In this document: positions 1 through 64,000 of the stretch, piece by piece
Numbering within the stretch: position 1 is the first letter of the stretch
How the letters are laid out: each line of letters opens with the position of its first letter
Virus record (IMG/VR): IMGVR_UViG_3300050343_000215
Coordinates: 113,687-177,686 of that record
DNA length: 64,000 bases
DNA from: a virus
Reading direction: 5' to 3' (one strand)
Notes under the pieces: model-generated
What the model was told of the DNA's origin: nothing
Database searches by the model: none
The model's input: only the letters and a program-made list of their open reading frames with translations
Program-made: the position numbers and the translations under genes

Positions 1-1292
1 TGCTCCATCAGTTCCCAATCATCCACGGTAATAACACCTTTGAGGATTAATTGAGTCTTCAACATATCATTAAAGAGATGTGAGAACTGCTTACGAAGTC
101 TACCGACAAATTTAATAAACTTGAGTTCGTCACGTAGGATCTCATTAGAGCGTCCTAGACTAAATCCCTTTTCTTCGCCCACGCGAGATGGTGGGAGGTT
201 GAGAGATTTGTAGAGTTTCTTCAGGAAGTATTCAACGTCCTTTAGTTCTCCAAGGTTCTGAGCACCAGGAAGTGTGGTGATTTCTGTACCTCTACCACCT
301 TCGCGGCGAGGCAACCAGAAATCTTCCAGCATACTCATGAACTTTTTATCGTCACGAATCTCACCAGTGCTGGCATCATATACCAGTTTATTTCTATAGC
401 GAGACATAACCTCTCTGAGGTATTGCTCTGCCTTAACTTTAGGAAGATTACCAACATCAATGTAGAAAATTCTACGCTCAGGAGCGCGTGACATTCTATA
501 GATAACCAGAGAATCTTCAATCATTCTCAATTGGTTAACTGCCTTCAATGCCTTATGAAGATAAGACAATGGCAGATTTTGATTCATGTCCATCAGTCCT
601 GACGTGCAGAACGTAATCGCATCGGGTGCAATCTTCACACCGAGTTGATCGTTCCCTGCAAGACTAACCGCTGCTTTGTGGTTGAATATTCCTTTGGGAT
701 TGTAAAGATAGTATTCGTTTACATCACCATAGTTTAGTTTTTGATTATCTCCTTGTCCAGCAGTGGGTTTCTTCTTAACCTCACGCATTTTTTTGACCTT
801 CATTGGGTCAATGTAGCGAAGTTCTTTAATCCCTTCAGTGGGTTTATTTACATCAATTACCTTATGGTAATAAAGTCTTCCGTCAATATACCAACGTCTA
901 AAAATATGATAGCATTTTTTATCAAACTGCAGTAAGCGTTTGATCTCATTAAATTCTTCTCTGATTCTCTTCTTGATTGAATCGCTTTGATCAAGATTAG
1001 AGAGTTCAATTTCTACAGGTGAATCATCACCATCCGCAACAATTGCTTCGTTGACTACTTCATCAATTGCGGAGTCAACTTCAGGGTGCAATGAGACTTC
1101 ACGATACTTTCGGATCTGCTGAAACTCATTTTTGGATACGCCCTCCATGTCAACGTATTGACCGTAATAACCTCCAGCAGAGATTGTTACGGTCCCGTCG
1201 TCATTATTAGGAGCAACAGGAGATACTAACCCCTGCTGCTTCTTTTTCTTTTGGTCTCCTTTATCAAGGGAAAACCCAAATAACTCCGCCAT
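1..1292 (-). CDS. 20: Portal protein gp20 (3' end outside window)
   Basis: Portal vertex protein; twelve copies form the ring through which the terminase pumps DNA and to which the neck attaches. The ATG is at 1292 (MAELFGFSL) and about 430 codons are visible; the C-terminus lies beyond base 1. T4 gp20 has 524 residues. The most diagnostic stretch is near the window edge: LPPSRVGEEKGFSLGRS, then EILRDELKFVKFVGRLRKQF, which matches the conserved portal core used as a cyanophage marker. The N-terminal 30 residues are lysine-rich and low in complexity. It follows tail tube gp19 by 43 bases, in the standard T4 order. A late promoter element lies about 30 bases upstream and a small hairpin (1304-1322) sits in the leader. 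No clear Shine-Dalgarno precedes the ATG. Confidence 0.95.
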   Translation of the reverse strand, partial: MAELFGFSLDKGDQKKKKQQGLVSPVAPNNDDGTVTISAGGYYGQYVDMEGVSKNEFQQIRKYREVSLHPEVDSAIDEVVNEAIVADGDDSPVEIELSNLDQSDSIKKRIREEFNEIKRLLQFDKKCYHIFRRWYIDGRLYYHKVIDVNKPTEGIKELRYIDPMKVKKMREVKKKPTAGQGDNQKLNYGDVNEYYLYNPKGIFNHKAAVSLAGNDQLGVKIAPDAITFCTSGLMDMNQNLPLSYLHKALKAVNQLRMIEDSLVIYRMSRAPERRIFYIDVGNLPKVKAEQYLREVMSRYRNKLVYDASTGEIRDDKKFMSMLEDFWLPRREGGRGTEITTLPGAQNLGELKDVEYFLKKLYKSLNLPPSRVGEEKGFSLGRSNEILRDELKFIKFVGRLRKQFSHLFNDMLKTQLILKGVITVDDWELME

Positions 1293-1303
1293 TGTATAAA
1301 GTT

Positions 1304-1322
1304 AACTACGTTTACTGTAGTT
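1304..1322 (-). other. Small hairpin in gp20 leader
   Basis: Inverted repeat AACTAC / GTAGTT with a 7-base loop between the late promoter and the gp20 start. There is no T-tract, so it is not a terminator. It may be a leader structure. Confidence 0.35.
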
Positions 1323-1329
1323 ATTTATT
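1322..1329 (-). promoter_or_regulatory. T4-type late promoter for gp20
   Basis: The minus strand reads AATAAATA, the T4 late -10-like element recognised by the phage late sigma factor (gp55 in T4). It lies about 30 bases upstream of the gp20 ATG, between the gp19 stop and gp20. Confidence 0.6.
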
Positions 1330-1334
1330 CAGGA

Positions 1335-1931
1335 TCAGATAGAAGCACCAGCGCCAATATCTACAGTGCTATCAGATTTCTTAGATTCCCACCAGTCATA
1401 CTGGAATTCAACAGTGTATTCAGCAATAGTATTATTGTTGTCATATGACAAATCAATCTGAGCAATGTTAGTTGGGAAAGCATTCTGAAACTCATATGAT
1501 CTCACAACGCTATGTGGATCAGTGAGTGATGTAGCAGTGCTTGTACCACGTTCCAGTTGTGAAACTTTTAGTGTGGAAGCAAAATCATCTGTGTAACCTG
1601 CACCGTTTTCATGCTTATTCAATTTGTTCATCCACTTTTCAAAGTATGCTCTTACTGACATGTCCTCATCAGCCATGACTGTAATAGTCCATGATTCAAA
1701 CGTTCTGTCACCAGGAAGTTTGATAACTCTACCTCTGAAAGGAACTTCTACAGTTCCGATTGTACTAGCAGGAATGCCAGCAGAACGACAGAGGAATGTG
1801 AAATCGGCGTCTGATCCTTTTACTGCTGCTACATCATCTAAATTAGATTCCAGGTTTGTTACCTGGACCATGAATAAATTGGGGCGGATACCGTATCCAA
1901 TTTTGTTCTTGAATGAAGTTAAGTTTGCCAT
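1335..1931 (-). CDS. 19: Tail tube protein gp19
   Basis: Forms the inner non-contractile tube of the tail. The protein has 198 residues (T4 gp19: 163). It starts MANLTSFKNKIGYGIRPNLF and has the gp19-like pattern of an N-terminal strand pair, PGDRTFESWTITVMADEDMS in the middle, and a C-terminal YDNNNTIAEYTVEFQYDWWE segment typical of cyanophage tubes. It sits between sheath gp18 and portal gp20 as in T4. An AAGGAGAT-type ribosome site precedes the ATG and a late promoter lies 23 bases upstream. Identity is well supported by order and sequence. Confidence 0.93.
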   Translation of the reverse strand: MANLTSFKNKIGYGIRPNLFMVQVTNLESNLDDVAAVKGSDADFTFLCRSAGIPASTIGTVEVPFRGRVIKLPGDRTFESWTITVMADEDMSVRAYFEKWMNKLNKHENGAGYTDDFASTLKVSQLERGTSTATSLTDPHSVVRSYEFQNAFPTNIAQIDLSYDNNNTIAEYTVEFQYDWWESKKSDSTVDIGAGASI

Positions 1932-1953
1932 TGTTTGATTATCTCCTTAAGTG

Positions 1954-1961
1954 TATTTATT
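1954..1961 (-). promoter_or_regulatory. T4-type late promoter for gp19
   Basis: Minus strand AATAAATA, 23 bases upstream of the gp19 ATG, in the gap after gp18. Confidence 0.6.
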
Positions 1962-1967
1962 TTCTAA

Positions 1968-3908
1968 TCAAACTCTGCCGATAACTTCATTAAAGCTAAC
2001 ACCACTGCGAGTAGCAACGAATGTTAGAGTAATGAAATTAATAGAGCGAGAAGGTTTGATGTAGATGTCAGCAACAAATTCATTACGATCAATAACATCA
2101 GGGGTGTTATTTGACGTATCCGCAACTATGAGGAAATCAGTCATACCTCTTCTTGCTTGGATATCACGCATGTAGTTATTAACCTGCGTGGAGAAGTTCA
2201 AGCGAGTAGTCTCATCATTTAATTCAAACAGAACGTTTCTTGAGAAGTTCTTGACTGTTCTCTCAAGAATGAGGAACAAACGGCGAACGTTAATTCTGTC
2301 AAAGGCAGAAGGACTGCGAAGAGCAGTTTTGTCGCCAAACAGAACGATACCCTGACCAGGGAACGAAACGATTGGATTGACACGATTAGAATAGAGATCA
2401 TCTCTCTGTGCTTTATTTGGATTAAATGCAATCTTAATTGCATTTCTTAGGTTTCCTCTATTGAAACCAGCAGGGGAATACCATGCTTCCGAGACAGCAG
2501 TTGTGTTAACACAAAGACCAGCCATGTCAGCATTGGTTGGAATATAACGATATTGATCGTTAAATCTGTCGTAGATATACTTGTAGTTGTTATCAAATAC
2601 AGCGTAAGAAGAACTATCGCTAATTGCCTCAAAGAACTTAGTTACATTCTCTGCTTGAGCAGATGTTGTAGAAGCATTTGCGCCAACAACATCAGATCTT
2701 TGTGGTGAAATGAAGGCGATGCAATCTTTTCTCGTGTTAGCAAGGTTGATCAGTGCGTTTGCTTTGGCAAGGTTTGATGGTCCTGCAAGAACGTAGTCAA
2801 TCGTGATAGTTTCTGTGTCACCAAAAACATCAAGATAAGTTTGAGTCTCATTACCAACAGTATAAGTGTTGTAATCAGTACCAGCAGATAGTGTATACGA
2901 ACGAGGACCGTATAAGTGGAATGAAGAAGCAGCAGTGGCAGAACCTGTAATTGCTACAGAACCAGTATAGCTGTAAACATCAGATCCATCTTCATATGAT
3001 CCAAGGAACACATACTTGGAACGACCCTTGATTACATCTTTATAATGATTTGCTTCACCTTCGCTGGTTCTAGCACCAGGAGCTTTTGAAACGTAAAGAA
3101 TTTTTTCTAGAACAGAATTTGCTGTTCCAGTAATACCACCTGTTTTATCAAGAACTACGACGTGCATCTCATCGTTAGCACCACCACGAGACGCGACAAA
3201 AGGAGAAGTACCAGGACGAGGAGCAAGTGCATTCCATTTGATGCCTCCAGCAACAGTATATTGCATGTCATACCAGTTGGCGACACTTTCAACATTTTCT
3301 GTGCTTACTGTTCCGCCTTGTACGAATTTAGCAGAACCGGCATCAAGAACGACAGAGACTTTCGTTGTGTCGCCAGTGTTATCTTCATATGCAACACCAG
3401 TAGCAGTTCCGTCAGTAACTGCGTCTCCTTGTGAGAATGCTACACCGTTAGCAAGTGTCAGAATTTGATCTGCACCACTGTCAATGGTTACAACCTGAAG
3501 TGCGTTTCCATGAGTTCCTGGAGTTCTTGCAGCGAAGTCATAAGATTGAGCACTACCTTCAATGTTTGCTTCGTATGCAGCACGGTTGTTAATTTTTACC
3601 GTTGCGACTGCTGCTGAGTTAGCATTTGTGAGATGAGTTGAAGATGCATCAGCAATTCTAGCAACCTGCAGGTTACCACCATAGTTAAGAAACTCAGAAG
3701 CAGTAAACCAAAACTCGTAATTATCTGCAGTAGGTTTACCAAATTTTTCTACTAATTCTTTCTCACTCGTAACTAATTCTGCTGCGCCGACATCCCCTTG
3801 CAGGAAAGGTGCAGCAATAGCGCCGATGTTAGTGATTGTTTCTTGGAGACGTGAATTAGTAAAATCGCGCTCCTGAACAACAATCCCTGGCGATACTTGT
3901 GTTGCCAT
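1968..3908 (-). CDS. 18: Contractile tail sheath protein gp18
   Basis: Sheath subunit that contracts around the gp19 tube during infection. It has 646 residues, close to T4 gp18 (659). The N-terminus is VSPGIVVQERDFTNSRLQET, the usual sheath start. The middle is a variable surface insertion rich in T, S and G. The C-terminal third is the conserved part: FPGQGIVLFGDKTAL, FDRINVRRLFLILERTVKNF, and a terminal NFITLTFVATRSGVSFNEV strand that links subunits. It lies directly upstream of gp19, with a late promoter 36 bases upstream. Confidence 0.96.
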   Translation of the reverse strand: MATQVSPGIVVQERDFTNSRLQETITNIGAIAAPFLQGDVGAAELVTSEKELVEKFGKPTADNYEFWFTASEFLNYGGNLQVARIADASSTHLTNANSAAVATVKINNRAAYEANIEGSAQSYDFAARTPGTHGNALQVVTIDSGADQILTLANGVAFSQGDAVTDGTATGVAYEDNTGDTTKVSVVLDAGSAKFVQGGTVSTENVESVANWYDMQYTVAGGIKWNALAPRPGTSPFVASRGGANDEMHVVVLDKTGGITGTANSVLEKILYVSKAPGARTSEGEANHYKDVIKGRSKYVFLGSYEDGSDVYSYTGSVAITGSATAASSFHLYGPRSYTLSAGTDYNTYTVGNETQTYLDVFGDTETITIDYVLAGPSNLAKANALINLANTRKDCIAFISPQRSDVVGANASTTSAQAENVTKFFEAISDSSSYAVFDNNYKYIYDRFNDQYRYIPTNADMAGLCVNTTAVSEAWYSPAGFNRGNLRNAIKIAFNPNKAQRDDLYSNRVNPIVSFPGQGIVLFGDKTALRSPSAFDRINVRRLFLILERTVKNFSRNVLFELNDETTRLNFSTQVNNYMRDIQARRGMTDFLIVADTSNNTPDVIDRNEFVADIYIKPSRSINFITLTFVATRSGVSFNEVIGRV

Positions 3909-3943
3909 GTTTACCCCTAAATTTCAGAAATTTGTTCTGTGAT

Positions 3944-3951
3944 TATTTATT
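3944..3951 (-). promoter_or_regulatory. T4-type late promoter for gp18
   Basis: Minus strand AATAAATA, 36 bases upstream of the gp18 ATG, in the gap after the zinc-ribbon ORF. Confidence 0.6.
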
Positions 3952-3987
3952 AAAACCTATCTTTTAAGAGGGGAAACAATGCATGAA

Positions 3988-4212
3988 CTACCAGTCTGGA
4001 TATGACCAACTACGGTTGTCACTACGTTTTCTATTTTTGGTTACTCTATCTACAGTACATTCCTTACACTCATAGGCATATGCTGAAGGTGTTGCTCTTC
4101 CTTTTCTGGTTCTATAGAAATCGCTAATTAATTCTTTAATTTTCCCACAAGATTTACATTTTCTTTGGGTAAAAAGTAGGTGTTCTAATTCAAACTCCTC
4201 TTCAAAATTCAT
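3988..4212 (-). CDS. Small zinc-ribbon protein between gp17 and gp18
   Basis: 74 residues. Two CxxC pairs (C19/C22 in KCKSCGK and C49/C52 in CKECT) separated by about 26 residues form a likely zinc ribbon, followed by a basic tail (VTKNRKRSDNR). This pattern recurs in small phage DNA-binding proteins and in the zinc-binding part of HNH homing endonucleases. No HNH catalytic residues are visible, so it may be a stand-alone zinc finger or a relic of a homing endonuclease. Its ATG overlaps the gp17 stop by one base (TAATG), so it is translationally coupled to the terminase. Function unknown. Confidence 0.75.
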   Translation of the reverse strand: MNFEEEFELEHLLFTQRKCKSCGKIKELISDFYRTRKGRATPSAYAYECKECTVDRVTKNRKRSDNRSWSYPDW

Positions 4213-5876
4213 TATAGATAAGAACCCATGTAAGTAAAGTCAGAAGCTACATCACCATACTCATCTAAGAACCAACGATCTCCTTCTTTATCCACAAAAC
4301 TTTCTTGTTCTTCTAGACCATCGGAAACAAAACCGAATGGTGCCATGTCCTGCTCAATCTGATTCTTTTGCTCATCATAGATTCTTTGACGAACATCATT
4401 GTCCGTCATTTCTTTAAAGTAATCTTGTACTGCTAACCATGCAAAAATTACTAGACACATCGCAAGATCATCATGACATCCTTCTTCTGCCTCAAACGAT
4501 TCACGTTTAGAGATGAATGTCGTGAGTTCTGCGATAGTCTCATAGTCTGGGATGACTAGTTTGTCATCCTCAATAAAAGTCTTTAGGTTCAAACATCCAA
4601 TCTTCTTCACGGTCTTAGACATCTTAACGCCAAGTTGTGTTTTCTTTCCAGAGAATCCTGTTCCAACAATCTGACCAGCACGTCCTCTCATGGCACACAT
4701 AAGAATATGATCATACTCCAGATCATAATGCATCATAGATGCTACCTGATCTCCAATATCATTAACTTCAGTTAAAATATATGCTCTATTATATCCATTG
4801 GCAATATCAACAATAATTGTAGGGAACATGATAGCTTTGATTTCATTGTTCCTGTATCGTGCTACCAACCTGTAAGGGAACTTTGTAATGTCAAAAACCA
4901 AAAATGCGCTATAATCACTGCCCACACCACGGGCAACGTCAACAGTAACAATGTAATCGTGGTCCTTTTGCGGGTTTTCATATACTACTAAACCTTTATT
5001 ATTACTAGTGATAGGATCATCATACACCATTGTCCGCAATTTGCTTGCAGCAATTAATGTATCTACAGATCCCAGAAACTCACACTCAAATTCTTGAGTG
5101 AACTGTCGCTGGGAAGTGTTTGCAATCGTTTGTGCTTTCCAGTTAGCATCTCTGCCAGGAACTTGACTCCAGTGTACTTCTGTAGTGATATATTCGTTCT
5201 TACCCCTCTCAGCATCATGCCAGAGTTTGTAGAACATATTCATCCCGTTAGGGGTGGAGATGATAATAACCTTGGTAGACTTACCAGAGGAGATCGTAGG
5301 GTATACTGAGGAGAAAAACTGCTCGGCAATGTGAGTTGGAACGAAAGCAAATTCGTCCAGGAAGATGATGTTGAATGACATACCTCGGACAGCAGAACTA
5401 GAAGTAGATGCTGCCATGATCTTAGAACCATTCTCAAGTTCTAGAGATCCTTTATTCCATGACACAATACCTTGCTGCATCCACTTAGGAAGGTTCTCAT
5501 AAGCAAGTTGCAACCTACCGAGAAGTTCTCTGGATGTACTTAGTTTGTTTGCTAGGATACCGATGTTGACATTATCATTAAAGATACAATAATGCAGCAG
5601 GTAAGAAACCACAGTGGTACTCTTACCAGTCTGACGTGGTAACTTAGCAATGTTAAAACGATTGCCATGGAACCTTTCAATCATCTCTTCTTGAAAGTCC
5701 CACATCTTAAATGGCACCAGACCCTCATCTAGTGACACAATCTTGATATAATTTTTAGTAAAGTAGACGGGATCGTCAGCACATTTCAACCACTCCTGAA
5801 CCTGTTTAGGAGTGAAACTCATTTCCACGTTCGCCGCTTTTAGATTGGGCGAACCTTTATAAACTTTATCAGCCAT
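4212..5876 (-). CDS. 17: Terminase large subunit gp17
   Basis: ATPase-nuclease motor that packages DNA through the portal. It has 554 residues (T4: 610). Visible motifs: an adenine-binding region near MWDFQEEMI; Walker A RQTGKST at 81-87; Walker B IFLDE at 171-175 with catalytic E175; coupling motif IISTP near 205-209; and an RNase H-like nuclease with D313 (TVDVARG), E370 (LTEVND) and D470 (CHDDLAM), the expected acidic triad. All key residues are present, so it should be active. It is not interrupted by an intron or intein. It is separated from small terminase gp16 by two small ORFs, one of them broken. Confidence 0.97.
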   Translation of the reverse strand: MADKVYKGSPNLKAANVEMSFTPKQVQEWLKCADDPVYFTKNYIKIVSLDEGLVPFKMWDFQEEMIERFHGNRFNIAKLPRQTGKSTTVVSYLLHYCIFNDNVNIGILANKLSTSRELLGRLQLAYENLPKWMQQGIVSWNKGSLELENGSKIMAASTSSSAVRGMSFNIIFLDEFAFVPTHIAEQFFSSVYPTISSGKSTKVIIISTPNGMNMFYKLWHDAERGKNEYITTEVHWSQVPGRDANWKAQTIANTSQRQFTQEFECEFLGSVDTLIAASKLRTMVYDDPITSNNKGLVVYENPQKDHDYIVTVDVARGVGSDYSAFLVFDITKFPYRLVARYRNNEIKAIMFPTIIVDIANGYNRAYILTEVNDIGDQVASMMHYDLEYDHILMCAMRGRAGQIVGTGFSGKKTQLGVKMSKTVKKIGCLNLKTFIEDDKLVIPDYETIAELTTFISKRESFEAEEGCHDDLAMCLVIFAWLAVQDYFKEMTDNDVRQRIYDEQKNQIEQDMAPFGFVSDGLEEQESFVDKEGDRWFLDEYGDVASDFTYMGSYL

Positions 5877-5879
5877 TTA

Positions 5880-6309
5880 TCAACAGTTCCAAGCTCTCAG
5901 TGATTTATTGATCCTGCTATCGGGATCTCTAGATGTTTTCTTACTAGTCAATTTCTTTTTCATACCCTTCATTCTAGCGCAGAAGGATGCCCTCCTGGGA
6001 TTTCCAACCTTTTGCTTGGTGCTTTAAGGTCAGATCCTGGATTTTCCTTTTCATAAGACTCTGCGTCCTTTTTCGTTAAGTCCTCCTTGACTTACTTTTT
6101 CCTGACTTTTTTGTCCAGGCTGCTCCTTCTTGGGTGAGTTCAAATTCTTCTTTAGCAGTCCTCTCCGACTTTTTGAAAGCATCCTTGTCTGGATAATCGG
6201 AGGATCCAGGTTTAGCAGGTGCTTCTCCACGCTTTCTTTTAGCGTGAATGTTAGCATAAAGTCCACGTTTCGCTTCGCTTAGTTCTCTAAATTCTTTAAA
6301 TGACTTCAT
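5880..6309 (-). pseudogene. Basic conserved phage protein broken by three frame changes (DUF6321-like)
   Basis: Read frame by frame, the minus strand gives one coherent protein. Frame 1 starts MKSFKEFRELSEAKRGLYAN at 6309 and stops at 6076. It continues in frame 2 as GGLNEKGRR (about 6090-6063), in frame 3 as SYEKENPGSDLKAPSK (from 6058), and in frame 2 again as KVGNPRRASFCARMKGMKKK (from 6011) to DPDSRINKSLRAWNC and a TGA at 5880-5882. The SFCARM block and the WNC terminus mark a small basic family common in phages, which I recall as DUF6321. The shifts fit +1, +1 and -1; the last falls in an A-run (A4 where A5 is expected). The gene is either a real pseudogene or the site of sequence errors. 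About 140 residues if intact. Confidence 0.7.
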
Positions 6310-6333
6310 GCCAGCAGGGAGGGTTTACTAGGA

Positions 6334-6341
6334 TATTTATT
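6334..6341 (-). promoter_or_regulatory. T4-type late promoter upstream of the broken gene and gp17
   Basis: Minus strand AATAAATA, 25 bases upstream of the ATG at 6309. Confidence 0.55.
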
Positions 6342-6589
6342 CAATTAAGGTGTGCGACAGAGGATGCCCACACAGAAGCAGAAGAACCTGTAGTTGCTTC
6401 AAGTGTTTCTGCAGGAAGTTTTTTTACCTCAACACGCTCACCAGCGCCGATATAAAAATTATTTCCATTACTGTTAACGATCAAGCAAGCAGCAGTATTA
6501 GTGTTGAGAACTGAAACTAATGTTGCCGAAGATACATTGCTTGCTGCAGAGTCAAGATCAACAGCAACTGATACGGGTTTGATAATCAT
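6341..6589 (-). CDS. Small conserved structural-region protein, unknown
   Basis: 82 residues starting MIIKPVSVAVDLDSAASNVS. No Cys pair or catalytic motif is visible. The composition, many V, A, S and T with short alternating strands and an NFYIGAGERVEVKKLPAE turn, suggests an all-beta fold such as a small virion decoration or tail-associated protein. It lies between gp16 and gp17 genes behind a late promoter (6607-6614), so late expression and a role in assembly are likely. I do not recognise a named family. Confidence 0.75.
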   Translation of the reverse strand: MIIKPVSVAVDLDSAASNVSSATLVSVLNTNTAACLIVNSNGNNFYIGAGERVEVKKLPAETLEATTGSSASVWASSVAHLN

Positions 6590-6605
6590 TGTTCTAAATT
6601 TTTAA

Positions 6606-7022
6606 TTATTTATCTTCTAATTTATTTTTTGCTTGCTTCAACATCTTAGCGAGATCAGCAGTAGATCCTACAAACATAGTATTGTTAACTGTTGTTGGTC
6701 CTTTCTTTTCTTCCTGACCTAGATCTTTCATCTTCTTCTGAAGATCAGATAATTTATCAGTGATGTCAGCAACGTTCTTAATGCCCTGGAAGGCGACTTC
6801 GTATGCTCTTGGGTGGTTACTGCTCCTAGCAACGTCTAGGAGTTCCTCAATGGCAACCTGACCCTTCTGAATGAGTTCATACAACTCACCACGAGCATAC
6901 TTATAATCTGTCTCTATATCAGCACTAGTAACATCAACCTTTTCAGGTTTAGGTTGCTCCTCTTCATCCATAGGAGTGATGTCAAAAACATCTTCCATAT
7001 TCTTCTGGAATTTATTGTCCAT
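6606..7022 (-). CDS. 16: Terminase small subunit gp16
   Basis: Recognises phage DNA and stimulates the gp17 ATPase. 138 residues (T4: 164). It has an acidic N-terminus (DVFDITPMDEEEQPKPEK) and a central helical stretch, about residues 40-105, with ARGELYELIQKGQVAIEELL then HPRAYEVAFQGIKNVADITD, typical of the gp16 coiled-coil oligomerisation region. A C-terminal TTVNNTMFVGSTADLAKML segment follows. Its ATG overlaps the end of gp15 by 11 bases. The order gp15-gp16-gp17 is as in T4, with two small ORFs inserted before gp17. Confidence 0.93.
   Translation of the reverse strand: MDNKFQKNMEDVFDITPMDEEEQPKPEKVDVTSADIETDYKYARGELYELIQKGQVAIEELLDVARSSNHPRAYEVAFQGIKNVADITDKLSDLQKKMKDLGQEEKKGPTTVNNTMFVGSTADLAKMLKQAKNKLEDK
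6607..6614 (-). promoter_or_regulatory. T4-type late promoter at gp16 stop
   Basis: Minus strand GATAAATA overlapping the gp16 stop codon, about 18-25 bases upstream of the 82-residue gene. Confidence 0.55.
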
Positions 7023-7818
7023 GATACGTTATACCTTCATTAAATCCGAAGTCATCATCTGGTTGTAATAGAGCATCATCTGCTGCGTTAATAGTACCGT
7101 CGTTATTTTTATCTTCTAATGCTTTAGGTGTAACGTTATATTCCATTATCCTAGCATTAGTATCCTTATCGCCAAGAAAAGTAGTAGCAATAGACTTTCT
7201 AATGATGTCATTGGCAGCAACAGGACCATACATAAAGGTCTTGACGCTAAATCTTAGTGTATAATAAATGTATCTTCTGGTAGAGTAATCACCTTCATAA
7301 TCATCAGTAAAATCAATACTTTCTAAGATGATTGGAATATCTCTCTTCTCATTCATTTCAGGAATAAGATCCACAGTCATACTAAATTGTGGTTGAAAGA
7401 ATGGAAGAATTTGCTCAAGAATCTGCAATGCATCATCTTGAGATTTTGAGATTACATTCAACTCAAATCCAATATTATATGGAACAGGAAGATATTGAGT
7501 TTTAGTTGTTGTCGTTTTACCATCACCAACCGCTCTATTTCTCTGAATAGGAGGAACTTTCCTTGTGCTATCATATGAGATACCGGTCATTTCAAATGAC
7601 AATCTAGGAACAGTAATCGTTACCTTCTTGTCAAGATTTGGAGCAGCAGCAAGTCTTGCTAAAAACTTTTGAATGGGACCATATGCCAATGGAACTTTTT
7701 GCTCCATGACATCTTTGCCATTAGCATCTAAAGTTTTTAATTGAATGTTATTAAAAAGCGTACCAAATGTGGTAACTGTCTTCCTAATAATTTTGTGATA
7801 AAAATAATTTCCTAACAT
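7012..7818 (-). CDS. 15: Tail completion / sheath stabiliser gp15
   Basis: Caps the tail and joins it to the neck after the sheath has polymerised. 268 residues, very close to T4 gp15 (272). The start MLGNYFYHKIIRKTVTTFGT and the following LFNNIQL are typical. The middle contains VTITVPRLSFEMTGISYDST and YLPVPYNIGFELNVISKSQD, and later DDYEGDYSTRRYIYYTLRFS, all characteristic of this family. It starts at the same base where gp14 ends (one-base overlap) and overlaps gp16 downstream, so it is part of one late operon. Confidence 0.95.
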   Translation of the reverse strand: MLGNYFYHKIIRKTVTTFGTLFNNIQLKTLDANGKDVMEQKVPLAYGPIQKFLARLAAAPNLDKKVTITVPRLSFEMTGISYDSTRKVPPIQRNRAVGDGKTTTTKTQYLPVPYNIGFELNVISKSQDDALQILEQILPFFQPQFSMTVDLIPEMNEKRDIPIILESIDFTDDYEGDYSTRRYIYYTLRFSVKTFMYGPVAANDIIRKSIATTFLGDKDTNARIMEYNVTPKALEDKNNDGTINAADDALLQPDDDFGFNEGITYHGQ

Positions 7819-8963
7819 TAGAAGCTACCTGTAAAATTACCAAATTCTCCAAACGGATTCCTTTCAGTGAAGTCAAGAATATCATCTGCTTCATCTTCTA
7901 GTTCTCTATTTTCTGAGAACGAATCAGTCATATCAAGAGTGTCAAATGATGAGACTGACCATCTTGCATTAGAATCAGCGCCAACTAATTCTTCGTTGAC
8001 ATTAAATGTCCCATTTGCATATGCAACACTTAATGTTCTAGTGTCCTCGTTCCACTCTGCAACTTTTCCTACAATGTTTGCAGGAGATCCATCAATAACA
8101 ATAGTGGGTGCATAACCAGCAACACTTTCAACATTGCCAAAAACATCATATGTAATGTCGCCATAAACATATGGAGTTGTTGGTGAATTAACTTTAGAGA
8201 CTACACCATTAGTAATCTCTGTTGTTGATGTACCAATCAAAGAATTAGTTGGTGTGAACCAACGTGCTACTGGTGCAGTTTCATACTTACTACCAGCATT
8301 GGTAATAGTAATTTGACCAAGAACTCCATCTACTGCAACTACAGTAGTTGCTGCAGCATTGAATCTTGTTCCTGTAACTTTCTCATCCTGAATCCAATAT
8401 CCAGAACCACCGGCACTGAATACAACGGGGTATACACCAGATTCCATTTCAGTGTTGTCAACAGCAGCAATTCCAGTATCAAAGATACTGTCACCGTACT
8501 CAAAGACTTCACATGTCATGGTATATGTATATAGACTTCCTAACTGATAGAAAGGTTTTTGGTTTTCTACATACTTAATTTCAAATACTGTTTCATTTAA
8601 TGGAAACCAGATAAGGTCACCATCATTAGGTCTTCCGCTGACTATTTTGTTTGTGGAAGTCTCTACAAAATCTTGCCATCTTCTTCTAGATACTGTCAGT
8701 TGAATTTCATCAGTTACACGAAGACCAAATTTAGACAGCATATCTCCATTGCCACCAAACTGCTCAAAGTTTTCAAGATACATCTCAATGAGATAACTAT
8801 CCTTAAACTGTGAGTAGTAGATGTCATTCCATAACTTATCCTCATGAATTTTACGAGGAATATAATAGCAATCCAGACCATACATCTTGATCTGTTCGTC
8901 TACAAGATCCTGAACTAGACCCTGCTCACCCTTTGTTCCTTGTGTGAAGTATAAATTCTTCAT
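7818..8963 (-). CDS. 14: Neck protein gp14
   Basis: Head-closure (neck) protein that with gp13 joins the filled head to the tail. 381 residues against 256 in T4. The N-terminal half is typical: NLYFTQGTKGEQGLVQDLVD, DCYYIPRKI, and LIWFPLNETVFEIKYVENQK. The extra length lies mainly in an internal stretch, about residues 165-290, containing ITITNAGSKYETAPV. This is the same GxxY-type beta motif repeated in gp7, gp8 and the 2526-residue protein of this phage, so it looks like an inserted module. The C-terminus (EADDILDFTERNPFGEFGNF) is the usual gp14 end. It is one base from gp13. Confidence 0.93.
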   Translation of the reverse strand: MKNLYFTQGTKGEQGLVQDLVDEQIKMYGLDCYYIPRKIHEDKLWNDIYYSQFKDSYLIEMYLENFEQFGGNGDMLSKFGLRVTDEIQLTVSRRRWQDFVETSTNKIVSGRPNDGDLIWFPLNETVFEIKYVENQKPFYQLGSLYTYTMTCEVFEYGDSIFDTGIAAVDNTEMESGVYPVVFSAGGSGYWIQDEKVTGTRFNAAATTVVAVDGVLGQITITNAGSKYETAPVARWFTPTNSLIGTSTTEITNGVVSKVNSPTTPYVYGDITYDVFGNVESVAGYAPTIVIDGSPANIVGKVAEWNEDTRTLSVAYANGTFNVNEELVGADSNARWSVSSFDTLDMTDSFSENRELEDEADDILDFTERNPFGEFGNFTGSF

Positions 8964-8964
8964 C

Positions 8965-9759
8965 TTAACCGACCATATCTAGTGGTGGTAACTCTGCTGC
9001 TAATTTAAATTCACCAAGAATAGTTTCAATTTCTTCTTGTGCATCTTCATAGAACTCTCTTCCATTTAGAGTTGTACCACCAGGAAGTGATACGTTCTTA
9101 AATTTAATAAGGTTTTGTCCCCACTGACGTTTGATCAGAGCGGTAAGATATCTCTTTAACCATACATCATTATAAATTTCTGCTGCATTATTAGGATCAA
9201 TCATTCTATAACAGTCAAGAATTAAATGTTGTCCTGCAGTAATATTACCCCAGTCAGTATCAATGTATAATCTATTTTCTCTTTTGTTAAATCTAATTGG
9301 TTTGAAGTTACCAATTACAAAATCAAGAGTTTCAAGATACTGCTTAACCATATAGTAGTTCAAGATTTCCATTGAACCAAAATTATAAAAGTCATTCAAG
9401 AATAACTGGTACTTCATACTAAAAATATTTCCTGATGTCGCTGATGAACTATTATCATAAGCATAGACTTGCGTTACTCCAAGTACATGCTCAGGAACAG
9501 TAATATAGTTATTCTGCTCCTTAAAATCAGTACCAGCAATTGCACTGTTCGCTTTCGCGTCAGTAATCATCTGTTCAGTAATTTCTACCTTTAAAAATGT
9601 TTTGATGCTTCCATCAAAATGACGCTCTTGGAAGAATTGAATAGCATCGTCCATGAGATCCTCAATCTGATCATCATCTACATTAATCTCTAGGACGGGA
9701 AAACCTAATTTCCTTAAGCAGTAGTCAACTAACTCCTGGCGTGTTGAGGGTCGTGCCAT
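8965..9759 (-). CDS. 13: Neck protein gp13
   Basis: Neck protein that binds the portal and recruits gp14 to close the packaged head. 264 residues (T4: 309). The start ARPSTRQELVDYCLRKLGFP is the usual one. The middle has KYQLFLNDFYNFGSMEILNY and RLYIDTDWGN, and the C-terminal part has WLKRYLTALIKRQWGQNL, all typical. It is first in the gp13-14-15-16 string. Its leader consists of a hairpin with a T-tract and an overlapping late promoter, and no Shine-Dalgarno is visible before the ATG. Confidence 0.94.
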   Translation of the reverse strand: MARPSTRQELVDYCLRKLGFPVLEINVDDDQIEDLMDDAIQFFQERHFDGSIKTFLKVEITEQMITDAKANSAIAGTDFKEQNNYITVPEHVLGVTQVYAYDNSSSATSGNIFSMKYQLFLNDFYNFGSMEILNYYMVKQYLETLDFVIGNFKPIRFNKRENRLYIDTDWGNITAGQHLILDCYRMIDPNNAAEIYNDVWLKRYLTALIKRQWGQNLIKFKNVSLPGGTTLNGREFYEDAQEEIETILGEFKLAAELPPLDMVG

Positions 9760-9763
9760 GAAT

Positions 9764-9794
9764 AAAAAAATACCCTAGTTTCCTAAAGGTATTT
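9764..9794 (-). terminator. Intrinsic terminator after the 153-residue gene
   Basis: On the minus strand AAATACC and GGTATTT form a 7-bp stem followed by a run of seven T. It lies between the stop of the 9803-10264 gene and the gp13 ATG, and its ascending arm is also part of a late promoter (9790-9797). Confidence 0.65.
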
Positions 9795-9797
9795 ATC
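9790..9797 (-). promoter_or_regulatory. T4-type late promoter for gp13
   Basis: Minus strand GATAAATA, 31 bases upstream of gp13. It overlaps the terminator stem, so late transcripts would start inside or beyond the hairpin. Confidence 0.6.
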
Positions 9798-9802
9798 ATA
9801 CT

Positions 9803-10264
9803 CTATTCTATACCTTCTGGAAATCCACTACATTCCACACATTCTTGATCTGGAAGATCTCCAAAATTTTCTGGATTTCTTTCTCGGTATGCAGCATACT
9901 CTTCATCTGTATGAATAACTTCTCCTTCTTCATTCCTAACTAATTCACCCGAAAATTCACCCGAAGAATAATGCCAGCAGACATCTCCCATTTCCTGAAC
10001 TTCTGCTTCAAGTTCTTCATCAAATTCTACTTCATTTAAAAACCAATCTTTTACACGAGTAATATTATCAAATACTTTTACTTTATCCTGAAATTCACAC
10101 CACCACATGAGTTCATCTACTGGCAATTCTGGTTCTGATTCATAATCTTCGGGATTTTTTCCCTCAGGAAGTAATGCTTCAATAACCATATGCACGTCCG
10201 ACCCGTGCTTCTCCTCAATTGACTGAATTACATCATATAGGGGGATATCCGTAACAGAGTTCAT
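9803..10264 (-). CDS. Acidic hypothetical protein
   Basis: 153 residues, strongly acidic (many E and D) with an aromatic core: DELMWWCEFQDKVKVFDNIT and VKDWFLNEVEFDEELEAEVQ. A C-terminal CVECSGFPEG follows. No family recognised. It is divergent from the plus-strand island and probably has its own sigma70-like promoter (-35 TTGACT at 10301-10306, -10 TTTATT at 10278-10283), and a terminator follows it at once. It therefore looks like a separate, early unit rather than part of the neck operon. Acidic small phage proteins often bind host enzymes, but nothing here shows that. Confidence 0.75.
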   Translation of the reverse strand: MNSVTDIPLYDVIQSIEEKHGSDVHMVIEALLPEGKNPEDYESEPELPVDELMWWCEFQDKVKVFDNITRVKDWFLNEVEFDEELEAEVQEMGDVCWHYSSGEFSGELVRNEEGEVIHTDEEYAAYRERNPENFGDLPDQECVECSGFPEGIE

Positions 10265-10277
10265 TCTTTATGCACTA

Positions 10278-10306
10278 AATAAAAACACAACACAATATAT
10301 AGTCAA
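10278..10306 (-). promoter_or_regulatory. Sigma70-like promoter, leftward
   Basis: Minus strand -35 TTGACT (10301-10306), 17-base spacer, -10 TTTATT (10278-10283). The -10 is weak (4 of 6). It would drive the 153-residue gene. Confidence 0.4.
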
Positions 10307-10334
10307 TTGACCTGACTTGAATATGTGTTATAAT
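10307..10334 (+). promoter_or_regulatory. Sigma70 promoter of the plus-strand island
   Basis: -35 TTGACC (10307-10312), 16-base spacer, -10 TATAAT (10329-10334), 23 bases before the ATG at 10358. The -35 abuts the leftward -35 element. Confidence 0.75.
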
Positions 10335-10357
10335 ATAGTATAGTATTCCGATAAAAA

Positions 10358-10864
10358 ATGAGTCTTCAACTTTGCCTCCTAGAAACTGGAGAAACTATTA
10401 TTGCTGATGTTCGCGAAGCAATTGATCCAGAATCAAATGAATCCCTTGGGTATCTAGTAACTAATCCATTTAGTGTAAAACACATCATTAATAATGTAGT
10501 TAATGTTGAGGAGATGTCAGAAGAAACTAACACTTCTCCTGAAAATGCCGCATCCCTATCATACTCTGTATGGGCACCTTTAGCTCGTCAAAATACCTTT
10601 AATTTTCATACAGATTTTATCCGTGTAATTTATAATCCTGATCAAACTGTTATTGATCAATACACAAATATCCTTGAAAAATGGTTAGAAGAACACACTG
10701 TAGAAGTTGAAACTGATAAACACTCAACTACAATTACACTGGGATCAGACGCAACGCAAGCTGCATTGAGAGAAGAATTAGAGTCTATGAATAATGATAA
10801 AAAAGAAGGTGACTTTAATCCAGAGTCAATGACTGCTGCTGGAGAAGAATCTAATGCAAACTGA
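10358..10864 (+). CDS. Sm-like (LSm-fold) conserved phage protein
   Basis: 168 residues. The N-terminal 50 residues (LQLCLLETGETIIADVREAI, then GYLVTNPFSVKHI) and the later SVWAPLARQNTFNFHTDFIR resemble Sm-like small beta-barrel proteins that recur in cyanophages and other marine phages. In these the first strands carry LLxTGExIIAD and a later strand pair carries WxPxxxxxxF. The C-terminal third is a polar, acidic tail. LSm proteins bind RNA, but RNA binding here is only inferred. It is the first gene of the plus-strand island and overlaps the next gene by 11 bases. No strong ribosome site is seen; the ATG follows an A-rich stretch. Confidence 0.75.
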   Translation: MSLQLCLLETGETIIADVREAIDPESNESLGYLVTNPFSVKHIINNVVNVEEMSEETNTSPENAASLSYSVWAPLARQNTFNFHTDFIRVIYNPDQTVIDQYTNILEKWLEEHTVEVETDKHSTTITLGSDATQAALREELESMNNDKKEGDFNPESMTAAGEESNAN

Positions 10865-11675
10865 ATTAACTCCTGCTCCTGCAATTAAAAAAAGTAAAAT
10901 TACTACTTTTGATACAACACTACTTATGGCGAGTAGACCTCCTGAAATTGAGGAGATGGATAACTGTATTCTTGTTGATAATTTTTTTCATGCATATGAG
11001 AAAATAGAAGAAAACCTCTTAAAATTTCACTCAACAAACTGTCATGAGATTAATGAAATTTTATTTTATGGTGGGAAAAATGTTGAATATTTAGGAACCA
11101 AGGGTATTGTTCAACCTATCCCAAGAGATTTTTCAGTTGAATTTATTAAAACAATTTATGAATATCTTACTGAAAAAGATTATTTAATTCCTAATATTAA
11201 CTCTGATGAGACCAACCTAGTTGATAAAATTATATTTTCAAGTGCTACTGAAGCAACATTATATTATGACGAAATGATTGTAGATAAAGGATTTAATGTT
11301 CCATGTCCTAGTGGTGGTGAATTTACTAGTACAGTGTTCTTATGTGATGATACAGAAGAAAGTAAAATGGGAGTTACTTTCTACGATTTTGTTTTTGAGG
11401 GAAGATCATATTCCTCAGTTGAAGATTTCATGCTTGAGGATGATGATACCCGAGAAAAGATTTTTAAAGTTCTTGGGGAATACAGTCTTGCTTCAGGAGA
11501 ATTAAAACTATTTGAAGAATTTACTGAGTCCGAACACTTTAAACCAACAGAGTATATTGAAGCAAAACAAAATAGAATGATTGCTTATAAAAGCAGTTTT
11601 TTCACTGTTAATAATTTTACTGCAGGTGAAAGGTATACTTTAAATTGCTCATTTAATGCTACTAATGTTGGTTAA
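10854..11675 (+). CDS. Degenerate 2OG-oxygenase-like protein
   Basis: 273 residues, no family recognised with certainty. Its C-terminal half aligns by eye with the next gene: GGEFTSTVFLCDD and MGVTFYDF match SNLYLTD and TSFYRIK, and YTLNCSFNAT matches the final strand. Where the neighbour has the HxD iron ligands this protein has N-V-P (148-150), and where the neighbour has the distal His it has Ser/Phe (YKSSFF). If the fold is shared, the iron site is lost. It may be a pseudo-enzyme partner of the downstream oxygenase, or an unrelated beta-sandwich. It overlaps genes on both sides (11 bases upstream, 1 base downstream, TAATG), so the three are co-translated. Confidence 0.7.
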   Translation: MQTELTPAPAIKKSKITTFDTTLLMASRPPEIEEMDNCILVDNFFHAYEKIEENLLKFHSTNCHEINEILFYGGKNVEYLGTKGIVQPIPRDFSVEFIKTIYEYLTEKDYLIPNINSDETNLVDKIIFSSATEATLYYDEMIVDKGFNVPCPSGGEFTSTVFLCDDTEESKMGVTFYDFVFEGRSYSSVEDFMLEDDDTREKIFKVLGEYSLASGELKLFEEFTESEHFKPTEYIEAKQNRMIAYKSSFFTVNNFTAGERYTLNCSFNATNVG

Positions 11676-12448
11676 TGGATATTAATAATTTTTCTAGATA
11701 TTCATCTGGAGACATAGAATCTTTGATTGAAATTAATCCTGATTCTGAATTTGAATTATGCAGGTTTGAAGGAATTAAATATATCAAAGGTCACAATGTC
11801 TTAAAACGACCAGATGATTTTGCTGAGTTTCTTTCTAAATTTCCTGCTGAAGATAGGAATGTGAGTCTTCAACGAAATCAAGAAACTAAAATTGATAGTT
11901 CAGCTCCAGGTTTTCAGCAATACCTCAAAGAAAATTATTTTGCTAAATTAAATGAACATTTTTTTAAAGTTGGTCATCAGTTAAAATTCCATAGATACCC
12001 TTTAAATAGAGTTAGTTTTGATAACTTTACTAACTGTTGCTATCCTGGAATGAAAGCATATCAAAAAAATTATCTTCCTCACACAGATCGTTTTGGAATT
12101 GCTTCAAATTTATATTTAACTGATCCTGGAACTAAAACATCAACTTCGTTTTATAGAATTAAATGCTCAAGTGGAAATGTATACCACAATGAATTTGAAC
12201 TTAGTCGCGCTCCCAAAGAAGATGCGTTAGAACTTAGAGATAGATATGCTGAGGAAGGTGCTAATGCTGGTTGGGAACCTTGGGTTTTCTTTAGGGGAAA
12301 TAAATTTTATGAATTTTATTTTGAAATTCCAGCAGAATATAATAGTATGAGTATGTACAGAGGAAATGCATGGCATAGTATATGTTATGATGCATCAGAA
12401 AAATCTAAACTACGATATTCTTTTGTTACTGCAATGTTTGCAGAATAA
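11675..12448 (+). CDS. 2OG-Fe(II) oxygenase-like protein (DUF6445-like)
   Basis: 257 residues. The signature of 2-oxoglutarate/iron dioxygenases is visible: H136-x-D138 in NYLPHTDRFG, followed by the strand SNLYLTD and TSFYR, then a distal H234 (NAWHSICYD) and R247 (KLRYSFVTAMF) for 2OG binding. The LYL..TSFYR arrangement resembles the DUF6445-type group found in phages. The substrate is unknown; candidates are virion or host proteins. It is last in the plus-strand island and is followed 4 bases later by a strong terminator. All predicted ligands are present, so it is probably active. Confidence 0.78.
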   Translation: MDINNFSRYSSGDIESLIEINPDSEFELCRFEGIKYIKGHNVLKRPDDFAEFLSKFPAEDRNVSLQRNQETKIDSSAPGFQQYLKENYFAKLNEHFFKVGHQLKFHRYPLNRVSFDNFTNCCYPGMKAYQKNYLPHTDRFGIASNLYLTDPGTKTSTSFYRIKCSSGNVYHNEFELSRAPKEDALELRDRYAEEGANAGWEPWVFFRGNKFYEFYFEIPAEYNSMSMYRGNAWHSICYDASEKSKLRYSFVTAMFAE

Positions 12449-12478
12449 AAAAGGGGGCATATGCCCCCCATTTTTTTG
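12445..12478. terminator. Bidirectional intrinsic terminator
   Basis: A-run, then the perfect palindrome GGGGGCATATGCCCCC (12453-12468), then a T-run. It works on both strands between the converging plus-strand island and the 1899-residue gene. Confidence 0.9.
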
Positions 12479-12494
12479 GTTTTTTATACCAGGA

Positions 12495-15400
12495 TCATGC
12501 CTGAGATTCTTGCCAGGTGACCCTTGCCGACACAGCGAAGGGGTTAGCAGTGCTAACTCCAGTAGCGTCAACGATCTTCGCAACAACTGTGAGGATGTCA
12601 GGTCCGTTGGGGAATGTACCATCTCCACCTAGGATTGAGTTGCCCAGTGCAGAGATCTGACTGAGGTCGTAAGCGGTTGAAGTAGATTCACCAGTACCAC
12701 CACCAGCAGCACGGAAGGAGAGAATCGTTGAACCACCCGCGACAGTTTCGTTAGAAGAGTGTCTAACCAACTGACACAAGGAAGGTTCTTGAACATTCTG
12801 ATATGCGTCAGTACTCAGTCTTCCGTTCAGTTTGAGACTGATTTCAGTCTCATGCGTGGTAAGAATACCAACGGAAGCAAGTTTAAGTTGCATTCTGTTA
12901 ACGATTTCTCTTTCGCCCAGTGCGCCTGTGATTGATGAGTCAACCGAAGGTGCGAGTCTGATTGAGATAAGAGGAATATCCTGAGGAATTGGGTTGTCAG
13001 TTCCAGAAGGAGCACCGATAGACATCGTAGTTCCAGAAGGAACAGTGATACAACCATTAGATCCGCAAAGAGTTCTTTGGATGTTATCAGTGTGATATCT
13101 GTTGAATACAGCGTTAGTTCCTTCAAAGTACTGGATGTATACTTCATAGTAACTAGATCCATTCCTACTTCTAGAGTTAATTGCTCTACCAGTTTGGAAG
13201 TATCCACTCGCGATCGTGTTGTGATACAACAGTGTGTTAGTAGCGAATGCAGATGCGTCAGATTGCTGGAAGAACAGTACGAGGAAGTACTCTCTGTAGT
13301 AATAGCTACCTTGGTATCTTTCACTACGAATAGCAGTATTTGATTGAGTGTTCTTATCAACAGCGGATTCGTTAGTAAACTTCTGGACGTTGCCAGATGC
13401 CGTGAACAAGTACGCTTCGTCATCCTGATACATACCATCCATAATAACTGAAGTACCCCAGTGGAACAGAGTTCCGACATAACTTGGTAGTTCATTATTT
13501 TCAATCTCATAACGTGCAGGCAGGTTACCTGAACGGAAGTAAGATTCAGTCAAGCGGTTGTTGTGCTTGAATTCATGGACATACTTGACGTGACCGTTTT
13601 GATCCTTAAATCCGAAGCGGATCTTACCAGCACCATACCAGGAGTAATCCATGTAGCACATCTGGATCTTGCTGACATCAAGATCAAATCCAGAAGGACC
13701 ATTACCATCTGCTTTATCAACATTCCAGTCGGGTTGACCAACCTTAGTATCAATTGTCTTAGTACAAATAACGTTTTCAGCAGTAACGCCACGATAAGCA
13801 GGTTGAACTGTAACCTGTGTATTGCTGGTAACTTTAACGACTCTGTAAGACATACCGCGAATAACGATCTGCTCACCCTTATTCAGTTCCGAGAGGAACT
13901 TAGTATTTGTACCAGTAACAATGTTATCCTGATTCGTCACACTAACTGTACCAGGAAGCTGAAGAACTGAACTTCTTCTTACACAATTCAGAGTTTGACC
14001 ATTGAATTCATAGAAGAAACCATTCTGATCATCAAACATACCAGCGCGGATGTCACAACCAGACCAGGAAAGAACCTGTGCTTTAGGGAATCCACCAGAA
14101 TTACTTCTAGCAGGTTCAACATCAAGAAGATATTTAAATTCATAATCATTTTGAATGGAGGTTACGTTAGAAGAAATATTCCACGCCTGATCGTCCGATT
14201 CAATAATCTTAATATCAAGTTGATTTGTAAGATTATGTGGTTTTGATGTCGTTACGAGACCTTCAACAATTTCATGGAATACAAGAGTCTCAGAAACAAG
14301 ACTTGCTTCACAGTTGCTGCTGATTCTAAGTGTGGTTGAGTTAATGACCTCAATAACTCTGGTTTGTCCTCCTTCTGGAGTAAGACCAATACCAGAACCA
14401 GTAACTTTCATATCAGGAATAATACCTGAAGTATCAGCAACCGTCAGTTGATCATCACCTTGAGTTCCAGTAGCAGCAGTAGATACTGTAGTACCACGAG
14501 TAGCATATGAAAGATCTAGGACAGGAATCAACGGAATAAAGTTGATCGCGTATGAAGTCTGGATACCTTTACCTGACTGATAACGGAAGTACTTACGAGT
14601 CTGTCTAGAAATTTTAGAGTTGGGTGACTTAGAAGTACCGATTTCCATACCACCATCAAATGGTCTATGGAGATAGAATCCATCAGGACGTACATAGATG
14701 TAGGAAGGAATTAGATAAACTACATTAGTAGCAGTGAAATCAACAGCAGTCTCTACGAGGAGAGTGTTGTCATCTGTAATAGCAGTAATTATTCTGGACT
14801 TAATCGTACCAGGAGTACCACCAGTCACATCAACCAGTTTGATAGTATCACCAACCTTGAAGAATCTTTCAAAGGATGTATCTGTACCAATAATACTTCT
14901 TGAACCAGAAACAGTTTCAATTGTTCCTGCACCAGTAACTTCACCTGAAAGGTTGGAACTTATAAATCTTTGAAGTCCACTTCCAGTACTAGTGAAGGCG
15001 AGAGGAACTGGTGGTTCTGCAGTTGCATCTGCTTCAGTAGCAGCAAGTTTGATGAAGTTGTGGTCAAGTACAATGACATAATAGTCAGTATTATTAGTCA
15101 AACCACTAATATCAGTTCCTCCGTTGTTGTCATAGATGACTCTTGTTCCAGTACCAAAGAAGTGGTTTGGAATGTTGATACGCATGTCAACAATATCAAC
15201 ATCAGTATTACTATTAAATGCTTTTGATGTTGGAGGAATTTTGAATGGAATTGTAACTTCCAATTCAGTCTCACTAATTGCTGTAGTAGTTGTGTATGAA
15301 CCATCAACAACACCGAAATCAGCAGTTGTGTTCTCAAATGTATGAGCACCACTACCACTACTTGTGATATCAATCATTGATCCACCTTGAGTAGCCGACA

Positions 15401-18194
15401 GAGTAAATCTGTTACCACTGATAGGATAGACATAGTAAGAAGTACCATCAACCAGACCAGGGCTACCGGTAGGAGCAACACCAGTTGTGTTATACTTCAG
15501 AAGTTCACCTGCAGAGAACTGGTTGTCTGCGATGTAGATAGAGTTTCTGCTTGGGTTTGTCAGGACAGCAGTAAATGTAGTGGTGCCCGTGGCACCAGCA
15601 AGTCTCATTGGAGATGCACCTGTACTAGACTTAATTCTGAATCTATCGTTGTTGATTCTATCAATATACCATGTTCCGCTACTGGTGGAAGTTCTATTAC
15701 CAGCATTATTATAGTAATAATGAACAGCACCTGTGGATGACAAAACTACACTATCATTGGTATTAAAACCATGATTCTGTTTATAGAAAGAATCATTGGT
15801 AGAAGTATTTCTCTTCAGAAGAGCAATATACTGGTTTGTCTGACCATCTTCATTGACTGAACGGAAATTCCATGTGGGGTCACCGTCATAACCAGATTGG
15901 TAATACCAGTAGTACCACTCATTACCATTCAATCTGAATTGGTAATCACTCTCGTCATAGAGGTAACATGAACTGTTTGTCCAGTATGTTTTGGAGTTTC
16001 TTCCTTGATATCCACCTGAAACATAACCATAGCTATAGTTACCATTGTTATTACCGTTAACACCTTGGTTCTCATGGTCGGTCAGGAAGTCATAAGTTCC
16101 TTGCCACTGTGTATTACCGAGGGGAAGAGTTTCGTGATGATAACCATAGGTTCTCATCTCATAACCTCTACGATAGTAATCCCACTTCATGAGATATCGT
16201 TCAGAGTGGTTGGAACTAATTCCATCACCATAACGTGTGGTGCAGAAGAATGCGGCAACATCCCAAGGAGTTCTTCCTAAACCGTAAGTACCATCAACAC
16301 TAGCAAAATCATACCCAGAATAGGTGTTTCTATTTGATCTATAGTATGTACGATAGTAAACATAGAAATCTCTTCTAGGACTATATTCAGACTCAATATT
16401 ATAAACTAGACCAAGGTTATGTGAACCGTGAGCAAAAGTACCACCTGAAGAGAGATTAAGTCTATAATTCATTCTTTGCGAATGATTTAGATAGAAAGAG
16501 TTATCGTCAATTCTTTCAATATAATAAACCTGCATTCTGGAAAGACCGCCGATGGGAAGGTCGCCAGGATTTGGGTAGTAAAGAACAGCAGCACGGTTAT
16601 GGAAACCATGACTAGTCATCGTAATGGAATCACTTCCATAGTTGATGTCAGTCTCATCAAAACGTTTCGTATATGTAGACTCATAATTATAAGGAACTCT
16701 CTGAGTAGGATCTTCAGCAGTAACAATGTTTGCCTGTTCAACGTGGTCAATAGTTGGTCTTCCATCAGGAGCAGTTACTGTAGAATCAGGAACTTCCAGA
16801 ACCTTAGGAGAAACTGTGTTAACAAAGTAGAAGTTTGTATTGTCAGCAAAACCATGTTCTGATCTGGTTGTCAGAAGAACTTTAGTATTTGTTCCAAATA
16901 CAATATTATAAGAAGAACCCATACCAGCGTGATTCTGGCATCTATAATAAAGAGTATTATAAGATGGTTCTGCTGATGTTATCAGAATTCTGGTATATGC
17001 ACCAGCAGTTCCAGGTGTACCATTCGCATATACATAGGTACTATGAACATTACCACCAGTTGCAGCATCAGCAAACTCAAGTGGATGATTATTATTACTT
17101 ACATCAGATTGATCAAAGATATAAATTGAATTTCTGATTAAAGTAAAGTCTGGTTCAAGATAGCAAGTTTCAACGGTATTGCCAATAAAATATCTATTTC
17201 CACTGTCTACTACACCATTGTTTGCGGTAGACTCAATAGTATATTCTACAGCAGCACCTGTAATAGTAAGAGGTTCATCTACAGCAAAGGCACCAAGTTC
17301 AATATCAATTACAGTGATGGTTGAACCATCAACTTTAGCAATTTTACCAATAGCACTTGGAGTTGTTGCTGTTGCTCCGACAAGAACATCAATATCAAAA
17401 GCAGTTGTTGCCGTGAGTTCAATTGTAGGTTTTACAATAACAGTTTTTCTAAACAAGTCAGAGGTAATACCTTTAGTTGAACTCAGATTAACCTGAGAAC
17501 CTTGGAAGAATTTACCAGGAATGATAGAAGTATATGTACCTTGAAGATTCTTGGTTTCTGGTTGGTTCGCTCTAGCCTTGTATGTAAAAGTTTCGTTTGA
17601 AGGAACTGATTGAATCAGATATGCACCTTCAGCAGAGAGTGAAGAAAGACCAGTTACTGTGATAGGAACACCAGTAGCAAGACCATGTTCAAATTCACAA
17701 GTTACAGTAATAATTTCACTATCCTTAGTTGAAGTTACGCCCGAGATAAAGGGAATAGTAGTATCAGCAGTAGACGCATAGAACGAAGGAATATTGTTAA
17801 TGGTCTGAATAGTTTCCCACTTAGAAGCTTGGGGACCATACTCAAAGTCGGTGTCAACTAAGTTCTCTGGGTTTGAAACTCTGAATTTAGAAACAGCATC
17901 AACATAAGTCTCTGAGGGCTCAATGTTAACGTAATCTTTTTCATAGAAAATCTGCAGTTCATCAGTGCTCTGCATAGTAGAGCAGTTAAAATTCAATACA
18001 AAGGTAGTTTCCTCTGCAACTTTGTCATATGTTCTAGATCCTAGACCTAAAAAAGCATCAGCAAAATTGTAGATATTGACATTATCTGTTACATTCGTTA
18101 CGAGAAGCAATCGCTTAGCAGGAATGTTGCCCTTGACCTTGACAGTGTTGGTCGTTGGCTCAAAAGTGTAATAAGTAATTAATTTCTTTGCCAT
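12495..18194 (-). CDS. Giant virion structural protein (VrlC-like) with cupredoxin-like motif
   Basis: 1899 residues starting MAKKLITYYTFEPTTNTVKV, preceded by an AAAGGA ribosome site. It is long, polar and beta-rich, with repeated HGLxxG/HGFxxx units (for example EFEHGLATGVPITVTGL and QNHGFNTNDSVVLSS) alternating with YYVxxxxxxxFxL strands, the pattern of large cyanophage tail-surface proteins annotated as VrlC-like. Around residues 360-425 there is a cupredoxin-like segment: NNHPLEF, then YYRCQNHAGMGSSYN, where H, C, H and M could bind copper. Two Tyr/Ser/Gly-rich stretches occur in the centre. The C-terminal region ends SARVTWQESQA. Probably a tail or baseplate surface component; host binding is inferred only from composition and place. 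Confidence 0.8.
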   Translation of the reverse strand: MAKKLITYYTFEPTTNTVKVKGNIPAKRLLLVTNVTDNVNIYNFADAFLGLGSRTYDKVAEETTFVLNFNCSTMQSTDELQIFYEKDYVNIEPSETYVDAVSKFRVSNPENLVDTDFEYGPQASKWETIQTINNIPSFYASTADTTIPFISGVTSTKDSEIITVTCEFEHGLATGVPITVTGLSSLSAEGAYLIQSVPSNETFTYKARANQPETKNLQGTYTSIIPGKFFQGSQVNLSSTKGITSDLFRKTVIVKPTIELTATTAFDIDVLVGATATTPSAIGKIAKVDGSTITVIDIELGAFAVDEPLTITGAAVEYTIESTANNGVVDSGNRYFIGNTVETCYLEPDFTLIRNSIYIFDQSDVSNNNHPLEFADAATGGNVHSTYVYANGTPGTAGAYTRILITSAEPSYNTLYYRCQNHAGMGSSYNIVFGTNTKVLLTTRSEHGFADNTNFYFVNTVSPKVLEVPDSTVTAPDGRPTIDHVEQANIVTAEDPTQRVPYNYESTYTKRFDETDINYGSDSITMTSHGFHNRAAVLYYPNPGDLPIGGLSRMQVYYIERIDDNSFYLNHSQRMNYRLNLSSGGTFAHGSHNLGLVYNIESEYSPRRDFYVYYRTYYRSNRNTYSGYDFASVDGTYGLGRTPWDVAAFFCTTRYGDGISSNHSERYLMKWDYYRRGYEMRTYGYHHETLPLGNTQWQGTYDFLTDHENQGVNGNNNGNYSYGYVSGGYQGRNSKTYWTNSSCYLYDESDYQFRLNGNEWYYWYYQSGYDGDPTWNFRSVNEDGQTNQYIALLKRNTSTNDSFYKQNHGFNTNDSVVLSSTGAVHYYYNNAGNRTSTSSGTWYIDRINNDRFRIKSSTGASPMRLAGATGTTTFTAVLTNPSRNSIYIADNQFSAGELLKYNTTGVAPTGSPGLVDGTSYYVYPISGNRFTLSATQGGSMIDITSSGSGAHTFENTTADFGVVDGSYTTTTAISETELEVTIPFKIPPTSKAFNSNTDVDIVDMRINIPNHFFGTGTRVIYDNNGGTDISGLTNNTDYYVIVLDHNFIKLAATEADATAEPPVPLAFTSTGSGLQRFISSNLSGEVTGAGTIETVSGSRSIIGTDTSFERFFKVGDTIKLVDVTGGTPGTIKSRIITAITDDNTLLVETAVDFTATNVVYLIPSYIYVRPDGFYLHRPFDGGMEIGTSKSPNSKISRQTRKYFRYQSGKGIQTSYAINFIPLIPVLDLSYATRGTTVSTAATGTQGDDQLTVADTSGIIPDMKVTGSGIGLTPEGGQTRVIEVINSTTLRISSNCEASLVSETLVFHEIVEGLVTTSKPHNLTNQLDIKIIESDDQAWNISSNVTSIQNDYEFKYLLDVEPARSNSGGFPKAQVLSWSGCDIRAGMFDDQNGFFYEFNGQTLNCVRRSSVLQLPGTVSVTNQDNIVTGTNTKFLSELNKGEQIVIRGMSYRVVKVTSNTQVTVQPAYRGVTAENVICTKTIDTKVGQPDWNVDKADGNGPSGFDLDVSKIQMCYMDYSWYGAGKIRFGFKDQNGHVKYVHEFKHNNRLTESYFRSGNLPARYEIENNELPSYVGTLFHWGTSVIMDGMYQDDEAYLFTASGNVQKFTNESAVDKNTQSNTAIRSERYQGSYYYREYFLVLFFQQSDASAFATNTLLYHNTIASGYFQTGRAINSRSRNGSSYYEVYIQYFEGTNAVFNRYHTDNIQRTLCGSNGCITVPSGTTMSIGAPSGTDNPIPQDIPLISIRLAPSVDSSITGALGEREIVNRMQLKLASVGILTTHETEISLKLNGRLSTDAYQNVQEPSLCQLVRHSSNETVAGGSTILSFRAAGGGTGESTSTAYDLSQISALGNSILGGDGTFPNGPDILTVVAKIVDATGVSTANPFAVSARVTWQESQA

Positions 18195-18235
18195 TTTTTA
18201 AAAATCCTTTCGGTTATGTTTATATACGTGTCTAA

Positions 18236-18424
18236 TCAAAGACCAAATGCTACGGACATAGCGAGCGATCCCTGCCTAGTAGCGAGTTCAGTTCCTCCAG
18301 CTTTCACACCATCATGAACAACAGCAGTATTTTTTGTGGTATCAACAGTGATTTCACCTTCAGCACCAATAAAAGTTTGATGTTGAGCGGTTGTACCCCT
18401 TCTGAATTGTACTTGAGTGGTCAT
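18236..18424 (-). CDS. Mtd-N-like small tail protein
   Basis: 62 residues: TTQVQFRRGTTAQHQTFIGA, then GEITVDTTKNTAVVHDGVKA. The QFRRGT...AEGE.TVDT...VVHDG pattern is that of the N-terminal domain of phage tropism determinants (Mtd_N-type), which usually begins a tail-fibre protein and helps it trimerise or dock. Here it stands alone between two giant structural genes, with a late promoter TATAAATA 29 bases upstream. It may be an assembly adaptor for the fibres. No reverse transcriptase or variable-repeat pair of a diversity-generating retroelement was seen. Confidence 0.75.
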   Translation of the reverse strand: MTTQVQFRRGTTAQHQTFIGAEGEITVDTTKNTAVVHDGVKAGGTELATRQGSLAMSVAFGL

Positions 18425-18452
18425 TCTTTTTAAGCCAAAGATTTTCTTCTTT

Positions 18453-18460
18453 TATTTATA
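18453..18460 (-). promoter_or_regulatory. T4-type late promoter for the Mtd-N-like gene
   Basis: Minus strand TATAAATA, the exact T4 late consensus, about 29 bases upstream of the ATG at 18424. Confidence 0.7.
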
Positions 18461-18467
18461 CAAATTA

Positions 18468-21400
18468 TTATATTATGGTGCTATAGATTCTAATTGGACT
18501 AAAGAGTTTGAGGATAACTTCTGCTTCACCTTGCGTGGTGATTCTAAGAGTTCCCGGTTGAGTAATTCTAGTGACACTACCTGGATTACTGCCATTGAAT
18601 GTAAACAGATTTGTGGAGACGATTTCTCCCTGTGCTCCAATCTCTGTTTCATCATAATCTCTAGTTCTTGTAATAGTACTACTATTGAGACCAAAGAGTG
18701 AACCAGAACCAAGATAATTATCTGTCTGCTTCTCAATTTTTTCACCACTAACGAATGTTGTGCCAGAACCGACGTTACTAGCAACAATTTTAATATCTGT
18801 TGCCTCACCAGAAATATTTGCATTTCCAGCAGCATTGTAATTTCCTTTCGTAAAGGACTCTGTTGCACCATTGCGGAATTCAAAGAGAGTGGTATTTTCA
18901 ACATCAATTGTTCTGGATTCTGCTGCTCCTCCGAATGCAGATAAAGTACCTTCACCAACAAAACTGAGAGCAACAACGAAGTTTGCATCACCATTGACAC
19001 TTGCAGATCCAGAAGCATTGAACCCGCGAGTTCTGATAACTGGTTCGGCAGTTCCACCAAATTCGTAAAGAACAGTTTCTTCTGCTGGATTGAATCCAAC
19101 AACTTCTGCTCCACCACCGAATGTTGAAAGTTGACCTTCTCCAGTGTAAATTCTTGTCGCTCTGTTTTCGGAATTTCCAGAAACGAATGTTGCGCCGGAA
19201 CCAACTTTTGTGCGGGTAAATGGTGCCTGTGCTTCTCCAGAAACTGTGAAGAGTCCAGTAGATTCAGGAGCGACGGCGGCAACCTCAACTCCACCACCAA
19301 TAGCGAAGAGTGAACCAGACCCAGCAAATGCGCGAGTTCTGATAACCGGTTCACCAGATCCATTGAACTCAAAGAGTCCTGTTGATTCTTCGGCAACAGT
19401 TGTAGATTCTGCTGCACCATTGATTGCAAAGATTGAACCAGAACCAACATGATCTCTAGAACCAGAATTTGTAGAATCTCCACTGATTGTTGTGGAACCA
19501 GTTCCAGTGTTAATTCTAGTAAACGCATTCTGATCACCGCCAGCGGTAGAGAAGAGAACTGTGCTTTCAGGGATGCTTGCGGTTCTAGATTCTGCTGCAC
19601 CATTTGTGCCAAAGAGTGAACCGGAACCAGCATGTGCAGCAGTGCGTCTATTGACACTTTGACCACTAAGATTTTCAGATCCTGATGTTTCAAATGCGCG
19701 TGCGCGATCTGTATCTGCAGTACCAGAAGGAACAAACAGAACTGTAGATTGTGGAACCTCAATTGTTCTGGACTCAGAACCACCACCAAATCCAAACAGA
19801 GTACCAAACTGGAACAGGATAACTCTGATACGGACGATAGGTTCGCCGCTAAACTTGAATGCTCTTGTCTCAGTTTCTGGATTGAATCCGACAACTTCAG
19901 CAGCACCACCGATAGAATTAAATCTACCAGATCCAGTGTATATGCGTTGGAATGCAGGATCAGCATCACCATAGAAGTTGAACTTAGCAACTTCAGGATT
20001 CGTGAAGATGTTGAATCTAAGAACGAGGTCTGGAGAACCAAACAATCTTGGAGATCCAGCAGGGCGAGATGTCCATGCAGGATTCCACTTAGATGGTGAA
20101 GTACCGTTGACTCTGAAGAGAACTGTATTTGTTGGAGGCGTTACGCTGGAAGCTTCTGCTCCACCACCAATTCCGAACAGTGAACCAGAAGTTCCTGGAT
20201 CTCTATCATCACCATAATATCCATAAACATTAACTTTTTGAGATACTGATATACCAGCAACATTTGCTGATCCACCGATCTTGCCGTAGATGGAGTTGAC
20301 ATAACGAGGTGATGGACGATATCTGAGCCATTCGGACCCAGCATCGTGGGTGTACATTCTGGAGAATACACCATTAGATACATATGCACCCTTGAATCCA
20401 ACATCAACATTACCAAGAATTCTTGGAGTTCCAAGAAGATGTTGAGTTCTCCAATGTGGACGGAATCTAACCGCAGCATTAGGAGCGAGAGGTGTCTCCT
20501 CCTTAATCTTAATGTTGCCAGTTCCGACCCAATTCTCAACATGCTTCTCAACTGCGCCACCACGCATTTTGAGCAGGAAGGTTTCTTCAGGTGTCTGAGC
20601 GATGAATGCTTCAGCGGCATTCCCGACACCAAACAGAGATCCACTAGAGAATTCACGGAATATTCTCTTCTGAGCTGGAGTTCCACCAGAAATTCTGAAT
20701 AGACCGAATGGGTTTTCTTCTCCAGGAAGAGTAACCAGATCACCATGATCAACATTGGGTGGCAGATATGCATCACTAATAGATCCAAGATCATCAATTG
20801 TAGTAGCATTATCAGTAATGGATCCATACTGATCTGTTCCAAATCCTTCAACAACAGAAGAATTATTATATGAGAATACTGCCTTCTCAACCTTATCACC
20901 GATATGGAAGAGTGAACCTTCGCCCGTATAAAGACCTTTGCTGAAGCTCTCTGCGAGAGATCCAACGAAATTGAATAGAGCAGTAGTTTCTCCGGCACCA
21001 GAAGTAAACTTCTCAATAGCGGCACCAGAGATATTAATCTCAATTGTTTGTGAGACTTCAGAGAATGTCTGCTTATGACCTTTATCGCCACCAGTAATTC
21101 TAAACAGACCAGTGACAGGTTGTCTGGTCTGAGTAATTACTACAGAACCATTATCAACTTCACCATCTGAAGTGATAGATGTAACATTGCCAAGGTCACT
21201 AGTTACAGTTGAATTGTCAGTAATAGATCCATAATCGGGACCAGTACTAAACTCAACAACAGATTCTGTGGTATATCTGAATACTGCTCTCTCAACCTTT
21301 TCACCGATATGGAAGAGTGAACCAGAACCAACAAAATCTCTTGCTCTAGGAGTGTCGGCATTACCTGTAAGTTTGCCCTGTTCGTAAGGACGTGCTCTCC

Positions 21401-24400
21401 AATGAGGTGAGAATTTGAAGTCTGCAGGATCCTGTTGCTCATTAAAGATTCTAAATCCAAATGGTCTTGCAATATAAGGTCCACGGACAAATTGATTTTC
21501 AGAAGAACCACTAAGTTGTAAGAGTCCAGTAAGAGGTTGTCTAGTCTGAACAATAATTATCTCACCGTTATCAACTTCTCCTCCTGGAGTGGTAGATGTA
21601 ATACTACCAAGATCATCAGTTGTTGTTGCATTATTAGTGATTGATCCATAATCTTCATCTGGAGTAAGATCAACAATAGATCCTCCATTATAATCAAAGG
21701 TTGCACTTTCAACCTTATCACCAATACCAAATAGTCTGCCCTTACCAACAAAATCTCTTGCTCTTGAACTTTGAGCAATACCAGTGGCAGAAATGTTACC
21801 ACCAATATCATCTGCTTGAGCAACACGCTCAACCAGAGAACCAGATAGATTAACAATTCCACCTCTAGTAACATAAGGTCCACGAATAAACTGAACCTTA
21901 GGAGCAGCACCAGTAAATTTAAACAGACCAGTAAGAGGTTGTCTAGTCTCAGTGACTATAATCTGTCCAAGATCTACTTCACCATCTGGAGTAGCCTGAC
22001 TTGTGATAGTACCATAGTCAGTAGTTGTTCCGGCAGAATTGGTGATTGATCCATAATCTCCACCTGGAGAGAACTCAACAATAGATGATGAATTATAATC
22101 AACCGTTGCTTTTTCAGTCTTAACTCCATGACTGAACAGTGAACCAGATGCAATAAATGGTCTGGACTGAGCATAAGTATTGAACTCTCCGTCTGGACCA
22201 TTGCTGATCTTCGGAGTGCCGAGAAGATGGCGCGATCTCCAATGAGGTGTAAATCTGATATCTGCAGGATCTTGCTGTTCGTTGAAGATTCTGACAGCAG
22301 GACTCTGACGATTCCAGATAAATTTGGGGAAGAATTTATCAACAGCAGCACCTTGGATTTCAAACAGTTTTCCGAGGGGACGCTCATCACCAGTTACATC
22401 TATTACATTTCCATTATCAATGATGTTAGATGCTGGAACAGGAGTAGTGACCTGTCCATAATCACCAGATACAGTTACGGCAGATCCAACACTTCCAGCA
22501 TCAGTAAATGTGAACGATTCTGCAATAGAAGATTCGTTGTATGCAACAGTTGCTCTTTCAGTCTTGACTCCATGACTGAAGAGTGAACCAGATGCAATGA
22601 AAGGTCTAACTCTTGCATAAGTGTTATTCTCTCCACCAAGACCATTTCTGATATCAAACAGTGCAGTAGATTCACCTGCCTGAGATACAAACTTAAGGTT
22701 GCTGTATCCACCAGTAATTCTAACCTCAGCAGTAGCACCAAGATATGCTTTTGGATTAGAGTGGGCAATATCACCACCCGTCCATTCAAAGAGTTTTCCG
22801 AATGGATTATTAGTGATGAGATTGGTGATTGAACCATAGATGGTATCACCAGTAGATGGTTGAGTTACATCACCGTAATCTGCAGTTGTTGTAGCAGAAG
22901 AAGTGACAAGACCATTATCAATAGGATCTTGTACTACCGCAATTGATTCCTCAGTATAATCAAATATTGCTTTCTCAACATTACTACCAGAGTTATTGAG
23001 AGATCCAGAACCAATCCAAGATCCCTTAATAACCTTGAGTTGCGACATTCCGCCGCCAAGCTTGAGGAATTCTCCAGCACTTGTCTGATTCGGACTGAGA
23101 CCATAATGATAAACCTGAACTGCAGGTTCGTTGAATTGTACAGTTGCACGACCACCAGTGGGGTTAAGTATACCACTGCCAGCATATGCTCTTGGAATAG
23201 GTGTTACTGCCCTACCAGTGATATTGATATTACCGAACTTGGTAAAGTATGGGATCAAATCACCATAAGATGTGTCACCAGTAGAAGGTTCGGTTACATC
23301 ACCATAGTTCTCGGTATTTGCTGTAGTCTGATCTACAGAACCATAGTTTAAGGTTCCTAGAGTTGCTAAAGGATCAAATACGATATCAGATTGGTAATTA
23401 AATACTGCTCTTTCATCCTTCTGTCCGATCTCAAACAGAGATCCAAAACCAACATGTATTCTGGCAAATGCATCAGGAATGACATGGTTGGTGATTGTAA
23501 TTCCACCACGGCTTCTCCAATGAGGCAGGAATGCAAAGTCACTTGCTTGACCTGCATTAACAACTGCCTTACCTTTGTAAGTCTTAAATGCTCCGCTACC
23601 AGCGAACGCTCTTGGGTTGGAGTGAGCAATGTCACCACCAGTAAGTTTGAAGAGACCAGTGAGAGGTTGTCTAGTCTCAGTAATTACTAATGAACCATGA
23701 TCAGTATCGCCACTAGATTGTGCGGTTACTTGACCATAATCTTCTGCTGTAGATGCGGATGTATTAATATCTCCTGCATCATCTCCAACAGAGAAGCTTA
23801 CTATTGAACCTGAATTATAATCGTATACCTTCCTCTCAAGTCCTCCAGAGAAATTGAAGAGTCTTCCGCTACCTTGATATCCTACTCTTGCAAATGCTTC
23901 TGGATTACCGCCACTGAATGTTAATCCAATGACATCTCTTCTGATAAATTGTCCTGTTGCTAGATTACGACCAACAACGTAAGTTTGTGCTCCAGATGGT
24001 TCCTCAAGTTGATCAACACCACCTGAAAGAACTGAGAATGAACCTGAACCGTTATATGCACTAAACCTGTTACTTGTAACCTTGAATCCTCTAATCTTCA
24101 GGGATCCGAAAGGTGTACCTTCTCCAGGTAAAATGTCTCCAAAGTCTGTTTCACCATCAGTAGCGATGGTGATAATCTCTCCATACCCAACAGAAGAACC
24201 TACAGTAGCGGTTACCTGACCATTGTCAGTGTCACTACCATAGGTCTTAAATGACTCTTCTGTGAAGTCATACAAGGCGCTATTAGATGAAGCGCCAGAA
24301 ATACGCAGAGGTCCAGAACCTCCAATATAAGGAGCAACTTTGCGCTCTAAACCATTAGCAATCTCAAATAACGTACCTGAACCTGTCCAGGCTTGTTTTG

Positions 24401-24752
24401 TAATTACAATTGCCTTCTCTCTAAGGACAATTGGTTGTGCCTTAGCAACAAATACTACACCAGCTGAATCAGATTCTTCGCCGCTGATATTAATATTTCC
24501 AAATGGATATGTAGTTTCAGTCCATACAACAAGATTATAATTTTCTGTTGCAGTTACGTCATCTACAATAAAATCTGTTCCTGTTTCTACAATGAACTCA
24601 TTGTTTACAACACCAGCAGTGCCATCTTCAACAATAAGATCAAAAAAGTTTATGCCACGATCAACTGTGGACGTGGGAGCATCACCTATGCTACCCAAGT
24701 CCTGACTATCAAAATATTCAATTGATGTTGAATCGTAGCGAAATGTATTCAT
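18468..24752 (-). CDS. Giant repeat virion protein (2094 residues)
   Basis: Starts MNTFRYDSTSIEYFDSQDLG. Most of the protein is built of two imperfect repeats. In the N-terminal two thirds a unit of very roughly 100-150 residues recurs many times: an ERAVFxYxxxSIVEF strand, DYGSITDNATTTDDLGSIT, GEVDNGxIIxTQTRQPLTG, LFRITGG, then SGSLFHIGDKVE. In the C-terminal third a shorter unit (GSGSLFGIGGAAES, ExTxLFxxxG, PxIRTRAF) recurs. The repeats suggest a long beta-structured fibre or tail-surface filament. No enzymatic motif is visible. The start has no obvious ribosome site. A terminator lies just upstream, so its promoter is unclear. Function is inferred from composition and neighbourhood. Confidence 0.78.
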   Translation of the reverse strand: MNTFRYDSTSIEYFDSQDLGSIGDAPTSTVDRGINFFDLIVEDGTAGVVNNEFIVETGTDFIVDDVTATENYNLVVWTETTYPFGNINISGEESDSAGVVFVAKAQPIVLREKAIVITKQAWTGSGTLFEIANGLERKVAPYIGGSGPLRISGASSNSALYDFTEESFKTYGSDTDNGQVTATVGSSVGYGEIITIATDGETDFGDILPGEGTPFGSLKIRGFKVTSNRFSAYNGSGSFSVLSGGVDQLEEPSGAQTYVVGRNLATGQFIRRDVIGLTFSGGNPEAFARVGYQGSGRLFNFSGGLERKVYDYNSGSIVSFSVGDDAGDINTSASTAEDYGQVTAQSSGDTDHGSLVITETRQPLTGLFKLTGGDIAHSNPRAFAGSGAFKTYKGKAVVNAGQASDFAFLPHWRSRGGITITNHVIPDAFARIHVGFGSLFEIGQKDERAVFNYQSDIVFDPLATLGTLNYGSVDQTTANTENYGDVTEPSTGDTSYGDLIPYFTKFGNINITGRAVTPIPRAYAGSGILNPTGGRATVQFNEPAVQVYHYGLSPNQTSAGEFLKLGGGMSQLKVIKGSWIGSGSLNNSGSNVEKAIFDYTEESIAVVQDPIDNGLVTSSATTTADYGDVTQPSTGDTIYGSITNLITNNPFGKLFEWTGGDIAHSNPKAYLGATAEVRITGGYSNLKFVSQAGESTALFDIRNGLGGENNTYARVRPFIASGSLFSHGVKTERATVAYNESSIAESFTFTDAGSVGSAVTVSGDYGQVTTPVPASNIIDNGNVIDVTGDERPLGKLFEIQGAAVDKFFPKFIWNRQSPAVRIFNEQQDPADIRFTPHWRSRHLLGTPKISNGPDGEFNTYAQSRPFIASGSLFSHGVKTEKATVDYNSSSIVEFSPGGDYGSITNSAGTTTDYGTITSQATPDGEVDLGQIIVTETRQPLTGLFKFTGAAPKVQFIRGPYVTRGGIVNLSGSLVERVAQADDIGGNISATGIAQSSRARDFVGKGRLFGIGDKVESATFDYNGGSIVDLTPDEDYGSITNNATTTDDLGSITSTTPGGEVDNGEIIIVQTRQPLTGLLQLSGSSENQFVRGPYIARPFGFRIFNEQQDPADFKFSPHWRARPYEQGKLTGNADTPRARDFVGSGSLFHIGEKVERAVFRYTTESVVEFSTGPDYGSITDNSTVTSDLGNVTSITSDGEVDNGSVVITQTRQPVTGLFRITGGDKGHKQTFSEVSQTIEINISGAAIEKFTSGAGETTALFNFVGSLAESFSKGLYTGEGSLFHIGDKVEKAVFSYNNSSVVEGFGTDQYGSITDNATTIDDLGSISDAYLPPNVDHGDLVTLPGEENPFGLFRISGGTPAQKRIFREFSSGSLFGVGNAAEAFIAQTPEETFLLKMRGGAVEKHVENWVGTGNIKIKEETPLAPNAAVRFRPHWRTQHLLGTPRILGNVDVGFKGAYVSNGVFSRMYTHDAGSEWLRYRPSPRYVNSIYGKIGGSANVAGISVSQKVNVYGYYGDDRDPGTSGSLFGIGGGAEASSVTPPTNTVLFRVNGTSPSKWNPAWTSRPAGSPRLFGSPDLVLRFNIFTNPEVAKFNFYGDADPAFQRIYTGSGRFNSIGGAAEVVGFNPETETRAFKFSGEPIVRIRVILFQFGTLFGFGGGSESRTIEVPQSTVLFVPSGTADTDRARAFETSGSENLSGQSVNRRTAAHAGSGSLFGTNGAAESRTASIPESTVLFSTAGGDQNAFTRINTGTGSTTISGDSTNSGSRDHVGSGSIFAINGAAESTTVAEESTGLFEFNGSGEPVIRTRAFAGSGSLFAIGGGVEVAAVAPESTGLFTVSGEAQAPFTRTKVGSGATFVSGNSENRATRIYTGEGQLSTFGGGAEVVGFNPAEETVLYEFGGTAEPVIRTRGFNASGSASVNGDANFVVALSFVGEGTLSAFGGAAESRTIDVENTTLFEFRNGATESFTKGNYNAAGNANISGEATDIKIVASNVGSGTTFVSGEKIEKQTDNYLGSGSLFGLNSSTITRTRDYDETEIGAQGEIVSTNLFTFNGSNPGSVTRITQPGTLRITTQGEAEVILKLFSPIRIYSTII

Positions 24753-24770
24753 TAAACGTTCTACACATTA

Positions 24771-24795
24771 AAAGGGGGTGTAAAACACCCCCCTC
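24771..24795 (-). terminator. Intrinsic terminator downstream of the 391-residue gene
   Basis: GGGGGTGT (24774-24781) pairs with ACACCCCC (24785-24792), with a 3-base loop and a TTTT run on the minus strand. It closes the 24832-26007 unit just before the ATG of the 2094-residue gene. Confidence 0.8.
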
Positions 24796-24831
24796 ACAAA
24801 ATACAATAACGAATAAGATGTATACTATATA

Positions 24832-26007
24832 TCAGTCAAGGCTGACGTTCAATGTGATCTTGATTTGGTCACCGTTGTTCTGAATTGGGTATGGACCATT
24901 TGTGAATCTCTCAGCAAACATGATGCTGCTGTGGAGAGTCAGGTCACCAGTTCCGTCAAGAGCAGGTGTTGTGCTGAAGCTGTTAGCATCATAGACTGTA
25001 TGAACAGTGTAAGTACTAACAGTTGTGCCGGAATTAGTGGTGCCTTGAGCGATGTAGATTACATCACCGGCAACCAAAGAATGGGCAGTAGCATTAACCT
25101 TACTGTAAGACAGAGTGATTGATGAGTCAGTAGCAACCTGAATGTTGTCAGTCAGGGCGTTGTTGATGTAAAGAATTCTGTTGAGAATGTCAATACCAAT
25201 AATAGTTGTAGAACCAGGAACAGCGGAGTTACCACCAACAACCATGCCGACAGTGATGTCGTCCATGATGTTAGCAACGTTGGCAAGAGTAATAAACTTA
25301 TTGCCAATAACGCCGATAGCGGGATCAGTGTTATCACCCTTAGTAAGAACTGTACCAGCAGCAGCAGCGGCAGCATCCGTTACACCATGGATGGTGACAG
25401 GCATGTTGTTTGCACGAGCCAAGTAGTAACCATAAACGTTACCAGCAGCAGCAGTAAAGGTGAATGTTTCTTCTGGGTATGTTGCAGTTGTAACACCACC
25501 ACTGAATTCAATTGTGCCTGAAACAGCACCAGAGTTAGCAACAGTCAGAACGATAGTTGATCCATCTACTCTGGATACTTTAGCACCTGCACCGATACCA
25601 GTACCACTGACAAGGTTACCTACACTAACTGTGCCAGTTACACTAGCAATTGAAATAGTAAAGGCACCTGCAGAACCAGTACCAGTACCGGAGGCAATAG
25701 GATCACCAGCAGTAGAGATTGCCCAACGGTTACCATTCAGAAGAATACCGTATGCATCAGAATAATTCTGATCAGCACGGTTGTTATTTACTGTAGGATA
25801 TCCAGTGTTCGCAGCAGTACCATAACTGTTAGTATTACCATCAGCATATGGTTCATAATAAGCAGTTGCGGAAGGTACGTCACCTTCAGCGGGGTCTGTG
25901 TTTGAAGTATAAAGCTTCAAAACTAAATTTCTAGGGATCTGGTGAGTGGCGTTCAGCAGATAACGGAGCGACTCTAACTCACCAATATTTGGTACTAAAA
26001 GTGCCAT
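24832..26007 (-). CDS. Virion structural protein, cyanophage type
   Basis: 391 residues, starting ALLVPNIGELESLRYLLNAT, then RNLVLKLYTSNTDPAEGDVP. The rest is beta-rich with Gly/Thr/Ser-rich strands (GTVSVGNLVSGTGIGAGAKV, then VDGSTIVLTVANSGAVSGTI). A C-terminal IMFAERFTNGPYPIQNNGDQ segment precedes the final strand. The N-terminal block recurs in cyanophage virion proteins but has no assigned job. A good ribosome site (AGAGGAAC) precedes the ATG, a late promoter TATAAATA lies about 45 bases upstream, and a terminator follows, so it is probably an independent and abundant late transcript. Confidence 0.78.
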   Translation of the reverse strand: MALLVPNIGELESLRYLLNATHQIPRNLVLKLYTSNTDPAEGDVPSATAYYEPYADGNTNSYGTAANTGYPTVNNNRADQNYSDAYGILLNGNRWAISTAGDPIASGTGTGSAGAFTISIASVTGTVSVGNLVSGTGIGAGAKVSRVDGSTIVLTVANSGAVSGTIEFSGGVTTATYPEETFTFTAAAGNVYGYYLARANNMPVTIHGVTDAAAAAAGTVLTKGDNTDPAIGVIGNKFITLANVANIMDDITVGMVVGGNSAVPGSTTIIGIDILNRILYINNALTDNIQVATDSSITLSYSKVNATAHSLVAGDVIYIAQGTTNSGTTVSTYTVHTVYDANSFSTTPALDGTGDLTLHSSIMFAERFTNGPYPIQNNGDQIKITLNVSLD

Positions 26008-26047
26008 TTAAAATGTTCCTCTTGTTTGATGTTGATTTATCTGTTTA

Positions 26048-26055
26048 TATTTATA
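26048..26055 (-). promoter_or_regulatory. T4-type late promoter for the 391-residue protein
   Basis: Minus strand TATAAATA overlapping the stop codon of the upstream gene, about 41-48 bases from the ATG at 26007. Confidence 0.7.
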
Positions 26056-26755
26056 ATTTTACTTTCAGAGCGATAGCAAAATTACTGATTGAAACCGTAG
26101 TATTTATAACTTCATACTGTATGATGTCTCCAGCGTTCAATTGCTTTGACCATCCAGTCAATGTAATATCAGTACTTTTTACATCACTATTTAATTGTGG
26201 TCCATTCCCACCACAAATTGATGCTACGTTAGGAAAATCATCAAAAGAACATTTCCTAATATCAAGTTCTAAATCTCCAATAGCATCGGCAACAATGACC
26301 CATGATTGGATAACTCCAGTAACATCAATAGTTAGGAAACCTTTGTTTCCTGTAGTCATTGGTCTAGAACCATTGTCTATAACATAATTAATAGTTCTAG
26401 TTAGATCAGCAGTATTTGCAAGTGCAATTCCAAAGAATGGTGTAACTGTACTTGCAGGAGCAGTAGCAAATGTAATTTCATTGCCTGATACTGTGTATCC
26501 CACTCCTGGTTGCAAAATAGTATTGTCAACGGAAATGATCAGTTGCTGGTCATTTAATGCATAATATTCTTCCCCAGAAACTGCTAACTGAAAAACTGTT
26601 TGTGCTCCATCAAATTGTGAACGCAAATCATCCAGAATTAAATTCTGGTATTGTATCCCTTTTGATGGTGCTTCATAATTTAAACCAATACTAAAATCAT
26701 TAGCAACACTTTGTGTGACATCAAAATTAGTAGTACTTACTTCGTAATTAGCCAC
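26051..26755 (-). CDS. Virion structural protein with fibre-type beta module
   Basis: 234 residues. After a short N-terminus comes LILDDLRSQFDGAQTVFQLA, then LIISVDNTILQPGVGYTVSG and ITFATAPAS. This FDG...F.L...LxVxxDxxxxxPGxxY module also occurs in gp7 of this phage, and it caps or joins tail-fibre parts in related phages. The C-terminal half (GWSKQLNAGDIIQYEVINTT) is beta-rich. It shares one base with the gene upstream (26755), so the two are coupled. Probably a tail-fibre-associated structural protein; the exact position is unknown. Confidence 0.75.
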   Translation of the reverse strand: MANYEVSTTNFDVTQSVANDFSIGLNYEAPSKGIQYQNLILDDLRSQFDGAQTVFQLAVSGEEYYALNDQQLIISVDNTILQPGVGYTVSGNEITFATAPASTVTPFFGIALANTADLTRTINYVIDNGSRPMTTGNKGFLTIDVTGVIQSWVIVADAIGDLELDIRKCSFDDFPNVASICGGNGPQLNSDVKSTDITLTGWSKQLNAGDIIQYEVINTTVSISNFAIALKVKL

Positions 26756-27093
26756 TATACTGTCACTCCTGGTGTTACTGTCGCAATTCCTTCAATAAAT
26801 CTGGTCTTTACTCCACTCGCAGAAGTCAAGACTAAATCATAAACATATCTTCTTGCTTTGAGGGCAGATGTAACTGTATCAGTCAAAGTAATTTTAATTA
26901 CTCCTTTACTTCTGTCAGTAAAAATTACTGCAAACGGTGTTGCAGTACTTGAAGTATAATAACTTGTCTTCAGTTTTGCCTCTGCGGTAAACCCCAAAAG
27001 ATTTACCGAAGCACCATCTGAGTTTTTGATAGTAAAGGTTGCTGAGAAGTCAGTACCCTGCTCTATCACTAAGTTAATTGTAATTGCAGACAT
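26755..27093 (-). CDS. Small tail-fibre-associated beta protein
   Basis: 112 residues: VIEQGTDFSATFTIKNSDGA, GFTAEAKLK, KGVIKITLTDTVTSALKARR, YVYDLVL, and GVKTRFIEGIATVTPGV. The pattern (start EQGTDFSATF, G-x-x-A-x-x-R/K, I-x-L-x-L, Y-x-Y-D-L, F-I-E-G-x-x-x-V-T-P-G-V-T) is that of a small Ig-like or BppU-N-like domain often found beside fibre genes in cyanophages. It starts inside a composite terminator/late-promoter region (27101-27135) and is coupled to the next gene. Likely an assembly or connector component. Confidence 0.75.
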   Translation of the reverse strand: MSAITINLVIEQGTDFSATFTIKNSDGASVNLLGFTAEAKLKTSYYTSSTATPFAVIFTDRSKGVIKITLTDTVTSALKARRYVYDLVLTSASGVKTRFIEGIATVTPGVTV

Positions 27094-27100
27094 GTACTAA

Positions 27101-27135
27101 AAAAGACCTTCCTTGTTATTTATAAGGAAGGTCTT
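27101..27135 (-). terminator. Terminator with a late promoter in its loop
   Basis: AAAGACCTTCCTT pairs with AAGGAAGGTCTTT (13 bp), followed by T-rich sequence on the minus strand. The loop contains TATAAATA. It ends the 68-residue gene. Confidence 0.88.
27117..27124 (-). promoter_or_regulatory. T4-type late promoter in the terminator loop
   Basis: Minus strand TATAAATA, 24 bases upstream of the ATG at 27093 and inside the hairpin loop of the terminator. Confidence 0.65.
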
Positions 27136-27140
27136 TAAAG

Positions 27141-27347
27141 TTATTCTGCCGCTACAGGTTCTGCTTCAACAGGTTCTTCGGTTTCAGCAGGAGGATCTAC
27201 TAGATCCAGAGCTTCAAGAGCACCTTTGAGTTTAAGTGCAAGTTCTCGTTTTGCCACGACCTGCGCCTCAAGATTTTTAATTTCAGAAATTGCAGTTTCA
27301 AGTTGGGTTGTAAAGTTTTCGCGCAGTGCGCTTGGTTCAACAGACAT
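27141..27347 (-). CDS. Small coiled-coil protein, independent unit
   Basis: 68 residues. Residues 8-50 (TTQLETAISEIKNLEAQVVA, then KRELALKLKGALEALDLV) show heptad-like spacing and predict a coiled coil. The last 17 residues are an acidic, Pro-rich tail (VDPPAETEEPVEAEPVAAE). No family recognised. It has a perfect consensus sigma70 promoter upstream and its own strong terminator downstream, in the middle of late tail genes. It is therefore probably expressed early or constitutively, apart from its neighbours. An assembly chaperone or scaffolding role is conceivable, but nothing shows it. Confidence 0.78.
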   Translation of the reverse strand: MSVEPSALRENFTTQLETAISEIKNLEAQVVAKRELALKLKGALEALDLVDPPAETEEPVEAEPVAAE

Positions 27348-27370
27348 GGTATTACTTAGTTTCAGTTGTT

Positions 27371-27399
27371 ATTATAGTACAATTTATTTAGTGTGTCAA
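27371..27399 (-). promoter_or_regulatory. Consensus sigma70 promoter
   Basis: Minus strand TTGACA (27394-27399), 17-base spacer, TATAAT (27371-27376). Perfect in both boxes, 24 bases upstream of the ATG at 27347, and overlapping the stop of the 299-residue gene. Confidence 0.85.
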
Positions 27400-28295
27400 G
27401 ACAGGTCCCATCCTGTTTGACCATTAGCATTATCTTTGAGCAAATAACCATCTACCATAAAACCTTCAATGTAAGTTCTTCCACCACTACCATTATTCTG
27501 GATTGTTATCTGAGTAAGATTTCCTGCTTGCTCAAATCTATGTGATGATCCTGTACTAGATGTATAAGTTGTTCCGTCTATAGTGACAGTACAAGTTGAA
27601 TTATATCCATCTTCTGAAAATACTCTAACGAAATTAGTTACAGTAATACTAAGAGTAAGGGTGCATAAAACTTGGTTTCCACCTGTTCTTGCCCTTGGCG
27701 AAGTTTGCAAATATCCATTAAAAGCATTTGAAGCAGCTTGATCAAAACCTCCAGTTAAACTATTACTCCATACGGTTCCATCATTAGGACTAGTGGAAGT
27801 CATGAATCTTTCTCCTGCTTGCAGAAGAGTTCCACAAGCACTTACACCTCCAGGAGAACTACCATCTGCTGGCCATGAACCAGAAGTTTGGTTATGCATT
27901 ACACCACGCCATGCTTCAGTCCAATCACTATTATTATCACTACGCTCAACTTTATATGAGATAGATCTAATACTACCAGAAAATACTGAATCTACAAATA
28001 AATGTGTGAAGGAAATTGCCGAACCATGATCATATGTCTCTGTTGTGTTTCCACCAATAATAGTTCCACTGTCACTACAGTTTGAACTAGTATATGTTTT
28101 AAACCATGTAATATTTGATGAACTATCACTAGTAGAAAATCCAAAACGCGCAGCTCTAGGAGCATGGTCATTATAAGGATTGGATCCACCAGTGGCACCA
28201 GTGGTCAATCTCCAATAACGATGTGAGCTAGTACCAAAATCACCACCACCACCAGCAGCAGCACCACCATAACCAAGTAACATTTGTTGCATCAT
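27396..28295 (-). CDS. Tail-fibre-associated adhesin-like protein
   Basis: 299 residues. It starts MMQQMLLGYGGAAAGGGGDF, a Gly-rich cyanophage-type leader, then HRYWRLTTGATGGSNPYNDH, which recalls the start of discoidin (F5/8 type C)-like sugar-binding domains. The middle has ISYKVERSDNNSDWTEAWRG; the C-terminal part is a beta domain with FVRVFSEDGYNSTCTVTIDG and ITIQNNGSGGRTYIEGF, seen in many phage adhesins. It shares one base with the tail-fibre gene upstream, so it is coupled to it. Probably a receptor-binding or fibre-tip protein; carbohydrate binding is inferred. Confidence 0.75.
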   Translation of the reverse strand: MMQQMLLGYGGAAAGGGGDFGTSSHRYWRLTTGATGGSNPYNDHAPRAARFGFSTSDSSSNITWFKTYTSSNCSDSGTIIGGNTTETYDHGSAISFTHLFVDSVFSGSIRSISYKVERSDNNSDWTEAWRGVMHNQTSGSWPADGSSPGGVSACGTLLQAGERFMTSTSPNDGTVWSNSLTGGFDQAASNAFNGYLQTSPRARTGGNQVLCTLTLSITVTNFVRVFSEDGYNSTCTVTIDGTTYTSSTGSSHRFEQAGNLTQITIQNNGSGGRTYIEGFMVDGYLLKDNANGQTGWDLS

Positions 28296-30295
28296 TAGCT
28301 CAGACCTCCACCAGAAATATAGGCGACATTTGTTGCAATAAAGACAAGAGTTGCTACTCCTCTAGCTGCTAATGTTTTATCACTATCCGCCCCATCAGCG
28401 GTATTATATAATGTAAATGAACTTCGTGTGATTGTCATACTAGTTGCAGAATTATTCATAATAGTAATCATATCACCAGCTGAAACTGTACTAATGTCAG
28501 CAACAGTTATATTTCCGCCAGTTCTAACAACCATTTTCCCAATATCACTTCCAATCAAAGTATAGTCGCTAGTGATTGGATTGTTGAGTCCAAGTCTTCT
28601 CAGTGGACCGAGTGAGTCACTGATTGAGCCAGCAAATATGGCGCTGCCGTCCTCATTCAGGTCAATTGTGTATGCAGTATCTTCCTTGTTTCTAATAAAT
28701 ACACCGCTACCAATACCGCCTTTGACAAGCACATTAGCTTTAACAGTCAGATCACCCTCAAATGTGGCGGTGCCATATGCACCCTGTAGGTCAATTTTAG
28801 TCGTAGTTCCATCACCTAAAATCAACCTTGAGGATGAAGTCTCTTTGTATAACCCTCCCAGGTTTGTGCTGCCAGCATTGACCTGGAATGCATAGGTATC
28901 GTCGGTAGGGTTGTTTAGAATAGTACCCGCAAATGTGCCTGTGCCGTTTACACTAAGACCAATATTAGTTTCCCACAATCCACTGGTATTATTGTAAGTA
29001 ATCGTCTTATCAGTAGCTCCTTTCAGTGTAATACCACCACCATCTGCTGTGGTATCAGAAGGAGATGATACATTACCAAGTTCAATGTTCTTATCTTCTA
29101 CGGTTAAAGTAGTTGAGTCAATGGTGGTCGTAGTTCCTGAAATATCAACGTTACCTACAACATAAAGATCTTTCCAGATAACAACTCTTTCATTTCCAGT
29201 ATCAGTTCTAAATTGCAAGTAATCAGTAGTACTTCCATTTTTTCTAAAACTTAAAGAATTTTGTAAATTACTTGGAAAGTAAATGTAATTTTCTATTGCA
29301 TTTGAAAATCGTAAATGGTTTTTTGCAACTATTTTAGTATTAACTGTTGTTGTGCCGCTACCACTAGCATTTCCAATTATAACATCATTATTATTGATTA
29401 AAAGATTAAATGTATTTGCTGATGAAAGAAGTTCCCCACCATTAACCGCAATCTTACCAGAGCAAGCAAGGTCATCACTGAGAATATTGAAGTTAGTATT
29501 TCCACCTCCACCAGAAACACCCATGTTGATGGTAGTTGCTGCACCAAACGCATTAATCTGTGTTGCTACTGTATTGAAAAGAGCTTGTGTAGTCTCTGAT
29601 CCAACAATCGTAGGATTTCTAAGTGTCAGAGTTCCTGTAGTTGCACCAAGACGAATGTCAGTACCAGCACCAAATGCCTCTACAGTTGTTGCATAATCAT
29701 CAAATAAATCAACTGTAGCTTGAGTACTAGGAACTCTAACGTCACCTGAGTCTACCTGAAGATATCCTGTAAATGTTGAGTTTTCATCAACAGTCAGTGT
29801 ATCAATGCTAGCAGTACCATCAATCCAAATATTATTCCACTGTTTTGTTGCAGAACCTAAGTTATAGTTTGCAGTACTATCTGGAACAATACTAGATGTA
29901 AGTTCGGCATTAAATACGATGTTATCAGTATTAAGATCACCAAATGTTAGTGTGCCACCTGATGCAGCACCAGCTCTAAATGTAATATCGCCGTCTACTT
30001 CTAAATCACCACTAATTGATAAACTACTAGTAAGACCAATCTTACTTGCATTTACCTTGTAAAAACCTTGTCCAGAATCCCAAAATAAACTTGGCGATGC
30101 AAACGTACCAGGATCCATCCCATGGGTCTGGTTGATTAAATCAACATCACCATTGACAATTTCATTGATGCCATTTACGAGCACATTCGTTGGCGTTAAT
30201 AACGTTGCTGCATCACCAACATCAGTACCGATGAGGTTAACCATCTGACGCTGTTGCTCAAACGTAAAAGTTGTAAGGACTTCTCTAATTGCCAT
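28295..30295 (-). CDS. Tail fibre protein
   Basis: 666 residues. The start AIREVLTTFTFEQQRQMVNL is usual for cyanophage fibres. From about residue 90 it contains the fibre repeat LEVDGDITFRAG, GTLTFGDLNTDNIVFNAELT, SIVPDSTANYNLGSATKQW, NNIWIDGTASIDTL, a triple-beta shaft pattern found in host-range fibres. The C-terminal 90 residues form a cap-like domain (DYTLIGSDIGKMVVRTGGNI, then ITIMNNSATSMTITRS). No intramolecular chaperone is visible. Its ATG overlaps the 67-residue gene upstream by 11 bases, and it is coupled to the adhesin downstream. Confidence 0.85.
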   Translation of the reverse strand: MAIREVLTTFTFEQQRQMVNLIGTDVGDAATLLTPTNVLVNGINEIVNGDVDLINQTHGMDPGTFASPSLFWDSGQGFYKVNASKIGLTSSLSISGDLEVDGDITFRAGAASGGTLTFGDLNTDNIVFNAELTSSIVPDSTANYNLGSATKQWNNIWIDGTASIDTLTVDENSTFTGYLQVDSGDVRVPSTQATVDLFDDYATTVEAFGAGTDIRLGATTGTLTLRNPTIVGSETTQALFNTVATQINAFGAATTINMGVSGGGGNTNFNILSDDLACSGKIAVNGGELLSSANTFNLLINNNDVIIGNASGSGTTTVNTKIVAKNHLRFSNAIENYIYFPSNLQNSLSFRKNGSTTDYLQFRTDTGNERVVIWKDLYVVGNVDISGTTTTIDSTTLTVEDKNIELGNVSSPSDTTADGGGITLKGATDKTITYNNTSGLWETNIGLSVNGTGTFAGTILNNPTDDTYAFQVNAGSTNLGGLYKETSSSRLILGDGTTTKIDLQGAYGTATFEGDLTVKANVLVKGGIGSGVFIRNKEDTAYTIDLNEDGSAIFAGSISDSLGPLRRLGLNNPITSDYTLIGSDIGKMVVRTGGNITVADISTVSAGDMITIMNNSATSMTITRSSFTLYNTADGADSDKTLAARGVATLVFIATNVAYISGGGLS

Positions 30296-30488
30296 TGGTA
30301 AGTTTCTTTAATAACTGCTTGATTTCATCAAGTTCTTGCTTCAAAGTATTTATCTCCGAAACCATCCCTTCTCTATTTGCCTTCGCTTTCATATAACGTT
30401 CATAGTCTGCCTGACTAGAATTGATCACAGCACCACTATCAGGATCCCTATAGAGATTGCTGTGACCTTCAACTTTTACTTTAATCAT
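30285..30488 (-). CDS. Small conserved coiled-coil protein upstream of tail fibre
   Basis: 67 residues: KVKVEGHSNLYRDPDSGAVI, then a helical half from about 40 (SEINTLKQELDEIKQLLKKL) that predicts a coiled coil. The N-terminal HSNLYRDPDSGAVINSS block resembles a small protein that recurs in T4-like cyanophages next to fibre genes. Overlaps: 4 bases (ATGA) with the DUF4815-type gene upstream and 11 bases with the tail fibre downstream. It probably helps fibre assembly or attachment, by context only. A late-promoter-like element lies inside it. Confidence 0.8.
   Translation of the reverse strand: MIKVKVEGHSNLYRDPDSGAVINSSQADYERYMKAKANREGMVSEINTLKQELDEIKQLLKKLTNGN
30347..30354 (-). promoter_or_regulatory. 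Possible late promoter inside the 67-residue gene
   Basis: Minus strand GATAAATA, about 52-59 bases upstream of the tail-fibre ATG at 30295. It is in coding sequence, so this is less certain. Confidence 0.35.
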
Positions 30489-33400
30489 GAATGTGCAATT
30501 ACTCGGAGATCTTCAACTCGTGGAGCAAGTGCTGGATCAGTACCAGCAAACACCAATTTAATCGCAAACGCTGAGAATGGTTTCAAATTATTTGCGGTAT
30601 AAACATATTCCAGATAAGAATTCATGTCTTCCATTGATGGGGACAATGATTTACTTTGTTCTGGAGTAATATTTGAGTTAAAATCAGAGAGTCCAGTACC
30701 ATTAAAATACTGCCACGCCATTTCAGAGAAGTTATCAGAACTTCCATCAGGACGAATCTTGAAAAGAACCTTGACATTTTCATTGCTAAACAAGTTAGCT
30801 GTTAACTTACAATCCAAAGATGTTGCGGGACTATCCAAACTTACCTCTTTTGTAATATACTTAGAGGCAGTAGAGCTATTAAATGTAGTTTCGTCAACAT
30901 AAAGGAATCCATTACTTTGGGAGACTGCGCTCACAAGTCTAGTAGTTACTGGAGAAGTTCCTGAATTTGTATCATCAATTCGGTCATTTACAGAGAAAAG
31001 ATTGTCAGTAATTACTTTCACTTTTAGATTTCCAGTACCGGAATCCCATCCGATAACAATACCAGTTTTGATTACTATTCCTCCAAGAACTGCACTTACA
31101 GAACCCTGAGCAACAGGTTGTCCATCAACAAATGTTCCTGTAATATCAATTAATTCAAGTATACCACCATTAACATTTACAACCTGTCCAGATGCACCGG
31201 AACCAGCTTGAGTTAATCTACTAGCACTGTCAACAGTATTGATAAATGTTCCGCCAGTTACACCACTCATAGTAAATTGTCCAGCTTGAACAACGTCAGG
31301 AGAAACTGTAGATACAGTAAAATCAGAAGTTACTGGTACAACTAATGTTTGTGAAATAGCACCAAATCTATCTTCATTTCCTTTTGGATTATCCATTCGT
31401 GAAGACGCTGTAATTAAGTTACAACGACTAAGATCAACAACAGGAGAAAGATTATCTTGATCAGTGCTCAATGAAATAGTATAAGTTATAGACTTATTAC
31501 CATTCAAAAGTGAAGCTTGATTACGATAAACTTCATTGACAGATGATGCAATCACTCTAGTTTCTTCAAAATAATAATTATCATTTGGACTTAAGTTAAA
31601 CGTAGGTGAAATTGTATATTCGTTGGTTAGTGTAGAATCAACTGGTCTTCCGAATGCAGTTTTAATATTTTGAGATACCGATGATGATGGGAATACCATC
31701 ATTGAAACTTGAGGAGTTGCAATTTGATACAACTTATTTGTTGTAGATATAACATTAAAACCACCACCAGATCCACTACCAGTCATATTGACATTTGCAG
31801 CGTTCCATAATGTTGTATCAATCATTATACAATAATCATCAAGACCAGTATTCTGAACGGAGTGGAATCCATTGATCAATGTAACAGGAATTCCATAGAT
31901 TGAATTGTTTGCTCCAGATCCTACGACGTTCTTAAGAATAGTAAAATCTCCATCTTTCATTCCATGATTTGGTTGTTTCACACGAATAACTTTTTGGTTA
32001 GTACCAAACAATGCAGAAGATCCATCAGTGTTATCAACAGTAATAGGATTGTCGGGAAGATTCACAAAATCAAGATCTTCATTTCTAAATTCAATTGATG
32101 CACTTGAGTTAGTTTGAAATAAACATCTATTTACATCAAATTTAATTGCTTCAGCAGTATCTTCGGACCATGCTGTAGAATTCTGAGATTTGAACAAAGC
32201 TCCAACGTTAGATTGAGCAGATGCAATAACAGAACTTCCAAGAAGTTTCTCTCCAATTTTAGCACTGTAAATTTCATAATCCGGTGATGAAGATGAGATT
32301 ACAAATGCATATTTTGTATCGTTTTGGAGATATACTGGTGATGTAAATTTAAATCTAGTCCTTGTGTTGCTATCAACTGAAGTTGAAATTCCCATCCTGA
32401 CAGCAGGATTAGTTATTCTAATAAACGATGTTGCTGTTGCTTGACCATCACCTCCTGAAATTGTGACGTTAGGTGGGGTATAATAATTTGAACCTCTATT
32501 TGTTAATTCAACTTCATAAATTTTTCCATTATAAATTTTTGCGGTAGCAGTGGCATTTACGCCAAATGTTCCTCCATTTTCACCAAAAACGTTGACCGAT
32601 GTTGTATCATTGGCATAACCACTTCCAAATGATGTTACTTTAATTCTATCAATAATACCAGAATCTTCATCAATATTGAATGTTGTTGTAGAAATAGCAG
32701 GGGCTCTCTCTACAGTAAATGCTTCACCTGGAATAAATTCTTTACCATTATGATTAGAAAGAATCAAATTATATCTGGTGTTAGTTGTAGTAACTGTCAA
32801 ATCTGATTTGACTGTTCCTGATGCTCCTGATGCTGATCCTTTGATAGTCTCACCTTTCAGGATAGTCTCACCAGATGGAACATCTGTATTAATTTTAATT
32901 CTGAGTTGAGTGTCGGACTCAAGTGTAGATTCACTAAATGGAATTATATTTCTGGTGGGTAATCCACCATTAGTGTCAACCAAATAAACTGTTACTGGTC
33001 TATCAGTTTCCTCATCAGTAGGAGTCTGCTTGTTCTTGAAATATAAATCCACACTAGATACAAACATTCCCCCATCAAATCCAGAAACTTTAAAAGTTTG
33101 TGCAAGAGGATCTAGTAAACCAGTTTGATTTACATTGACTAAAGAACTTCCAACATATTGAACTGTGTCAGAATTTGAAGTAGATCTTCTATTAATATAA
33201 GGAACTCTTGTGGATTGAATTGATGTAGTAGAAGTATTGGGGAAACCACTTACAGTATATACTGCCTCTGCAAATGTAGCTACATCACCAGAATCGCTGG
33301 AATTACTACTGCTAGAAGTTAATCTAAATGACTTACTGCCAGCAACAAAAGATCTCTTAGTACTTGCATTATCATAGAATATACTTGGAGAGTTAGTCAT

Positions 33401-36400
33401 ATCCAAACTCTTTCTACTTTTTCTAGGTGCAAATCCATTTGGAATCAAGAAGAAACCACTAATATTACCTTTGTCATCTGTGACGATCTTTTCACCAAAA
33501 CCTTTTTCAGCATAACCAGCTTTTCCAGTAAATGGAGTGGTTAAGCTAGTAACATTATCTGGGTTGACCCATGAAGAAACACTAATGCCATCAAAGAAAG
33601 CATAGAGTTGAGTATCAGGTTCAAGACCTTTCGCAACAAATTTTACAAGTTTAGTTCTAATGTAAGGAACATATGGTGTGGAAACAGCTCTTTGACCTCT
33701 GTCTACAGAAGATGCTCCATATGGAGACAATCTGTTCTGGGTGCCATTTCTACTTCTAGTTCTAGTTTTTCCTTTAATAACTAGATTAGGATCACCAGCA
33801 AATTGTGAAGTAGTAGTATTGGTAGAATTATTCAGAGTATATGTTGGAGTTCCAGTCCAAGAAATTTGCCATTCATTCCATAAACTGCCCCAAACATTGT
33901 TATCATTCTTGATAACATCAAATATTGAATTTTCATTAACAATTAATTCAGGAGATGTTACAGTATCTTTCCATTCATCAATATCAGGTTGCAGCAACAT
34001 CATTCCAGAATACTTGGAAGTTTTACCTACGTTTAACTTAAGTGTTTTTGTTGAATACTGATTAGTTATAGTGTTCTGCTCAGTAAATGGAAGTGTGACT
34101 AAATCACCTTTCTTAACATATCCACTTGCAGTTCTCTGCAGATCAGTAAGATTTTTCTCCTCAAGTTTAGTTTGAGAAGAAGCAAAACTTGGTCTAAGAA
34201 CACCAGTTTGTGTATCAATAGAACACTTATAATCTATAGACGAAGTATTTCCTACTCCATGTCCTTCAAAGTTATCTACAAGAATACCATTCTTGAACCT
34301 ATCATTACCAAACTCGTCTCTAACTTGAGTATTAAATGTATCCTGCTCCAGGAGACTTAATACTGTATAGTATTCAAGTTTTTCAACTCTCTTCTCAAGT
34401 TTACCGATATCACGCATCGTATAACGACGGTTGTCAAAATTCTTGACAGTAACATCGGATAACTTATAAGTATATGCTGGAATATTCAAATGATAAAGAA
34501 GAATTCCATCAGAAATTTCTTCTGGAACCTGTGGATTAAGAGAAGGAGTTCCCTTAGCAACAACAAAGTTACCAGATTTAGAAATATAAATGGAATCAAT
34601 TCTATTCAAATAGAATTCATAATTAGACTCAAATGTAGTTCCAGAAATAGGCAAAGGAGCAGAAGATGATCCTAAACCACTAAATTTCAAAGCATCAATT
34701 GTTCTTGAATCACTATACCCAGGAAGAACTGTTGCGGTATTAAGACCAGTAAAATCAGATACCCTTGGTCTAAAATCAACAACATCTCTTAAAGAAATTT
34801 TTCCAAATACTGATGAATCATAATTGGGAATATCTTTATACTCAATATTAGTATAAGAGTCTACGGTGAAATATCCACTACCAGCAGAGCCTGTACCAAC
34901 ACCGCCAATATGATCAAAGTAATCATACACTACTAATAATTGATTACTTGGAGCAATCTCGCCTGGTTTTAAGATAATTCTTGCAAGATCATAATGAGTA
35001 TCTCTTTGACCACCATCAAATGTAAATCTATCAGTAATCTCAACATCATTATTAGTTGCAGGCGCTGTTGTTGACGACATAAAAACTGATATTAGTTTAA
35101 GACCATCAGCATATTCAAGAGGAATTACGGGATCATTAAATCCAGTTGCAATATTTGATTCTACACTAGACTTAAGGACTTTAGTTTTTGGTGAAGTATC
35201 AACTTTTCTGACAGGAGCAATAAGTTTAAATGGTGTGTTTGCAAACCCAGTAAAACTACTCATATCAATGTTGATACTCGTGCCATTAGCACCTATTGCA
35301 ACCTTACCAGAAATATCAAGAAGATTTCCGCTAGTCGGATTAGACATAACATAATCACCAGCCGAATAATTGAGGAACTGTTCATTGGTTCCAACAGTTA
35401 CACTTGCTAAAGAATTGGAATCAAAATTACCTAAAAATTCTTTTGCTACAGTATAGTTGATATTCGTGTCATTAGGATCTAAAACCTGAGTTTTGACATC
35501 TTTATTAGGGAGTGCATATAGAAGTGTGTTAGAGGCGACTCCAGACAACTTAGAACGCTTCCTTTGGATACTCTTGGTAGTGAAAGCAGACAATATTTCG
35601 CCATATACAAAAATTCTTGCTGTAGTAGTAGCTCCATCAATACATGCAAATTTTACAACATATTTTCTGACACGTCCAACATTATCAATAACAGAAATAA
35701 TATCTCCCTCAACCAAATCAAGATCTGGTCTTGACCCAAGATTATCTGCAGTAATGAAATAATCACCTTCAATGGCACTAAAAGTTGATCCGCCTGCAAC
35801 CGCAAACGATGATTCTACTGAAGCAATATCGCCAGCAAAAGGATTTCCTGTGGTAGTTCCATAGAAACTTCTAACGAAAGATGAATTATAAGGTACTATA
35901 TTTTTGTAGTTCATAACAGGAGTAACTACAGCTCCAGAACCTGTTGTCGCGACAACCTGAATTTCGGGAGCTGTACTGAATTTACCAATAGCAGCTCTAG
36001 TTGTATCAGTAATTGTAATTACTCTAAGTTGATTATTTGTTACAGTAATATTTGATGCTTCAATTGTAGTGAGTTGATTCACTCCGCCAATATTAATAGC
36101 AGTAATGTCAGCAGCATCAACATATGCTGCTCCAAAATTTTGAATCTTGAATTCTGAAATAGTTCCTTCTGTTTCAATAAAGTTAAATGGAGTTGATGCA
36201 CCATCTTGTTCAGATGCAAGAGTTTCTCCCTCAGAGAACTCTCCAACAACTCTGGAAAGAATTAATTCTTTAGAGTCCGCAATAAGTTGTTCAACAATAC
36301 CTCTGGCACCACTAGTTTGTCCAGTAATGAATTTACCTACACTAAAGTTTAGTGGATCTTTACATTTAATTCTTACAAAATACTCTAATCCAAATAAACC

Positions 36401-38065
36401 ATGCCTAAACAAACAATCTTTATCATATGCACCATTTGATGAATTTCCGGTAAGATATTTAAAAGATTTTGTTTTACCAATGCCAACAAAAGGAGTTGTA
36501 ACATATTCTGCTGATTTCACAGTCGCCGTGACTGCACCAATCGTGATAGATCCACCAATAGCAAATGCACCACTGCCGCTGGTACGCTTACATACTACAA
36601 AAGCTTTATTTTGAGATTCATTAATATGATAAGCAAAAGCAGTACCAGTTTGACCCGACAACGACCACGTAGTTGTACCGCCACCATCAGTTACTGGATT
36701 TGTAGTTGCAGAAAGGGATGATAATGTGAAAATAAAATATGCATCAGTTTCTGGCGCATTAGAATCAAGATTCTTTGTAGTATCACCAAATTCAGTATCT
36801 GTATGTCTATCATACAGGACTACTTCTTGATTTGCATTTGTGCTAACAAGACCTAAACCAGTAACATTTTCTGATCTAGATTCAACATCAGGAAATGAAA
36901 GTAAATTCTTTACTGTATAATTAGATCCCTCTGAAGCAGAAATTGAATTATTTTCTTGAGTCTGTGTATCTCTAGCTTTTTCAATAGAAACATATCTAGT
37001 TGAAGTTGTTTCAATCTCATATCCCTTGACATATGCTTTGCCAGGTTCAATAACTGATACAAACTTATCTGCAGACCCTCCTTGAGAAACAGTATATACA
37101 CCATTATTGTCGGTACTTGCAAGACTCTCCTTGAGACTAAGCAAGAACTCTTTAACTACATAATTGCCAGACTCATCAAAAGTCCTTCTAGCAAGAATAT
37201 CTTCAACGAGACCATTAGTGTTGGAAAGTTCTACAACTGGTGTAGTAATTCCATTCTTAATTTGAAGTAACTGAACAAAATCTCTCTGGTCAGGTGCATC
37301 AATTGGTCTTGAGACTAATGTAAGTCCAATCTTAAGTCTATGTGCTCCAGGAGCAGCAAAGTTAGAATATCCCTGTGCATTATCCAGAAGTGAAAGTTCT
37401 TCTTCTGGTGTTGTTAACTGTTCTGAAACAATAAATCCAACTTTATAAGTCGGAGTATTATTGTATTTTTCAAGAATAATTGTTTGTGAAGCTGTCTTTA
37501 CTAAAGACCCATTAATAAAATAGATACCTTCATTTACAGAAACTGCTGTACCAAACCCCATCGCATTAGAGGTAGTTGGTTTCACATTTCCACTAACACC
37601 AACAATTGCTGTGGGAGCTCCAGCAGAATTAGAAGTAATTGTTTCACCTTCTATGAAGGTGAGGGAAGTGTTTGTATCGCCACTACTTTCATACTTAACA
37701 AAAAGTGTAGCGGAATCCGTTGTTGTTGATGCAGTAGCATTGACAACAGTAGCGACAATACCAGAAGTATTGCCAGTCATTTTTTTACCGATGTAATCGG
37801 TAATTAGCAAATTATTTGTAAAAGAACTAACCTTTACAAAATTAAATTGCCTATCTACAATAAGTTCCCCAGGTACTACAATAGAACCTTGTTTAAAATT
37901 TGCTTTCGCAAGACTTTCTACTTGATTCTGTAAAATTGATTGCAGCGTAGTGAGTTCCCTAGACTGGATAGAATATCCAGGTCTAAAGAGAACTCTGTAA
38001 AAATTATTATTCGGATCAAAATCATCAAAATAAGGAGCTTTATTTAAGTTAGTACTCTGGGGCAT
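30485..38065 (-). CDS. Giant DUF4815-type virion protein
   Basis: 2526 residues. The N-terminus, NLNKAPYFDDFDPNNNFYRV, then LFRPGYSIQSRELTTLQSIL, is the DUF4815-type start known from T4-like cyanophages. The next part has FKQGSIVVPGELIVDRQFNF and a long beta-rich body with GE.I...SGA..TV units (for example ILKGETIKGSASGASGTVKS). A GxxY-type strand (VELTNRGSNYYTPPNVTISG) occurs in the second half, and the C-terminal part ends with KPFSAFAIKLVFAGTDPALA and VEDLRVIAHS. It is the largest uninterrupted ORF here. By place between gp8 and the tail fibre it could be a baseplate-fibre connector. The start has no clear ribosome site. Confidence 0.85.
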   Translation of the reverse strand: MPQSTNLNKAPYFDDFDPNNNFYRVLFRPGYSIQSRELTTLQSILQNQVESLAKANFKQGSIVVPGELIVDRQFNFVKVSSFTNNLLITDYIGKKMTGNTSGIVATVVNATASTTTDSATLFVKYESSGDTNTSLTFIEGETITSNSAGAPTAIVGVSGNVKPTTSNAMGFGTAVSVNEGIYFINGSLVKTASQTIILEKYNNTPTYKVGFIVSEQLTTPEEELSLLDNAQGYSNFAAPGAHRLKIGLTLVSRPIDAPDQRDFVQLLQIKNGITTPVVELSNTNGLVEDILARRTFDESGNYVVKEFLLSLKESLASTDNNGVYTVSQGGSADKFVSVIEPGKAYVKGYEIETTSTRYVSIEKARDTQTQENNSISASEGSNYTVKNLLSFPDVESRSENVTGLGLVSTNANQEVVLYDRHTDTEFGDTTKNLDSNAPETDAYFIFTLSSLSATTNPVTDGGGTTTWSLSGQTGTAFAYHINESQNKAFVVCKRTSGSGAFAIGGSITIGAVTATVKSAEYVTTPFVGIGKTKSFKYLTGNSSNGAYDKDCLFRHGLFGLEYFVRIKCKDPLNFSVGKFITGQTSGARGIVEQLIADSKELILSRVVGEFSEGETLASEQDGASTPFNFIETEGTISEFKIQNFGAAYVDAADITAINIGGVNQLTTIEASNITVTNNQLRVITITDTTRAAIGKFSTAPEIQVVATTGSGAVVTPVMNYKNIVPYNSSFVRSFYGTTTGNPFAGDIASVESSFAVAGGSTFSAIEGDYFITADNLGSRPDLDLVEGDIISVIDNVGRVRKYVVKFACIDGATTTARIFVYGEILSAFTTKSIQRKRSKLSGVASNTLLYALPNKDVKTQVLDPNDTNINYTVAKEFLGNFDSNSLASVTVGTNEQFLNYSAGDYVMSNPTSGNLLDISGKVAIGANGTSINIDMSSFTGFANTPFKLIAPVRKVDTSPKTKVLKSSVESNIATGFNDPVIPLEYADGLKLISVFMSSTTAPATNNDVEITDRFTFDGGQRDTHYDLARIILKPGEIAPSNQLLVVYDYFDHIGGVGTGSAGSGYFTVDSYTNIEYKDIPNYDSSVFGKISLRDVVDFRPRVSDFTGLNTATVLPGYSDSRTIDALKFSGLGSSSAPLPISGTTFESNYEFYLNRIDSIYISKSGNFVVAKGTPSLNPQVPEEISDGILLYHLNIPAYTYKLSDVTVKNFDNRRYTMRDIGKLEKRVEKLEYYTVLSLLEQDTFNTQVRDEFGNDRFKNGILVDNFEGHGVGNTSSIDYKCSIDTQTGVLRPSFASSQTKLEEKNLTDLQRTASGYVKKGDLVTLPFTEQNTITNQYSTKTLKLNVGKTSKYSGMMLLQPDIDEWKDTVTSPELIVNENSIFDVIKNDNNVWGSLWNEWQISWTGTPTYTLNNSTNTTTSQFAGDPNLVIKGKTRTRSRNGTQNRLSPYGASSVDRGQRAVSTPYVPYIRTKLVKFVAKGLEPDTQLYAFFDGISVSSWVNPDNVTSLTTPFTGKAGYAEKGFGEKIVTDDKGNISGFFLIPNGFAPRKSRKSLDMTNSPSIFYDNASTKRSFVAGSKSFRLTSSSSNSSDSGDVATFAEAVYTVSGFPNTSTTSIQSTRVPYINRRSTSNSDTVQYVGSSLVNVNQTGLLDPLAQTFKVSGFDGGMFVSSVDLYFKNKQTPTDEETDRPVTVYLVDTNGGLPTRNIIPFSESTLESDTQLRIKINTDVPSGETILKGETIKGSASGASGTVKSDLTVTTTNTRYNLILSNHNGKEFIPGEAFTVERAPAISTTTFNIDEDSGIIDRIKVTSFGSGYANDTTSVNVFGENGGTFGVNATATAKIYNGKIYEVELTNRGSNYYTPPNVTISGGDGQATATSFIRITNPAVRMGISTSVDSNTRTRFKFTSPVYLQNDTKYAFVISSSSPDYEIYSAKIGEKLLGSSVIASAQSNVGALFKSQNSTAWSEDTAEAIKFDVNRCLFQTNSSASIEFRNEDLDFVNLPDNPITVDNTDGSSALFGTNQKVIRVKQPNHGMKDGDFTILKNVVGSGANNSIYGIPVTLINGFHSVQNTGLDDYCIMIDTTLWNAANVNMTGSGSGGGFNVISTTNKLYQIATPQVSMMVFPSSSVSQNIKTAFGRPVDSTLTNEYTISPTFNLSPNDNYYFEETRVIASSVNEVYRNQASLLNGNKSITYTISLSTDQDNLSPVVDLSRCNLITASSRMDNPKGNEDRFGAISQTLVVPVTSDFTVSTVSPDVVQAGQFTMSGVTGGTFINTVDSASRLTQAGSGASGQVVNVNGGILELIDITGTFVDGQPVAQGSVSAVLGGIVIKTGIVIGWDSGTGNLKVKVITDNLFSVNDRIDDTNSGTSPVTTRLVSAVSQSNGFLYVDETTFNSSTASKYITKEVSLDSPATSLDCKLTANLFSNENVKVLFKIRPDGSSDNFSEMAWQYFNGTGLSDFNSNITPEQSKSLSPSMEDMNSYLEYVYTANNLKPFSAFAIKLVFAGTDPALAPRVEDLRVIAHS

Positions 38066-38107
38066 ATTACTAGACTAGAATGTTGTTTTGATCTTATATG
38101 ATATATA

Positions 38108-39679
38108 TCAGAATTCTACGACCAATTTCACATCCTCAATTTGATCAATTGAGCGAGAAACTGTTCTTCTGTTTTCAACATAAATGATATCGCCTGTATA
38201 CTTTTTAATCTCAGTATTAGCGTAACCGTTAGTAAAAGTTAGATTTGAAGTTGTAAGACTATAACTTGTTTCTGGAGTTTCAACTGCCCCAGAAACTGCA
38301 CCTGTAATTGCATTAGCACCTGAGAAAGCAGGAAGATCTCCTTTGCTATCGCCAGTGATAATGTGCTCATAAGAACTCTGATAGAGTTTCAGAATCTTTG
38401 TGCCTGAATCCCATGAAACAACTTTGCCCTTGGCATTAGTAGTTGCTTGGGTTACAGTTTCATCAATATTAAATGATGCAACTGTTGCTGAAGGGAATTT
38501 AACGGCTACAAGAGCGTTGTAGGTAGAAGATGTTGCAGCTCCGCCGCCTGTTTGCTCAGGATCGCGAAGAACTCCAATTCTTCTGAAGTCAGTGTCAACT
38601 GGGAACTCAAGATTCTCATCGTATTGAACTCTAGAGTTGACCATGACACGCTTAGTGCCAAGTTCTTTATTAATGTTATATCCATGTCCACCTGAAGGAG
38701 GAATGATTACTTCCAGAAGAGCGACAGATCCAGGGGCACCAATACCAGAAATTTCAGTTGCATTTACATTAATATAACCGTAGGTGTAACCAGATCCAGG
38801 AGTTGTGATAATTACGTCACTAACAGCACCACTAGTTACTTTAACTGTTGCGATTGCCTGAGTACCACCGTTTTTTGCCCAATCTCCACGGACGGGAACA
38901 TTAGTGTATCCAGTTACGTTGTTGTCAGTGTATCCAGTACCACCGCTATTAATAATAACAGTATCAACAGCACCATCAACTGCTGCTCCCTTAACATCAA
39001 CACCGTTTGTGGGATCTCCTGCAGATCCAACACCCCAGACAGCAGGTACGGGAATATACGATGTAGTGAAAAATTTAATTACATCATCTGTTCCAATACT
39101 ATACAAGAACTTCCATCTGTAACCATCAGCAGTACTGAAAATAGTTGTTCCAGTTCCTGAAGGAGCGACTGTAGAAGCAGTTCCGTTAGGGTTGGCAGGA
39201 GAAGAACCGTTGTAGATACATTTGTAAATTTTATAGTCATTTACAACATAAAATTTACCGCTATACAGGTGAGGAGCATTTTCACCAGCAGAGTTTGCCT
39301 TGAAATCAGCACTATAATTAGAACGATACATGGAGTATGTGACTCCAGATGTCCAATTATGTCTCGGAACTACTAATCTCACATCCGAAGACTGAATTCT
39401 CTTGAGAGAAATCATGTCATCAAATACTTCTTTTTCGTAATTGAAACTGTCAATGGGAGTTGGAGGATTATTTTCGTTTGGAGCAGCGAGATATGAACCA
39501 CTGTGCTGACTACCTGCGGGTTGACCAACATATGAGAGAGCGCCAGCTACAGTAGCGGTGTCCCAGGTTTGGGGTCTACCCATGAAGAAGTACATATTAG
39601 TGGCAGCCGTCTCAGAAAATGCTTCCTCAAACTGTTGAGCATTATGAATTCTAAATTGTTCAGAAATTAAAGCTGGCAT
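38108..39679 (-). CDS. 8: Baseplate wedge protein gp8
   Basis: Wedge component that sits between gp7 and the outer baseplate. 523 residues against 334 in T4. The start PALISEQFRIHNAQQFEEAF, then SETAATNMYFFMGRPQTWD, is the typical cyanophage gp8. Next comes DDMISLKRIQSSDVRLVVPR and NWTSGVTYSMYRSNYS, then YKIYKCIYNG and DGYRWKFLYSIGTDDVIKFF. The extra length includes two GxxY-type strands (VIINSGGTGYTD and VIITTPGSGYTYG). The order gp25-gp6-gp7-gp8 is kept. A ribosome site (AAGGAAA) and a double late promoter lie upstream. Confidence 0.92.
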   Translation of the reverse strand: MPALISEQFRIHNAQQFEEAFSETAATNMYFFMGRPQTWDTATVAGALSYVGQPAGSQHSGSYLAAPNENNPPTPIDSFNYEKEVFDDMISLKRIQSSDVRLVVPRHNWTSGVTYSMYRSNYSADFKANSAGENAPHLYSGKFYVVNDYKIYKCIYNGSSPANPNGTASTVAPSGTGTTIFSTADGYRWKFLYSIGTDDVIKFFTTSYIPVPAVWGVGSAGDPTNGVDVKGAAVDGAVDTVIINSGGTGYTDNNVTGYTNVPVRGDWAKNGGTQAIATVKVTSGAVSDVIITTPGSGYTYGYINVNATEISGIGAPGSVALLEVIIPPSGGHGYNINKELGTKRVMVNSRVQYDENLEFPVDTDFRRIGVLRDPEQTGGGAATSSTYNALVAVKFPSATVASFNIDETVTQATTNAKGKVVSWDSGTKILKLYQSSYEHIITGDSKGDLPAFSGANAITGAVSGAVETPETSYSLTTSNLTFTNGYANTEIKKYTGDIIYVENRRTVSRSIDQIEDVKLVVEF

Positions 39680-39710
39680 TGCTATAAATGGTTTACGGTT
39701 TTCCTTGTGT

Positions 39711-39724
39711 TATTTATATTTATC
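39711..39724 (-). promoter_or_regulatory. Double T4-type late promoter for gp8
   Basis: Two overlapping elements on the minus strand: TATAAATA (39711-39718) and GATAAATA (39717-39724), about 32 bases upstream of gp8. The second overlaps the stop of the gp7 3' part. Confidence 0.7.
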
Positions 39725-42700
39725 ACCCTCGCCAAGCGAGTCTCAAATAATCACCATCTGCTTGTGCTGATGCTGTTGTTCCTTTAGATCCTCTGACGAC
39801 TGTGAAGTCTTGACCAGAGATTGATGTGTATTCCATAGTTTCATCACCAAATTCCAAATATCCTGCGGGTGGGAAATTTGCCACATTACCTGTTACTGTA
39901 ACGGTAGTAACAGTGTCATTAATGGATCCATTAAGTGTCAAACCATATGCAACATAGGCATCAAGAGGAAGATTAATAATAACCCCACCTGCGGAACCAT
40001 ATGCAACACCTGCATGTGTAGTAAAGTCTCCAATTGTGATATTTGGAGCATAACGTGTCATATGTTCAATAGTAACTCCCGTTCCGAGGTAATTCGCAAG
40101 AGGATCATTAAGTTGTGTGGGTTCAAACTTGAACTTGAGTTGATCAAATGTATTCAGGTTATATGCAAGTCCAGGTTGCGAAATGTCTTTATTAGTTTTA
40201 ACTTGTGTCTCAACATGAGTAGTTCTTTCTGCAGTAATCTGAGAAATCACCAAAGGAAGATCACTATCTTCATCATCTTGATTTACAACACCAAACCCAA
40301 TCGCGGCATGATTATAATCTATACTAGTAATGGTATGATAAGGTCTGGTGAATAAAGGTGTTTGTGGTCTAATAATTTCATACTTTTTAGCAAAAATTAA
40401 CTCAGGAGCTTCAGTATAACCAGATCCACCATTCGTGATTACAACATTGGTAACTTTACCATTAGTAATTTCAGCATACGCTTCTGCACCTGTCCCAGGA
40501 TTGTCACAAGCAACCTTGAATAGAACTTCTGGAGCAACATCATATTCAAGTCCAGAGTTCGTAATTTGAATGCCAGTTACTTGATAATCAAATACAGGGG
40601 GGACACCTTGCGCTGTTGCAATACCCACAGTTCCACTAACACCGATTGTGTTGCCTCCAGAAATAGGAACACCAGTTACCGTTGTATTTGCAACTGCATT
40701 CTTACCACGAACATATGAGTTATCAGTATAAACGAATGCGGTATAGAGTAAATTATCAGTATTCTCAAGTGCTCTTTGATCAATTCTAATAATCTGTTTA
40801 GGAGTTTCTCCATCAATCTTGATAAGATCTCCAGGTTTAATAATATCTCTAGTTAGAGCAGTTTTATTTCTGTATTTGCATCCATCAGGACTGTTCTCAC
40901 CAATATACTGCAGATCTTCATATACATCACCATTCCAGATAGAAATTGTTTTGTCAAAAGTTTTCCCGTAAAAATAGAGACAATGACAACTTTTTCCTGC
41001 CTGAGGTGCTTCAGTGAAAGTAAGAACGTTATCAACAATAGTATATGAAACTCCTTCTGATTGAGGAACACCATCAAGCAATACTAAAATTTGGTGTACA
41101 TCAGGAGGGATAATGTTATCAGCACCAAACTGCAATTCAACAGATTTTCTACCACCATCTAAAAGATGTGAGAAGTTGTTTATAATTTTATATTTACTAA
41201 AAGTATATCCAAAGAAATGCCTTTCTCTTTGAAATGCATCAGTAAATACAATTTGATTTGGATTTACTGATCTATCAATTGTATAAGATTCTCCATAAAT
41301 CTGCATTACTCCATCAACAAAAATTAGAAGATTTTCATCTGCTTCTGTTACAACATTAGATCCATTTTTCCTAAAAAGATCATATCTTTTGGATGTGCCA
41401 TCAAAGAGAATATCTTTGAGTTTATAGGAATACCTAGCATCATCAGCACCATCAACAAATTTGAAAAATGTTGAATAAAAAGTAGTTCCTTCTTTTGGTT
41501 TTTCGTAGAATGTTATATCAGAATTTAGATACTTATATTGACCTTCAACATAAAGAGCATTAGTAATATCGGCAGAATCAAGAGTTCCAGATGTTGTAAG
41601 GAAGTCAGGAAGGATAGTAAAGTCTTTATTATATAATTGGTTTGTGATGGCAAGTTTTGCCAGATCTCGCGCTTTATTAAATGCAGTTGTAGATTCTGCG
41701 ACTTCACCTGCAATACCATTAGTAAGTAAAGAATTACCATCAATATAACGCTCTGTGGCACCAAGAATGTTGGAGTTACCACCAGATCTCATATCAGCAA
41801 TAATGGCATCAACAATAATTCCAAGATCTCGCTTACACTTACCTTCTCCGAAAGAAGGAACTCGCATAGACTCAATTGGTAGTGCTAATGGTGATACTAA
41901 CGATCCTTGATTGAGATACAACGTCACAATGCTGACAAGGTTGTCAATATTGCTCTGAACATCAGCACAAGCACCATTACTACTATTTGTAATAGGAGCA
42001 TTCACCACAGGTCTTACAATGGCATCGGTTGCTGCTCTGATAAAAGTATGTGAATACTCACTACCTGAAATAACCACAACTTGATTCAATGCACTAGCAG
42101 TAGCACTTACAAATGTATGAGTGTAATTGCCACCAGATATAACAGCTCCAGTTGTTGCGGAAACAAATGTATGTGGATCAGTATTTGTGGAAGGGACAGT
42201 TGTTAATACTTGGAGAGTAATTGTAGTTGCAGTTACTGACTCAATATTAATTGCAGTATCATAGAATGGATCATTACCATTAGATCTAGGATATGTCTTT
42301 TCTGCAGCAGCACCAGTAGCACCACCAAATCCACAACTAAATGTTAGTGAGTTGGGTGCTAATTTAATACTTGTGCCAGCAGTTAAACTATGAGAACCAA
42401 TTTCAAGAACCATCAATCCTGTGCTAGGATCGTATGTTGTTCCTGTAGTTGGAGTGAATGTTACAAGTGGAGATGCTCCAATGTTTACAGTAAGTTGATC
42501 ATTGGTTGCAGAAATGACATTGAGTCGTTTATTAGAAGCAGGATCAGTTGATCTTGGATATGTTTTATTGGATGTATTTCCATCCATTAAGCAACTGAAT
42601 GTAAGACTCCCATCTCCAATGATAATACCATCTCCTGCGGTAAATCCATGATTAGCTGATGTAATACCTAAAATTCCAGTGGTAGCATCATAGGTCGCAT

Positions 42701-43019
42701 CAGTTACTGTGTAAAGTCTTGGGACATATGTATGAACTGAGGTATCAGTAGAGCCACCAACATTAATTGTGATAGTAGTTGCAGTCTTTGTGACAATAGG
42801 TACTGCTGTGTCAAAGGTCTTATCTTTTTTCTTTTTGATACCATATAATGTAGAGCGAACAAAAGTATGATTGGAAGTGTCAGAAGAAACTCCAACTTTT
42901 ACCTTGAATGAATCATAATAAACATCATAAATTGCAATCCACTTCCCACTAACAGGATCAGATGAACGAGGATAAGTATGTTCAGTTTGATCTCCATCTC
43001 TGGCACATGTAAATACCAA
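39723..43019 (-). CDS. 7: gp7, C-terminal part after in-frame stop
   Basis: 1098 residues if started at the TTG at 43019; no ATG with a ribosome site is present. The same frame is open back to the TAA at 43233-43235, and the 71 codons between read GAGTSVKIEPESITFTCSLD and on, a natural continuation. So this looks like the C-terminal third of gp7. It repeats the units of the upstream part: HTYPRS..DP, TVNIGAS, and the module ACADVQSNIDNLVSIVTLYL with KCKRDLGIIVDAIIADMRSG. It then has fibre-type modules (LLIFVDGVMQIYGESYTID) and GxxY strands (VVITNGGSGYTEAPELIF). The C-terminus ends FTVVRGSKGTTASAQADGDY. Without readthrough or restart it would not be translated. Confidence 0.75.
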   Translation of the reverse strand: MVFTCARDGDQTEHTYPRSSDPVSGKWIAIYDVYYDSFKVKVGVSSDTSNHTFVRSTLYGIKKKKDKTFDTAVPIVTKTATTITINVGGSTDTSVHTYVPRLYTVTDATYDATTGILGITSANHGFTAGDGIIIGDGSLTFSCLMDGNTSNKTYPRSTDPASNKRLNVISATNDQLTVNIGASPLVTFTPTTGTTYDPSTGLMVLEIGSHSLTAGTSIKLAPNSLTFSCGFGGATGAAAEKTYPRSNGNDPFYDTAINIESVTATTITLQVLTTVPSTNTDPHTFVSATTGAVISGGNYTHTFVSATASALNQVVVISGSEYSHTFIRAATDAIVRPVVNAPITNSSNGACADVQSNIDNLVSIVTLYLNQGSLVSPLALPIESMRVPSFGEGKCKRDLGIIVDAIIADMRSGGNSNILGATERYIDGNSLLTNGIAGEVAESTTAFNKARDLAKLAITNQLYNKDFTILPDFLTTSGTLDSADITNALYVEGQYKYLNSDITFYEKPKEGTTFYSTFFKFVDGADDARYSYKLKDILFDGTSKRYDLFRKNGSNVVTEADENLLIFVDGVMQIYGESYTIDRSVNPNQIVFTDAFQRERHFFGYTFSKYKIINNFSHLLDGGRKSVELQFGADNIIPPDVHQILVLLDGVPQSEGVSYTIVDNVLTFTEAPQAGKSCHCLYFYGKTFDKTISIWNGDVYEDLQYIGENSPDGCKYRNKTALTRDIIKPGDLIKIDGETPKQIIRIDQRALENTDNLLYTAFVYTDNSYVRGKNAVANTTVTGVPISGGNTIGVSGTVGIATAQGVPPVFDYQVTGIQITNSGLEYDVAPEVLFKVACDNPGTGAEAYAEITNGKVTNVVITNGGSGYTEAPELIFAKKYEIIRPQTPLFTRPYHTITSIDYNHAAIGFGVVNQDDEDSDLPLVISQITAERTTHVETQVKTNKDISQPGLAYNLNTFDQLKFKFEPTQLNDPLANYLGTGVTIEHMTRYAPNITIGDFTTHAGVAYGSAGGVIINLPLDAYVAYGLTLNGSINDTVTTVTVTGNVANFPPAGYLEFGDETMEYTSISGQDFTVVRGSKGTTASAQADGDYLRLAWRG

Positions 43020-43232
43020 AGAATCATCATCAAATTTGATGAAATCTCCTTTCTCCCATCCATGATTTTCAACAGTAACTGTAAGAACTCCGTCTGAAGG
43101 ATTATAGACAGCATTGCTTACAGTTTCAGTAAGAATAGTTGTCTTAGGATATGAATGCTCAGTCTGATCATTATCTAAGGAACATGTGAATGTAATTGAT
43201 TCTGGTTCAATCTTAACACTTGTACCTGCTCC

Positions 43233-46200
43233 TTAACGAGTGGTTGCTCCAATAGTTAACTCAACATCTCCTGATACGGGATCATAATCAGCATCACTAA
43301 TAGTAAAAGTTTTTTCTGGACTTGCTCCTACAGTAATATCAAACGTATCTGTAGTAACATTAGAAACTGCTAAAGATTGCTCATGGTTTCCATCAGCAAG
43401 TCTTGGATATGATTTTTCTGCAACATTACCATCCATTCCACAATTAAATGTTAATCCGTTTGACTTGATTACAACATCATCTCCATTATTAAGACCATGA
43501 TTGGCAAGTGTTACTTGAGCAAGACCTGTTACAGCGTTATAAGTGACATTTGTTGGTGTTCCTACCGCAGTACCCCAATAATTTGCATTAGCAGCAGTAA
43601 TTGTAAGATCCTTTTCCAGCAACTGATTAACAATTGCCTGCTTCATAAGATCTCTGACCTTATTGAATGCAGTGACAGACTGAAGAATCTCGCCATCAAG
43701 ACCATTAGTAATAAATGTTGTTCCAGAAACGTTAAAGTATTGCTTGAGGAACTTACGAGCATAGACATTACCACCTGTGTGGATGTCTAATGCCATAGCA
43801 TCAACAAATAATCCAATATCACGCTTACACTTTGCTTCTCCAATTCTGTCAGATCCGATAGTTTCTACTGGAAGACCAGTAATAGATCCTGCTGTAATAG
43901 CATCATTTACAATACCAGCAAGAACTGTAATAGCAGATGTTACGTTAGCACATAAAGGAGCACCAAGAGGATCGGGAGTGATTGTAGTATCAGTAATTGT
44001 AAGTTGATTAGTAAACGCAAGGATCATATTATCCTTAGCGGCAGTAAATCCATCAACTGATGCTAATTCCTCACCAAGTAATCCATTCGTAAGAGGATTT
44101 CCAGCACCGTCAAAATACTGTAATGCAAATTTACGCGCATACTCGTTACCACCATTAACGAGGTCAAGTGAAGTATAATCAATAAACAATCCGATATCAC
44201 GCTTACACTTAGTTTCTACAGCAGCATCTGCAGGATTTGATCCACCCTGCATAGTTGTCCAAGCATTATCAATGATCTCAGTTCTATTTTGCTGAATGAG
44301 TCTGTAAGCGTCCTTGAAGCGATAATCACTTGCAGTAGTAGGATCTAACGGATAAACAAAATCAGGATAGTCTACGGCGATCTGAGCAGCACCTCTGTCA
44401 ACTAATTCCTTACGGTTGATCATAATTAAACGATAAGCATCTCTGTATCTGCTATATCCATTAGTCTCAGGATCATTAGGATAGAAGAAATCAGGATACT
44501 GTAGAGAAATTTCAGCATTTGCTCTATCAATAATCTCAAATTTATTCGCATTAATTAAGTTAGCACCATCTCTATGTCTATTTGCACTAACTGGTCCTTT
44601 AGTTGGATCAGTCCAAATACCACCATTTTTAACAGGTCTTGTTAGAGATGGATTTGCAGTATAATATGTTAAAATTGTTGTTAGGTTATCAATCGTTGAT
44701 TGAACATCAGCACAAACTGCTGGATTATTATTAGTTAATGTTCCATTTGGATTATTAATAGTTGATCTGAAACTGTTGGATGATGGAACATCATAAATTT
44801 CAAATTTATCATTAAAGTTTATGTTCGCAACAGAATTTACCACACCAGAAATATGAAGATACTTTTGATCGGGATAAGTCGTTCCAGATACAGTAACTGC
44901 TAATCCATGGTCACCATCAGTAGTAACAGTCATCATACCAGCGTCATATGAAATGCCAGTGATATTTTGTGTTTGATATGGTTCTTGGAATATCTCATTC
45001 AAAGAAACCATGACAGATGTATTTGAAGTATCTGTCGGAAAATTGCCATCATTTGTAGATAATGCAAATACAGATCTAGCCCCATCAAAACTAGCAGAAA
45101 TATCTGCCATTTTAATAGATTCAATCTGATTATCTAAGAAATTAAGTCTTGCTGAACCTGATCCCCCGTAAGATTTGAGATTAGCAGTTTTTATTGTTGA
45201 AAGTTCATACTTTTTAAATACAATGTCTGATTCAACACTGATATTTGGAAGTTCAATAATAACTTCGTTCGCATGTGGGTCATTGGCAAGACCAATACTA
45301 AATGGTCTTCCAGTTACTGTGTCTTCAAAATCTACATCATTTTCAACTGCGACCTCGCCAAACAATTTAAATCCAAGTGGATGAGTCGTTTCATCTACAT
45401 ATTGCTTATAATCATTTAAACTTCTTGTGCTTCTGATAACATAAGAGAAATCTTGGAAATAGTTACTATCAGTAATTTTTTGAGAGGACGAACTAATCTT
45501 ACCAAGATCAGAATCATAGAAACCAACTTTGCCAATAAAAGATTTAACTAATCCAACAACATCTGGATTAGTTACATATGTAACTGTAGATGTATACTGA
45601 TTAATTTGACCAGTTAATACATCATTTATTTCTAATTCTCCTTTGACAACAACAAGATTAAGTAAATAAATTTGGTTTCCAATTAATCTAATCTCATCAA
45701 TTTTAGCCTCAAATCCACCAGATGTTGATACAACTTCTGATAACTTATAAGTATTGCTTCCTAAACCTTTGATGATAACTTTTTTGTTGAATAAAAGTGA
45801 TTTACTAAGAGTTCTGTCAGAAGTAAATTGACTTCCATTATTGCTGAACCGAACAGTCTTAACTTTACCAATGTTACTACCTTCAGCATAAATTTTCGCA
45901 TTAGTATCTACTGCAGTAATAGTATCACTATCTGCATAACCATTTCCAGGATTGTCTACTGTTACTGAAACAATTCTTTCATTGAGAATAACTGGTGTTA
46001 ATTTTGCACCAGATCCAGTAGTAGTGTTTATGAATATTTTAGTTGATGAAGAATATCTAGATCCATTAGACAATACAGTGACATCAGAAATAGAACCACT
46101 AACCAAAGTCAAACTAGACCTAAAATCATCTAACAAACTGTGTGTAATTCCCTCAACTTTAGGAAGTTTTTTATACCCCTCACCACCATCAATTACTGAA

Positions 46201-49200
46201 ATAGTTGAGATTTGTCCAGTTGAAGTCAATGATGTTGTTTTATATGAAACTAAATTTAACCATTCGCTTACTTCTGGTTGGAATGGAGCAGGGAATTGAA
46301 ATTTAGTGGAGTCAATAATATTAATTTTTTGTGTTCCTGCAGGTGATACAAGAAGATCAAAGTATTTGTTATTATTAAGAACTCCAGCTTTTTCATCATA
46401 GTAATATACCCTTGATACGTTAGTATCCAACAGAGCTACTTTTTCAATGGTTGCTGTAGCACCTGGAGTTCCTGGTGTTCCAACATATATGACATTTGCT
46501 AATGTGTTGACATTAGAAGAGTCTTCAGAAAAAATTAGATTGTGATTCAGGTTAGATCCATCACTAAGGTCAAATACATATCTACTTCCTCTGATAAATC
46601 TAAACTGAAAATCTCTCACATAATAATTTCCTGTTCCTGTAGGATCAATTTCCCAATATACACTTTTTCCTGTTACACTAGCAATATCTATTTGCTTGCC
46701 AGTTGGTGTTGATGTATCAGTAATATTAATAGCATCTGTAATAGTTCCTGACGTTACTCTTACATCAATTGTTGAATTTTCTTTATTAATTTGATAAATT
46801 ACACTAGCAACACCTGGACTAGTAATTGCATCACCGACAGCAATTCTATAATCTGGTTGATCATCTGGAATATGTAAAGTTACAGTATTTGTTGTGGCAT
46901 GTAATCTCAAAGGAGTTGAGAATTGATTTCTATCAACCGTAAGTTGACCAGAATTTACATCAATTGCTGTAATTTTTAAAATTTCATCATTAATTTTAAT
47001 ATAATCGTTTTCTCTAAAAGATGCAGCATCTACAGTAACAATATTTAAATTTGTGGCATTAAAAGCAACATCAGCAACTAAAGATGTCGTGACTGATGGT
47101 TTGTTGTAAGTAATTGTCTGATAGTCCGAGACCCTTACTTTTAAATTTTTGGTAATATTGACATTTTCTAAATCTAATGATATAGTTACTATATCATCCT
47201 CGGAGAGACCATGTGGTTCAGAGGTTTCGGCAATAACATCATATTTGGTATTTACATATTGAGGAGCACTAATTTCAGAAGGCCACGGGGCATTAGGAAT
47301 TCCATTTGTTGACGGAATGGTAGATCCCGAAGCAACTTGATATGATACTTTAGGAACATTTTTTCCATTTACTTCTAGAACTCTTCCAAATAGTCTAGAT
47401 CCTTCTGTATCGGTATTATCAATGTATAAGAAATCATTATTTTTAAAAGTATTTCCAGATTCAGTTACAGCAAATGAATCTACAGATCCTCTCTCAACAC
47501 TCCCGACTGATAAAGATGCATCAAATCCTTTGGAAGGTGTATTTGCTGTCCTAATCCTTCTTGCTGTTGTAGGGATATTAGAATCATTACTTTGATCAAA
47601 TTCAATATCATAATTATTTTCAGCAGGAACTGATTGGAAACTTCTTCCAAGAATATATGGATAAACACCAGATCCAAAGTTATTTACAGTCAAGAAGTAG
47701 CAATATCTACCTTCAGGGTACTCTGGTGTCTTACAGAAACGACCATTATTAAAATCTAATGATCCATTTCCCTGGACAAAATCATAATCTTCAACAAAAG
47801 CACCAATGGGATATTTTGCCGTACTTGGTCTAGTTGATGGAATAGAAGATTTTAGTGCATATGAAGATGTTTGTCTCACAATACTGCTAGTTTCATCTAC
47901 AGCATTAACATACCCATAAGGACCGTAAATAGGATTCCCATCGTATGCCCAACCTAAAATAGGTGAATGAACAAATCCCGAAGTTTTTTCTGCATAGTTA
48001 GCATTAACTCCGAAAACATTATCTCCTAACGCATTTCTTAAAATTTTTGGATTTTGTGGATATCCATATTGCAATGCATATGCAGCATTTCTACTAGAGT
48101 ATAAGTATCCATTTCCAGTATCAGATTTTACTTGTGTTACCGGAATCCAATTTTCATTAACATCTGGGGAATATTTTGTCTTAAATACTCTGTCAAAAGA
48201 CCATTTTTTAACATTTGCTGTAGCAAAAACTCCAGATCCTTTAGATATAATTCTTATTTGAATTGTGTTTACATCTGAATAGTCAGTACCACCATTAAGA
48301 ACAACAATTCCAGTAACTTGATTATTTGTTACCTCAGCAATAGCAAATGCACCTTTACCCCTTCCAGAAGTATCAGTAATCTCTACATTTGGAATTGCAA
48401 CATAGTCTTGCCCACCATTGGCAACTGTAATAGTTTTAATTTCACCTTTTGAAAGATGAGCATCTTGAGTAACTGATGCTGTTGCATTAAAACCATAGGT
48501 TACTTCAAGTTCATGATCTGAGGTATAATCTGTTCCACCATCAACTACAGAAATACCTGTGACTCTACCATCTACAATGTCTGCGTTGAAAGTAGCTCCA
48601 TTTCCAGTAGCATTCTTTATTCTGAAAATTGGTTGAATGTCCTCCTCAAACCCAAATCCAGTTTGAGCAATACTTACACTATCAATTGATCCAAAAGGAA
48701 CTTCTTCATAGTCTTGAGCACTAAATGCCTCAACACCATTAATGAATAAACCAACAGGTCTATTTCCAACAATCTGGACTTGTGTATTTTTTTCTTGTAC
48801 TAATGGAAATGATTTAAGAATATTTTGATTTCTTATATCAAAACCAGCTCCAACAAAGTTACCAATTGGATGTGCAGGAAGTCCTGCACTAGTCACATAA
48901 GCATAATTTAGATCTTTAAAAACAGCAAAAATTTCTGTAGGAATGTTTTTTACTGCATTATTAATCTGAACGTCGGCACTAGACGAACGATTTCCAACCT
49001 CATTTAGTCTCCAACTAGTAAATTGTTGTCTGGAATCTGCAGCACCATCTGCAGATAGTTTAATTTTTTCACCTTCTTCAAAATAATTTGATCCATCATT
49101 AATTCCTACCTCAGAAAGAACTCCGAGGACTCTCATTCTTATCTGATCCTCTAACGCAGTTTTTCCTGGAGCATATCCAAAAATAAACTCAGTAGTACGA

Positions 49201-50321
49201 ATTTGCTGACCATTTGAATGTGATACAGCATTAGTTCCATATACTCCTCTACCACAATCAATAAACTGATTAAAAGTTTTAGTTCTATATGTAATAAACT
49301 CACCATCAATCTCAATTACACCATTTAATTTGGGAAAACTGAGAGTGCTATCAACAGTAATTACTGTATCCGTATCAGAAATATCATTTCTAAGGATAGA
49401 TTCTTGCGGAATAGAAAATGGTTGTGAATCTAATACATTTAATCTAACTTCATAGATATTTTTAGAACCAGAAGCATAGTTTGAAATATTATTGATCAAT
49501 AGATCATCAATGATAGCAGTTGCCTGAATAACACCAGTAGCATTACTCTGTCTAATTTGAGCACCAACTAAACTATAGGGGTCTCCTTGAATTGTTTCAA
49601 CTTTGATAATATCATCAACAGTAAAATCAGAGAATGAAGCTTTGATAACTCTATCTTTCGGATACCTTACTGTAATTTCTTCATCAAATAATGCTCTGAA
49701 CAGAAATTGAATAGAAAGATCTGTTCCTTTATAACTATAAAAATCTTTAATATTTCTGATTAATGTATCTTTACCAATTTCGTCAGAAATATTTTCATGA
49801 GGAAATCCAGCAAGATATTGCTTTTCGTAGTTTTTTAAAACGAAAAACAGAATTAAATTTGAGTAATTTGTTACTACAGCATCTACTGCATGATCTTGAG
49901 CAATACTTGTTTCAACAGTAGTATTGAGTGAATTAAATTCTGTAGTAGCACTAAACCCTCTTTCACAATCAATTAAAGTTTTATTGGAAATATCTACAGT
50001 TCTGTAGTAAATAAGTTCACTACCAATTCCAATAATACCCCCATCAGTAGAAAGTCCATCAATTTTATCTACTACAATAGAAGTAGCAGTAGAATCAATT
50101 GCAGTCTGCAATTTATAAGTTTTAACTAGGTTAAATTTTCTTAAATTATCAACATTAGTATACTCTAAGAAATTATTCTGAACATCTAAAATTCCACCAG
50201 ATATTTCTAATGATTTGTAATACTCTTCAAAGAATTTTACAAAAGTAGGAAACTCATCAACAATAAAACTTGGTAGTTGTTGATCTACTAAGTCTGAGAT
50301 AGTTAATTTGTTGAAATTCAT
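43233..50321 (-). CDS. 7: Baseplate wedge protein gp7, N-terminal part
   Basis: 2362 residues, ending at TAA 43233-43235 inside a repeat; with the next ORF in the same frame the full length would be about 3531 (T4 gp7: 1032). The start NFNKLTISDLVDQQLPSFIV is usual for the cyanophage protein. Around residues 770-860 lies a YHYH-type domain (LGWAYDGNPIYGPYGY, then GRFCKTPEYPEGRYCYF). Around 1245-1320 a degenerate cupredoxin-like stretch occurs. Several GxxY strands (ITVANGGQDYVAIPNVEI) are present. Near the end come tandem DAYRLIxxNRxEIxDxA units and two CADVQS/KCKRDIGLF modules. Its stop is 1 base from gp8-side repeats, and its ATG follows gp6 by one base. It lies between gp6 and gp8. Confidence 0.88.
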   Translation of the reverse strand: MNFNKLTISDLVDQQLPSFIVDEFPTFVKFFEEYYKSLEISGGILDVQNNFLEYTNVDNLRKFNLVKTYKLQTAIDSTATSIVVDKIDGLSTDGGIIGIGSELIYYRTVDISNKTLIDCERGFSATTEFNSLNTTVETSIAQDHAVDAVVTNYSNLILFFVLKNYEKQYLAGFPHENISDEIGKDTLIRNIKDFYSYKGTDLSIQFLFRALFDEEITVRYPKDRVIKASFSDFTVDDIIKVETIQGDPYSLVGAQIRQSNATGVIQATAIIDDLLINNISNYASGSKNIYEVRLNVLDSQPFSIPQESILRNDISDTDTVITVDSTLSFPKLNGVIEIDGEFITYRTKTFNQFIDCGRGVYGTNAVSHSNGQQIRTTEFIFGYAPGKTALEDQIRMRVLGVLSEVGINDGSNYFEEGEKIKLSADGAADSRQQFTSWRLNEVGNRSSSADVQINNAVKNIPTEIFAVFKDLNYAYVTSAGLPAHPIGNFVGAGFDIRNQNILKSFPLVQEKNTQVQIVGNRPVGLFINGVEAFSAQDYEEVPFGSIDSVSIAQTGFGFEEDIQPIFRIKNATGNGATFNADIVDGRVTGISVVDGGTDYTSDHELEVTYGFNATASVTQDAHLSKGEIKTITVANGGQDYVAIPNVEITDTSGRGKGAFAIAEVTNNQVTGIVVLNGGTDYSDVNTIQIRIISKGSGVFATANVKKWSFDRVFKTKYSPDVNENWIPVTQVKSDTGNGYLYSSRNAAYALQYGYPQNPKILRNALGDNVFGVNANYAEKTSGFVHSPILGWAYDGNPIYGPYGYVNAVDETSSIVRQTSSYALKSSIPSTRPSTAKYPIGAFVEDYDFVQGNGSLDFNNGRFCKTPEYPEGRYCYFLTVNNFGSGVYPYILGRSFQSVPAENNYDIEFDQSNDSNIPTTARRIRTANTPSKGFDASLSVGSVERGSVDSFAVTESGNTFKNNDFLYIDNTDTEGSRLFGRVLEVNGKNVPKVSYQVASGSTIPSTNGIPNAPWPSEISAPQYVNTKYDVIAETSEPHGLSEDDIVTISLDLENVNITKNLKVRVSDYQTITYNKPSVTTSLVADVAFNATNLNIVTVDAASFRENDYIKINDEILKITAIDVNSGQLTVDRNQFSTPLRLHATTNTVTLHIPDDQPDYRIAVGDAITSPGVASVIYQINKENSTIDVRVTSGTITDAINITDTSTPTGKQIDIASVTGKSVYWEIDPTGTGNYYVRDFQFRFIRGSRYVFDLSDGSNLNHNLIFSEDSSNVNTLANVIYVGTPGTPGATATIEKVALLDTNVSRVYYYDEKAGVLNNNKYFDLLVSPAGTQKINIIDSTKFQFPAPFQPEVSEWLNLVSYKTTSLTSTGQISTISVIDGGEGYKKLPKVEGITHSLLDDFRSSLTLVSGSISDVTVLSNGSRYSSSTKIFINTTTGSGAKLTPVILNERIVSVTVDNPGNGYADSDTITAVDTNAKIYAEGSNIGKVKTVRFSNNGSQFTSDRTLSKSLLFNKKVIIKGLGSNTYKLSEVVSTSGGFEAKIDEIRLIGNQIYLLNLVVVKGELEINDVLTGQINQYTSTVTYVTNPDVVGLVKSFIGKVGFYDSDLGKISSSSQKITDSNYFQDFSYVIRSTRSLNDYKQYVDETTHPLGFKLFGEVAVENDVDFEDTVTGRPFSIGLANDPHANEVIIELPNISVESDIVFKKYELSTIKTANLKSYGGSGSARLNFLDNQIESIKMADISASFDGARSVFALSTNDGNFPTDTSNTSVMVSLNEIFQEPYQTQNITGISYDAGMMTVTTDGDHGLAVTVSGTTYPDQKYLHISGVVNSVANINFNDKFEIYDVPSSNSFRSTINNPNGTLTNNNPAVCADVQSTIDNLTTILTYYTANPSLTRPVKNGGIWTDPTKGPVSANRHRDGANLINANKFEIIDRANAEISLQYPDFFYPNDPETNGYSRYRDAYRLIMINRKELVDRGAAQIAVDYPDFVYPLDPTTASDYRFKDAYRLIQQNRTEIIDNAWTTMQGGSNPADAAVETKCKRDIGLFIDYTSLDLVNGGNEYARKFALQYFDGAGNPLTNGLLGEELASVDGFTAAKDNMILAFTNQLTITDTTITPDPLGAPLCANVTSAITVLAGIVNDAITAGSITGLPVETIGSDRIGEAKCKRDIGLFVDAMALDIHTGGNVYARKFLKQYFNVSGTTFITNGLDGEILQSVTAFNKVRDLMKQAIVNQLLEKDLTITAANANYWGTAVGTPTNVTYNAVTGLAQVTLANHGLNNGDDVVIKSNGLTFNCGMDGNVAEKSYPRLADGNHEQSLAVSNVTTDTFDITVGASPEKTFTISDADYDPVSGDVELTIGATTR
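44260..44570 (-). repeat. Tandem DAYRLI repeat inside gp7
   Basis: Two and a half protein repeats of about 40-45 residues: (R/K)DAYRLI..NR.E(I/L)(I/V)D.A...I...YPDF.YP.DP. Codons differ between copies, so the duplication is old. Bounds are approximate. Confidence 0.6.
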
Positions 50322-50322
50322 T

Positions 50323-52176
50323 TTACGCTACTTCTTTGAATATTGAGAAAGTACTATCTTGTAGTTCAAGGTTTAAATAAACCTCTCGGACTGCAGTGAT
50401 GTCATCATTTCGTGGTACTGCAGTAATGAAAATATTATTGTCTGCATCAGTACCACTAATAATCTGAAGTGAATTTATAATCACTTTTCCTTCGTCATAA
50501 TTGACATTACCAACATCATCAATCAAGACTACCTTATCTGCAGTAATAGGATCAATACTATATATTCTTATTGTTCCGTCCTCTATATTTTCAAAATATG
50601 CATCAACGTTCTCATACCCACTAATTCTAAATTTAGTGCTAGTAATCGTCGGTGTACCATCACAAAATTTTGCAAATGGATTTACATAGCACAAAAGATA
50701 TTGAGCTTTAGTATTAATTGCGGGAACTAATTTTTTTCTAAGACGAAACTCAGTATTATTGCCAGTAATAGATTCTTGAGCAGAATCAATTACTGTAGTA
50801 ACTTTACTTTTCCTAATAAGACCGCCAAACTTACTAAGATCTGCAGATTCATCATATTGAGTAAGATTATCAATAACTAAATTTCTAAGTTGCTCTGCAG
50901 TTAAATTTGTTTGAGTTTGGTTATAAAAAAGTTTAGATACTATTAAAACCTCAACAATAGAGGGGTCAACAATGATAGGAGTTACTGAAGCAACAGTAAA
51001 TTTCTTTAATTTTGTTAAAATATCATTTTTTGTTGAATTACTCAAAATATCACTATATTTTGGTTTGATCGCAATTTTTACACGACCATATTCAGGTGGT
51101 TCTTCAGTTTCTCCACCATATACAATAATATCTGCAATTGCAGAATAAAGGTTTTGTGTAATTATTTTATAATCTTCTAGTGTTACTGCTCTATTTTGTG
51201 CAGAATAGAATTTTGGGGCATTTGCTTTAATCAAGTCATCAGACTCAATGCTATCGCCACCAGTACTGCCAGATTTTACACTAACTCCAATTCCTGTTAA
51301 AATACGAGAACTTTCTTCATCATAAATTTCCCCAGAAAATACAAAATTCTTAATATCATTACCAGTTTCACCAGATGATGTTAAGTACGAAACTTCAATT
51401 ACCTGACCATCCTTCAAACCTTTTCCAAGAACACCATCACCAAAAATTAATTCATATCTACTATCATCAATCTCCTGCACAAAGAAAACGGGATCATTTG
51501 CAGTTGTATCTAAAATATTAGATACTTTTTCAAAAATTTCTTTATTAGATGAATTTGCATTTTCTCTTGCTGATACTCTAATTGTTTCAGTATCAATATT
51601 TGCCGTTGGAATTACAAATTTTTGATTTGGGATTGTATTATCCACAACAAATGTAAATGTTAAGTAAACGCCCTCGGTAATATCCAAATTACGAGCATCA
51701 CTTCTATTACTAATGTAACAAATATTGTTGATAACCGGACTTACAGCGTCTTCTAGTATTGCAAATTGAAAGGTTTCTGATCTAGCATCTGGATTTGATG
51801 CAATAAAACTGTTTCCTTTCTTTAATGTAAGAAATCTAGGCACCAGTCTTTGGTCAATTGCAGCGACTGAGCTAAAGTCAATTTTTAACTCTAAAACAGC
51901 AGTAGATGAAGTTCTAGATTTTGCAGTATACCCCAACTGCTTCGCAATTCTTACAATATTGTCCCTTAAGGACGCCGACGACAAGAAATTTTCATTAACT
52001 GCCATCGTTGTATTGAAAGCAGTATAATAAGTATTATATGCTAAGAGGTCAACAACTGATGACAGAGTTGACCCTTCAAAATCATAATCGGTAAAAGCAG
52101 TATTACGCCTCAAGTATTCAACCAGAGCAGATCTGATATCAGCGTAATCTAGAGAACTAACTTGTGCAAATGCCAT
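50323..52176 (-). CDS. 6: Baseplate wedge protein gp6
   Basis: Core wedge protein, two copies per wedge, that links wedges into the baseplate ring (baseplate J-like). 617 residues (T4: 660). The start FAQVSSLDYADIRSALVEYL, then DYDFEGSTLSSVVDLLAYNT and ENFLSSASLRDNIVRIAKQL, is highly typical, as is LGYTAKSRTSSTAVLEL. The middle has LIFGDGVLGKGLKDGQVIEV, and the second half has NAPKFYSAQNRAVTLEDYKI. The C-terminus carries a small beta domain. It starts 3 bases after gp25 and ends one base before gp7, so it belongs to the wedge operon gp25-6-7-8. Confidence 0.96.
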   Translation of the reverse strand: MAFAQVSSLDYADIRSALVEYLRRNTAFTDYDFEGSTLSSVVDLLAYNTYYTAFNTTMAVNENFLSSASLRDNIVRIAKQLGYTAKSRTSSTAVLELKIDFSSVAAIDQRLVPRFLTLKKGNSFIASNPDARSETFQFAILEDAVSPVINNICYISNRSDARNLDITEGVYLTFTFVVDNTIPNQKFVIPTANIDTETIRVSARENANSSNKEIFEKVSNILDTTANDPVFFVQEIDDSRYELIFGDGVLGKGLKDGQVIEVSYLTSSGETGNDIKNFVFSGEIYDEESSRILTGIGVSVKSGSTGGDSIESDDLIKANAPKFYSAQNRAVTLEDYKIITQNLYSAIADIIVYGGETEEPPEYGRVKIAIKPKYSDILSNSTKNDILTKLKKFTVASVTPIIVDPSIVEVLIVSKLFYNQTQTNLTAEQLRNLVIDNLTQYDESADLSKFGGLIRKSKVTTVIDSAQESITGNNTEFRLRKKLVPAINTKAQYLLCYVNPFAKFCDGTPTITSTKFRISGYENVDAYFENIEDGTIRIYSIDPITADKVVLIDDVGNVNYDEGKVIINSLQIISGTDADNNIFITAVPRNDDITAVREVYLNLELQDSTFSIFKEVA

Positions 52177-52179
52177 TGA

Positions 52180-52584
52180 TTATATCTTTGATGAGGAAGT
52201 TAACGATAATGTAGTACTGAATATTTGTGCCGAAGTGTCTGGAATAATATAATCAATTTGTATATCATAAGTATATTCCGCTTCATTCAAATCCACTAAC
52301 ACTTCTATTAAGTTAACTCTTGGTTCATATGTAGAGATTAAGTTTGACACTTCATCTTTAAGTGAACCAGCGGTAGCAAAATCAAAAGGTTCAAATAACA
52401 AATCAGGAATTCCACTACCAAATGTTGCATCAAAAAATTTTTCACCCTTTCTGTACGAAAATAAGTTAAGGAGAGATCTCTTAATAGCATTCTCATCTTT
52501 GAGAATATTGAGATCTTTCTTCAACGGGTTAATTTTGAATGTAAAACTCAGGTCCTTATAGGATCTTGACGGATTTAACGCCAT
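52180..52584 (-). CDS. 25: Baseplate wedge protein gp25
   Basis: 134 residues, nearly identical in length to T4 gp25 (132). Key features: LSFTFKINPLKKDLNILKDE, an IKRSLLNLFSYRKGEKFFDA block, GSGIPDLLFEPFD, and the family's EPR signature at 87-89 (ISTYEPRVNLIEVLV). gp25-like proteins form the wedge core with gp6 and start sheath polymerisation. It is the first gene of the wedge operon. A late promoter with exact consensus lies 21 bases upstream. Confidence 0.96.
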   Translation of the reverse strand: MALNPSRSYKDLSFTFKINPLKKDLNILKDENAIKRSLLNLFSYRKGEKFFDATFGSGIPDLLFEPFDFATAGSLKDEVSNLISTYEPRVNLIEVLVDLNEAEYTYDIQIDYIIPDTSAQIFSTTLSLTSSSKI

Positions 52585-52604
52585 TTGATAGTAGATTTTT
52601 CAAT

Positions 52605-52612
52605 TATTTATA
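52605..52612 (-). promoter_or_regulatory. T4-type late promoter for the gp25-6-7-8 operon
   Basis: Minus strand TATAAATA, exact consensus, 21 bases upstream of the gp25 ATG. Confidence 0.72.
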
Positions 52613-52621
52613 GTGGTTATT

Positions 52622-53218
52622 TCAACCTAAAGATAAATTGAATGCTATTGAGATTCTATTCTCGGAATTATTGTTAATATTTACTTTATGCAACATGTCT
52701 GAAGGGAAAAAAACCATTTCTCCAGAAACTGCAGTTAAGTCCCATCCAACAGTATATCTATACTGTTCTCTTACTGAGTCAGTTACCTTACTAAGCCATT
52801 TAAAATTAGAATATGCGGAATTATTAATAACAGTTAAATCTCCAGACTCGGGAGGAGCATCTATCCAAAAAACACCAGCAATATCGCAATCTGGATGAAT
52901 ATGACATTCATTAAAAGAATCTTTAGCATTGACATTAATCCAAGCACCTTTTAATAAAAGTTTATAACCTGGATTGAAAACATTGGATAATGCTTTCTTT
53001 GAGTGCTGCATCACAAATCTTGCATACTTAGAAAATTCTGATTTTTCAAAAGTATATACATCAGACTGCCATCCTCCAACATTTGATTTTTTGACACCCT
53101 CATTTCGCTCCATCTCACAATAAATTGCTTTAATTAAGGGTTCTTTTATACCATCAAATTCAGGTTTAGTATCATGTTTTACAATTAGTGACGGAAAAAT
53201 TGATATAACCTCAGTCAT
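52622..53218 (-). CDS. 2OG-Fe(II) oxygenase (2OG-FeII_Oxy_5-like)
   Basis: 198 residues. The start TEVISIFPSLIVKHD and the block KGAWINVNAKDSFNECHIHP, then DCDIAGVFWIDAPPESGDLT, are those of a phage/bacterial family of 2-oxoglutarate oxygenases (PF13759-like). Iron ligands are in H106-I-H108-P-D110 and H177 (PSDMLHKV), with R188 (ENRISIAFNL) for 2OG. The substrate is unknown. It is the last gene of the five-gene overlapping cluster behind the sigma70-like promoter at 54075, and stands just before gp25. This is the second likely active member of this fold in the window. Confidence 0.88.
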   Translation of the reverse strand: MTEVISIFPSLIVKHDTKPEFDGIKEPLIKAIYCEMERNEGVKKSNVGGWQSDVYTFEKSEFSKYARFVMQHSKKALSNVFNPGYKLLLKGAWINVNAKDSFNECHIHPDCDIAGVFWIDAPPESGDLTVINNSAYSNFKWLSKVTDSVREQYRYTVGWDLTAVSGEMVFFPSDMLHKVNINNNSENRISIAFNLSLG

Positions 53219-53345
53219 CTACCTTTTTACGGTCATTTCCCTTTTCTTTTACTTTTTTAAGGAGTCTATCGGACTCAATTTGAGTAATTAGAGTCATCCC
53301 AGACTTAATAAAGTCTTTACTTCGGTCAGTCGGTGAGTTTCCCAT
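53211..53345 (-). CDS. Very small basic protein, coupled
   Basis: 44 residues: MGNSPTDRSKDFIKSGMTLI, then TQIESDRLLKKVKEKGNDRK. It overlaps the 160-residue gene upstream by 20 bases and the oxygenase downstream by 8 bases. Both overlaps are in other frames, which fits tight translational coupling. The second half is basic and helical. No family recognised, and the evidence for coding is its place and clean fit. Confidence 0.6.
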   Translation of the reverse strand: MGNSPTDRSKDFIKSGMTLITQIESDRLLKKVKEKGNDRKKVDD

Positions 53346-53808
53346 TAGTTTTTTGTGTGTTTTTTACAGTAGTGTAGTCATTGCCGAGGATTTCTTGCAT
53401 CATAGCATCATTCCAATGCTCATAGTATCCAGATTTTGCCAAGATTTCACGGTGTTGACGCAATTTTGCCTTAGTTTGAGACATGATAAGGTTATATTTG
53501 CCATTATTTGTCTGAACACCATTAATGAAGGTGTTATAGTTAGCACAATCTTCTAAAAATACCCATTCTGGGTAAATTGTGTTATAAATTTCACACCACA
53601 TTTGAATAGCATTAACGTCCAAATAGTCTTCAACGACAAAAATGACGATATCACACCCATCAGTAGGTATAATATCGTCAATCGGCACTTCTATGATCTT
53701 ATATGTAGCAGAGTGAGAGTAAGGGCAGACTGCAAAATTACCTAGTTCAGGGCGAACTTCAGAAATTTTAGCAATCCATTCCTTAATGTGCTCTTCACTC
53801 TTCTTCAT
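53326..53808 (-). CDS. Conserved hypothetical protein with CPYSHS motif
   Basis: 160 residues. Visible parts: LGNFAVCPYSHSATYKIIEV, DIIPTDGCDIVIFVVEDYLD, and EVFL-type strand EWVFLEDCANYNTFINGVQT. The last third is helical and basic (LIMSQTKAKLRQHREILAKS). An alternation of strands and helices with Cys and His near residue 30 might suggest a small enzyme or a metal site, but I do not recognise the family. It overlaps the 38-residue gene upstream by 14 bases and the 44-residue gene downstream by 20 bases, as the third gene of the cluster. Confidence 0.78.
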   Translation of the reverse strand: MKKSEEHIKEWIAKISEVRPELGNFAVCPYSHSATYKIIEVPIDDIIPTDGCDIVIFVVEDYLDVNAIQMWCEIYNTIYPEWVFLEDCANYNTFINGVQTNNGKYNLIMSQTKAKLRQHREILAKSGYYEHWNDAMMQEILGNDYTTVKNTQKTNGKLTD

Positions 53809-53911
53809 TTGATTCAGTTGATTCAGTTTCTTTGTCTGGATGATCTTGATCTGCAGGTCTACGTCCTACAACATAACCATAAGACTTTGGTGCTGGTGTT
53901 TCTTCGCTCAT
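53795..53911 (-). CDS. Very small acidic protein
   Basis: 38 residues: MSEETPAPKSYGYVVGRRPA, then an acidic tail (DKETESTESNEEE). It overlaps the 47-residue gene by 4 bases (ATGA) and the 160-residue gene by 14 bases. The sequence resembles very small polar proteins found in cyanophages, function unknown. Confidence 0.6.
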   Translation of the reverse strand: MSEETPAPKSYGYVVGRRPADQDHPDKETESTESNEEE

Positions 53912-54051
53912 TTTCCTTGTCCTCGGTAGCGTTTCTTAGCTCCATTACGAGAGCTTGCACTATATTTAGTATGCTTACCATACCCCTGACGAGATTTCTT
54001 GGGTTGTGACTCAATATTTTCGTTACCGTTAAGAGATTTGGTGCGTGCCAT
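53908..54051 (-). CDS. Very small basic protein (RYRGQGK tail)
   Basis: 47 residues: MARTKSLNGNENIESQPKKS, ending with KYSASSRNGAKKRYRGQGK. It is highly basic, so nucleic-acid binding is possible. Small proteins with the KYSxxSRN...YRGQG tail recur in T4-like cyanophages, by memory. It is the first gene of the overlapping cluster, 24 bases downstream of the -10 box at 54075-54080. Confidence 0.68.
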   Translation of the reverse strand: MARTKSLNGNENIESQPKKSRQGYGKHTKYSASSRNGAKKRYRGQGK

Positions 54052-54074
54052 GAATGTTTTAAATGTACTTTGAT

Positions 54075-54103
54075 ATTATAACACAGAAATTATGCTTGGG
54101 CAA
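54075..54103 (-). promoter_or_regulatory. Sigma70-like promoter of the five-gene cluster
   Basis: Minus strand -35 TTGCCC (54098-54103), 17-base spacer, -10 TATAAT (54075-54080). It overlaps the 3' end of the 1365-residue gene. Confidence 0.65.
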
Positions 54104-57100
54104 CACTGATGATTTGGATTTGTGGTGAACCTGCTTCATTTCCATAGGAGGTGTTACTAACTGTTACCTCAGCAGGACTATTTGCATTTTGGGCGGGAGT
54201 CGGTAAACCACCGATGTAAGATGCCCCACCGCCACCACCACCGCCAAAGTAACCTCCAGCATTAAACTCTAAATCCCAGCCGCCACCACCGCCGCCACCG
54301 CCGTAGTAACCAAACCCACCAGCACCACCATCACCATCAGTTCCACTACCACCTCCTCCAGATGAGAAGAATGCACCGTCGCCTCCTTTACTACCAGAAT
54401 ATCCATCACTAGATCCGGGTTGTCCTCCATTACCACCTTGACCACTTTTATAACCGTTCACAATTCCTCCAGTACCACCATAAGAATTATTTAAATTTGA
54501 TCCAACAGAACCACTGGGTAATCCAGCATTTCCTCCTGCTGCAGGGTTTGGTCTTGATGGATGACCGTTACCCGTTCTATCTGGACCTGGATTACTTTCG
54601 TATCCACCCTCCGCTGCAAGCATAATGCATTTATTTCCTGTGGCAGATGTTCCATAGAATACTGCTGCATACCTATTAGTATAATGAAGTAGATATGATT
54701 GTCCTGCTTCCGCAGTAAATGTTCCTTCAACATAACCACCAGTACCTCCATTGCCAGATGGAGTATTACCACGAAGTTTTACAGTAACATTGTAATCAAT
54801 TGCTGATGGAGTTAAAAATACAGATTCAGTCAATGTTTTTGTGGACGAAAGATTAGAGATATTTTCAACTGTTGCGCTGTCAACACCAGTAATAGATAAT
54901 GCTCCAGGAATAACCATTGAAATAACTACAAGACCATCTTGATTACTACCACCACGACCACTAACATATCCAGCAACTGTTGTCCCAGGAGGAGAGGAAC
55001 CACCAGCAGATCCTACATTGCCATTTTGCTTATCGGATGATGGAAGAGTGACAGATCCTGATCCACCACCGCCTCCACCACCAGTGCAGTTAGAGGTGTC
55101 ATATCCACCGCCTCCTCCGCCACCATATAGTCCACCGCCGCCACCGCCGCCACGGTTACCCTGATTCCTTCCTGAACCACCAGGAGCGCCGCCACCACTT
55201 TGACCATTAGATCCACCTCCACCGTCTCTATCATTAGATGATCCGCCCGATCCACCAGAGTTGCCACCACCGGCAAAACCATTGTTAGGACCGCTACCAA
55301 CACCACCACTACCAGAACCCGCTACACCACCATATCCACCTTGTCCATTCTGACCAGCACCACCGCCTCCACCTACGATTACGTGATCCTGCTGATAATA
55401 AATATCAGATCCTTGACCACCACGACCAGCACCATATCCTGCTTGACCATTAGGTGAACCCTGACCAGAAGCACCCACAAATACACGTATACTATTGGTA
55501 TCATATTCACCAGGAGCATAACTTCCTGTGAGCAGCACTGTGCCCCTAGCATGTGCGCCTGTACCCCCACTAAAACTTCCTGTGGGGCATTCACCAGTGC
55601 CTTCACCCCCAGCACCCCATATAGCATAAGTAAACTCAGTTGCACTATCAGGAACTGGAATAGTAGTTGAACCAGTTTGTGTAATAGTATATGTCTGTGA
55701 ACCAGAAGATGTGAACAATGTCACAACTTCTTCTGTAGTTTTACTAGCACAGAAATTATTTTCAAGTTTACAACGATACCTATCGTTATTATTAGAATTT
55801 GTTAGTGTTGGTGTGGTGTAACTTGCACTTGTAGCACCACGAATATCAGAGAATGCATTTTGTCCAGATCCTCGCTTTTGCCACTGATATGAAACTGTCT
55901 GTCCAGAAATACCACTAACTGTTGCTACAACATTAAAAGTTGCTGTTCCTGATTGCAAAACAACAGAACTTGGTTGAGTAGTTATATCAATAAATGATGC
56001 TTCAATTACAATCCTAGAATTCTGCTGTGCATTACCAGCACTACCACGATTAGGATGACTAGATCCACCAAACACTCCAGTAGTTCCAGTTGCAGTAGAA
56101 TGAATAAAACCAGCTCCTCCTGCACCACCACCACCAGATTGTGGTCCTCTACCAGGATTACTGCTTCCATTATACCCATCATATCCACCAGCACCGCCAC
56201 CGCCACCATAGTATCCTCCTCCACCACCACCGCCTCCGGCAGCAGCGTATGATCCAGAATTATTTCCTCCTCTTCCACCTGATAGAGTAGAACCATTCTT
56301 ACCATTAGTACTACCCCCAGATGATGTGCTACCACCTGTTCCTCCTAATGATTGAGTAGCACCATATCCCCCTTTAGCAGAAATTACTGATGATGTACTA
56401 CTAAATCCATCAGACCCTGTTGTACCACCGCCTGCACCACCAGTAACTTTTGCAGTTCCAGTATGAGGATAAGATCCTTGCACAGTATAATACTGTGTAC
56501 ATGGATATGAAATTGTTCGTGTATCTTGATGAGTAATAGTCCAATAAACAGTAGAAACAAAACTTCTATAATTTCCAGCATCATTTCTACGGAATGCCAG
56601 AACCATCCATGCCGAAGTTCTAGTTATTTGTGAATAATCAGGACTAAACCCAGGACAGAGACCACCACCGGCAGTACAACCATTTGTACTTATCTGCAAA
56701 ATATAGTTGCTGCTAGGCATAGGACTATCAAATCCAATAATATAATATCTTGAAGGTGGAGCGACAGTGTATATGACACTGGTATTGCCGTACCACGCTA
56801 AATATGCATCTCTTCGGTTCGCATTATCATATGAGTGAGCCCAACTACCACTTTTAGTAACACTATTGTCAATTGTTTGATAACAGGTACTTTGATATGA
56901 TTGTTGATAAGAGTAAGCATATTGGATTGGTTGCTGACTACCTCCACAAGTAGATGACGTGTTAAGACTAGAACCACCAGCACCGCCTGCAATGGCAAGA
57001 GCATTAGCATGTGATACCGAAGTATCAAAGATACCTGCATACCCTCCTCCTGCCTCTGCATAGCGTCCAGAGTCTGATGATCCTGCTGCACCACCCCCTG

Positions 57101-58187
57101 CATTCATTTTAAGTGCTAGAACATCGGCACCAGAAATAGGAATGTCTGCATCAGTGTATCCACCCTTAGTATCACATCTACCCTGACCCCAAAGGTGAGT
57201 ACTAATCTTACTACGATCATTTTCTAATGATGTAATGCTATAATCAGTAGCAGTAGATGGATCAAATACTAAAGAACCATCTTTTTCAAAACTCCAGAAC
57301 TCAACACCATTGAGTGCTGGTTGGATTCTAAAGTCAGCACCACTGACTGCCATGGTAACTGCACTGCTAGTGGTATCAGGTGCATTAGAATTACTAAAAA
57401 TAACTCTATATTGATCACCATTATTGTCAGTACTTTGATTTGATGTCGTATATGACACCGTAGACCCACTAGATTGTCCTGTGCCATTAGCACCGACAAT
57501 ATCTGTGAATAAAGTTGTTCCTGATAACTTAACCTGCCATTGAAAATCAAAGGTGCCACTAGTAATTGTGGCAACTGCTTCAAAAGTTTTTGGAGATCCC
57601 TGTGGGATAACAATTCCCAAAATTGGTTGTGTAGTGACCTCTATCTTTCTAGTCACAGTTAATGTCGCACTGTTTGAATCCTTTGGAGATGTAACTGCAT
57701 CTACATGAAAAACTTGACAACGATATTCATCATTATTGTCTGCTGCTACTGTTACTCCAGATCCAACTGTAAATGTAGGGTTTGTTTCACCAGCAATATC
57801 AGTAAATGACCCACCAGATACTTTTTTCTGCCACTGAAATGTTAGTAAATCTACATTAAGTCTATTTACATTAACCTCAGTAGATAATAAAAATGTTTTT
57901 GCTTCATCTTCAACTACATCAATTGATGAAGGAGATACAAGAATTGAATTGATTGACTTTACTAGATTCTCAATAGACCCAGGTGCTCCACCTTCTCCCG
58001 CCCCTGCCCCTGAGGGAGGATTGTTTGGATTAGCAAAAGCACTACCAGAGGCAACTTGTCCTACAGCAATATCTTGAGCACTCACATTATAGTAATCAAC
58101 AGGATGAGTCTTCCCCAAGGCGACACGGCGATCCTTGGGGATTAATCTATTTTGATTACTATATGGTTCGTGATGGTGCTTTCTCAT
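54090..58187 (-). CDS. Ig-like and glycine-rich virion adhesin
   Basis: 1365 residues. After the polar N-terminus (RKHHHEPYSNQNRLIPKDRR) there are two Ig-like domains (about 90-190 and 190-290) with LTFQWQKK, FDFQWQVK and YRC/YRV strands, and a third near 760-850 (VSYQWQKRGSGQNAFSDI). Three large glycine-rich regions (about 350-750, 860-1090 and 1140-1350) contain runs such as GGGGGGYYGGGGGAGGY. These resemble glycine-rich beta/polyglycine domains of phage receptor-binding adhesins. It lies directly downstream of the PAAR gene (4-base overlap), so attachment near the spike or baseplate is likely. Probably a host-contact protein. Confidence 0.8.
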   Translation of the reverse strand: MRKHHHEPYSNQNRLIPKDRRVALGKTHPVDYYNVSAQDIAVGQVASGSAFANPNNPPSGAGAGEGGAPGSIENLVKSINSILVSPSSIDVVEDEAKTFLLSTEVNVNRLNVDLLTFQWQKKVSGGSFTDIAGETNPTFTVGSGVTVAADNNDEYRCQVFHVDAVTSPKDSNSATLTVTRKIEVTTQPILGIVIPQGSPKTFEAVATITSGTFDFQWQVKLSGTTLFTDIVGANGTGQSSGSTVSYTTSNQSTDNNGDQYRVIFSNSNAPDTTSSAVTMAVSGADFRIQPALNGVEFWSFEKDGSLVFDPSTATDYSITSLENDRSKISTHLWGQGRCDTKGGYTDADIPISGADVLALKMNAGGGAAGSSDSGRYAEAGGGYAGIFDTSVSHANALAIAGGAGGSSLNTSSTCGGSQQPIQYAYSYQQSYQSTCYQTIDNSVTKSGSWAHSYDNANRRDAYLAWYGNTSVIYTVAPPSRYYIIGFDSPMPSSNYILQISTNGCTAGGGLCPGFSPDYSQITRTSAWMVLAFRRNDAGNYRSFVSTVYWTITHQDTRTISYPCTQYYTVQGSYPHTGTAKVTGGAGGGTTGSDGFSSTSSVISAKGGYGATQSLGGTGGSTSSGGSTNGKNGSTLSGGRGGNNSGSYAAAGGGGGGGGYYGGGGGAGGYDGYNGSSNPGRGPQSGGGGAGGAGFIHSTATGTTGVFGGSSHPNRGSAGNAQQNSRIVIEASFIDITTQPSSVVLQSGTATFNVVATVSGISGQTVSYQWQKRGSGQNAFSDIRGATSASYTTPTLTNSNNNDRYRCKLENNFCASKTTEEVVTLFTSSGSQTYTITQTGSTTIPVPDSATEFTYAIWGAGGEGTGECPTGSFSGGTGAHARGTVLLTGSYAPGEYDTNSIRVFVGASGQGSPNGQAGYGAGRGGQGSDIYYQQDHVIVGGGGGAGQNGQGGYGGVAGSGSGGVGSGPNNGFAGGGNSGGSGGSSNDRDGGGGSNGQSGGGAPGGSGRNQGNRGGGGGGGLYGGGGGGGYDTSNCTGGGGGGGSGSVTLPSSDKQNGNVGSAGGSSPPGTTVAGYVSGRGGSNQDGLVVISMVIPGALSITGVDSATVENISNLSSTKTLTESVFLTPSAIDYNVTVKLRGNTPSGNGGTGGYVEGTFTAEAGQSYLLHYTNRYAAVFYGTSATGNKCIMLAAEGGYESNPGPDRTGNGHPSRPNPAAGGNAGLPSGSVGSNLNNSYGGTGGIVNGYKSGQGGNGGQPGSSDGYSGSKGGDGAFFSSGGGGSGTDGDGGAGGFGYYGGGGGGGGWDLEFNAGGYFGGGGGGGASYIGGLPTPAQNANSPAEVTVSNTSYGNEAGSPQIQIISVAQA

Positions 58188-58489
58188 ATCATAAACACAT
58201 TAGGCGATCCTACAATAATTGGAAATGTGCCGGTGATACCTAATGCTAGATCACCCAGACGTTCAGCACCTAGTACATTAGTAAATATTTTTGGCGATGA
58301 TGTAATCACAGGTGCAACATGAGTCGTACAACACTTGGGGCAAGGAACAATCTCTAAGTATGGTGCTGTGACATCAGAGATCCTACTTGCTGACCTGCCA
58401 TTTATAAAGACATTAAAAGCCCCGGTTGCTTGCACAGGAGTGTTGCAACGATTTAAGTATACGTGACCAATTGTACTTGCGGCTCTCAT
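58184..58489 (-). CDS. PAAR-type spike tip protein (gp5.4-like)
   Basis: 101 residues. Typical PAAR-like pattern: NVFINGRSASRISDVTAPYL, EIVPCPKCCTTHVAPVITSS, KIFTNVLGAERLGDLALGIT. PAAR proteins form the sharp cone at the tip of the central spike and hold a metal ion; Cys and His around CPKCCTTH are candidates. In T4 the equivalent is gp5.4. It is tightly coupled to the adhesin (4-base overlap) and shares one base with the gene upstream. Confidence 0.9.
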   Translation of the reverse strand: MRAASTIGHVYLNRCNTPVQATGAFNVFINGRSASRISDVTAPYLEIVPCPKCCTTHVAPVITSSPKIFTNVLGAERLGDLALGITGTFPIIVGSPNVFMI

Positions 58490-59499
58490 TATTGTATCTT
58501 TGAAGGAGTAGTAATTTGCATATTAGCAGAAGTTTCTACGAACGTTTGATTATAACGTTTTCGTTGTTCTTCTGGTGTTCTCTGCCTATCGTTTAACAAA
58601 TCATTCAAAATTTTATTATAATCGTTATTACTATTATTTACTACATGAGTAATAACATGTGTATCAGTTCCAGTTGCTCCAGAACTGTTATATCCCATGT
58701 CTGATAAGACTGAATTTTGCTGTGATGAACTAATGGAAGCTTGATATGCACCATAGTGTACAGCAAGTGCCCAATCTACTTTAATTTTAAATGTAAGGGT
58801 GGTGAACTCTCGTTGGTCGGGAATAAATTTATATAAATTATCAAACTTCTCAGGAAGTTCATATAGACTCTTGACTTCATATGTACCGCCTTCATAATCA
58901 TTGGTATAACCAAACTCGTTACGGCAAAATACTGAAGCATTATATCCACCCTTAACTGAAAGAGTGTTCCAATTATTTACTGTAAACGAATGACTATCTT
59001 CCTGCAAATCTCCCCCACCATCTGAACTGGTGTTAAATGTAAACAGGAACGTACCAGCAGGAGCAGCATTTTCAATAAACTCTACACCACCACCTTGACC
59101 ATCAGGTTTCGCTAATACATCACGGGTAAACCAATCACCAATCTCACTTTGGCAAATTGCATTGCCCTCTGGTCCTTGGTCGTCTACCCAATACATTCTT
59201 GTCGGGATTCGTGCGACATGAATACCATTATAGTAATTACCACCATTAGGAGCACCAGTGCTAGATCCATTTCTAACACCTGTGGTTCTGAAATTACTAC
59301 TTCTACTATAATCGCCTGCACCCTCATCTTGAGTCGTAGGACTACGAGCTGCTACACTAGTTGCCTTCAGTTCAAAGTTAAAACTATTGTAAAGGTTAAC
59401 ATCAGGAAGAATCGGAATCTCTGCACCAGAATCATCATCGTAGGTGTCCTGTGATCCAGGAAATCCATTAAAAGCACTATAAACTACGGTGTTACTCAT
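58489..59499 (-). CDS. Virion structural protein, unknown
   Basis: 336 residues: MSNTVVYSAFNGFPGSQDTY, then RTGG-type and aromatic stretches such as GIHVARIPTRMYWVDDQGPE and WNTLSVKGGYNASVFCRNEF. The second half has YEVKSLYELPEKFDNLYKFI and a polar C-terminal helix (NDLLNDRQRTPEEQRKRYNQ). No family recognised. It is coupled at both ends to the PAAR gene and to a small coiled-coil gene, so it is probably a spike- or hub-associated protein. Function is from context only. Confidence 0.75.
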   Translation of the reverse strand: MSNTVVYSAFNGFPGSQDTYDDDSGAEIPILPDVNLYNSFNFELKATSVAARSPTTQDEGAGDYSRSSNFRTTGVRNGSSTGAPNGGNYYNGIHVARIPTRMYWVDDQGPEGNAICQSEIGDWFTRDVLAKPDGQGGGVEFIENAAPAGTFLFTFNTSSDGGGDLQEDSHSFTVNNWNTLSVKGGYNASVFCRNEFGYTNDYEGGTYEVKSLYELPEKFDNLYKFIPDQREFTTLTFKIKVDWALAVHYGAYQASISSSQQNSVLSDMGYNSSGATGTDTHVITHVVNNSNNDYNKILNDLLNDRQRTPEEQRKRYNQTFVETSANMQITTPSKIQ

Positions 59500-59680
59500 T
59501 TCTCTCTAGTTCTGATACTTTGTTATGCAAATAGTCCAGGGTGTCAGTCAGTCTCTCATATTCTGCCGCTCCAGGTCGCTTATAAGCTATCTCTGGATTG
59601 ACGAGTCTTGCTACTACAATCTCCAGATTATTTATGCGCTCTAGTACTTCCTCAAAGTCAAAGTACTCTTCATTCGCCAT
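59492..59680 (-). CDS. Small coiled-coil protein
   Basis: 62 residues: YFDFEEVLERINNLEIVVAR, then RLTDTLDYLHNKVSELERNE. Heptad-like Leu/Ile spacing in both halves predicts a coiled coil broken by a Pro (NPEIAYKRPGAAEY). It overlaps both neighbours (8 and 11 bases). An assembly or adaptor role with the spike proteins is possible; no family recognised. Confidence 0.75.
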   Translation of the reverse strand: MANEEYFDFEEVLERINNLEIVVARLVNPEIAYKRPGAAEYERLTDTLDYLHNKVSELERNE

Positions 59681-59867
59681 GTACTTCTCCTCTACCTAGT
59701 GCCTCAGAGATAAACGCTGTGGCTTCTTTTTTAGTCCGCCAGGCTCGCGCTTTGGCGATCTCAGTTGTCCATGTCTGTATATTAGAACCCTCTGTCCAGT
59801 AAATATAAGGTTCACTCACATACCGTGAAGAGTTTGTCTCACGTACATACCATTTCTTAGTTGACAT
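59670..59867 (-). CDS. Small hypothetical protein
   Basis: 65 residues: KKWYVRETNSSRYVSEPYIY, then WTTEIAKARAWRTKKEATAF. The arrangement (short strands, then a basic helix with AWRTKKEATAFI) resembles small phage proteins in which a KKEAxxFI segment follows a beta hairpin. Function unknown. It overlaps the 62-residue gene by 11 bases and shares one base with glutaredoxin. Confidence 0.72.
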   Translation of the reverse strand: MSTKKWYVRETNSSRYVSEPYIYWTEGSNIQTWTTEIAKARAWRTKKEATAFISEALGRGEVHGE

Positions 59868-60103
59868 TAGATTTTTCCCTCATTTCTTAGTTGTGTAATA
59901 GTCTCGCTACATCCTCCGATAAGCTTACCGTCCTTTAGAACTCTGGGAAATGTACTCCCATATCCAAACTTACCTGTAAATTGTTCTCGGGTAAAATCGC
60001 GATTTAACGTTACTTCCATATAAGATTCGCCAATCCCTGCGAGAACTTTTTTAACGTTATCGCAATACGGGCAATTACTTCGTGTGTATACTGTATAAGG
60101 CAT
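59867..60103 (-). CDS. Glutaredoxin
   Basis: 78 residues. Active site C11-P-Y-C14 (TRSNCPYCDNVKKVL), cis-Pro in TFPRV (51-55) and the GGCSE turn (63-67) that holds glutathione. It is the functional analogue of T4 NrdC and supplies electrons to ribonucleotide reductase for phage DNA synthesis; other dithiol roles are possible. No ribonucleotide reductase gene is in this window. It shares one base with the downstream gene (TAATG). Confidence 0.93.
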   Translation of the reverse strand: MPYTVYTRSNCPYCDNVKKVLAGIGESYMEVTLNRDFTREQFTGKFGYGSTFPRVLKDGKLIGGCSETITQLRNEGKI

Positions 60104-60116
60104 TTTGATAAATGAA

Positions 60117-60296
60117 CTAATCTAATTCTACACCAAGGTCGTACTCTTCGTCAAGCTTTCTCTGTACATGAAATAATACTTCCTCGTACTCACTTGCCTC
60201 ATATTCATCAGCGTTTTCAATCGCGATCTCTAGGGCGTTCAACATGACATCCATCTCATGCTCTGATAAATTTAGATGAATATTTGCTACACTCAT
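60117..60296 (-). CDS. Small acidic helical protein
   Basis: 59 residues: MSVANIHLNLSEHEMDVMLN, then ALEIAIENADEYEASEYEEV and LFHVQRKLDEEYDLGVELD. It is acidic and mainly helical. Function unknown. It ends 13 bases before the glutaredoxin ATG. Confidence 0.68.
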   Translation of the reverse strand: MSVANIHLNLSEHEMDVMLNALEIAIENADEYEASEYEEVLFHVQRKLDEEYDLGVELD

Positions 60297-60437
60297 AATG
60301 TTTATATGAAACTGACTTATATAGCAATCGGAGGTTTTACGAGAATTTTATGGGGTAAAAATTTTTTATATGGATGGAGATTCTTTCGGGCGTTTGGGAA
60401 CCTTTGTAGGTTAGGGTAGTATGGGTTTTTTGGATTA

Positions 60438-60453
60438 ACCCCCCGAAGGGGGT
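60438..60453 (-). terminator. UUCG hairpin downstream of the HicA-like gene
   Basis: ACCCCC-TTCG-GGGGGT on the minus strand, with the extra-stable C(UUCG)G loop, 12 bases after the stop at 60465. No T-tract follows, so it may be an RNA-stabilising hairpin rather than an intrinsic terminator. Confidence 0.5.
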
Positions 60454-60464
60454 GTCATACTGTG

Positions 60465-60650
60465 CTAGACTGCAGCGAGTTTGCGTCTGATCTGTCGCTC
60501 TACCTGTCGGATGGCGTTGATGTCTGATGGTGTGCTGCTAGTGGTGATCATCACCCGCTCGGCATTCCTCCAGACTAGGTGCTTGCTTTCACGCTCTAGG
60601 GAGAACCCATAAGATTTCATGAGAACGGTGAGAGATTTTCTGTGCTTCAT
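60465..60650 (-). CDS. HicA-like small protein
   Basis: 61 residues from ATG 60650 (MKHRKSLTVLMKSYGFSLER), then SKHLVWRNAERVMITTSSTP and NAIRQVERQIRRKL. Short K..L..LL..GF..ER...H..WRN.....T....SD..A......I...L pattern resembles the HicA-type double-stranded-RNA-binding fold. No HicB partner follows. The longer start at 60695 would overlap the upstream small gene by 41 bases; the ATG at 60650 is preceded by GAGGAC and lies 4 bases after that gene's stop, so it is preferred. Confidence 0.68.
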   Translation of the reverse strand: MKHRKSLTVLMKSYGFSLERESKHLVWRNAERVMITTSSTPSDINAIRQVERQIRRKLAAV

Positions 60651-60654
60651 GTCC

Positions 60655-60816
60655 TCAGTCCTCAAAGGTAGGGATGGCGGCGACTGCCTCATCATGCCAG
60701 AGTTCTGCCATCTGTCCAGCGATAGCGAAGGCAGACGACCCGATGGGATGCCCTCCCTCTGCTGTGCCGTTGTTCAGTGTCCAGACGATGCGATAAGTCT
60801 GGATGTCGGTGCTCAT
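60655..60816 (-). CDS. Very small hypothetical protein
   Basis: 53 residues: MSTDIQTYRIVWTLNNGTAE, then AFAIAGQMAELWHDEAVAAI, ending PTFED. An in-frame ATG 12 bases further upstream (60828) is also possible. Neither has a clear ribosome site. It stops 4 bases before the HicA-like ATG. Confidence 0.6.
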   Translation of the reverse strand: MSTDIQTYRIVWTLNNGTAEGGHPIGSSAFAIAGQMAELWHDEAVAAIPTFED

Positions 60817-60867
60817 GCTGTAGGTCATAGAAGGATAGCGAAGGGGTCAGGGTGTGGGCGTGTGCCC

Positions 60868-61089
60868 TTAGAGTTCTGCGAGCATGGCATCCATCTCGTC
60901 GGTGTCTACATCGTCAGACAACCAGGAGATGCCGTCGCCTGTGATGTACTCACCGAACTCGTCAATGAAACGCTTTGCCCACTTGCGGTAACCGAGGTTC
61001 TGGTTTTCTTTGGCGTGGCGATAGATCATCTCATCGTTGCCGATCCAAAGAGCGACGTTCCATGTTGCGTGGTTTGCCCATCCGTTCAT
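60868..61089 (-). CDS. WANHATWNVALWI-type small phage protein
   Basis: 73 residues. It opens with NGWANHATWNVALWIGNDEM, a signature of a small protein family widespread in phages (I recall the DUF7249 label but am not sure). The second half (EYITGDGISWLSDDVDTDEM) is acidic. Function unknown. The element TGACCGACTAGAATT lies 30 bases upstream. Confidence 0.8.
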   Translation of the reverse strand: MNGWANHATWNVALWIGNDEMIYRHAKENQNLGYRKWAKRFIDEFGEYITGDGISWLSDDVDTDEMDAMLAEL

Positions 61090-61137
61090 GCTGTGTCCTG
61101 TGTTGTTTGGTATGTAAGAATTCTAGTCGGTCAGCGG

Positions 61138-61311
61138 TCAATGTCTGTCGCTGATGTGCCAGGTCGTCCACTGTCCACCTGGCTCAAGTCCTGCTCTGAT
61201 ACGCTGGCGACGTTCGGTCTCTGCTAGGTGCTGGCGTTGAATGTTCTCCATGACCTTAGTCATCAGAGGGGAGGGGTTGTCGCTATGAATGAAAAATCCT
61301 GTACGTTGCAT
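61138..61311 (-). CDS. Very small basic helical protein
   Basis: 57 residues: MQRTGFFIHSDNPSPLMTKV, then the basic helix MENIQRQHLAETERRQRIRA, ending GGQWTTWHISDRH. It starts 2 bases after the stop of the 87-residue gene, so it is co-transcribed with it. No family recognised. Confidence 0.62.
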   Translation of the reverse strand: MQRTGFFIHSDNPSPLMTKVMENIQRQHLAETERRQRIRAGLEPGGQWTTWHISDRH

Positions 61312-61313
61312 GA

Positions 61314-61577
61314 TCAGTTAAAGCGAATGGAGTGAATGCGACCGCTCTTGATAACGTAGTCTTTCCACTGTGCATGGCGGTTGACCCATCGTCCGAGGGA
61401 ACGATCAGAATCCAGGATCAGGGCGAGGATCTTACGGCGTGATACCTTGGTGCAGCGATACTCACAGCTCTCATAATTATCGCGAGATTTCCAGGTGACG
61501 CGAGCGGTTCCCGTGATAGGATTGACCTTGAGCGTGTCAACTGAACTGGATTGATCGGTGTTGATCTTGAATCGCAT
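61314..61577 (-). CDS. Small basic hypothetical protein
   Basis: 87 residues: MRFKINTDQSSSVDTLKVNP, then TGTARVTWKSRDNYESCEYR, then RRKILALILDSDRSLGRWVN. Beta strands followed by a basic helix; the RVTWKS..NY strand loosely recalls the KTSC-type fold, but this is weak. It has a TGACCGACTAGAATT element upstream and is coupled to the 57-residue gene. Confidence 0.7.
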   Translation of the reverse strand: MRFKINTDQSSSVDTLKVNPITGTARVTWKSRDNYESCEYRCTKVSRRKILALILDSDRSLGRWVNRHAQWKDYVIKSGRIHSIRFN

Positions 61578-61656
61578 GGTGTCGGTTCGTTTGTTCTTTT
61601 AAATTCTAGTCGGTCACCCTAGGGATCTAGGGGTTCTGGGGACAGTTCCCTGCCTG

Positions 61657-61851
61657 TCACACTCCCATGGGATAGTAACCGAAACGATTCCATCCCTGAG
61701 GATAGGACTTAGACCAGTTGATCAGCATGAGGCACAGGTCGTGATCAGAGGAGCGGTGATACAACTCTACTAACCAGAGGGGTGCTTCAGTCTGGTCATT
61801 CTTCTCACAGAACATGGAGATCAGTGATGAGATTGCTTTTGATCGTGTCAT
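61657..61851 (-). CDS. Small hypothetical protein
   Basis: 64 residues: MTRSKAISSLISMFCEKNDQ, then APLWLVELYHRSSDHDLCLM, ending WSKSYPQGWNRFGYYPMGV. Two helices and an aromatic tail. No family recognised. A -10-like TATAAT (61875-61880) and a shared upstream element (61909-61933) precede it. Confidence 0.68.
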   Translation of the reverse strand: MTRSKAISSLISMFCEKNDQTEAPLWLVELYHRSSDHDLCLMLINWSKSYPQGWNRFGYYPMGV

Positions 61852-61874
61852 GGTGTGGTTCGCTTGATGTCCTT

Positions 61875-61933
61875 ATTATAGGGGCTGTGAGAGGTGATGC
61901 TAGGTCTTGTGTGCCACTAGGGCGATCGTCCAC
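61875..61933 (-). promoter_or_regulatory. Putative middle-type promoter A
   Basis: Minus strand: shared element GTGGACGATCG...GTGGCACACAA (61909-61933), then CCTCTCA and CCCC, then TATAAT (61875-61880). There is no -35 box at the usual spacing. The same layout is present at 62354-62411. Confidence 0.5.
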
Positions 61934-61971
61934 AGGCAGCCGACCAGTTAGTGTTACTTAGTGGAGACAAT

Positions 61972-61994
61972 AAAAAAGAGGGGATATACCCCTC
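61972..61994 (-). terminator. Intrinsic terminator after the 108-residue gene
   Basis: GAGGGG (61978-61983) pairs with CCCCTC (61989-61994); a run of six T follows on the minus strand. It lies 5 bases after the stop at 61999. Confidence 0.85.
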
Positions 61995-61998
61995 TCAC

Positions 61999-62325
61999 TC
62001 AAGCGTACTCACAAAATGTGAATCCGTTAACGAAATCATGAACAACTTTGTTGTCACGAATGAACCACTGATAGTCCTTCTGAAATACACCGTCAGTGAA
62101 TGCATTGCAGAACTCGTTGATGATAGCATTCAAACGAGACTTGGTGGTGTTAGACTGCCAACCTCCATCAAATACAGTGACAAAATCATCACCAACCTTT
62201 GCAATCTTGTTACCGTGGAGATACACAGTGGAGATGGTGCCTTCGGTGACAACTTGAGTGTTAGCGTTGCTCCAGTTCTTGTTCGCTGTGATGGCAGCGT
62301 TCATCTGGGTTTCAATCTTACGCAT
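61999..62325 (-). CDS. Small conserved phage protein
   Basis: 108 residues from ATG 62325: MRKIETQMNAAITANKNWSN, then TVYLHGNKIAKVGDDFVTVF, GGWQSNTTKSRLNAIINEFC. The pattern MRKIExQMNxAIxxNKNW...VYLHGNxIAxV...GGWxxxTTxSRLNAI recurs in many T4-like and other phages, without known function. The longer possible start at 62535 crosses the neighbouring gene and its codon use is unlike a gene there, so the ATG at 62325 is chosen. Confidence 0.82.
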   Translation of the reverse strand: MRKIETQMNAAITANKNWSNANTQVVTEGTISTVYLHGNKIAKVGDDFVTVFDGGWQSNTTKSRLNAIINEFCNAFTDGVFQKDYQWFIRDNKVVHDFVNGFTFCEYA

Positions 62326-62353
62326 GTTTGGTGTCGGTTTGGTTGACTTCTTT

Positions 62354-62411
62354 ATAATACAGGGGATGAGAGGCAGCACAACCAGTTGTGTGCCACCTTG
62401 TGGATCGTCAC
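62354..62411 (-). promoter_or_regulatory. Putative middle-type promoter B
   Basis: Minus strand: GTGACGATCC...GTGGCACACAA (62388-62411), then CCTCTC and CCCC, then TATTAT (62354-62359). It is 28 bases upstream of the ATG at 62325. Layout matches the element at 61875-61933 base for base over several blocks. Confidence 0.5.
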
Positions 62412-62641
62412 AGACCAGCGATGTAGTCTGCGACTGCCTCATCATATTCTGCTTTGGTGTCAAAGGTGCGACCGTAGATCGTGCGAGGATATGAGGCATC
62501 ACGACCAGCAGCGGCGACCATCTCACAGTCGGCACGATCGTATCCCATCTCTACGAGGTTTGCCACGTAGGGGTTATGAATGTTCATCAGAACCTCATCA
62601 GTCTCAAGTGCCATGGTGCAGGGATCTTTGAATTTGTTCAT
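62408..62641 (-). CDS. Small hypothetical protein
   Basis: 77 residues: MNKFKDPCTMALETDEVLMN, then IHNPYVANLVEMGYDRADCE, ending DTKAEYDEAVADYIAGL. Helical, with a Cys at 8 and 59. No family recognised. The repeat element at 62669-62704 lies upstream. Confidence 0.68.
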   Translation of the reverse strand: MNKFKDPCTMALETDEVLMNIHNPYVANLVEMGYDRADCEMVAAAGRDASYPRTIYGRTFDTKAEYDEAVADYIAGL

Positions 62642-62668
62642 GTGTCTACAATAGAGGATTTTGAGTGC

Positions 62669-62704
62669 TGTGCCACGCTAGGGTGACAGTTCGTCAATCG
62701 TCCA
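62669..62704 (-). repeat. Upstream repeat element C
   Basis: Minus strand GGACGATTGACGAACTGTCA, then CCCTAGCGTGGCAC. Upstream of the 77-residue gene; shares GACGAT...CGAACTGTCAC with the element at 62911-62943 and GTGGCAC with elements A and B. Confidence 0.55.
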
Positions 62705-62876
62705 GCAGAGGGTCTTCCTTCTCAATGTCGTCTTGCATGTCCAGAGGCATGGCGTCTCTGTCGTCAATGTCACAATCAAACGAGAGGATGGACGGGATGT
62801 CATCGGTGACATCTCCCATATCAAAGATCTCTCCCATCATGTCCTGAATCTCATCCCACATTGGTTTTTCTCTCAA
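62694..62876 (-). CDS. Small highly acidic protein
   Basis: 60 residues: MREKPMWDEIQDMMGEIFDM, then GDVTDDIPSILSFDCDIDDR, ending DMQDDIEKEDPLLDD. Very acidic. It could mimic DNA or bind a basic host partner, but nothing direct supports that. Its upstream repeat element is at 62911-62943. Confidence 0.62.
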   Translation of the reverse strand: MREKPMWDEIQDMMGEIFDMGDVTDDIPSILSFDCDIDDRDAMPLDMQDDIEKEDPLLDD

Positions 62877-62910
62877 CTGAAGTCATCCTACAGCAGCACC
62901 GACCCCTGAC

Positions 62911-62943
62911 ATGCTACCATGTGACAGTTCGCGAATCGTCCAC
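62911..62943 (-). repeat. Upstream repeat element D
   Basis: Minus strand GTGGACGATTCGCGAACTGT, then CACATGGTAGCAT. Related to element C. About 35 bases upstream of the acidic gene's ATG. Confidence 0.55.
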
Positions 62944-62959
62944 GGTCGGCTGAATCAGT

Positions 62960-63112
62960 TTATGTTAGAAACTCTTCCATGTAGTAGTCTACAGTAACTT
63001 CATAGAATGCAGCACGTTCTTCTAAACTAGCAGCGAATTCTTCTGCAAAGATATGATTATCTTCATCTGAGTTGTTATCATCACAGAAGAGATCTAGAGT
63101 TGATTCATGCAT
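62960..63112 (-). CDS. Very small acidic protein
   Basis: 50 residues from ATG 63112: MHESTLDLFCDDNNSDEDNH, then IFAEEFAASLEERAAFYEVT, ending VDYYMEEFLT. The same frame is open further upstream to 63349, but there it lies over the 84-residue gene, so the internal ATG, 5 bases after that gene's stop, is preferred. Acidic and helical, function unknown. Confidence 0.65.
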   Translation of the reverse strand: MHESTLDLFCDDNNSDEDNHIFAEEFAASLEERAAFYEVTVDYYMEEFLT

Positions 63113-63116
63113 AGTA

Positions 63117-63371
63117 TTAAACGGCAACTTTACGAGTTTCGTTAAGTAACTGTCGTTGTGTTGATTTGATTGTGTGGAGGCAATCATACAGTTGATGTAC
63201 ACTAGTGATATCAAGTCCACCAGGGGATTTAATATCAATCCGAGAAGCATTTGCCCAGTTGATGTTGTTCTTCTTGTCAACTGTTGTTGTGTAATAGTTG
63301 CCATCTTTTTCCCAGTATGCATAACCTTCGCATACAACATAGTTGTCAATAGTCATCGGTCTAGTTTTCAT
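63117..63371 (-). CDS. Small hypothetical protein
   Basis: 84 residues: MKTRPMTIDNYVVCEGYAYW, then EKDGNYYTTTVDKKNNINWA, SRIDIKSPGGLDITSVHQLY. A short beta region then a helix. No family recognised. It overlaps the upstream 52-residue gene by 4 bases (ATGA) and is followed closely by the 50-residue gene, so the three form one unit. Confidence 0.7.
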   Translation of the reverse strand: MKTRPMTIDNYVVCEGYAYWEKDGNYYTTTVDKKNNINWANASRIDIKSPGGLDITSVHQLYDCLHTIKSTQRQLLNETRKVAV

Positions 63372-63526
63372 AGTGGTTGAACATCAAGGTAAGTAATTTT
63401 AAGTTTCTTATATTCTTTTTTGACCTTCTTGACTGCATTTTGGTGAGTATTTGCTGTCACAAATCCTTCTTGATTTACTCCATCAGCAGTCTCAAAATAG
63501 TACTCAAACTTGTTTGAAGAAGACAT
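63368..63526 (-). CDS. Very small basic protein
   Basis: 52 residues: MSSSNKFEYYFETADGVNQE, then GFVTANTHQNAVKKVKKEYK, ending KLKITYLDVQPL. A strand-helix-strand layout resembling short phage proteins with a YYFETADG...VTA..A.....K pattern. Function unknown. It is the first gene after the tRNA. Confidence 0.65.
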   Translation of the reverse strand: MSSSNKFEYYFETADGVNQEGFVTANTHQNAVKKVKKEYKKLKITYLDVQPL

Positions 63527-63579
63527 TGTAGTCTTTGTAAGTGTTATTAATTTGAGAATATTTAGTATAATATTCTCTA

Positions 63580-63665
63580 TAGGACTAGTCAGACTTGAAC
63601 TGACAAAGATATTTAAATCTGACAGATTTTAAGTCTGTTGTGTTTACCAATTTCACCATAGTCCT
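63580..63665 (-). tRNA. tRNA-Leu (UAA)
   Basis: On the minus strand the acceptor AGGACTA / TAGTCCT (7 bp), D-arm GTG/CAC with TTGGTAAA, anticodon stem ACAGA / TCTGT with loop CTTAAAA (anticodon TAA), a long variable arm with AGAT/ATCT, and T-arm GTCAG-TTCAAGT-CTGAC all fold. Type II shape fits leucine. CCA is not encoded. It decodes UUA, a codon common in AT-rich phage genes. Confidence 0.93.
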
Positions 63666-63747
63666 AATTAGTTAAATATAAAGTTTTCCACAGTACTGTG
63701 AAGTTCTTAAATACTTAACTTTTAAGATTTCTGAGGTTTTTATAATT

Positions 63748-63831
63748 CCTCAGGTTCTACAGTTTCTGAGATTCTATAAGTTTCTCAGAAACTATAAAAC
63801 CCTCAGTTATTATAATACTGTAGAACTGAGG
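63748..63831. repeat. Nested inverted repeats
   Basis: Outer arms CCTCAGGTTCTACAGT (63748-63763) and ACTGTAGAACTGAGG (63817-63831), 15 bp with one bulged G. Inner arms GTTTCTGAGA (63762-63771) and TCTCAGAAAC (63783-63792), 10 bp. Confidence 0.8.
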
Positions 63832-63840
63832 ATTTGTCAA
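63812..63840 (-). promoter_or_regulatory. Sigma70 promoter, proximal
   Basis: Minus strand TTGACA (63835-63840), 17-base spacer, TATTAT (63812-63817). Upstream of tRNA-Leu and the small genes. Confidence 0.65.
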
Positions 63841-63899
63841 GTTCTATAAGATTCCTCGGAATGCCTCATAGGGACTGACCTTTGAAACCCTACAGAGTT

Positions 63900-63928
63900 A
63901 TTATATAAGGATCTCGGAGGTTTGTCAA
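63900..63928 (-). promoter_or_regulatory. Sigma70 promoter, distal, perfect consensus
   Basis: Minus strand TTGACA (63923-63928), 17-base spacer, TATAAT (63900-63905). Confidence 0.75.
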
Positions 63929-64000
63929 GTGCCAACTGTGAGAACCTTCTGACATATCTGTGAAGTTCTTATACTATGGGTTGACAATCGGTACGATGCA

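Follow-up and report, generated by a model that had tools for sequence, protein, structure and literature searches.

What do three overlapping plus-strand genes act upon when they interrupt a minus-strand structural region and encode an oxygenase next to a relative that seems to lack the iron site? The window, i.e. the whole stretch of 64,000 nucleotides analysed here, corresponds to bases 113,687-177,686 of a virus record totalling 177,686 bases. Visual inspection of the ORF list revealed photosystem genes in this record, and its T4-type neck genes are most similar, at about 40-44% identity, to those of isolated Synechococcus myoviruses; we therefore assign the virus to the T4-like cyanophages. 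Such phages encode from 1-5 up to 24 2OG-Fe(II) oxygenases each, for which roles in host metabolism or DNA repair have been proposed (PMC3037559, PMC9964418, PMC9602691). At least 10 further 2OG-Fe(II)-oxygenase-like proteins, some of them scoring under the Pfam cut-off, are encoded elsewhere by the phage studied here, six of them inside the first 12 kb of the record.

The genes follow each other in the order gp14, gp13, a 153-aa ORF, the trio and the gene of a 1899-aa virion protein (Table 1). As a preliminary description of this DNA had stated, the three ORFs of the trio overlap and oppose the minus-strand structural genes: the first and middle genes share 11 nt, the middle and last genes 1 nt, in a TAATG stop/start.

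Table 1. Features of the island, its neighbours and the other oxygenase-like genes of the same phage. Positions are those of the window unless preceded by a contig label; L024, L026, L027 and L029 are parts of the same virus record (G000) outside the window.
Feature	Position	Strand	Remarks
gp14	7818-8963	-	
gp13 / head-tail adaptor Ad2	8965-9759	-	PHROG_211 E 2e-46; 99% identical in G001
Acidic 153-aa protein	9803..10264	-	Family unassigned; 43 acidic / 9 basic residues
Late-type motif ACTAAATAAAA	10274..10284	+	About 83 nt 5' of first ATG
Sigma70-type promoter (putative)	10307..10334	+	TTGACC-16-TATAAT with TG extension
Sm-like protein, 168 aa, acidic	10358..10864	+	PHROG_431 E 4e-19; DUF6561 weak
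Putative pseudo-oxygenase, 273 aa	10854..11675	+	DUF6445/PHROG_1644 homologue without HxD iron site; R260 kept
2OG-Fe(II) oxygenase-like protein, 257 aa	11675..12448	+	DUF6445/PHROG_1644; HxD...H...R complete
Bidirectional intrinsic terminator	12453..12469	.	Between oxygenase and virion gene
1899-aa virion structural protein	12495..18194	-	PHROG_5838 E 3e-173; convergent with trio; proposed substrate
Other 2OG-oxygenase-like, within the window	52625-53218		
Other 2OG-oxygenase-like, contig L024	150-890, 4660-5217, 5744-6394, 7007-7612, 8562-9044, 11243-11770		
Other 2OG-oxygenase-like, further contigs	L026:3145-3900; L027:6987-7592; L029:1797-2354		

A predicted oxygenase and its iron-less homologue

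The last protein of the trio scored 30.7 bits against Pfam DUF6445 (PF20043; curated cut-off 24) and matched PHROG_1644 with an E value of 2.1e-19. The complete HxD...H...R set that had been noticed in it corresponds to H136, D138, H234 and R247, which are invariant across all close relatives covering these positions; H136, D138 and H234 are also invariant among PHROG_1644 relatives at 18-26% identity. With the iron triad and the 2OG-binding arginine of the 2OG-Fe(II) oxygenase superfamily both in place, 11675-12448 is predicted to encode an enzyme. The PHROG_1644 relatives matched prolyl-4-hydroxylase-like phage oxygenases by profile (88.7%, E 2.6e-6), with the iron ligands aligned, and these phage oxygenases matched solved prolyl hydroxylases weakly (E 0.03-0.1). 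AlphaFold2 models, computed from alignments of 5 and 7 rows only, had a mean pLDDT of 38 for the last and 30 for the middle protein, too low for use. A hit to an S-RIM50 'head protein' proved to be due to chance and was taken out of the profile. Our literature search for DUF6445 returned nothing.

PHROG_1644 is labelled 'minor coat protein', and the gene of one relative, S-H9-1 gp105, is located two genes away from that of the major head protein, which raises the question whether the oxygenase and its homologue are themselves minor components of the virion. We consider this improbable, given that iron ligands kept at such low identity indicate an enzyme and that the relatives are found clustered with 2OG oxygenases and halogenases.

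Between the middle and the last protein BLASTP detected no similarity, and an initial comparison of profiles from shallow alignments was unconvincing. An HMM built from 14 oxygenases gave the middle protein a score of 26 bits (E 8e-7), whereas none of 2000 shuffled sequences exceeded 11.5 bits; when the HMM was built without the window's own lineage, the middle protein still obtained 19 bits against 9.4 for shuffles. By hhalign, a deeper oxygenase alignment matched residues 37-265 of the middle protein with a probability of 93.9% (E 1.5e-7). Against DUF6445 (PF20043) it scored 14.9 bits, below the cut-off of 24, and it is not filed as a member. By these profile comparisons, the middle gene is a true homologue of the oxygenase family.

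In the HMM alignment, P-H-T-D of the oxygenase stands opposite P150-C151-P152-S153 of the middle protein (P150 corresponding to P135), its relatives having P-[C/S]-P-[S/A]. Thus C/S-P-S/A replaces H-x-D in 5/5 lineages and the iron triad is broken, while the position of the distal histidine is occupied by threonine (T251) in three lineages and by histidine in two, and R260, the 2OG-binding arginine, is invariant. The loss of the iron ligands had been correctly recognised, with a different identification of the replacing residues: the N-V-P named for this role stands just before C151-P152-S153. Because the surrounding N148-V-P-x-P-x-G-G-E156 is invariant in the middle family, the region of the lost site looks like remodelling and not decay. 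A second invariant motif is T61-N-C-H-E65, and neither of the two occurs in the active family. The dN/dS of the middle gene is about 0.27 (window versus lineage G001), and this purifying selection marks it as a maintained, if so far predicted, pseudoenzyme.

Its private motifs and its large distance from the active family would also suit a paralogue that has taken up a new job, such as another metal site or plain peptide binding, and that does not touch the active enzyme. We give this explanation little credence, as the middle gene adjoins the active one in 5/5 covered lineages, through the TAATG overlap in two and gaps of 1-5 nt in the remaining ones, and was never found without it. The preliminary description had named independent occurrence of the two genes in relatives as a result that would speak against a pair; this applies to one side of the pair, the active family occurring without the dead one in other cyanophages. 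Neither a tblastn search of phage isolates with the middle protein nor a profile search of 12 isolate genomes for the middle family found any member, the positive control of the latter, phages carrying the middle family, being detected. Taken together, homology, residue conservation and purifying selection back the active/inactive oxygenase pair that had been proposed. A comparable arrangement is that of the OGFOD1/Tpa1/Ofd1 prolyl hydroxylases, in which one active double-stranded beta-helix domain and one lacking the iron site jointly act on a protein substrate; there both domains belong to one chain, whereas the window has two genes, with both folds predicted from profiles only.

Acidic companions and expression signals

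The first gene of the trio had been described as Sm-like and possibly RNA-binding. The first protein alone had no match in the PDB; a profile including its paralogues (the A5 profile) reached PDB 3BY7, an Sm-like protein of putative cyanophage origin, with an E value of 1.7e-7, and the Sm-like assignment is therefore supported through the paralogues. With phmmer, the first protein matched (E 1.5e-11) a paralogue of this genome that adjoins the DNA polymerase. Next to this polymerase, gp43, two Sm-like paralogues are found (G000 95851-96406; L028:17855-18407), as in P-HM2, and the shorter of the two matches 3BY7 directly. Compared with 3BY7, the first protein is longer, with an insertion and an acidic tail. 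Binding of RNA is doubtful because the protein is strongly acidic (31 acidic versus 9 basic residues), and a protein-binding ring seems more likely.

The 153-aa ORF is transcribed divergently from the trio, and its product, also acidic, had no significant match in PHROG or Pfam.

Upstream of the trio, the extended -10 of the sigma70-type promoter, TGTGTTATAAT, is invariant in the alignment of 5 lineages, its -35 is not, and the late-type motif ACTAAATAAAA is likewise invariant in all five. CTAAATA is found upstream of genes in this phage 13 times versus 1.8 expected, and ATAAATA 30 times versus 3.1 expected; both resemble the late promoter of T4-type phages. The label 'early' formerly given to the island is thus only half of the picture. 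The sigma70-type promoter suggests some early expression at least, the late-type motif would permit co-expression with the virion genes, and since both are conserved the island may be transcribed both early and late, as judged from promoter motifs.

Exchange of the island together with a virion gene

The trio was found in five lineages, counting the window's own (L001/L002): G001 (L004), G002 (L006/L007), G004 (L003) and G005 (L008, which is cut in the last gene). Contig G003 (L005), which begins inside the last gene, is outside this count. Conservation of the trio as a unit had been suggested as a check, and the same gene order is present in 5/5 covered lineages. The 153-aa ORF always flanks the trio, and on the other side the 1899-aa gene follows in every contig long enough to include it. 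Throughout the five lineages the four small genes have the same order and orientation, although their identity to the window is only about 53-66%.

Comparison with G001 revealed an abrupt change of divergence. The two genomes are 96-100% identical at 4.5-9.8 kb and mostly 95-100% at 18.1-27 kb and 30-36 kb (single windows of the comparison down to 91-94%); in between, DNA identity drops to about 71-75% for the island and to 67-90% for the virion gene. The exchanged block, about 9.8-18.1 kb, therefore comprises the 153-aa gene, the trio and the 1899-aa gene. Its left border falls between gp13, which is conserved, and the 153-aa ORF, whose product is 56-59% identical between the window and G001 while the adjoining gp13 is 99% identical; its right border falls in the first codons of the virion gene. 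Outside the block, synonymous divergence (dS) amounts to 0.03-0.10; the four small genes have values of 1.0-1.2, and the virion gene has 0.57. Because dS jumps from 0.03-0.10 to about 1 at the border of the block, fast evolution in place was rejected as the cause: the divergence is due to recombinational replacement. In a second pair, G004/G005, gp13-gp15 are 97-99% identical and the trio 57-61%; G005 does not cover the virion gene, and this pair repeats only the exchange of the island. Mis-assembly is unlikely, since the allele of the window recurs at 99.9-100% identity in two other contigs and since the G004/G005 pair shows an island exchange of its own.

One may object that genes are simply exchanged at a variable site here and that the island genes and the virion protein are functionally unconnected, because a second locus of G001 (27.4-30.3 kb) was exchanged without oxygenases. 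We regard this explanation as highly improbable: the order and orientation of the four small genes are retained across the five lineages in spite of their low identity.

The second exchanged locus itself (27396-30295) is adhesin-like by position and composition. Its 299-aa Gly-rich ORF (27396-28295) had no counterpart in the related contigs reaching the locus, including the near-identical G001, and the 666-aa gene next to it is only 78% identical in G001.

Conserved and variable blocks form a mosaic in the 1899-aa protein, the variable ones including residues 251-400, 1251-1300 and 1651-1700, and this variability suggests a host-recognition protein. A variable stretch rich in Tyr, Gly, Asn and Arg was also seen at residues of about 600-760. 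In Sf-CH11, a 2OG oxygenase converges on the 3' end of a homologue of the 1899-aa gene. In S-BM3, a related virion protein of 2088 aa abuts gp13 with no island between them, so related virion proteins do not need the island; relatives of the 1899-aa gene elsewhere, in S-RIM32 and S-PM2, have no adjoining oxygenase.

Oxygenases beside tail genes and the possible substrate

We inspected the gp13 region of eight isolates, selected as near relatives or as hits rather than at random. In S-RIM44, Sf-FP1, S-RSM4, S-CAM4 and S-WAM2, oxygenase genes separate gp13 from tail-fibre or large structural genes, often accompanied by a PHROG_1644 member; in S-RIM32 the oxygenase at this junction is a 97-aa ORF, and no oxygenase gene was found at the junction of ACG-2014e and S-BM3. 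In syn9/Syn10 and S-CREM1, oxygenase clusters with one or two tryptophan halogenases adjoin tail-fibre or collagen-like genes. Two tandem tryptophan halogenase genes head the cluster of Syn10 and syn9 beside tail-fibre assembly genes (L030:2264-5369, L031:2264-5369); the halogenase VirX1 comes from Syn10. Halogenation may be part of the oxidative tailoring of tail proteins.

The PHROG_1644/DUF6445 members of isolates (syn9 gp46, S-RIM44 gp161, S-CREM1 ORF73, S-ShM2 041) share the invariant HxD...H with the last gene of the trio, and several stand beside tail-fibre genes and oxygenases. They stand alone or in the company of other 2OG oxygenases, halogenases and JmjC proteins, and none of these isolates was found to have a catalytically inactive counterpart resembling the middle gene, unlike the window. 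Similarly, the clusters of S-RIM44, Sf-FP1, S-RSM4 and syn9/Syn10 resemble the island in that oxidative tailoring genes adjoin tail-fibre genes, several of them at the same junction upstream of gp13 and others away from gp13. The window island differs from them in consisting of one active oxygenase and a putative pseudoenzyme, in being inverted relative to the structural genes and in having its own promoter and terminator. Variable islands in which tail-fibre or host-recognition genes accompany Fe(II)-dependent oxygenases were also described in marine metaviromes by Mizuno et al., who filed eight such oxygenases under host recognition (PMC3909814); the passages of that study on these islands give gene counts, with neither an enzyme/pseudoenzyme pair nor a matched exchange of enzyme and virion protein. 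That oxygenases accompany variable tail regions is already known, and what is new here is the enzyme/pseudoenzyme pair, its Sm-like companion and their co-exchange with one virion protein. A literature search for prolyl-hydroxylated phage virions found none.

The preliminary description had considered modification of host or virion proteins. The swap of trio and adjacent 1899-aa gene as one block, and the placement of related islands beside tail-fibre genes, narrow this choice towards the virion. Our preferred reading, to which we assign a probability a little below one half (about 0.45), is that the island serves to mature or modify the adjacent 1899-aa protein, its presumed substrate. The oxygenase would hydroxylate side chains of this protein during synthesis or assembly; the pseudo-oxygenase would pair with it as partner or adaptor, presenting or recognising the substrate; and the acidic Sm-like ring and the 153-aa protein would serve as assembly or chaperone factors. 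Variants of enzyme and substrate would then have to match, which would explain why the trio and the virion gene move together. We counted in favour of such a modification system the block exchange in G001, the island exchange in G004/G005, the oxygenases at the tail-fibre/gp13 junction, the convergence in Sf-CH11, the islands of PMC3909814, the late-type motif and the prolyl-4-hydroxylase-like link. Against it we counted S-BM3 with no island, S-RIM32 and S-PM2 with no oxygenase beside the related gene, the second exchanged locus with no oxygenase, the sigma70-type promoter, and the fact that block exchange also arises when genes merely adjoin a host-range hotspot.

This last point leads to the strongest rival, which we nevertheless hold to be unlikely: the oxygenases may be auxiliary metabolic genes that target host proteins, nucleic acid or metabolism, through the 2-oxoglutarate level, nitrogen signalling or repair, and that happen to lie at a junction which is a recombination hotspot. 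Published proposals of altered 2OG / NtcA signalling and DNA repair (PMC3037559) and of reprogrammed host metabolism (PMC9964418, PMC9602691) agree with it, as do the conserved sigma70-type extended -10 and the at least 10 other oxygenase-like proteins elsewhere in this genome. It accounts less well for the repeated placement of oxygenases between tail-fibre genes and gp13, for block edges that coincide with the island plus the virion gene and for the conserved late-type motif. Within the preferred reading, we propose more tentatively that the enzyme-pseudoenzyme pair and its ring-forming Sm-like partner might form a dedicated post-translational modifier, co-inherited with its host-recognition or virion substrate as an exchangeable cassette.

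In conclusion, if modification of the virion protein is true, this phage would possess a hydroxylation system acting on virions and diversifying together with the structure that it modifies. The co-exchange of island and virion protein gives the 2OG oxygenases of cyanophages a concrete and testable candidate substrate and ties them to parts of the phage that probably come into contact with the host. With an iron-less twin maintained next to an active oxygenase, the island would also represent a natural two-gene enzyme/pseudoenzyme pair in this superfamily.

Follow-up and report, generated by a model that had tools for sequence, protein, structure and literature searches.

A terminator-like hairpin with a nested late promoter consensus follows a small phrog_580 gene in a marine T4-like cyanophage

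The locus described here lies on the minus strand of a 64,000-nucleotide stretch of viral DNA (hereafter the window; positions 113,687 to 177,686 of IMG/VR record IMGVR_UViG_3300050343_000215). The full record comprises 177,686 bases, in which genes for gp13, gp14, gp15, terminase, sheath and baseplate proteins were recognized, and the closest matches of the encoded proteins fall mostly among Synechococcus and Prochlorococcus phages; the source is a marine T4-like phage of cyanobacteria, kin to the cyanomyoviruses. The relevant features are these:

27371–27399, minus strand: consensus sigma70-type promoter, TTGACA-N17-TATAAT, with CTAAATA at 27391–27385 within the spacer
27141–27347, minus strand: gene for a small, coiled-coil-like 68-residue protein of phrog_580 (PHROG E 2.2e-16)
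27102–27136, minus strand: composite hairpin, from sequence and fold (5′ arm 27136–27124, loop 27123–27115, 3′ arm 27114–27102)
27117–27124, minus strand: late promoter consensus TATAAATA, spanning the stem-loop border
27111, minus strand: predicted +1 of the late transcript
27099–27104, minus strand: terminator T-run of six T, the first three within the 3′ arm
26755–27093, minus strand: gene for a 112-residue protein resembling L-shaped tail fibre assembly proteins (phrog_1084, 1.7e-27; phrog_3304, 6e-23)
9768–9796, minus strand: gp13 leader element of the "arm" class (leader 9796–9759), ATAAATA at 9796–9790 overlapping its 5′ arm
8965–9759, minus strand: gp13 neck protein gene (head-tail adaptor Ad2; phrog_211, 2e-46)

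The gene for the 112-residue protein (ATG at 27093) is the first behind the nested late promoter; the match of its product to Pfam LtfC falls under the family cut-off. The coiled-coil character of the 68-residue protein was judged by eye; a Pfam search gave no match to it and tblastn against a phage collection at E 0.001 returned no record, and a profile search placed relatives in S-PM2, S-CAM4 and S-RIM32. At the DNA level, the phage collection yielded no homolog of 26700–28300; the 61-base junction, used as a query, matched 169 records, of which those listed are short hits of E about 5 in staphylococcal phages. A known RNA family was rejected on an Rfam scan of 26900–27500, which produced a single unrelated match (E 0.11, under the gathering score).

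The hairpin starts 4 nt past the stop codon of the 68-residue gene (gene end 27141) and reads AAAGACCTTCCTT-ATAAATAAC-AAGGAAGGTCTTT on the minus strand, followed by TTT. Its stem of 13 bp, five of them G-C and none mismatched, encloses a 9-nt loop and stands directly before the T-run, so that the stable G-C-containing stem and T tract expected of an intrinsic terminator are both present. The calculated folding energy of the 71-nt region is −25.6 kcal/mol; shuffled versions average −9.3 (sd 2.5), which puts the region at z −6.4, and 0 of 200 shuffles equal it. A first-pass annotation had proposed that a terminator with a 13-bp stem and T-run ends the 68-residue gene, which is borne out at the level of a terminator-like hairpin, with coordinates corrected by one base. 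It had also placed the T4 late consensus inside the hairpin ahead of the next gene, which is right, and wholly within the loop, which is not: the first T of TATAAATA is the final base of the 5′ arm, where it is paired and closes the stem.

Across the whole genome, two hairpins with a mismatch-free stem (at least 9 bp, at least three G-C) carry TAAATA in the loop, compared with a mean of 0.03 and a largest count of 1 in 60 first-order random genomes; on this excess and the fold z of −6.4, we reject a chance origin of the composite. The other genomic case (L060, about 18423, minus strand) is a 10-bp hairpin, GCAGATGTAT-CTGTAA-ATACATCTGC, containing TAAATA, with neither a T-run nor a gene start behind it. 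Of the 164 NTAAATA sites tested genome-wide, just the one at 27123 combines a strong hairpin with a gene immediately downstream, and the exact composite is single-copy in its own genome.

These counts do not sustain the earlier suggestion that the phage reuses the loop design, nor does the gp13 leader, which had been read as a second such composite. That leader pairs AAATACC with GGTATTT ahead of a T-run and carries its late promoter in the 5′ arm, and its fold reaches a z of only −1.6; it is kindred in idea and distinct in build from the loop composite. Among the close relatives listed, most keep it as AAATACCTCTAG-GAAA-CTAGGGGTATTT or in the window's near-identical form. The arm class was seen at gp13 in L065–L098, L411, L412, L427, L434 and L444, with 5′ flanks unrelated among many of the relatives. 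Recurrence of the loop design is found across phages, where it follows the upstream phrog_580 family.

Both sequence hallmarks of T4-type late transcription, a TATAAATA-like box near a late gene and a gp55-family sigma gene, are found here. A gene for a gp55-like late sigma factor is present in the genome (L064:6055–6531, phrog_234, E 6e-66), and the gene for the major head protein has TATAAATAA 42 nt ahead of it. Among 131 ORFs of at least 100 aa, [AC]TAAATA occurs between −75 and −8 in 25, versus two for the reverse complement (a further control, ATAAAT[AC], with 20 of 131, was set aside because it overlaps the motif itself). The TATAAATA 8-mer is not enriched in the window (six seen, 5.2 expected); all six copies lie on the minus strand, which is also the strand that encodes the late genes.

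Since the T4 late consensus box spans −13 to −6, as stated in a passage of PMC1524935, the predicted late start falls at 27111, inside the 3′ arm. The resulting RNA would begin 5′-GAAGGUCUUUUUUAGUACAUG, lack the 5′ arm altogether and have a leader of 18 nt, GAAGGUCUUUUUUAGUAC, before the AUG. Within the 3′ arm, AAGGAAGG ends 13 nt from the AUG, which itself lies outside the helix; a gap of 13 nt between a Shine-Dalgarno-like G-run and the start codon is longer than usual. Calculated over −20 to +3 of the 112-residue gene, the mean probability of being unpaired is 0.21 in a read-through RNA versus 0.36 in the predicted late RNA, and this gain in accessibility, modest for the window gene, is absent in L328 and mixed or reversed in several other cases.

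The arrangement is conserved among near relatives. When these were searched for a hairpin with ATAAATA in its loop, as the first-pass annotation had advised, all 35 close IMG/VR loci (77–100% protein identity; hairpins read by eye upstream of the 112-residue gene) were found to carry it, with stem variants that include a GATC/GGTC wobble and CTTCTT/AAGAAG. The hairpin is absent from all of the remaining 22 loci (54% identity or less); a phrog_580 gene lies upstream in three of these (L037–L039) and other genes in the rest. A pattern search added four contigs with the composite (L172, L176, L177 and L182), and a profile scan recovered lineages in which gene order is kept and the stems differ, CCCTTCGTAT (L334/L335) and CCCCTTGCTA (L328–L331); further stems, CCCCCTTC (L134/L136) and ACCCTTCC (L131/L133), came from loci outside that scan. 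No match was obtained in 16 cultured records with a pattern that set CTAAATA and a T-run a single fixed distance apart. In S-PM2 (near record position 66785–66818), S-CAM4 and S-RIM32 the loop composite precedes gp13 rather than the tail-fibre-assembly gene, and here too a phrog_580 relative lies upstream of it (S-PM2p095 in S-PM2).

A phrog_580 profile built from 11 family members (ten of them drawn from composite junctions, which biases it) located 66 distinct junctions in the loci analysed. TAAATA lies in an uninterrupted hairpin loop at 29 of the 34 before a tail-fibre-assembly gene and at 20 of the 24 before gp13, where two of the four non-scoring junctions (L428 and L436) do have the hairpin, with a mismatch; the eight before other or no recognized genes show no loop composite. 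All 49 scoring junctions have six or seven T within 8 nt. Taking gp13 leaders as the starting point instead (80 loci less five truncated and one with too short a leader, leaving 74), all 19 with phrog_580 upstream score as loop composites, compared with 12 of 55 that have other upstream genes; these 12 are mostly weak folds, L406 being a clear exception. Because the loop arrangement tracks phrog_580 at both types of junction, what the composite accompanies is the 3′ end of phrog_580 and not either downstream gene. Exceptions to this link are L037–L039, where phrog_580 adjoins the tail-fibre-assembly gene without a hairpin, L139, L441, S-CAM1 and S-CAM3, the last two lacking TAAATA at the phrog_580 junction, and Syn9 and P-RSM4 with their tandem version.

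Selection appears to maintain the hairpin itself, to judge from covariation among eleven gp13 composites aligned without gaps around TAAATA. We limited this comparison to the ungapped gp13 group because a MAFFT alignment of 16 composites, whose loop lengths differ, mis-set the arms. In the 13-bp helix, 93% of cells are paired and five of the 13 pairs have changed on both sides, with clear compensations (C-G/U-A/A-U at one pair, G-C/C-G at another). The covariation score of 0.303 compares with 0.143 (sd 0.022) for shuffled sets and 0.039–0.108 for slid versions; that none of 500 shuffles reaches it is a count and not a probability, the sequences being related.

We also surveyed terminator loops in 13 of 16 records, all but W05, W06 and W08 (our own phage and 12 cultured ones, three of them partly covered). 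TAAATA lies at the loop in eight of 345 terminator-like hairpins, and each other permutation of its letters in four at most; in T4, none of 36 terminator-like hairpins has TAAATA in the loop. Over all loci, a redundant set, 26 of 497 distinct terminators have a TAAATA loop, representing 15 stem cores that are partly related by descent. Tandem arrangements, in which a terminator is followed by a late promoter, number three in T4 and five in 120 kb of S-SRM01. A T-run directly or closely before TATAAATA is common: L063:6166 (own phage), L233 and L234 (S-PM2), L308–L313 (S-SRM01), and L303, L305 and L306 (T4). A separate loop composite, CCTCCTCTA-AATA-TAGGGGAGG, unlinked to phrog_580, precedes a 407/360-residue gene near MazG in S-CAM1 (L246:4552) and S-CAM3 (L256:5809); in it, GGAGG ends 9 nt before the ATG.

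Some 235 bp upstream, beyond the 68-residue gene, stands the sigma70-type promoter, which has one copy in the window; there the stop codon of the upstream 299-residue gene is the TGA inside TTGACA. Of the 33 close loci that could be assessed, 25 have the module (a TTGAC-type −35, N17 and TATAAT before the 68-residue gene); the other eight lack it and keep the composite, and two truncated loci were excluded. Its identity is 0.90–1.00, versus a mean of 0.25–0.40 in the 60 bases directly 5′ (19 distinct contexts), and this conservation beside an unrelated flank marks the module as the edge of an exchanged block. With its fixed CTAAATAA spacer and its sharp 5′ edge in phages that are alike in other respects, it resembles a module exchange point. 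ACTAAATAA in the spacer is a possible overlapping late box.

We propose that the composite is a one-way insulator that stops transcription and restarts it, a reading to which we give a probability of about 0.6; its termination, start site and effect on translation we infer from sequence. RNA arriving from upstream (begun at the sigma70-type or late promoter of the 68-residue gene, or by read-through) would carry both arms, fold the 13-bp hairpin before the U-run and terminate, yielding a short monocistronic phrog_580 mRNA. Late in infection, a gp55-type polymerase would bind TATAAATA in the same DNA and start at about 27111 in the 3′ arm; its RNA, missing the 5′ arm, would form no hairpin and continue into the tail-fibre-assembly operon. 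In RNA that did read through, pairing would persist in the 3′ arm and in the stretch leading up to the AUG, and poor translation of the next gene would be expected. Several other lineages have a late-type box upstream of phrog_580 itself, which suggests that the ancestral use may be a short, separate phrog_580 mRNA; in the window's lineage, the sigma70-type promoter would add a need to exclude early RNA from the tail genes. Observed directly are the hairpin with its T-run, the promoter consensus and the gene for a late sigma factor, and, among relatives, the conservation, the covariation and the linkage to phrog_580. Against the proposal stand the position of the hairpin, 4 nt past the stop codon, where a terminating ribosome could disturb it (PMC4824070), the phrog_580 junctions without a hairpin (L037–L039) or without TAAATA (S-CAM1, S-CAM3), the long gap between the G-run and the AUG, and the modest gain in accessibility. 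Retention of the composite at the 8 of 33 loci that lack the sigma70-type module further indicates that insulating late from early transcription is not its sole purpose.

The hairpin could mainly serve translation, hiding the ribosome-binding region of the next gene while late RNA, started past the 5′ arm, is translated, with termination incidental. Such a switch has precedent, since passages of PMC3014915 and PMC2988022 describe T4 e, soc, 49 and I-TevI as working in this way, and in the T4 e leader the loop contains TATAAATA and the 3′ arm AGGAGGT. The arms of the loop composites point in the same direction: 13 of the 15 cores, all 13 preceding a gene of at least 110 aa, combine a 5′ arm rich in C with a 3′ arm rich in G, compared with 207 of 471 other terminators (the other two cores are opposite). 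Spacing divides the cases. The last G of the 3′ arm lies 7 nt from the AUG in L134/L136 and 10 nt in L131/L133, both groups with an interrupted T-run, which weakens termination as a universal function and makes a ribosome-site role plausible mainly there; in the window and most other composites, however, the distance is 13–19 nt. The T-rich tract at 49 of 49 junctions would be needless for a hairpin that only hides a ribosome-binding site, and the accessibility differences are small or, in several cases, reversed. We regard a switch that is chiefly translational as unlikely, and a T4 e-like translational contribution as likely in some lineages.

It is also conceivable, with a lower probability, that the phrog_580 terminator and the late promoter of the next operon merely share space and are not functionally coupled. 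Tandem terminators and late promoters are common in the same phages and in T4, and Syn9 and P-RSM4 have the tandem version behind a weak phrog_580 relative; but were compactness all, that layout would do equally well, and the loop location has been kept through at least six different stems, which covary around a constant TAAATA. Most improbable in our estimation is an attenuator coupled to translation, in which a ribosome ending the phrog_580 frame blocks folding of the hairpin and the level of translation sets read-through. The 4 nt that separate stop codon and hairpin, both in the window and in S-PM2, would suit it, and according to PMC4824070 termination is repressed almost completely at a terminator several base pairs behind a gene; yet the gap varies (17 nt in L121), and neither a leader peptide nor an alternative structure was seen.

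Returning to the insulator, we tentatively extend it, at slightly below even odds, to a portable cassette of phrog_580 and a terminator with nested late promoter that acts as a one-way valve ahead of late operons. Such a valve would stop each arriving polymerase and be transparent only to one starting inside it, so that the cassette could sit ahead of a late operon without upsetting that operon; phrog_580 with the nested element does occur ahead of two such operons, that of gp13 and that of tail-fibre assembly, in distinct lineages of cyanophages. If the insulator proposal is true, T4-like marine cyanophages separate neighbouring transcripts in some 35 bases by nesting the signal to restart within the signal to stop, and the element is a natural insulator of compact design. 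The tie to the small phrog_580 gene suggests that its mRNA must stay monocistronic, which is testable in the culturable S-PM2.

In the literature open in full text without subscription, we found no report of a terminator whose loop holds a late promoter; three known arrangements come closest. Promoter-early stem-loops (PeSLs), which Arbiol in 2010 and Comeau in 2014 are said to have described, reportedly set an early sigma70-type promoter beside a terminator stem-loop. PeSL cassettes of T4-like phages are mentioned in PMC4503421. Like the present element, they reportedly join a terminator stem-loop and a promoter within a short span between genes and are linked to module exchange. Here, by contrast, the nested promoter is of the late type and the early-type promoter lies on the far side of the 68-residue gene; no early promoter is joined to the stem-loop, and the exact composite occurs once in the phage's own genome, not in the repeated homologous copies that would mediate module exchange. 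The tandem layout of T4 and several cyanophages likewise ends one transcript and restarts late transcription, but its promoter follows the T-run and its late RNA never contains either arm; in the relevant passages of cyanophage surveys (PMC2984593, PMC3037559), late boxes and terminators are handled separately. Closest in principle are the hairpins of T4 e, soc, 49, I-TevI and others, within which late promoters lie and ribosome-binding sites are hidden. As in these, and in segB and Aeh1 mobE so far as the same sources describe them, the late consensus sits in a hairpin and late RNA (here by prediction) starts past the 5′ arm and cannot form that hairpin; T4 e in particular carries TATAAATA in its loop, and its 3′ arm, rich in G, holds the Shine-Dalgarno sequence. 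Unlike them, the composite has a T-run and is terminator-like, has its base about 6–18 nt from the AUG, and stands directly behind the stop codon of another gene. What is new relative to both T4 e-type hairpins and PeSLs is that the hairpin itself is terminator-like and tied to phrog_580, which, if the insulator proposal is true, would carry the principle known from T4 gene e, where a ribosome site is hidden, over to the ending of transcription.
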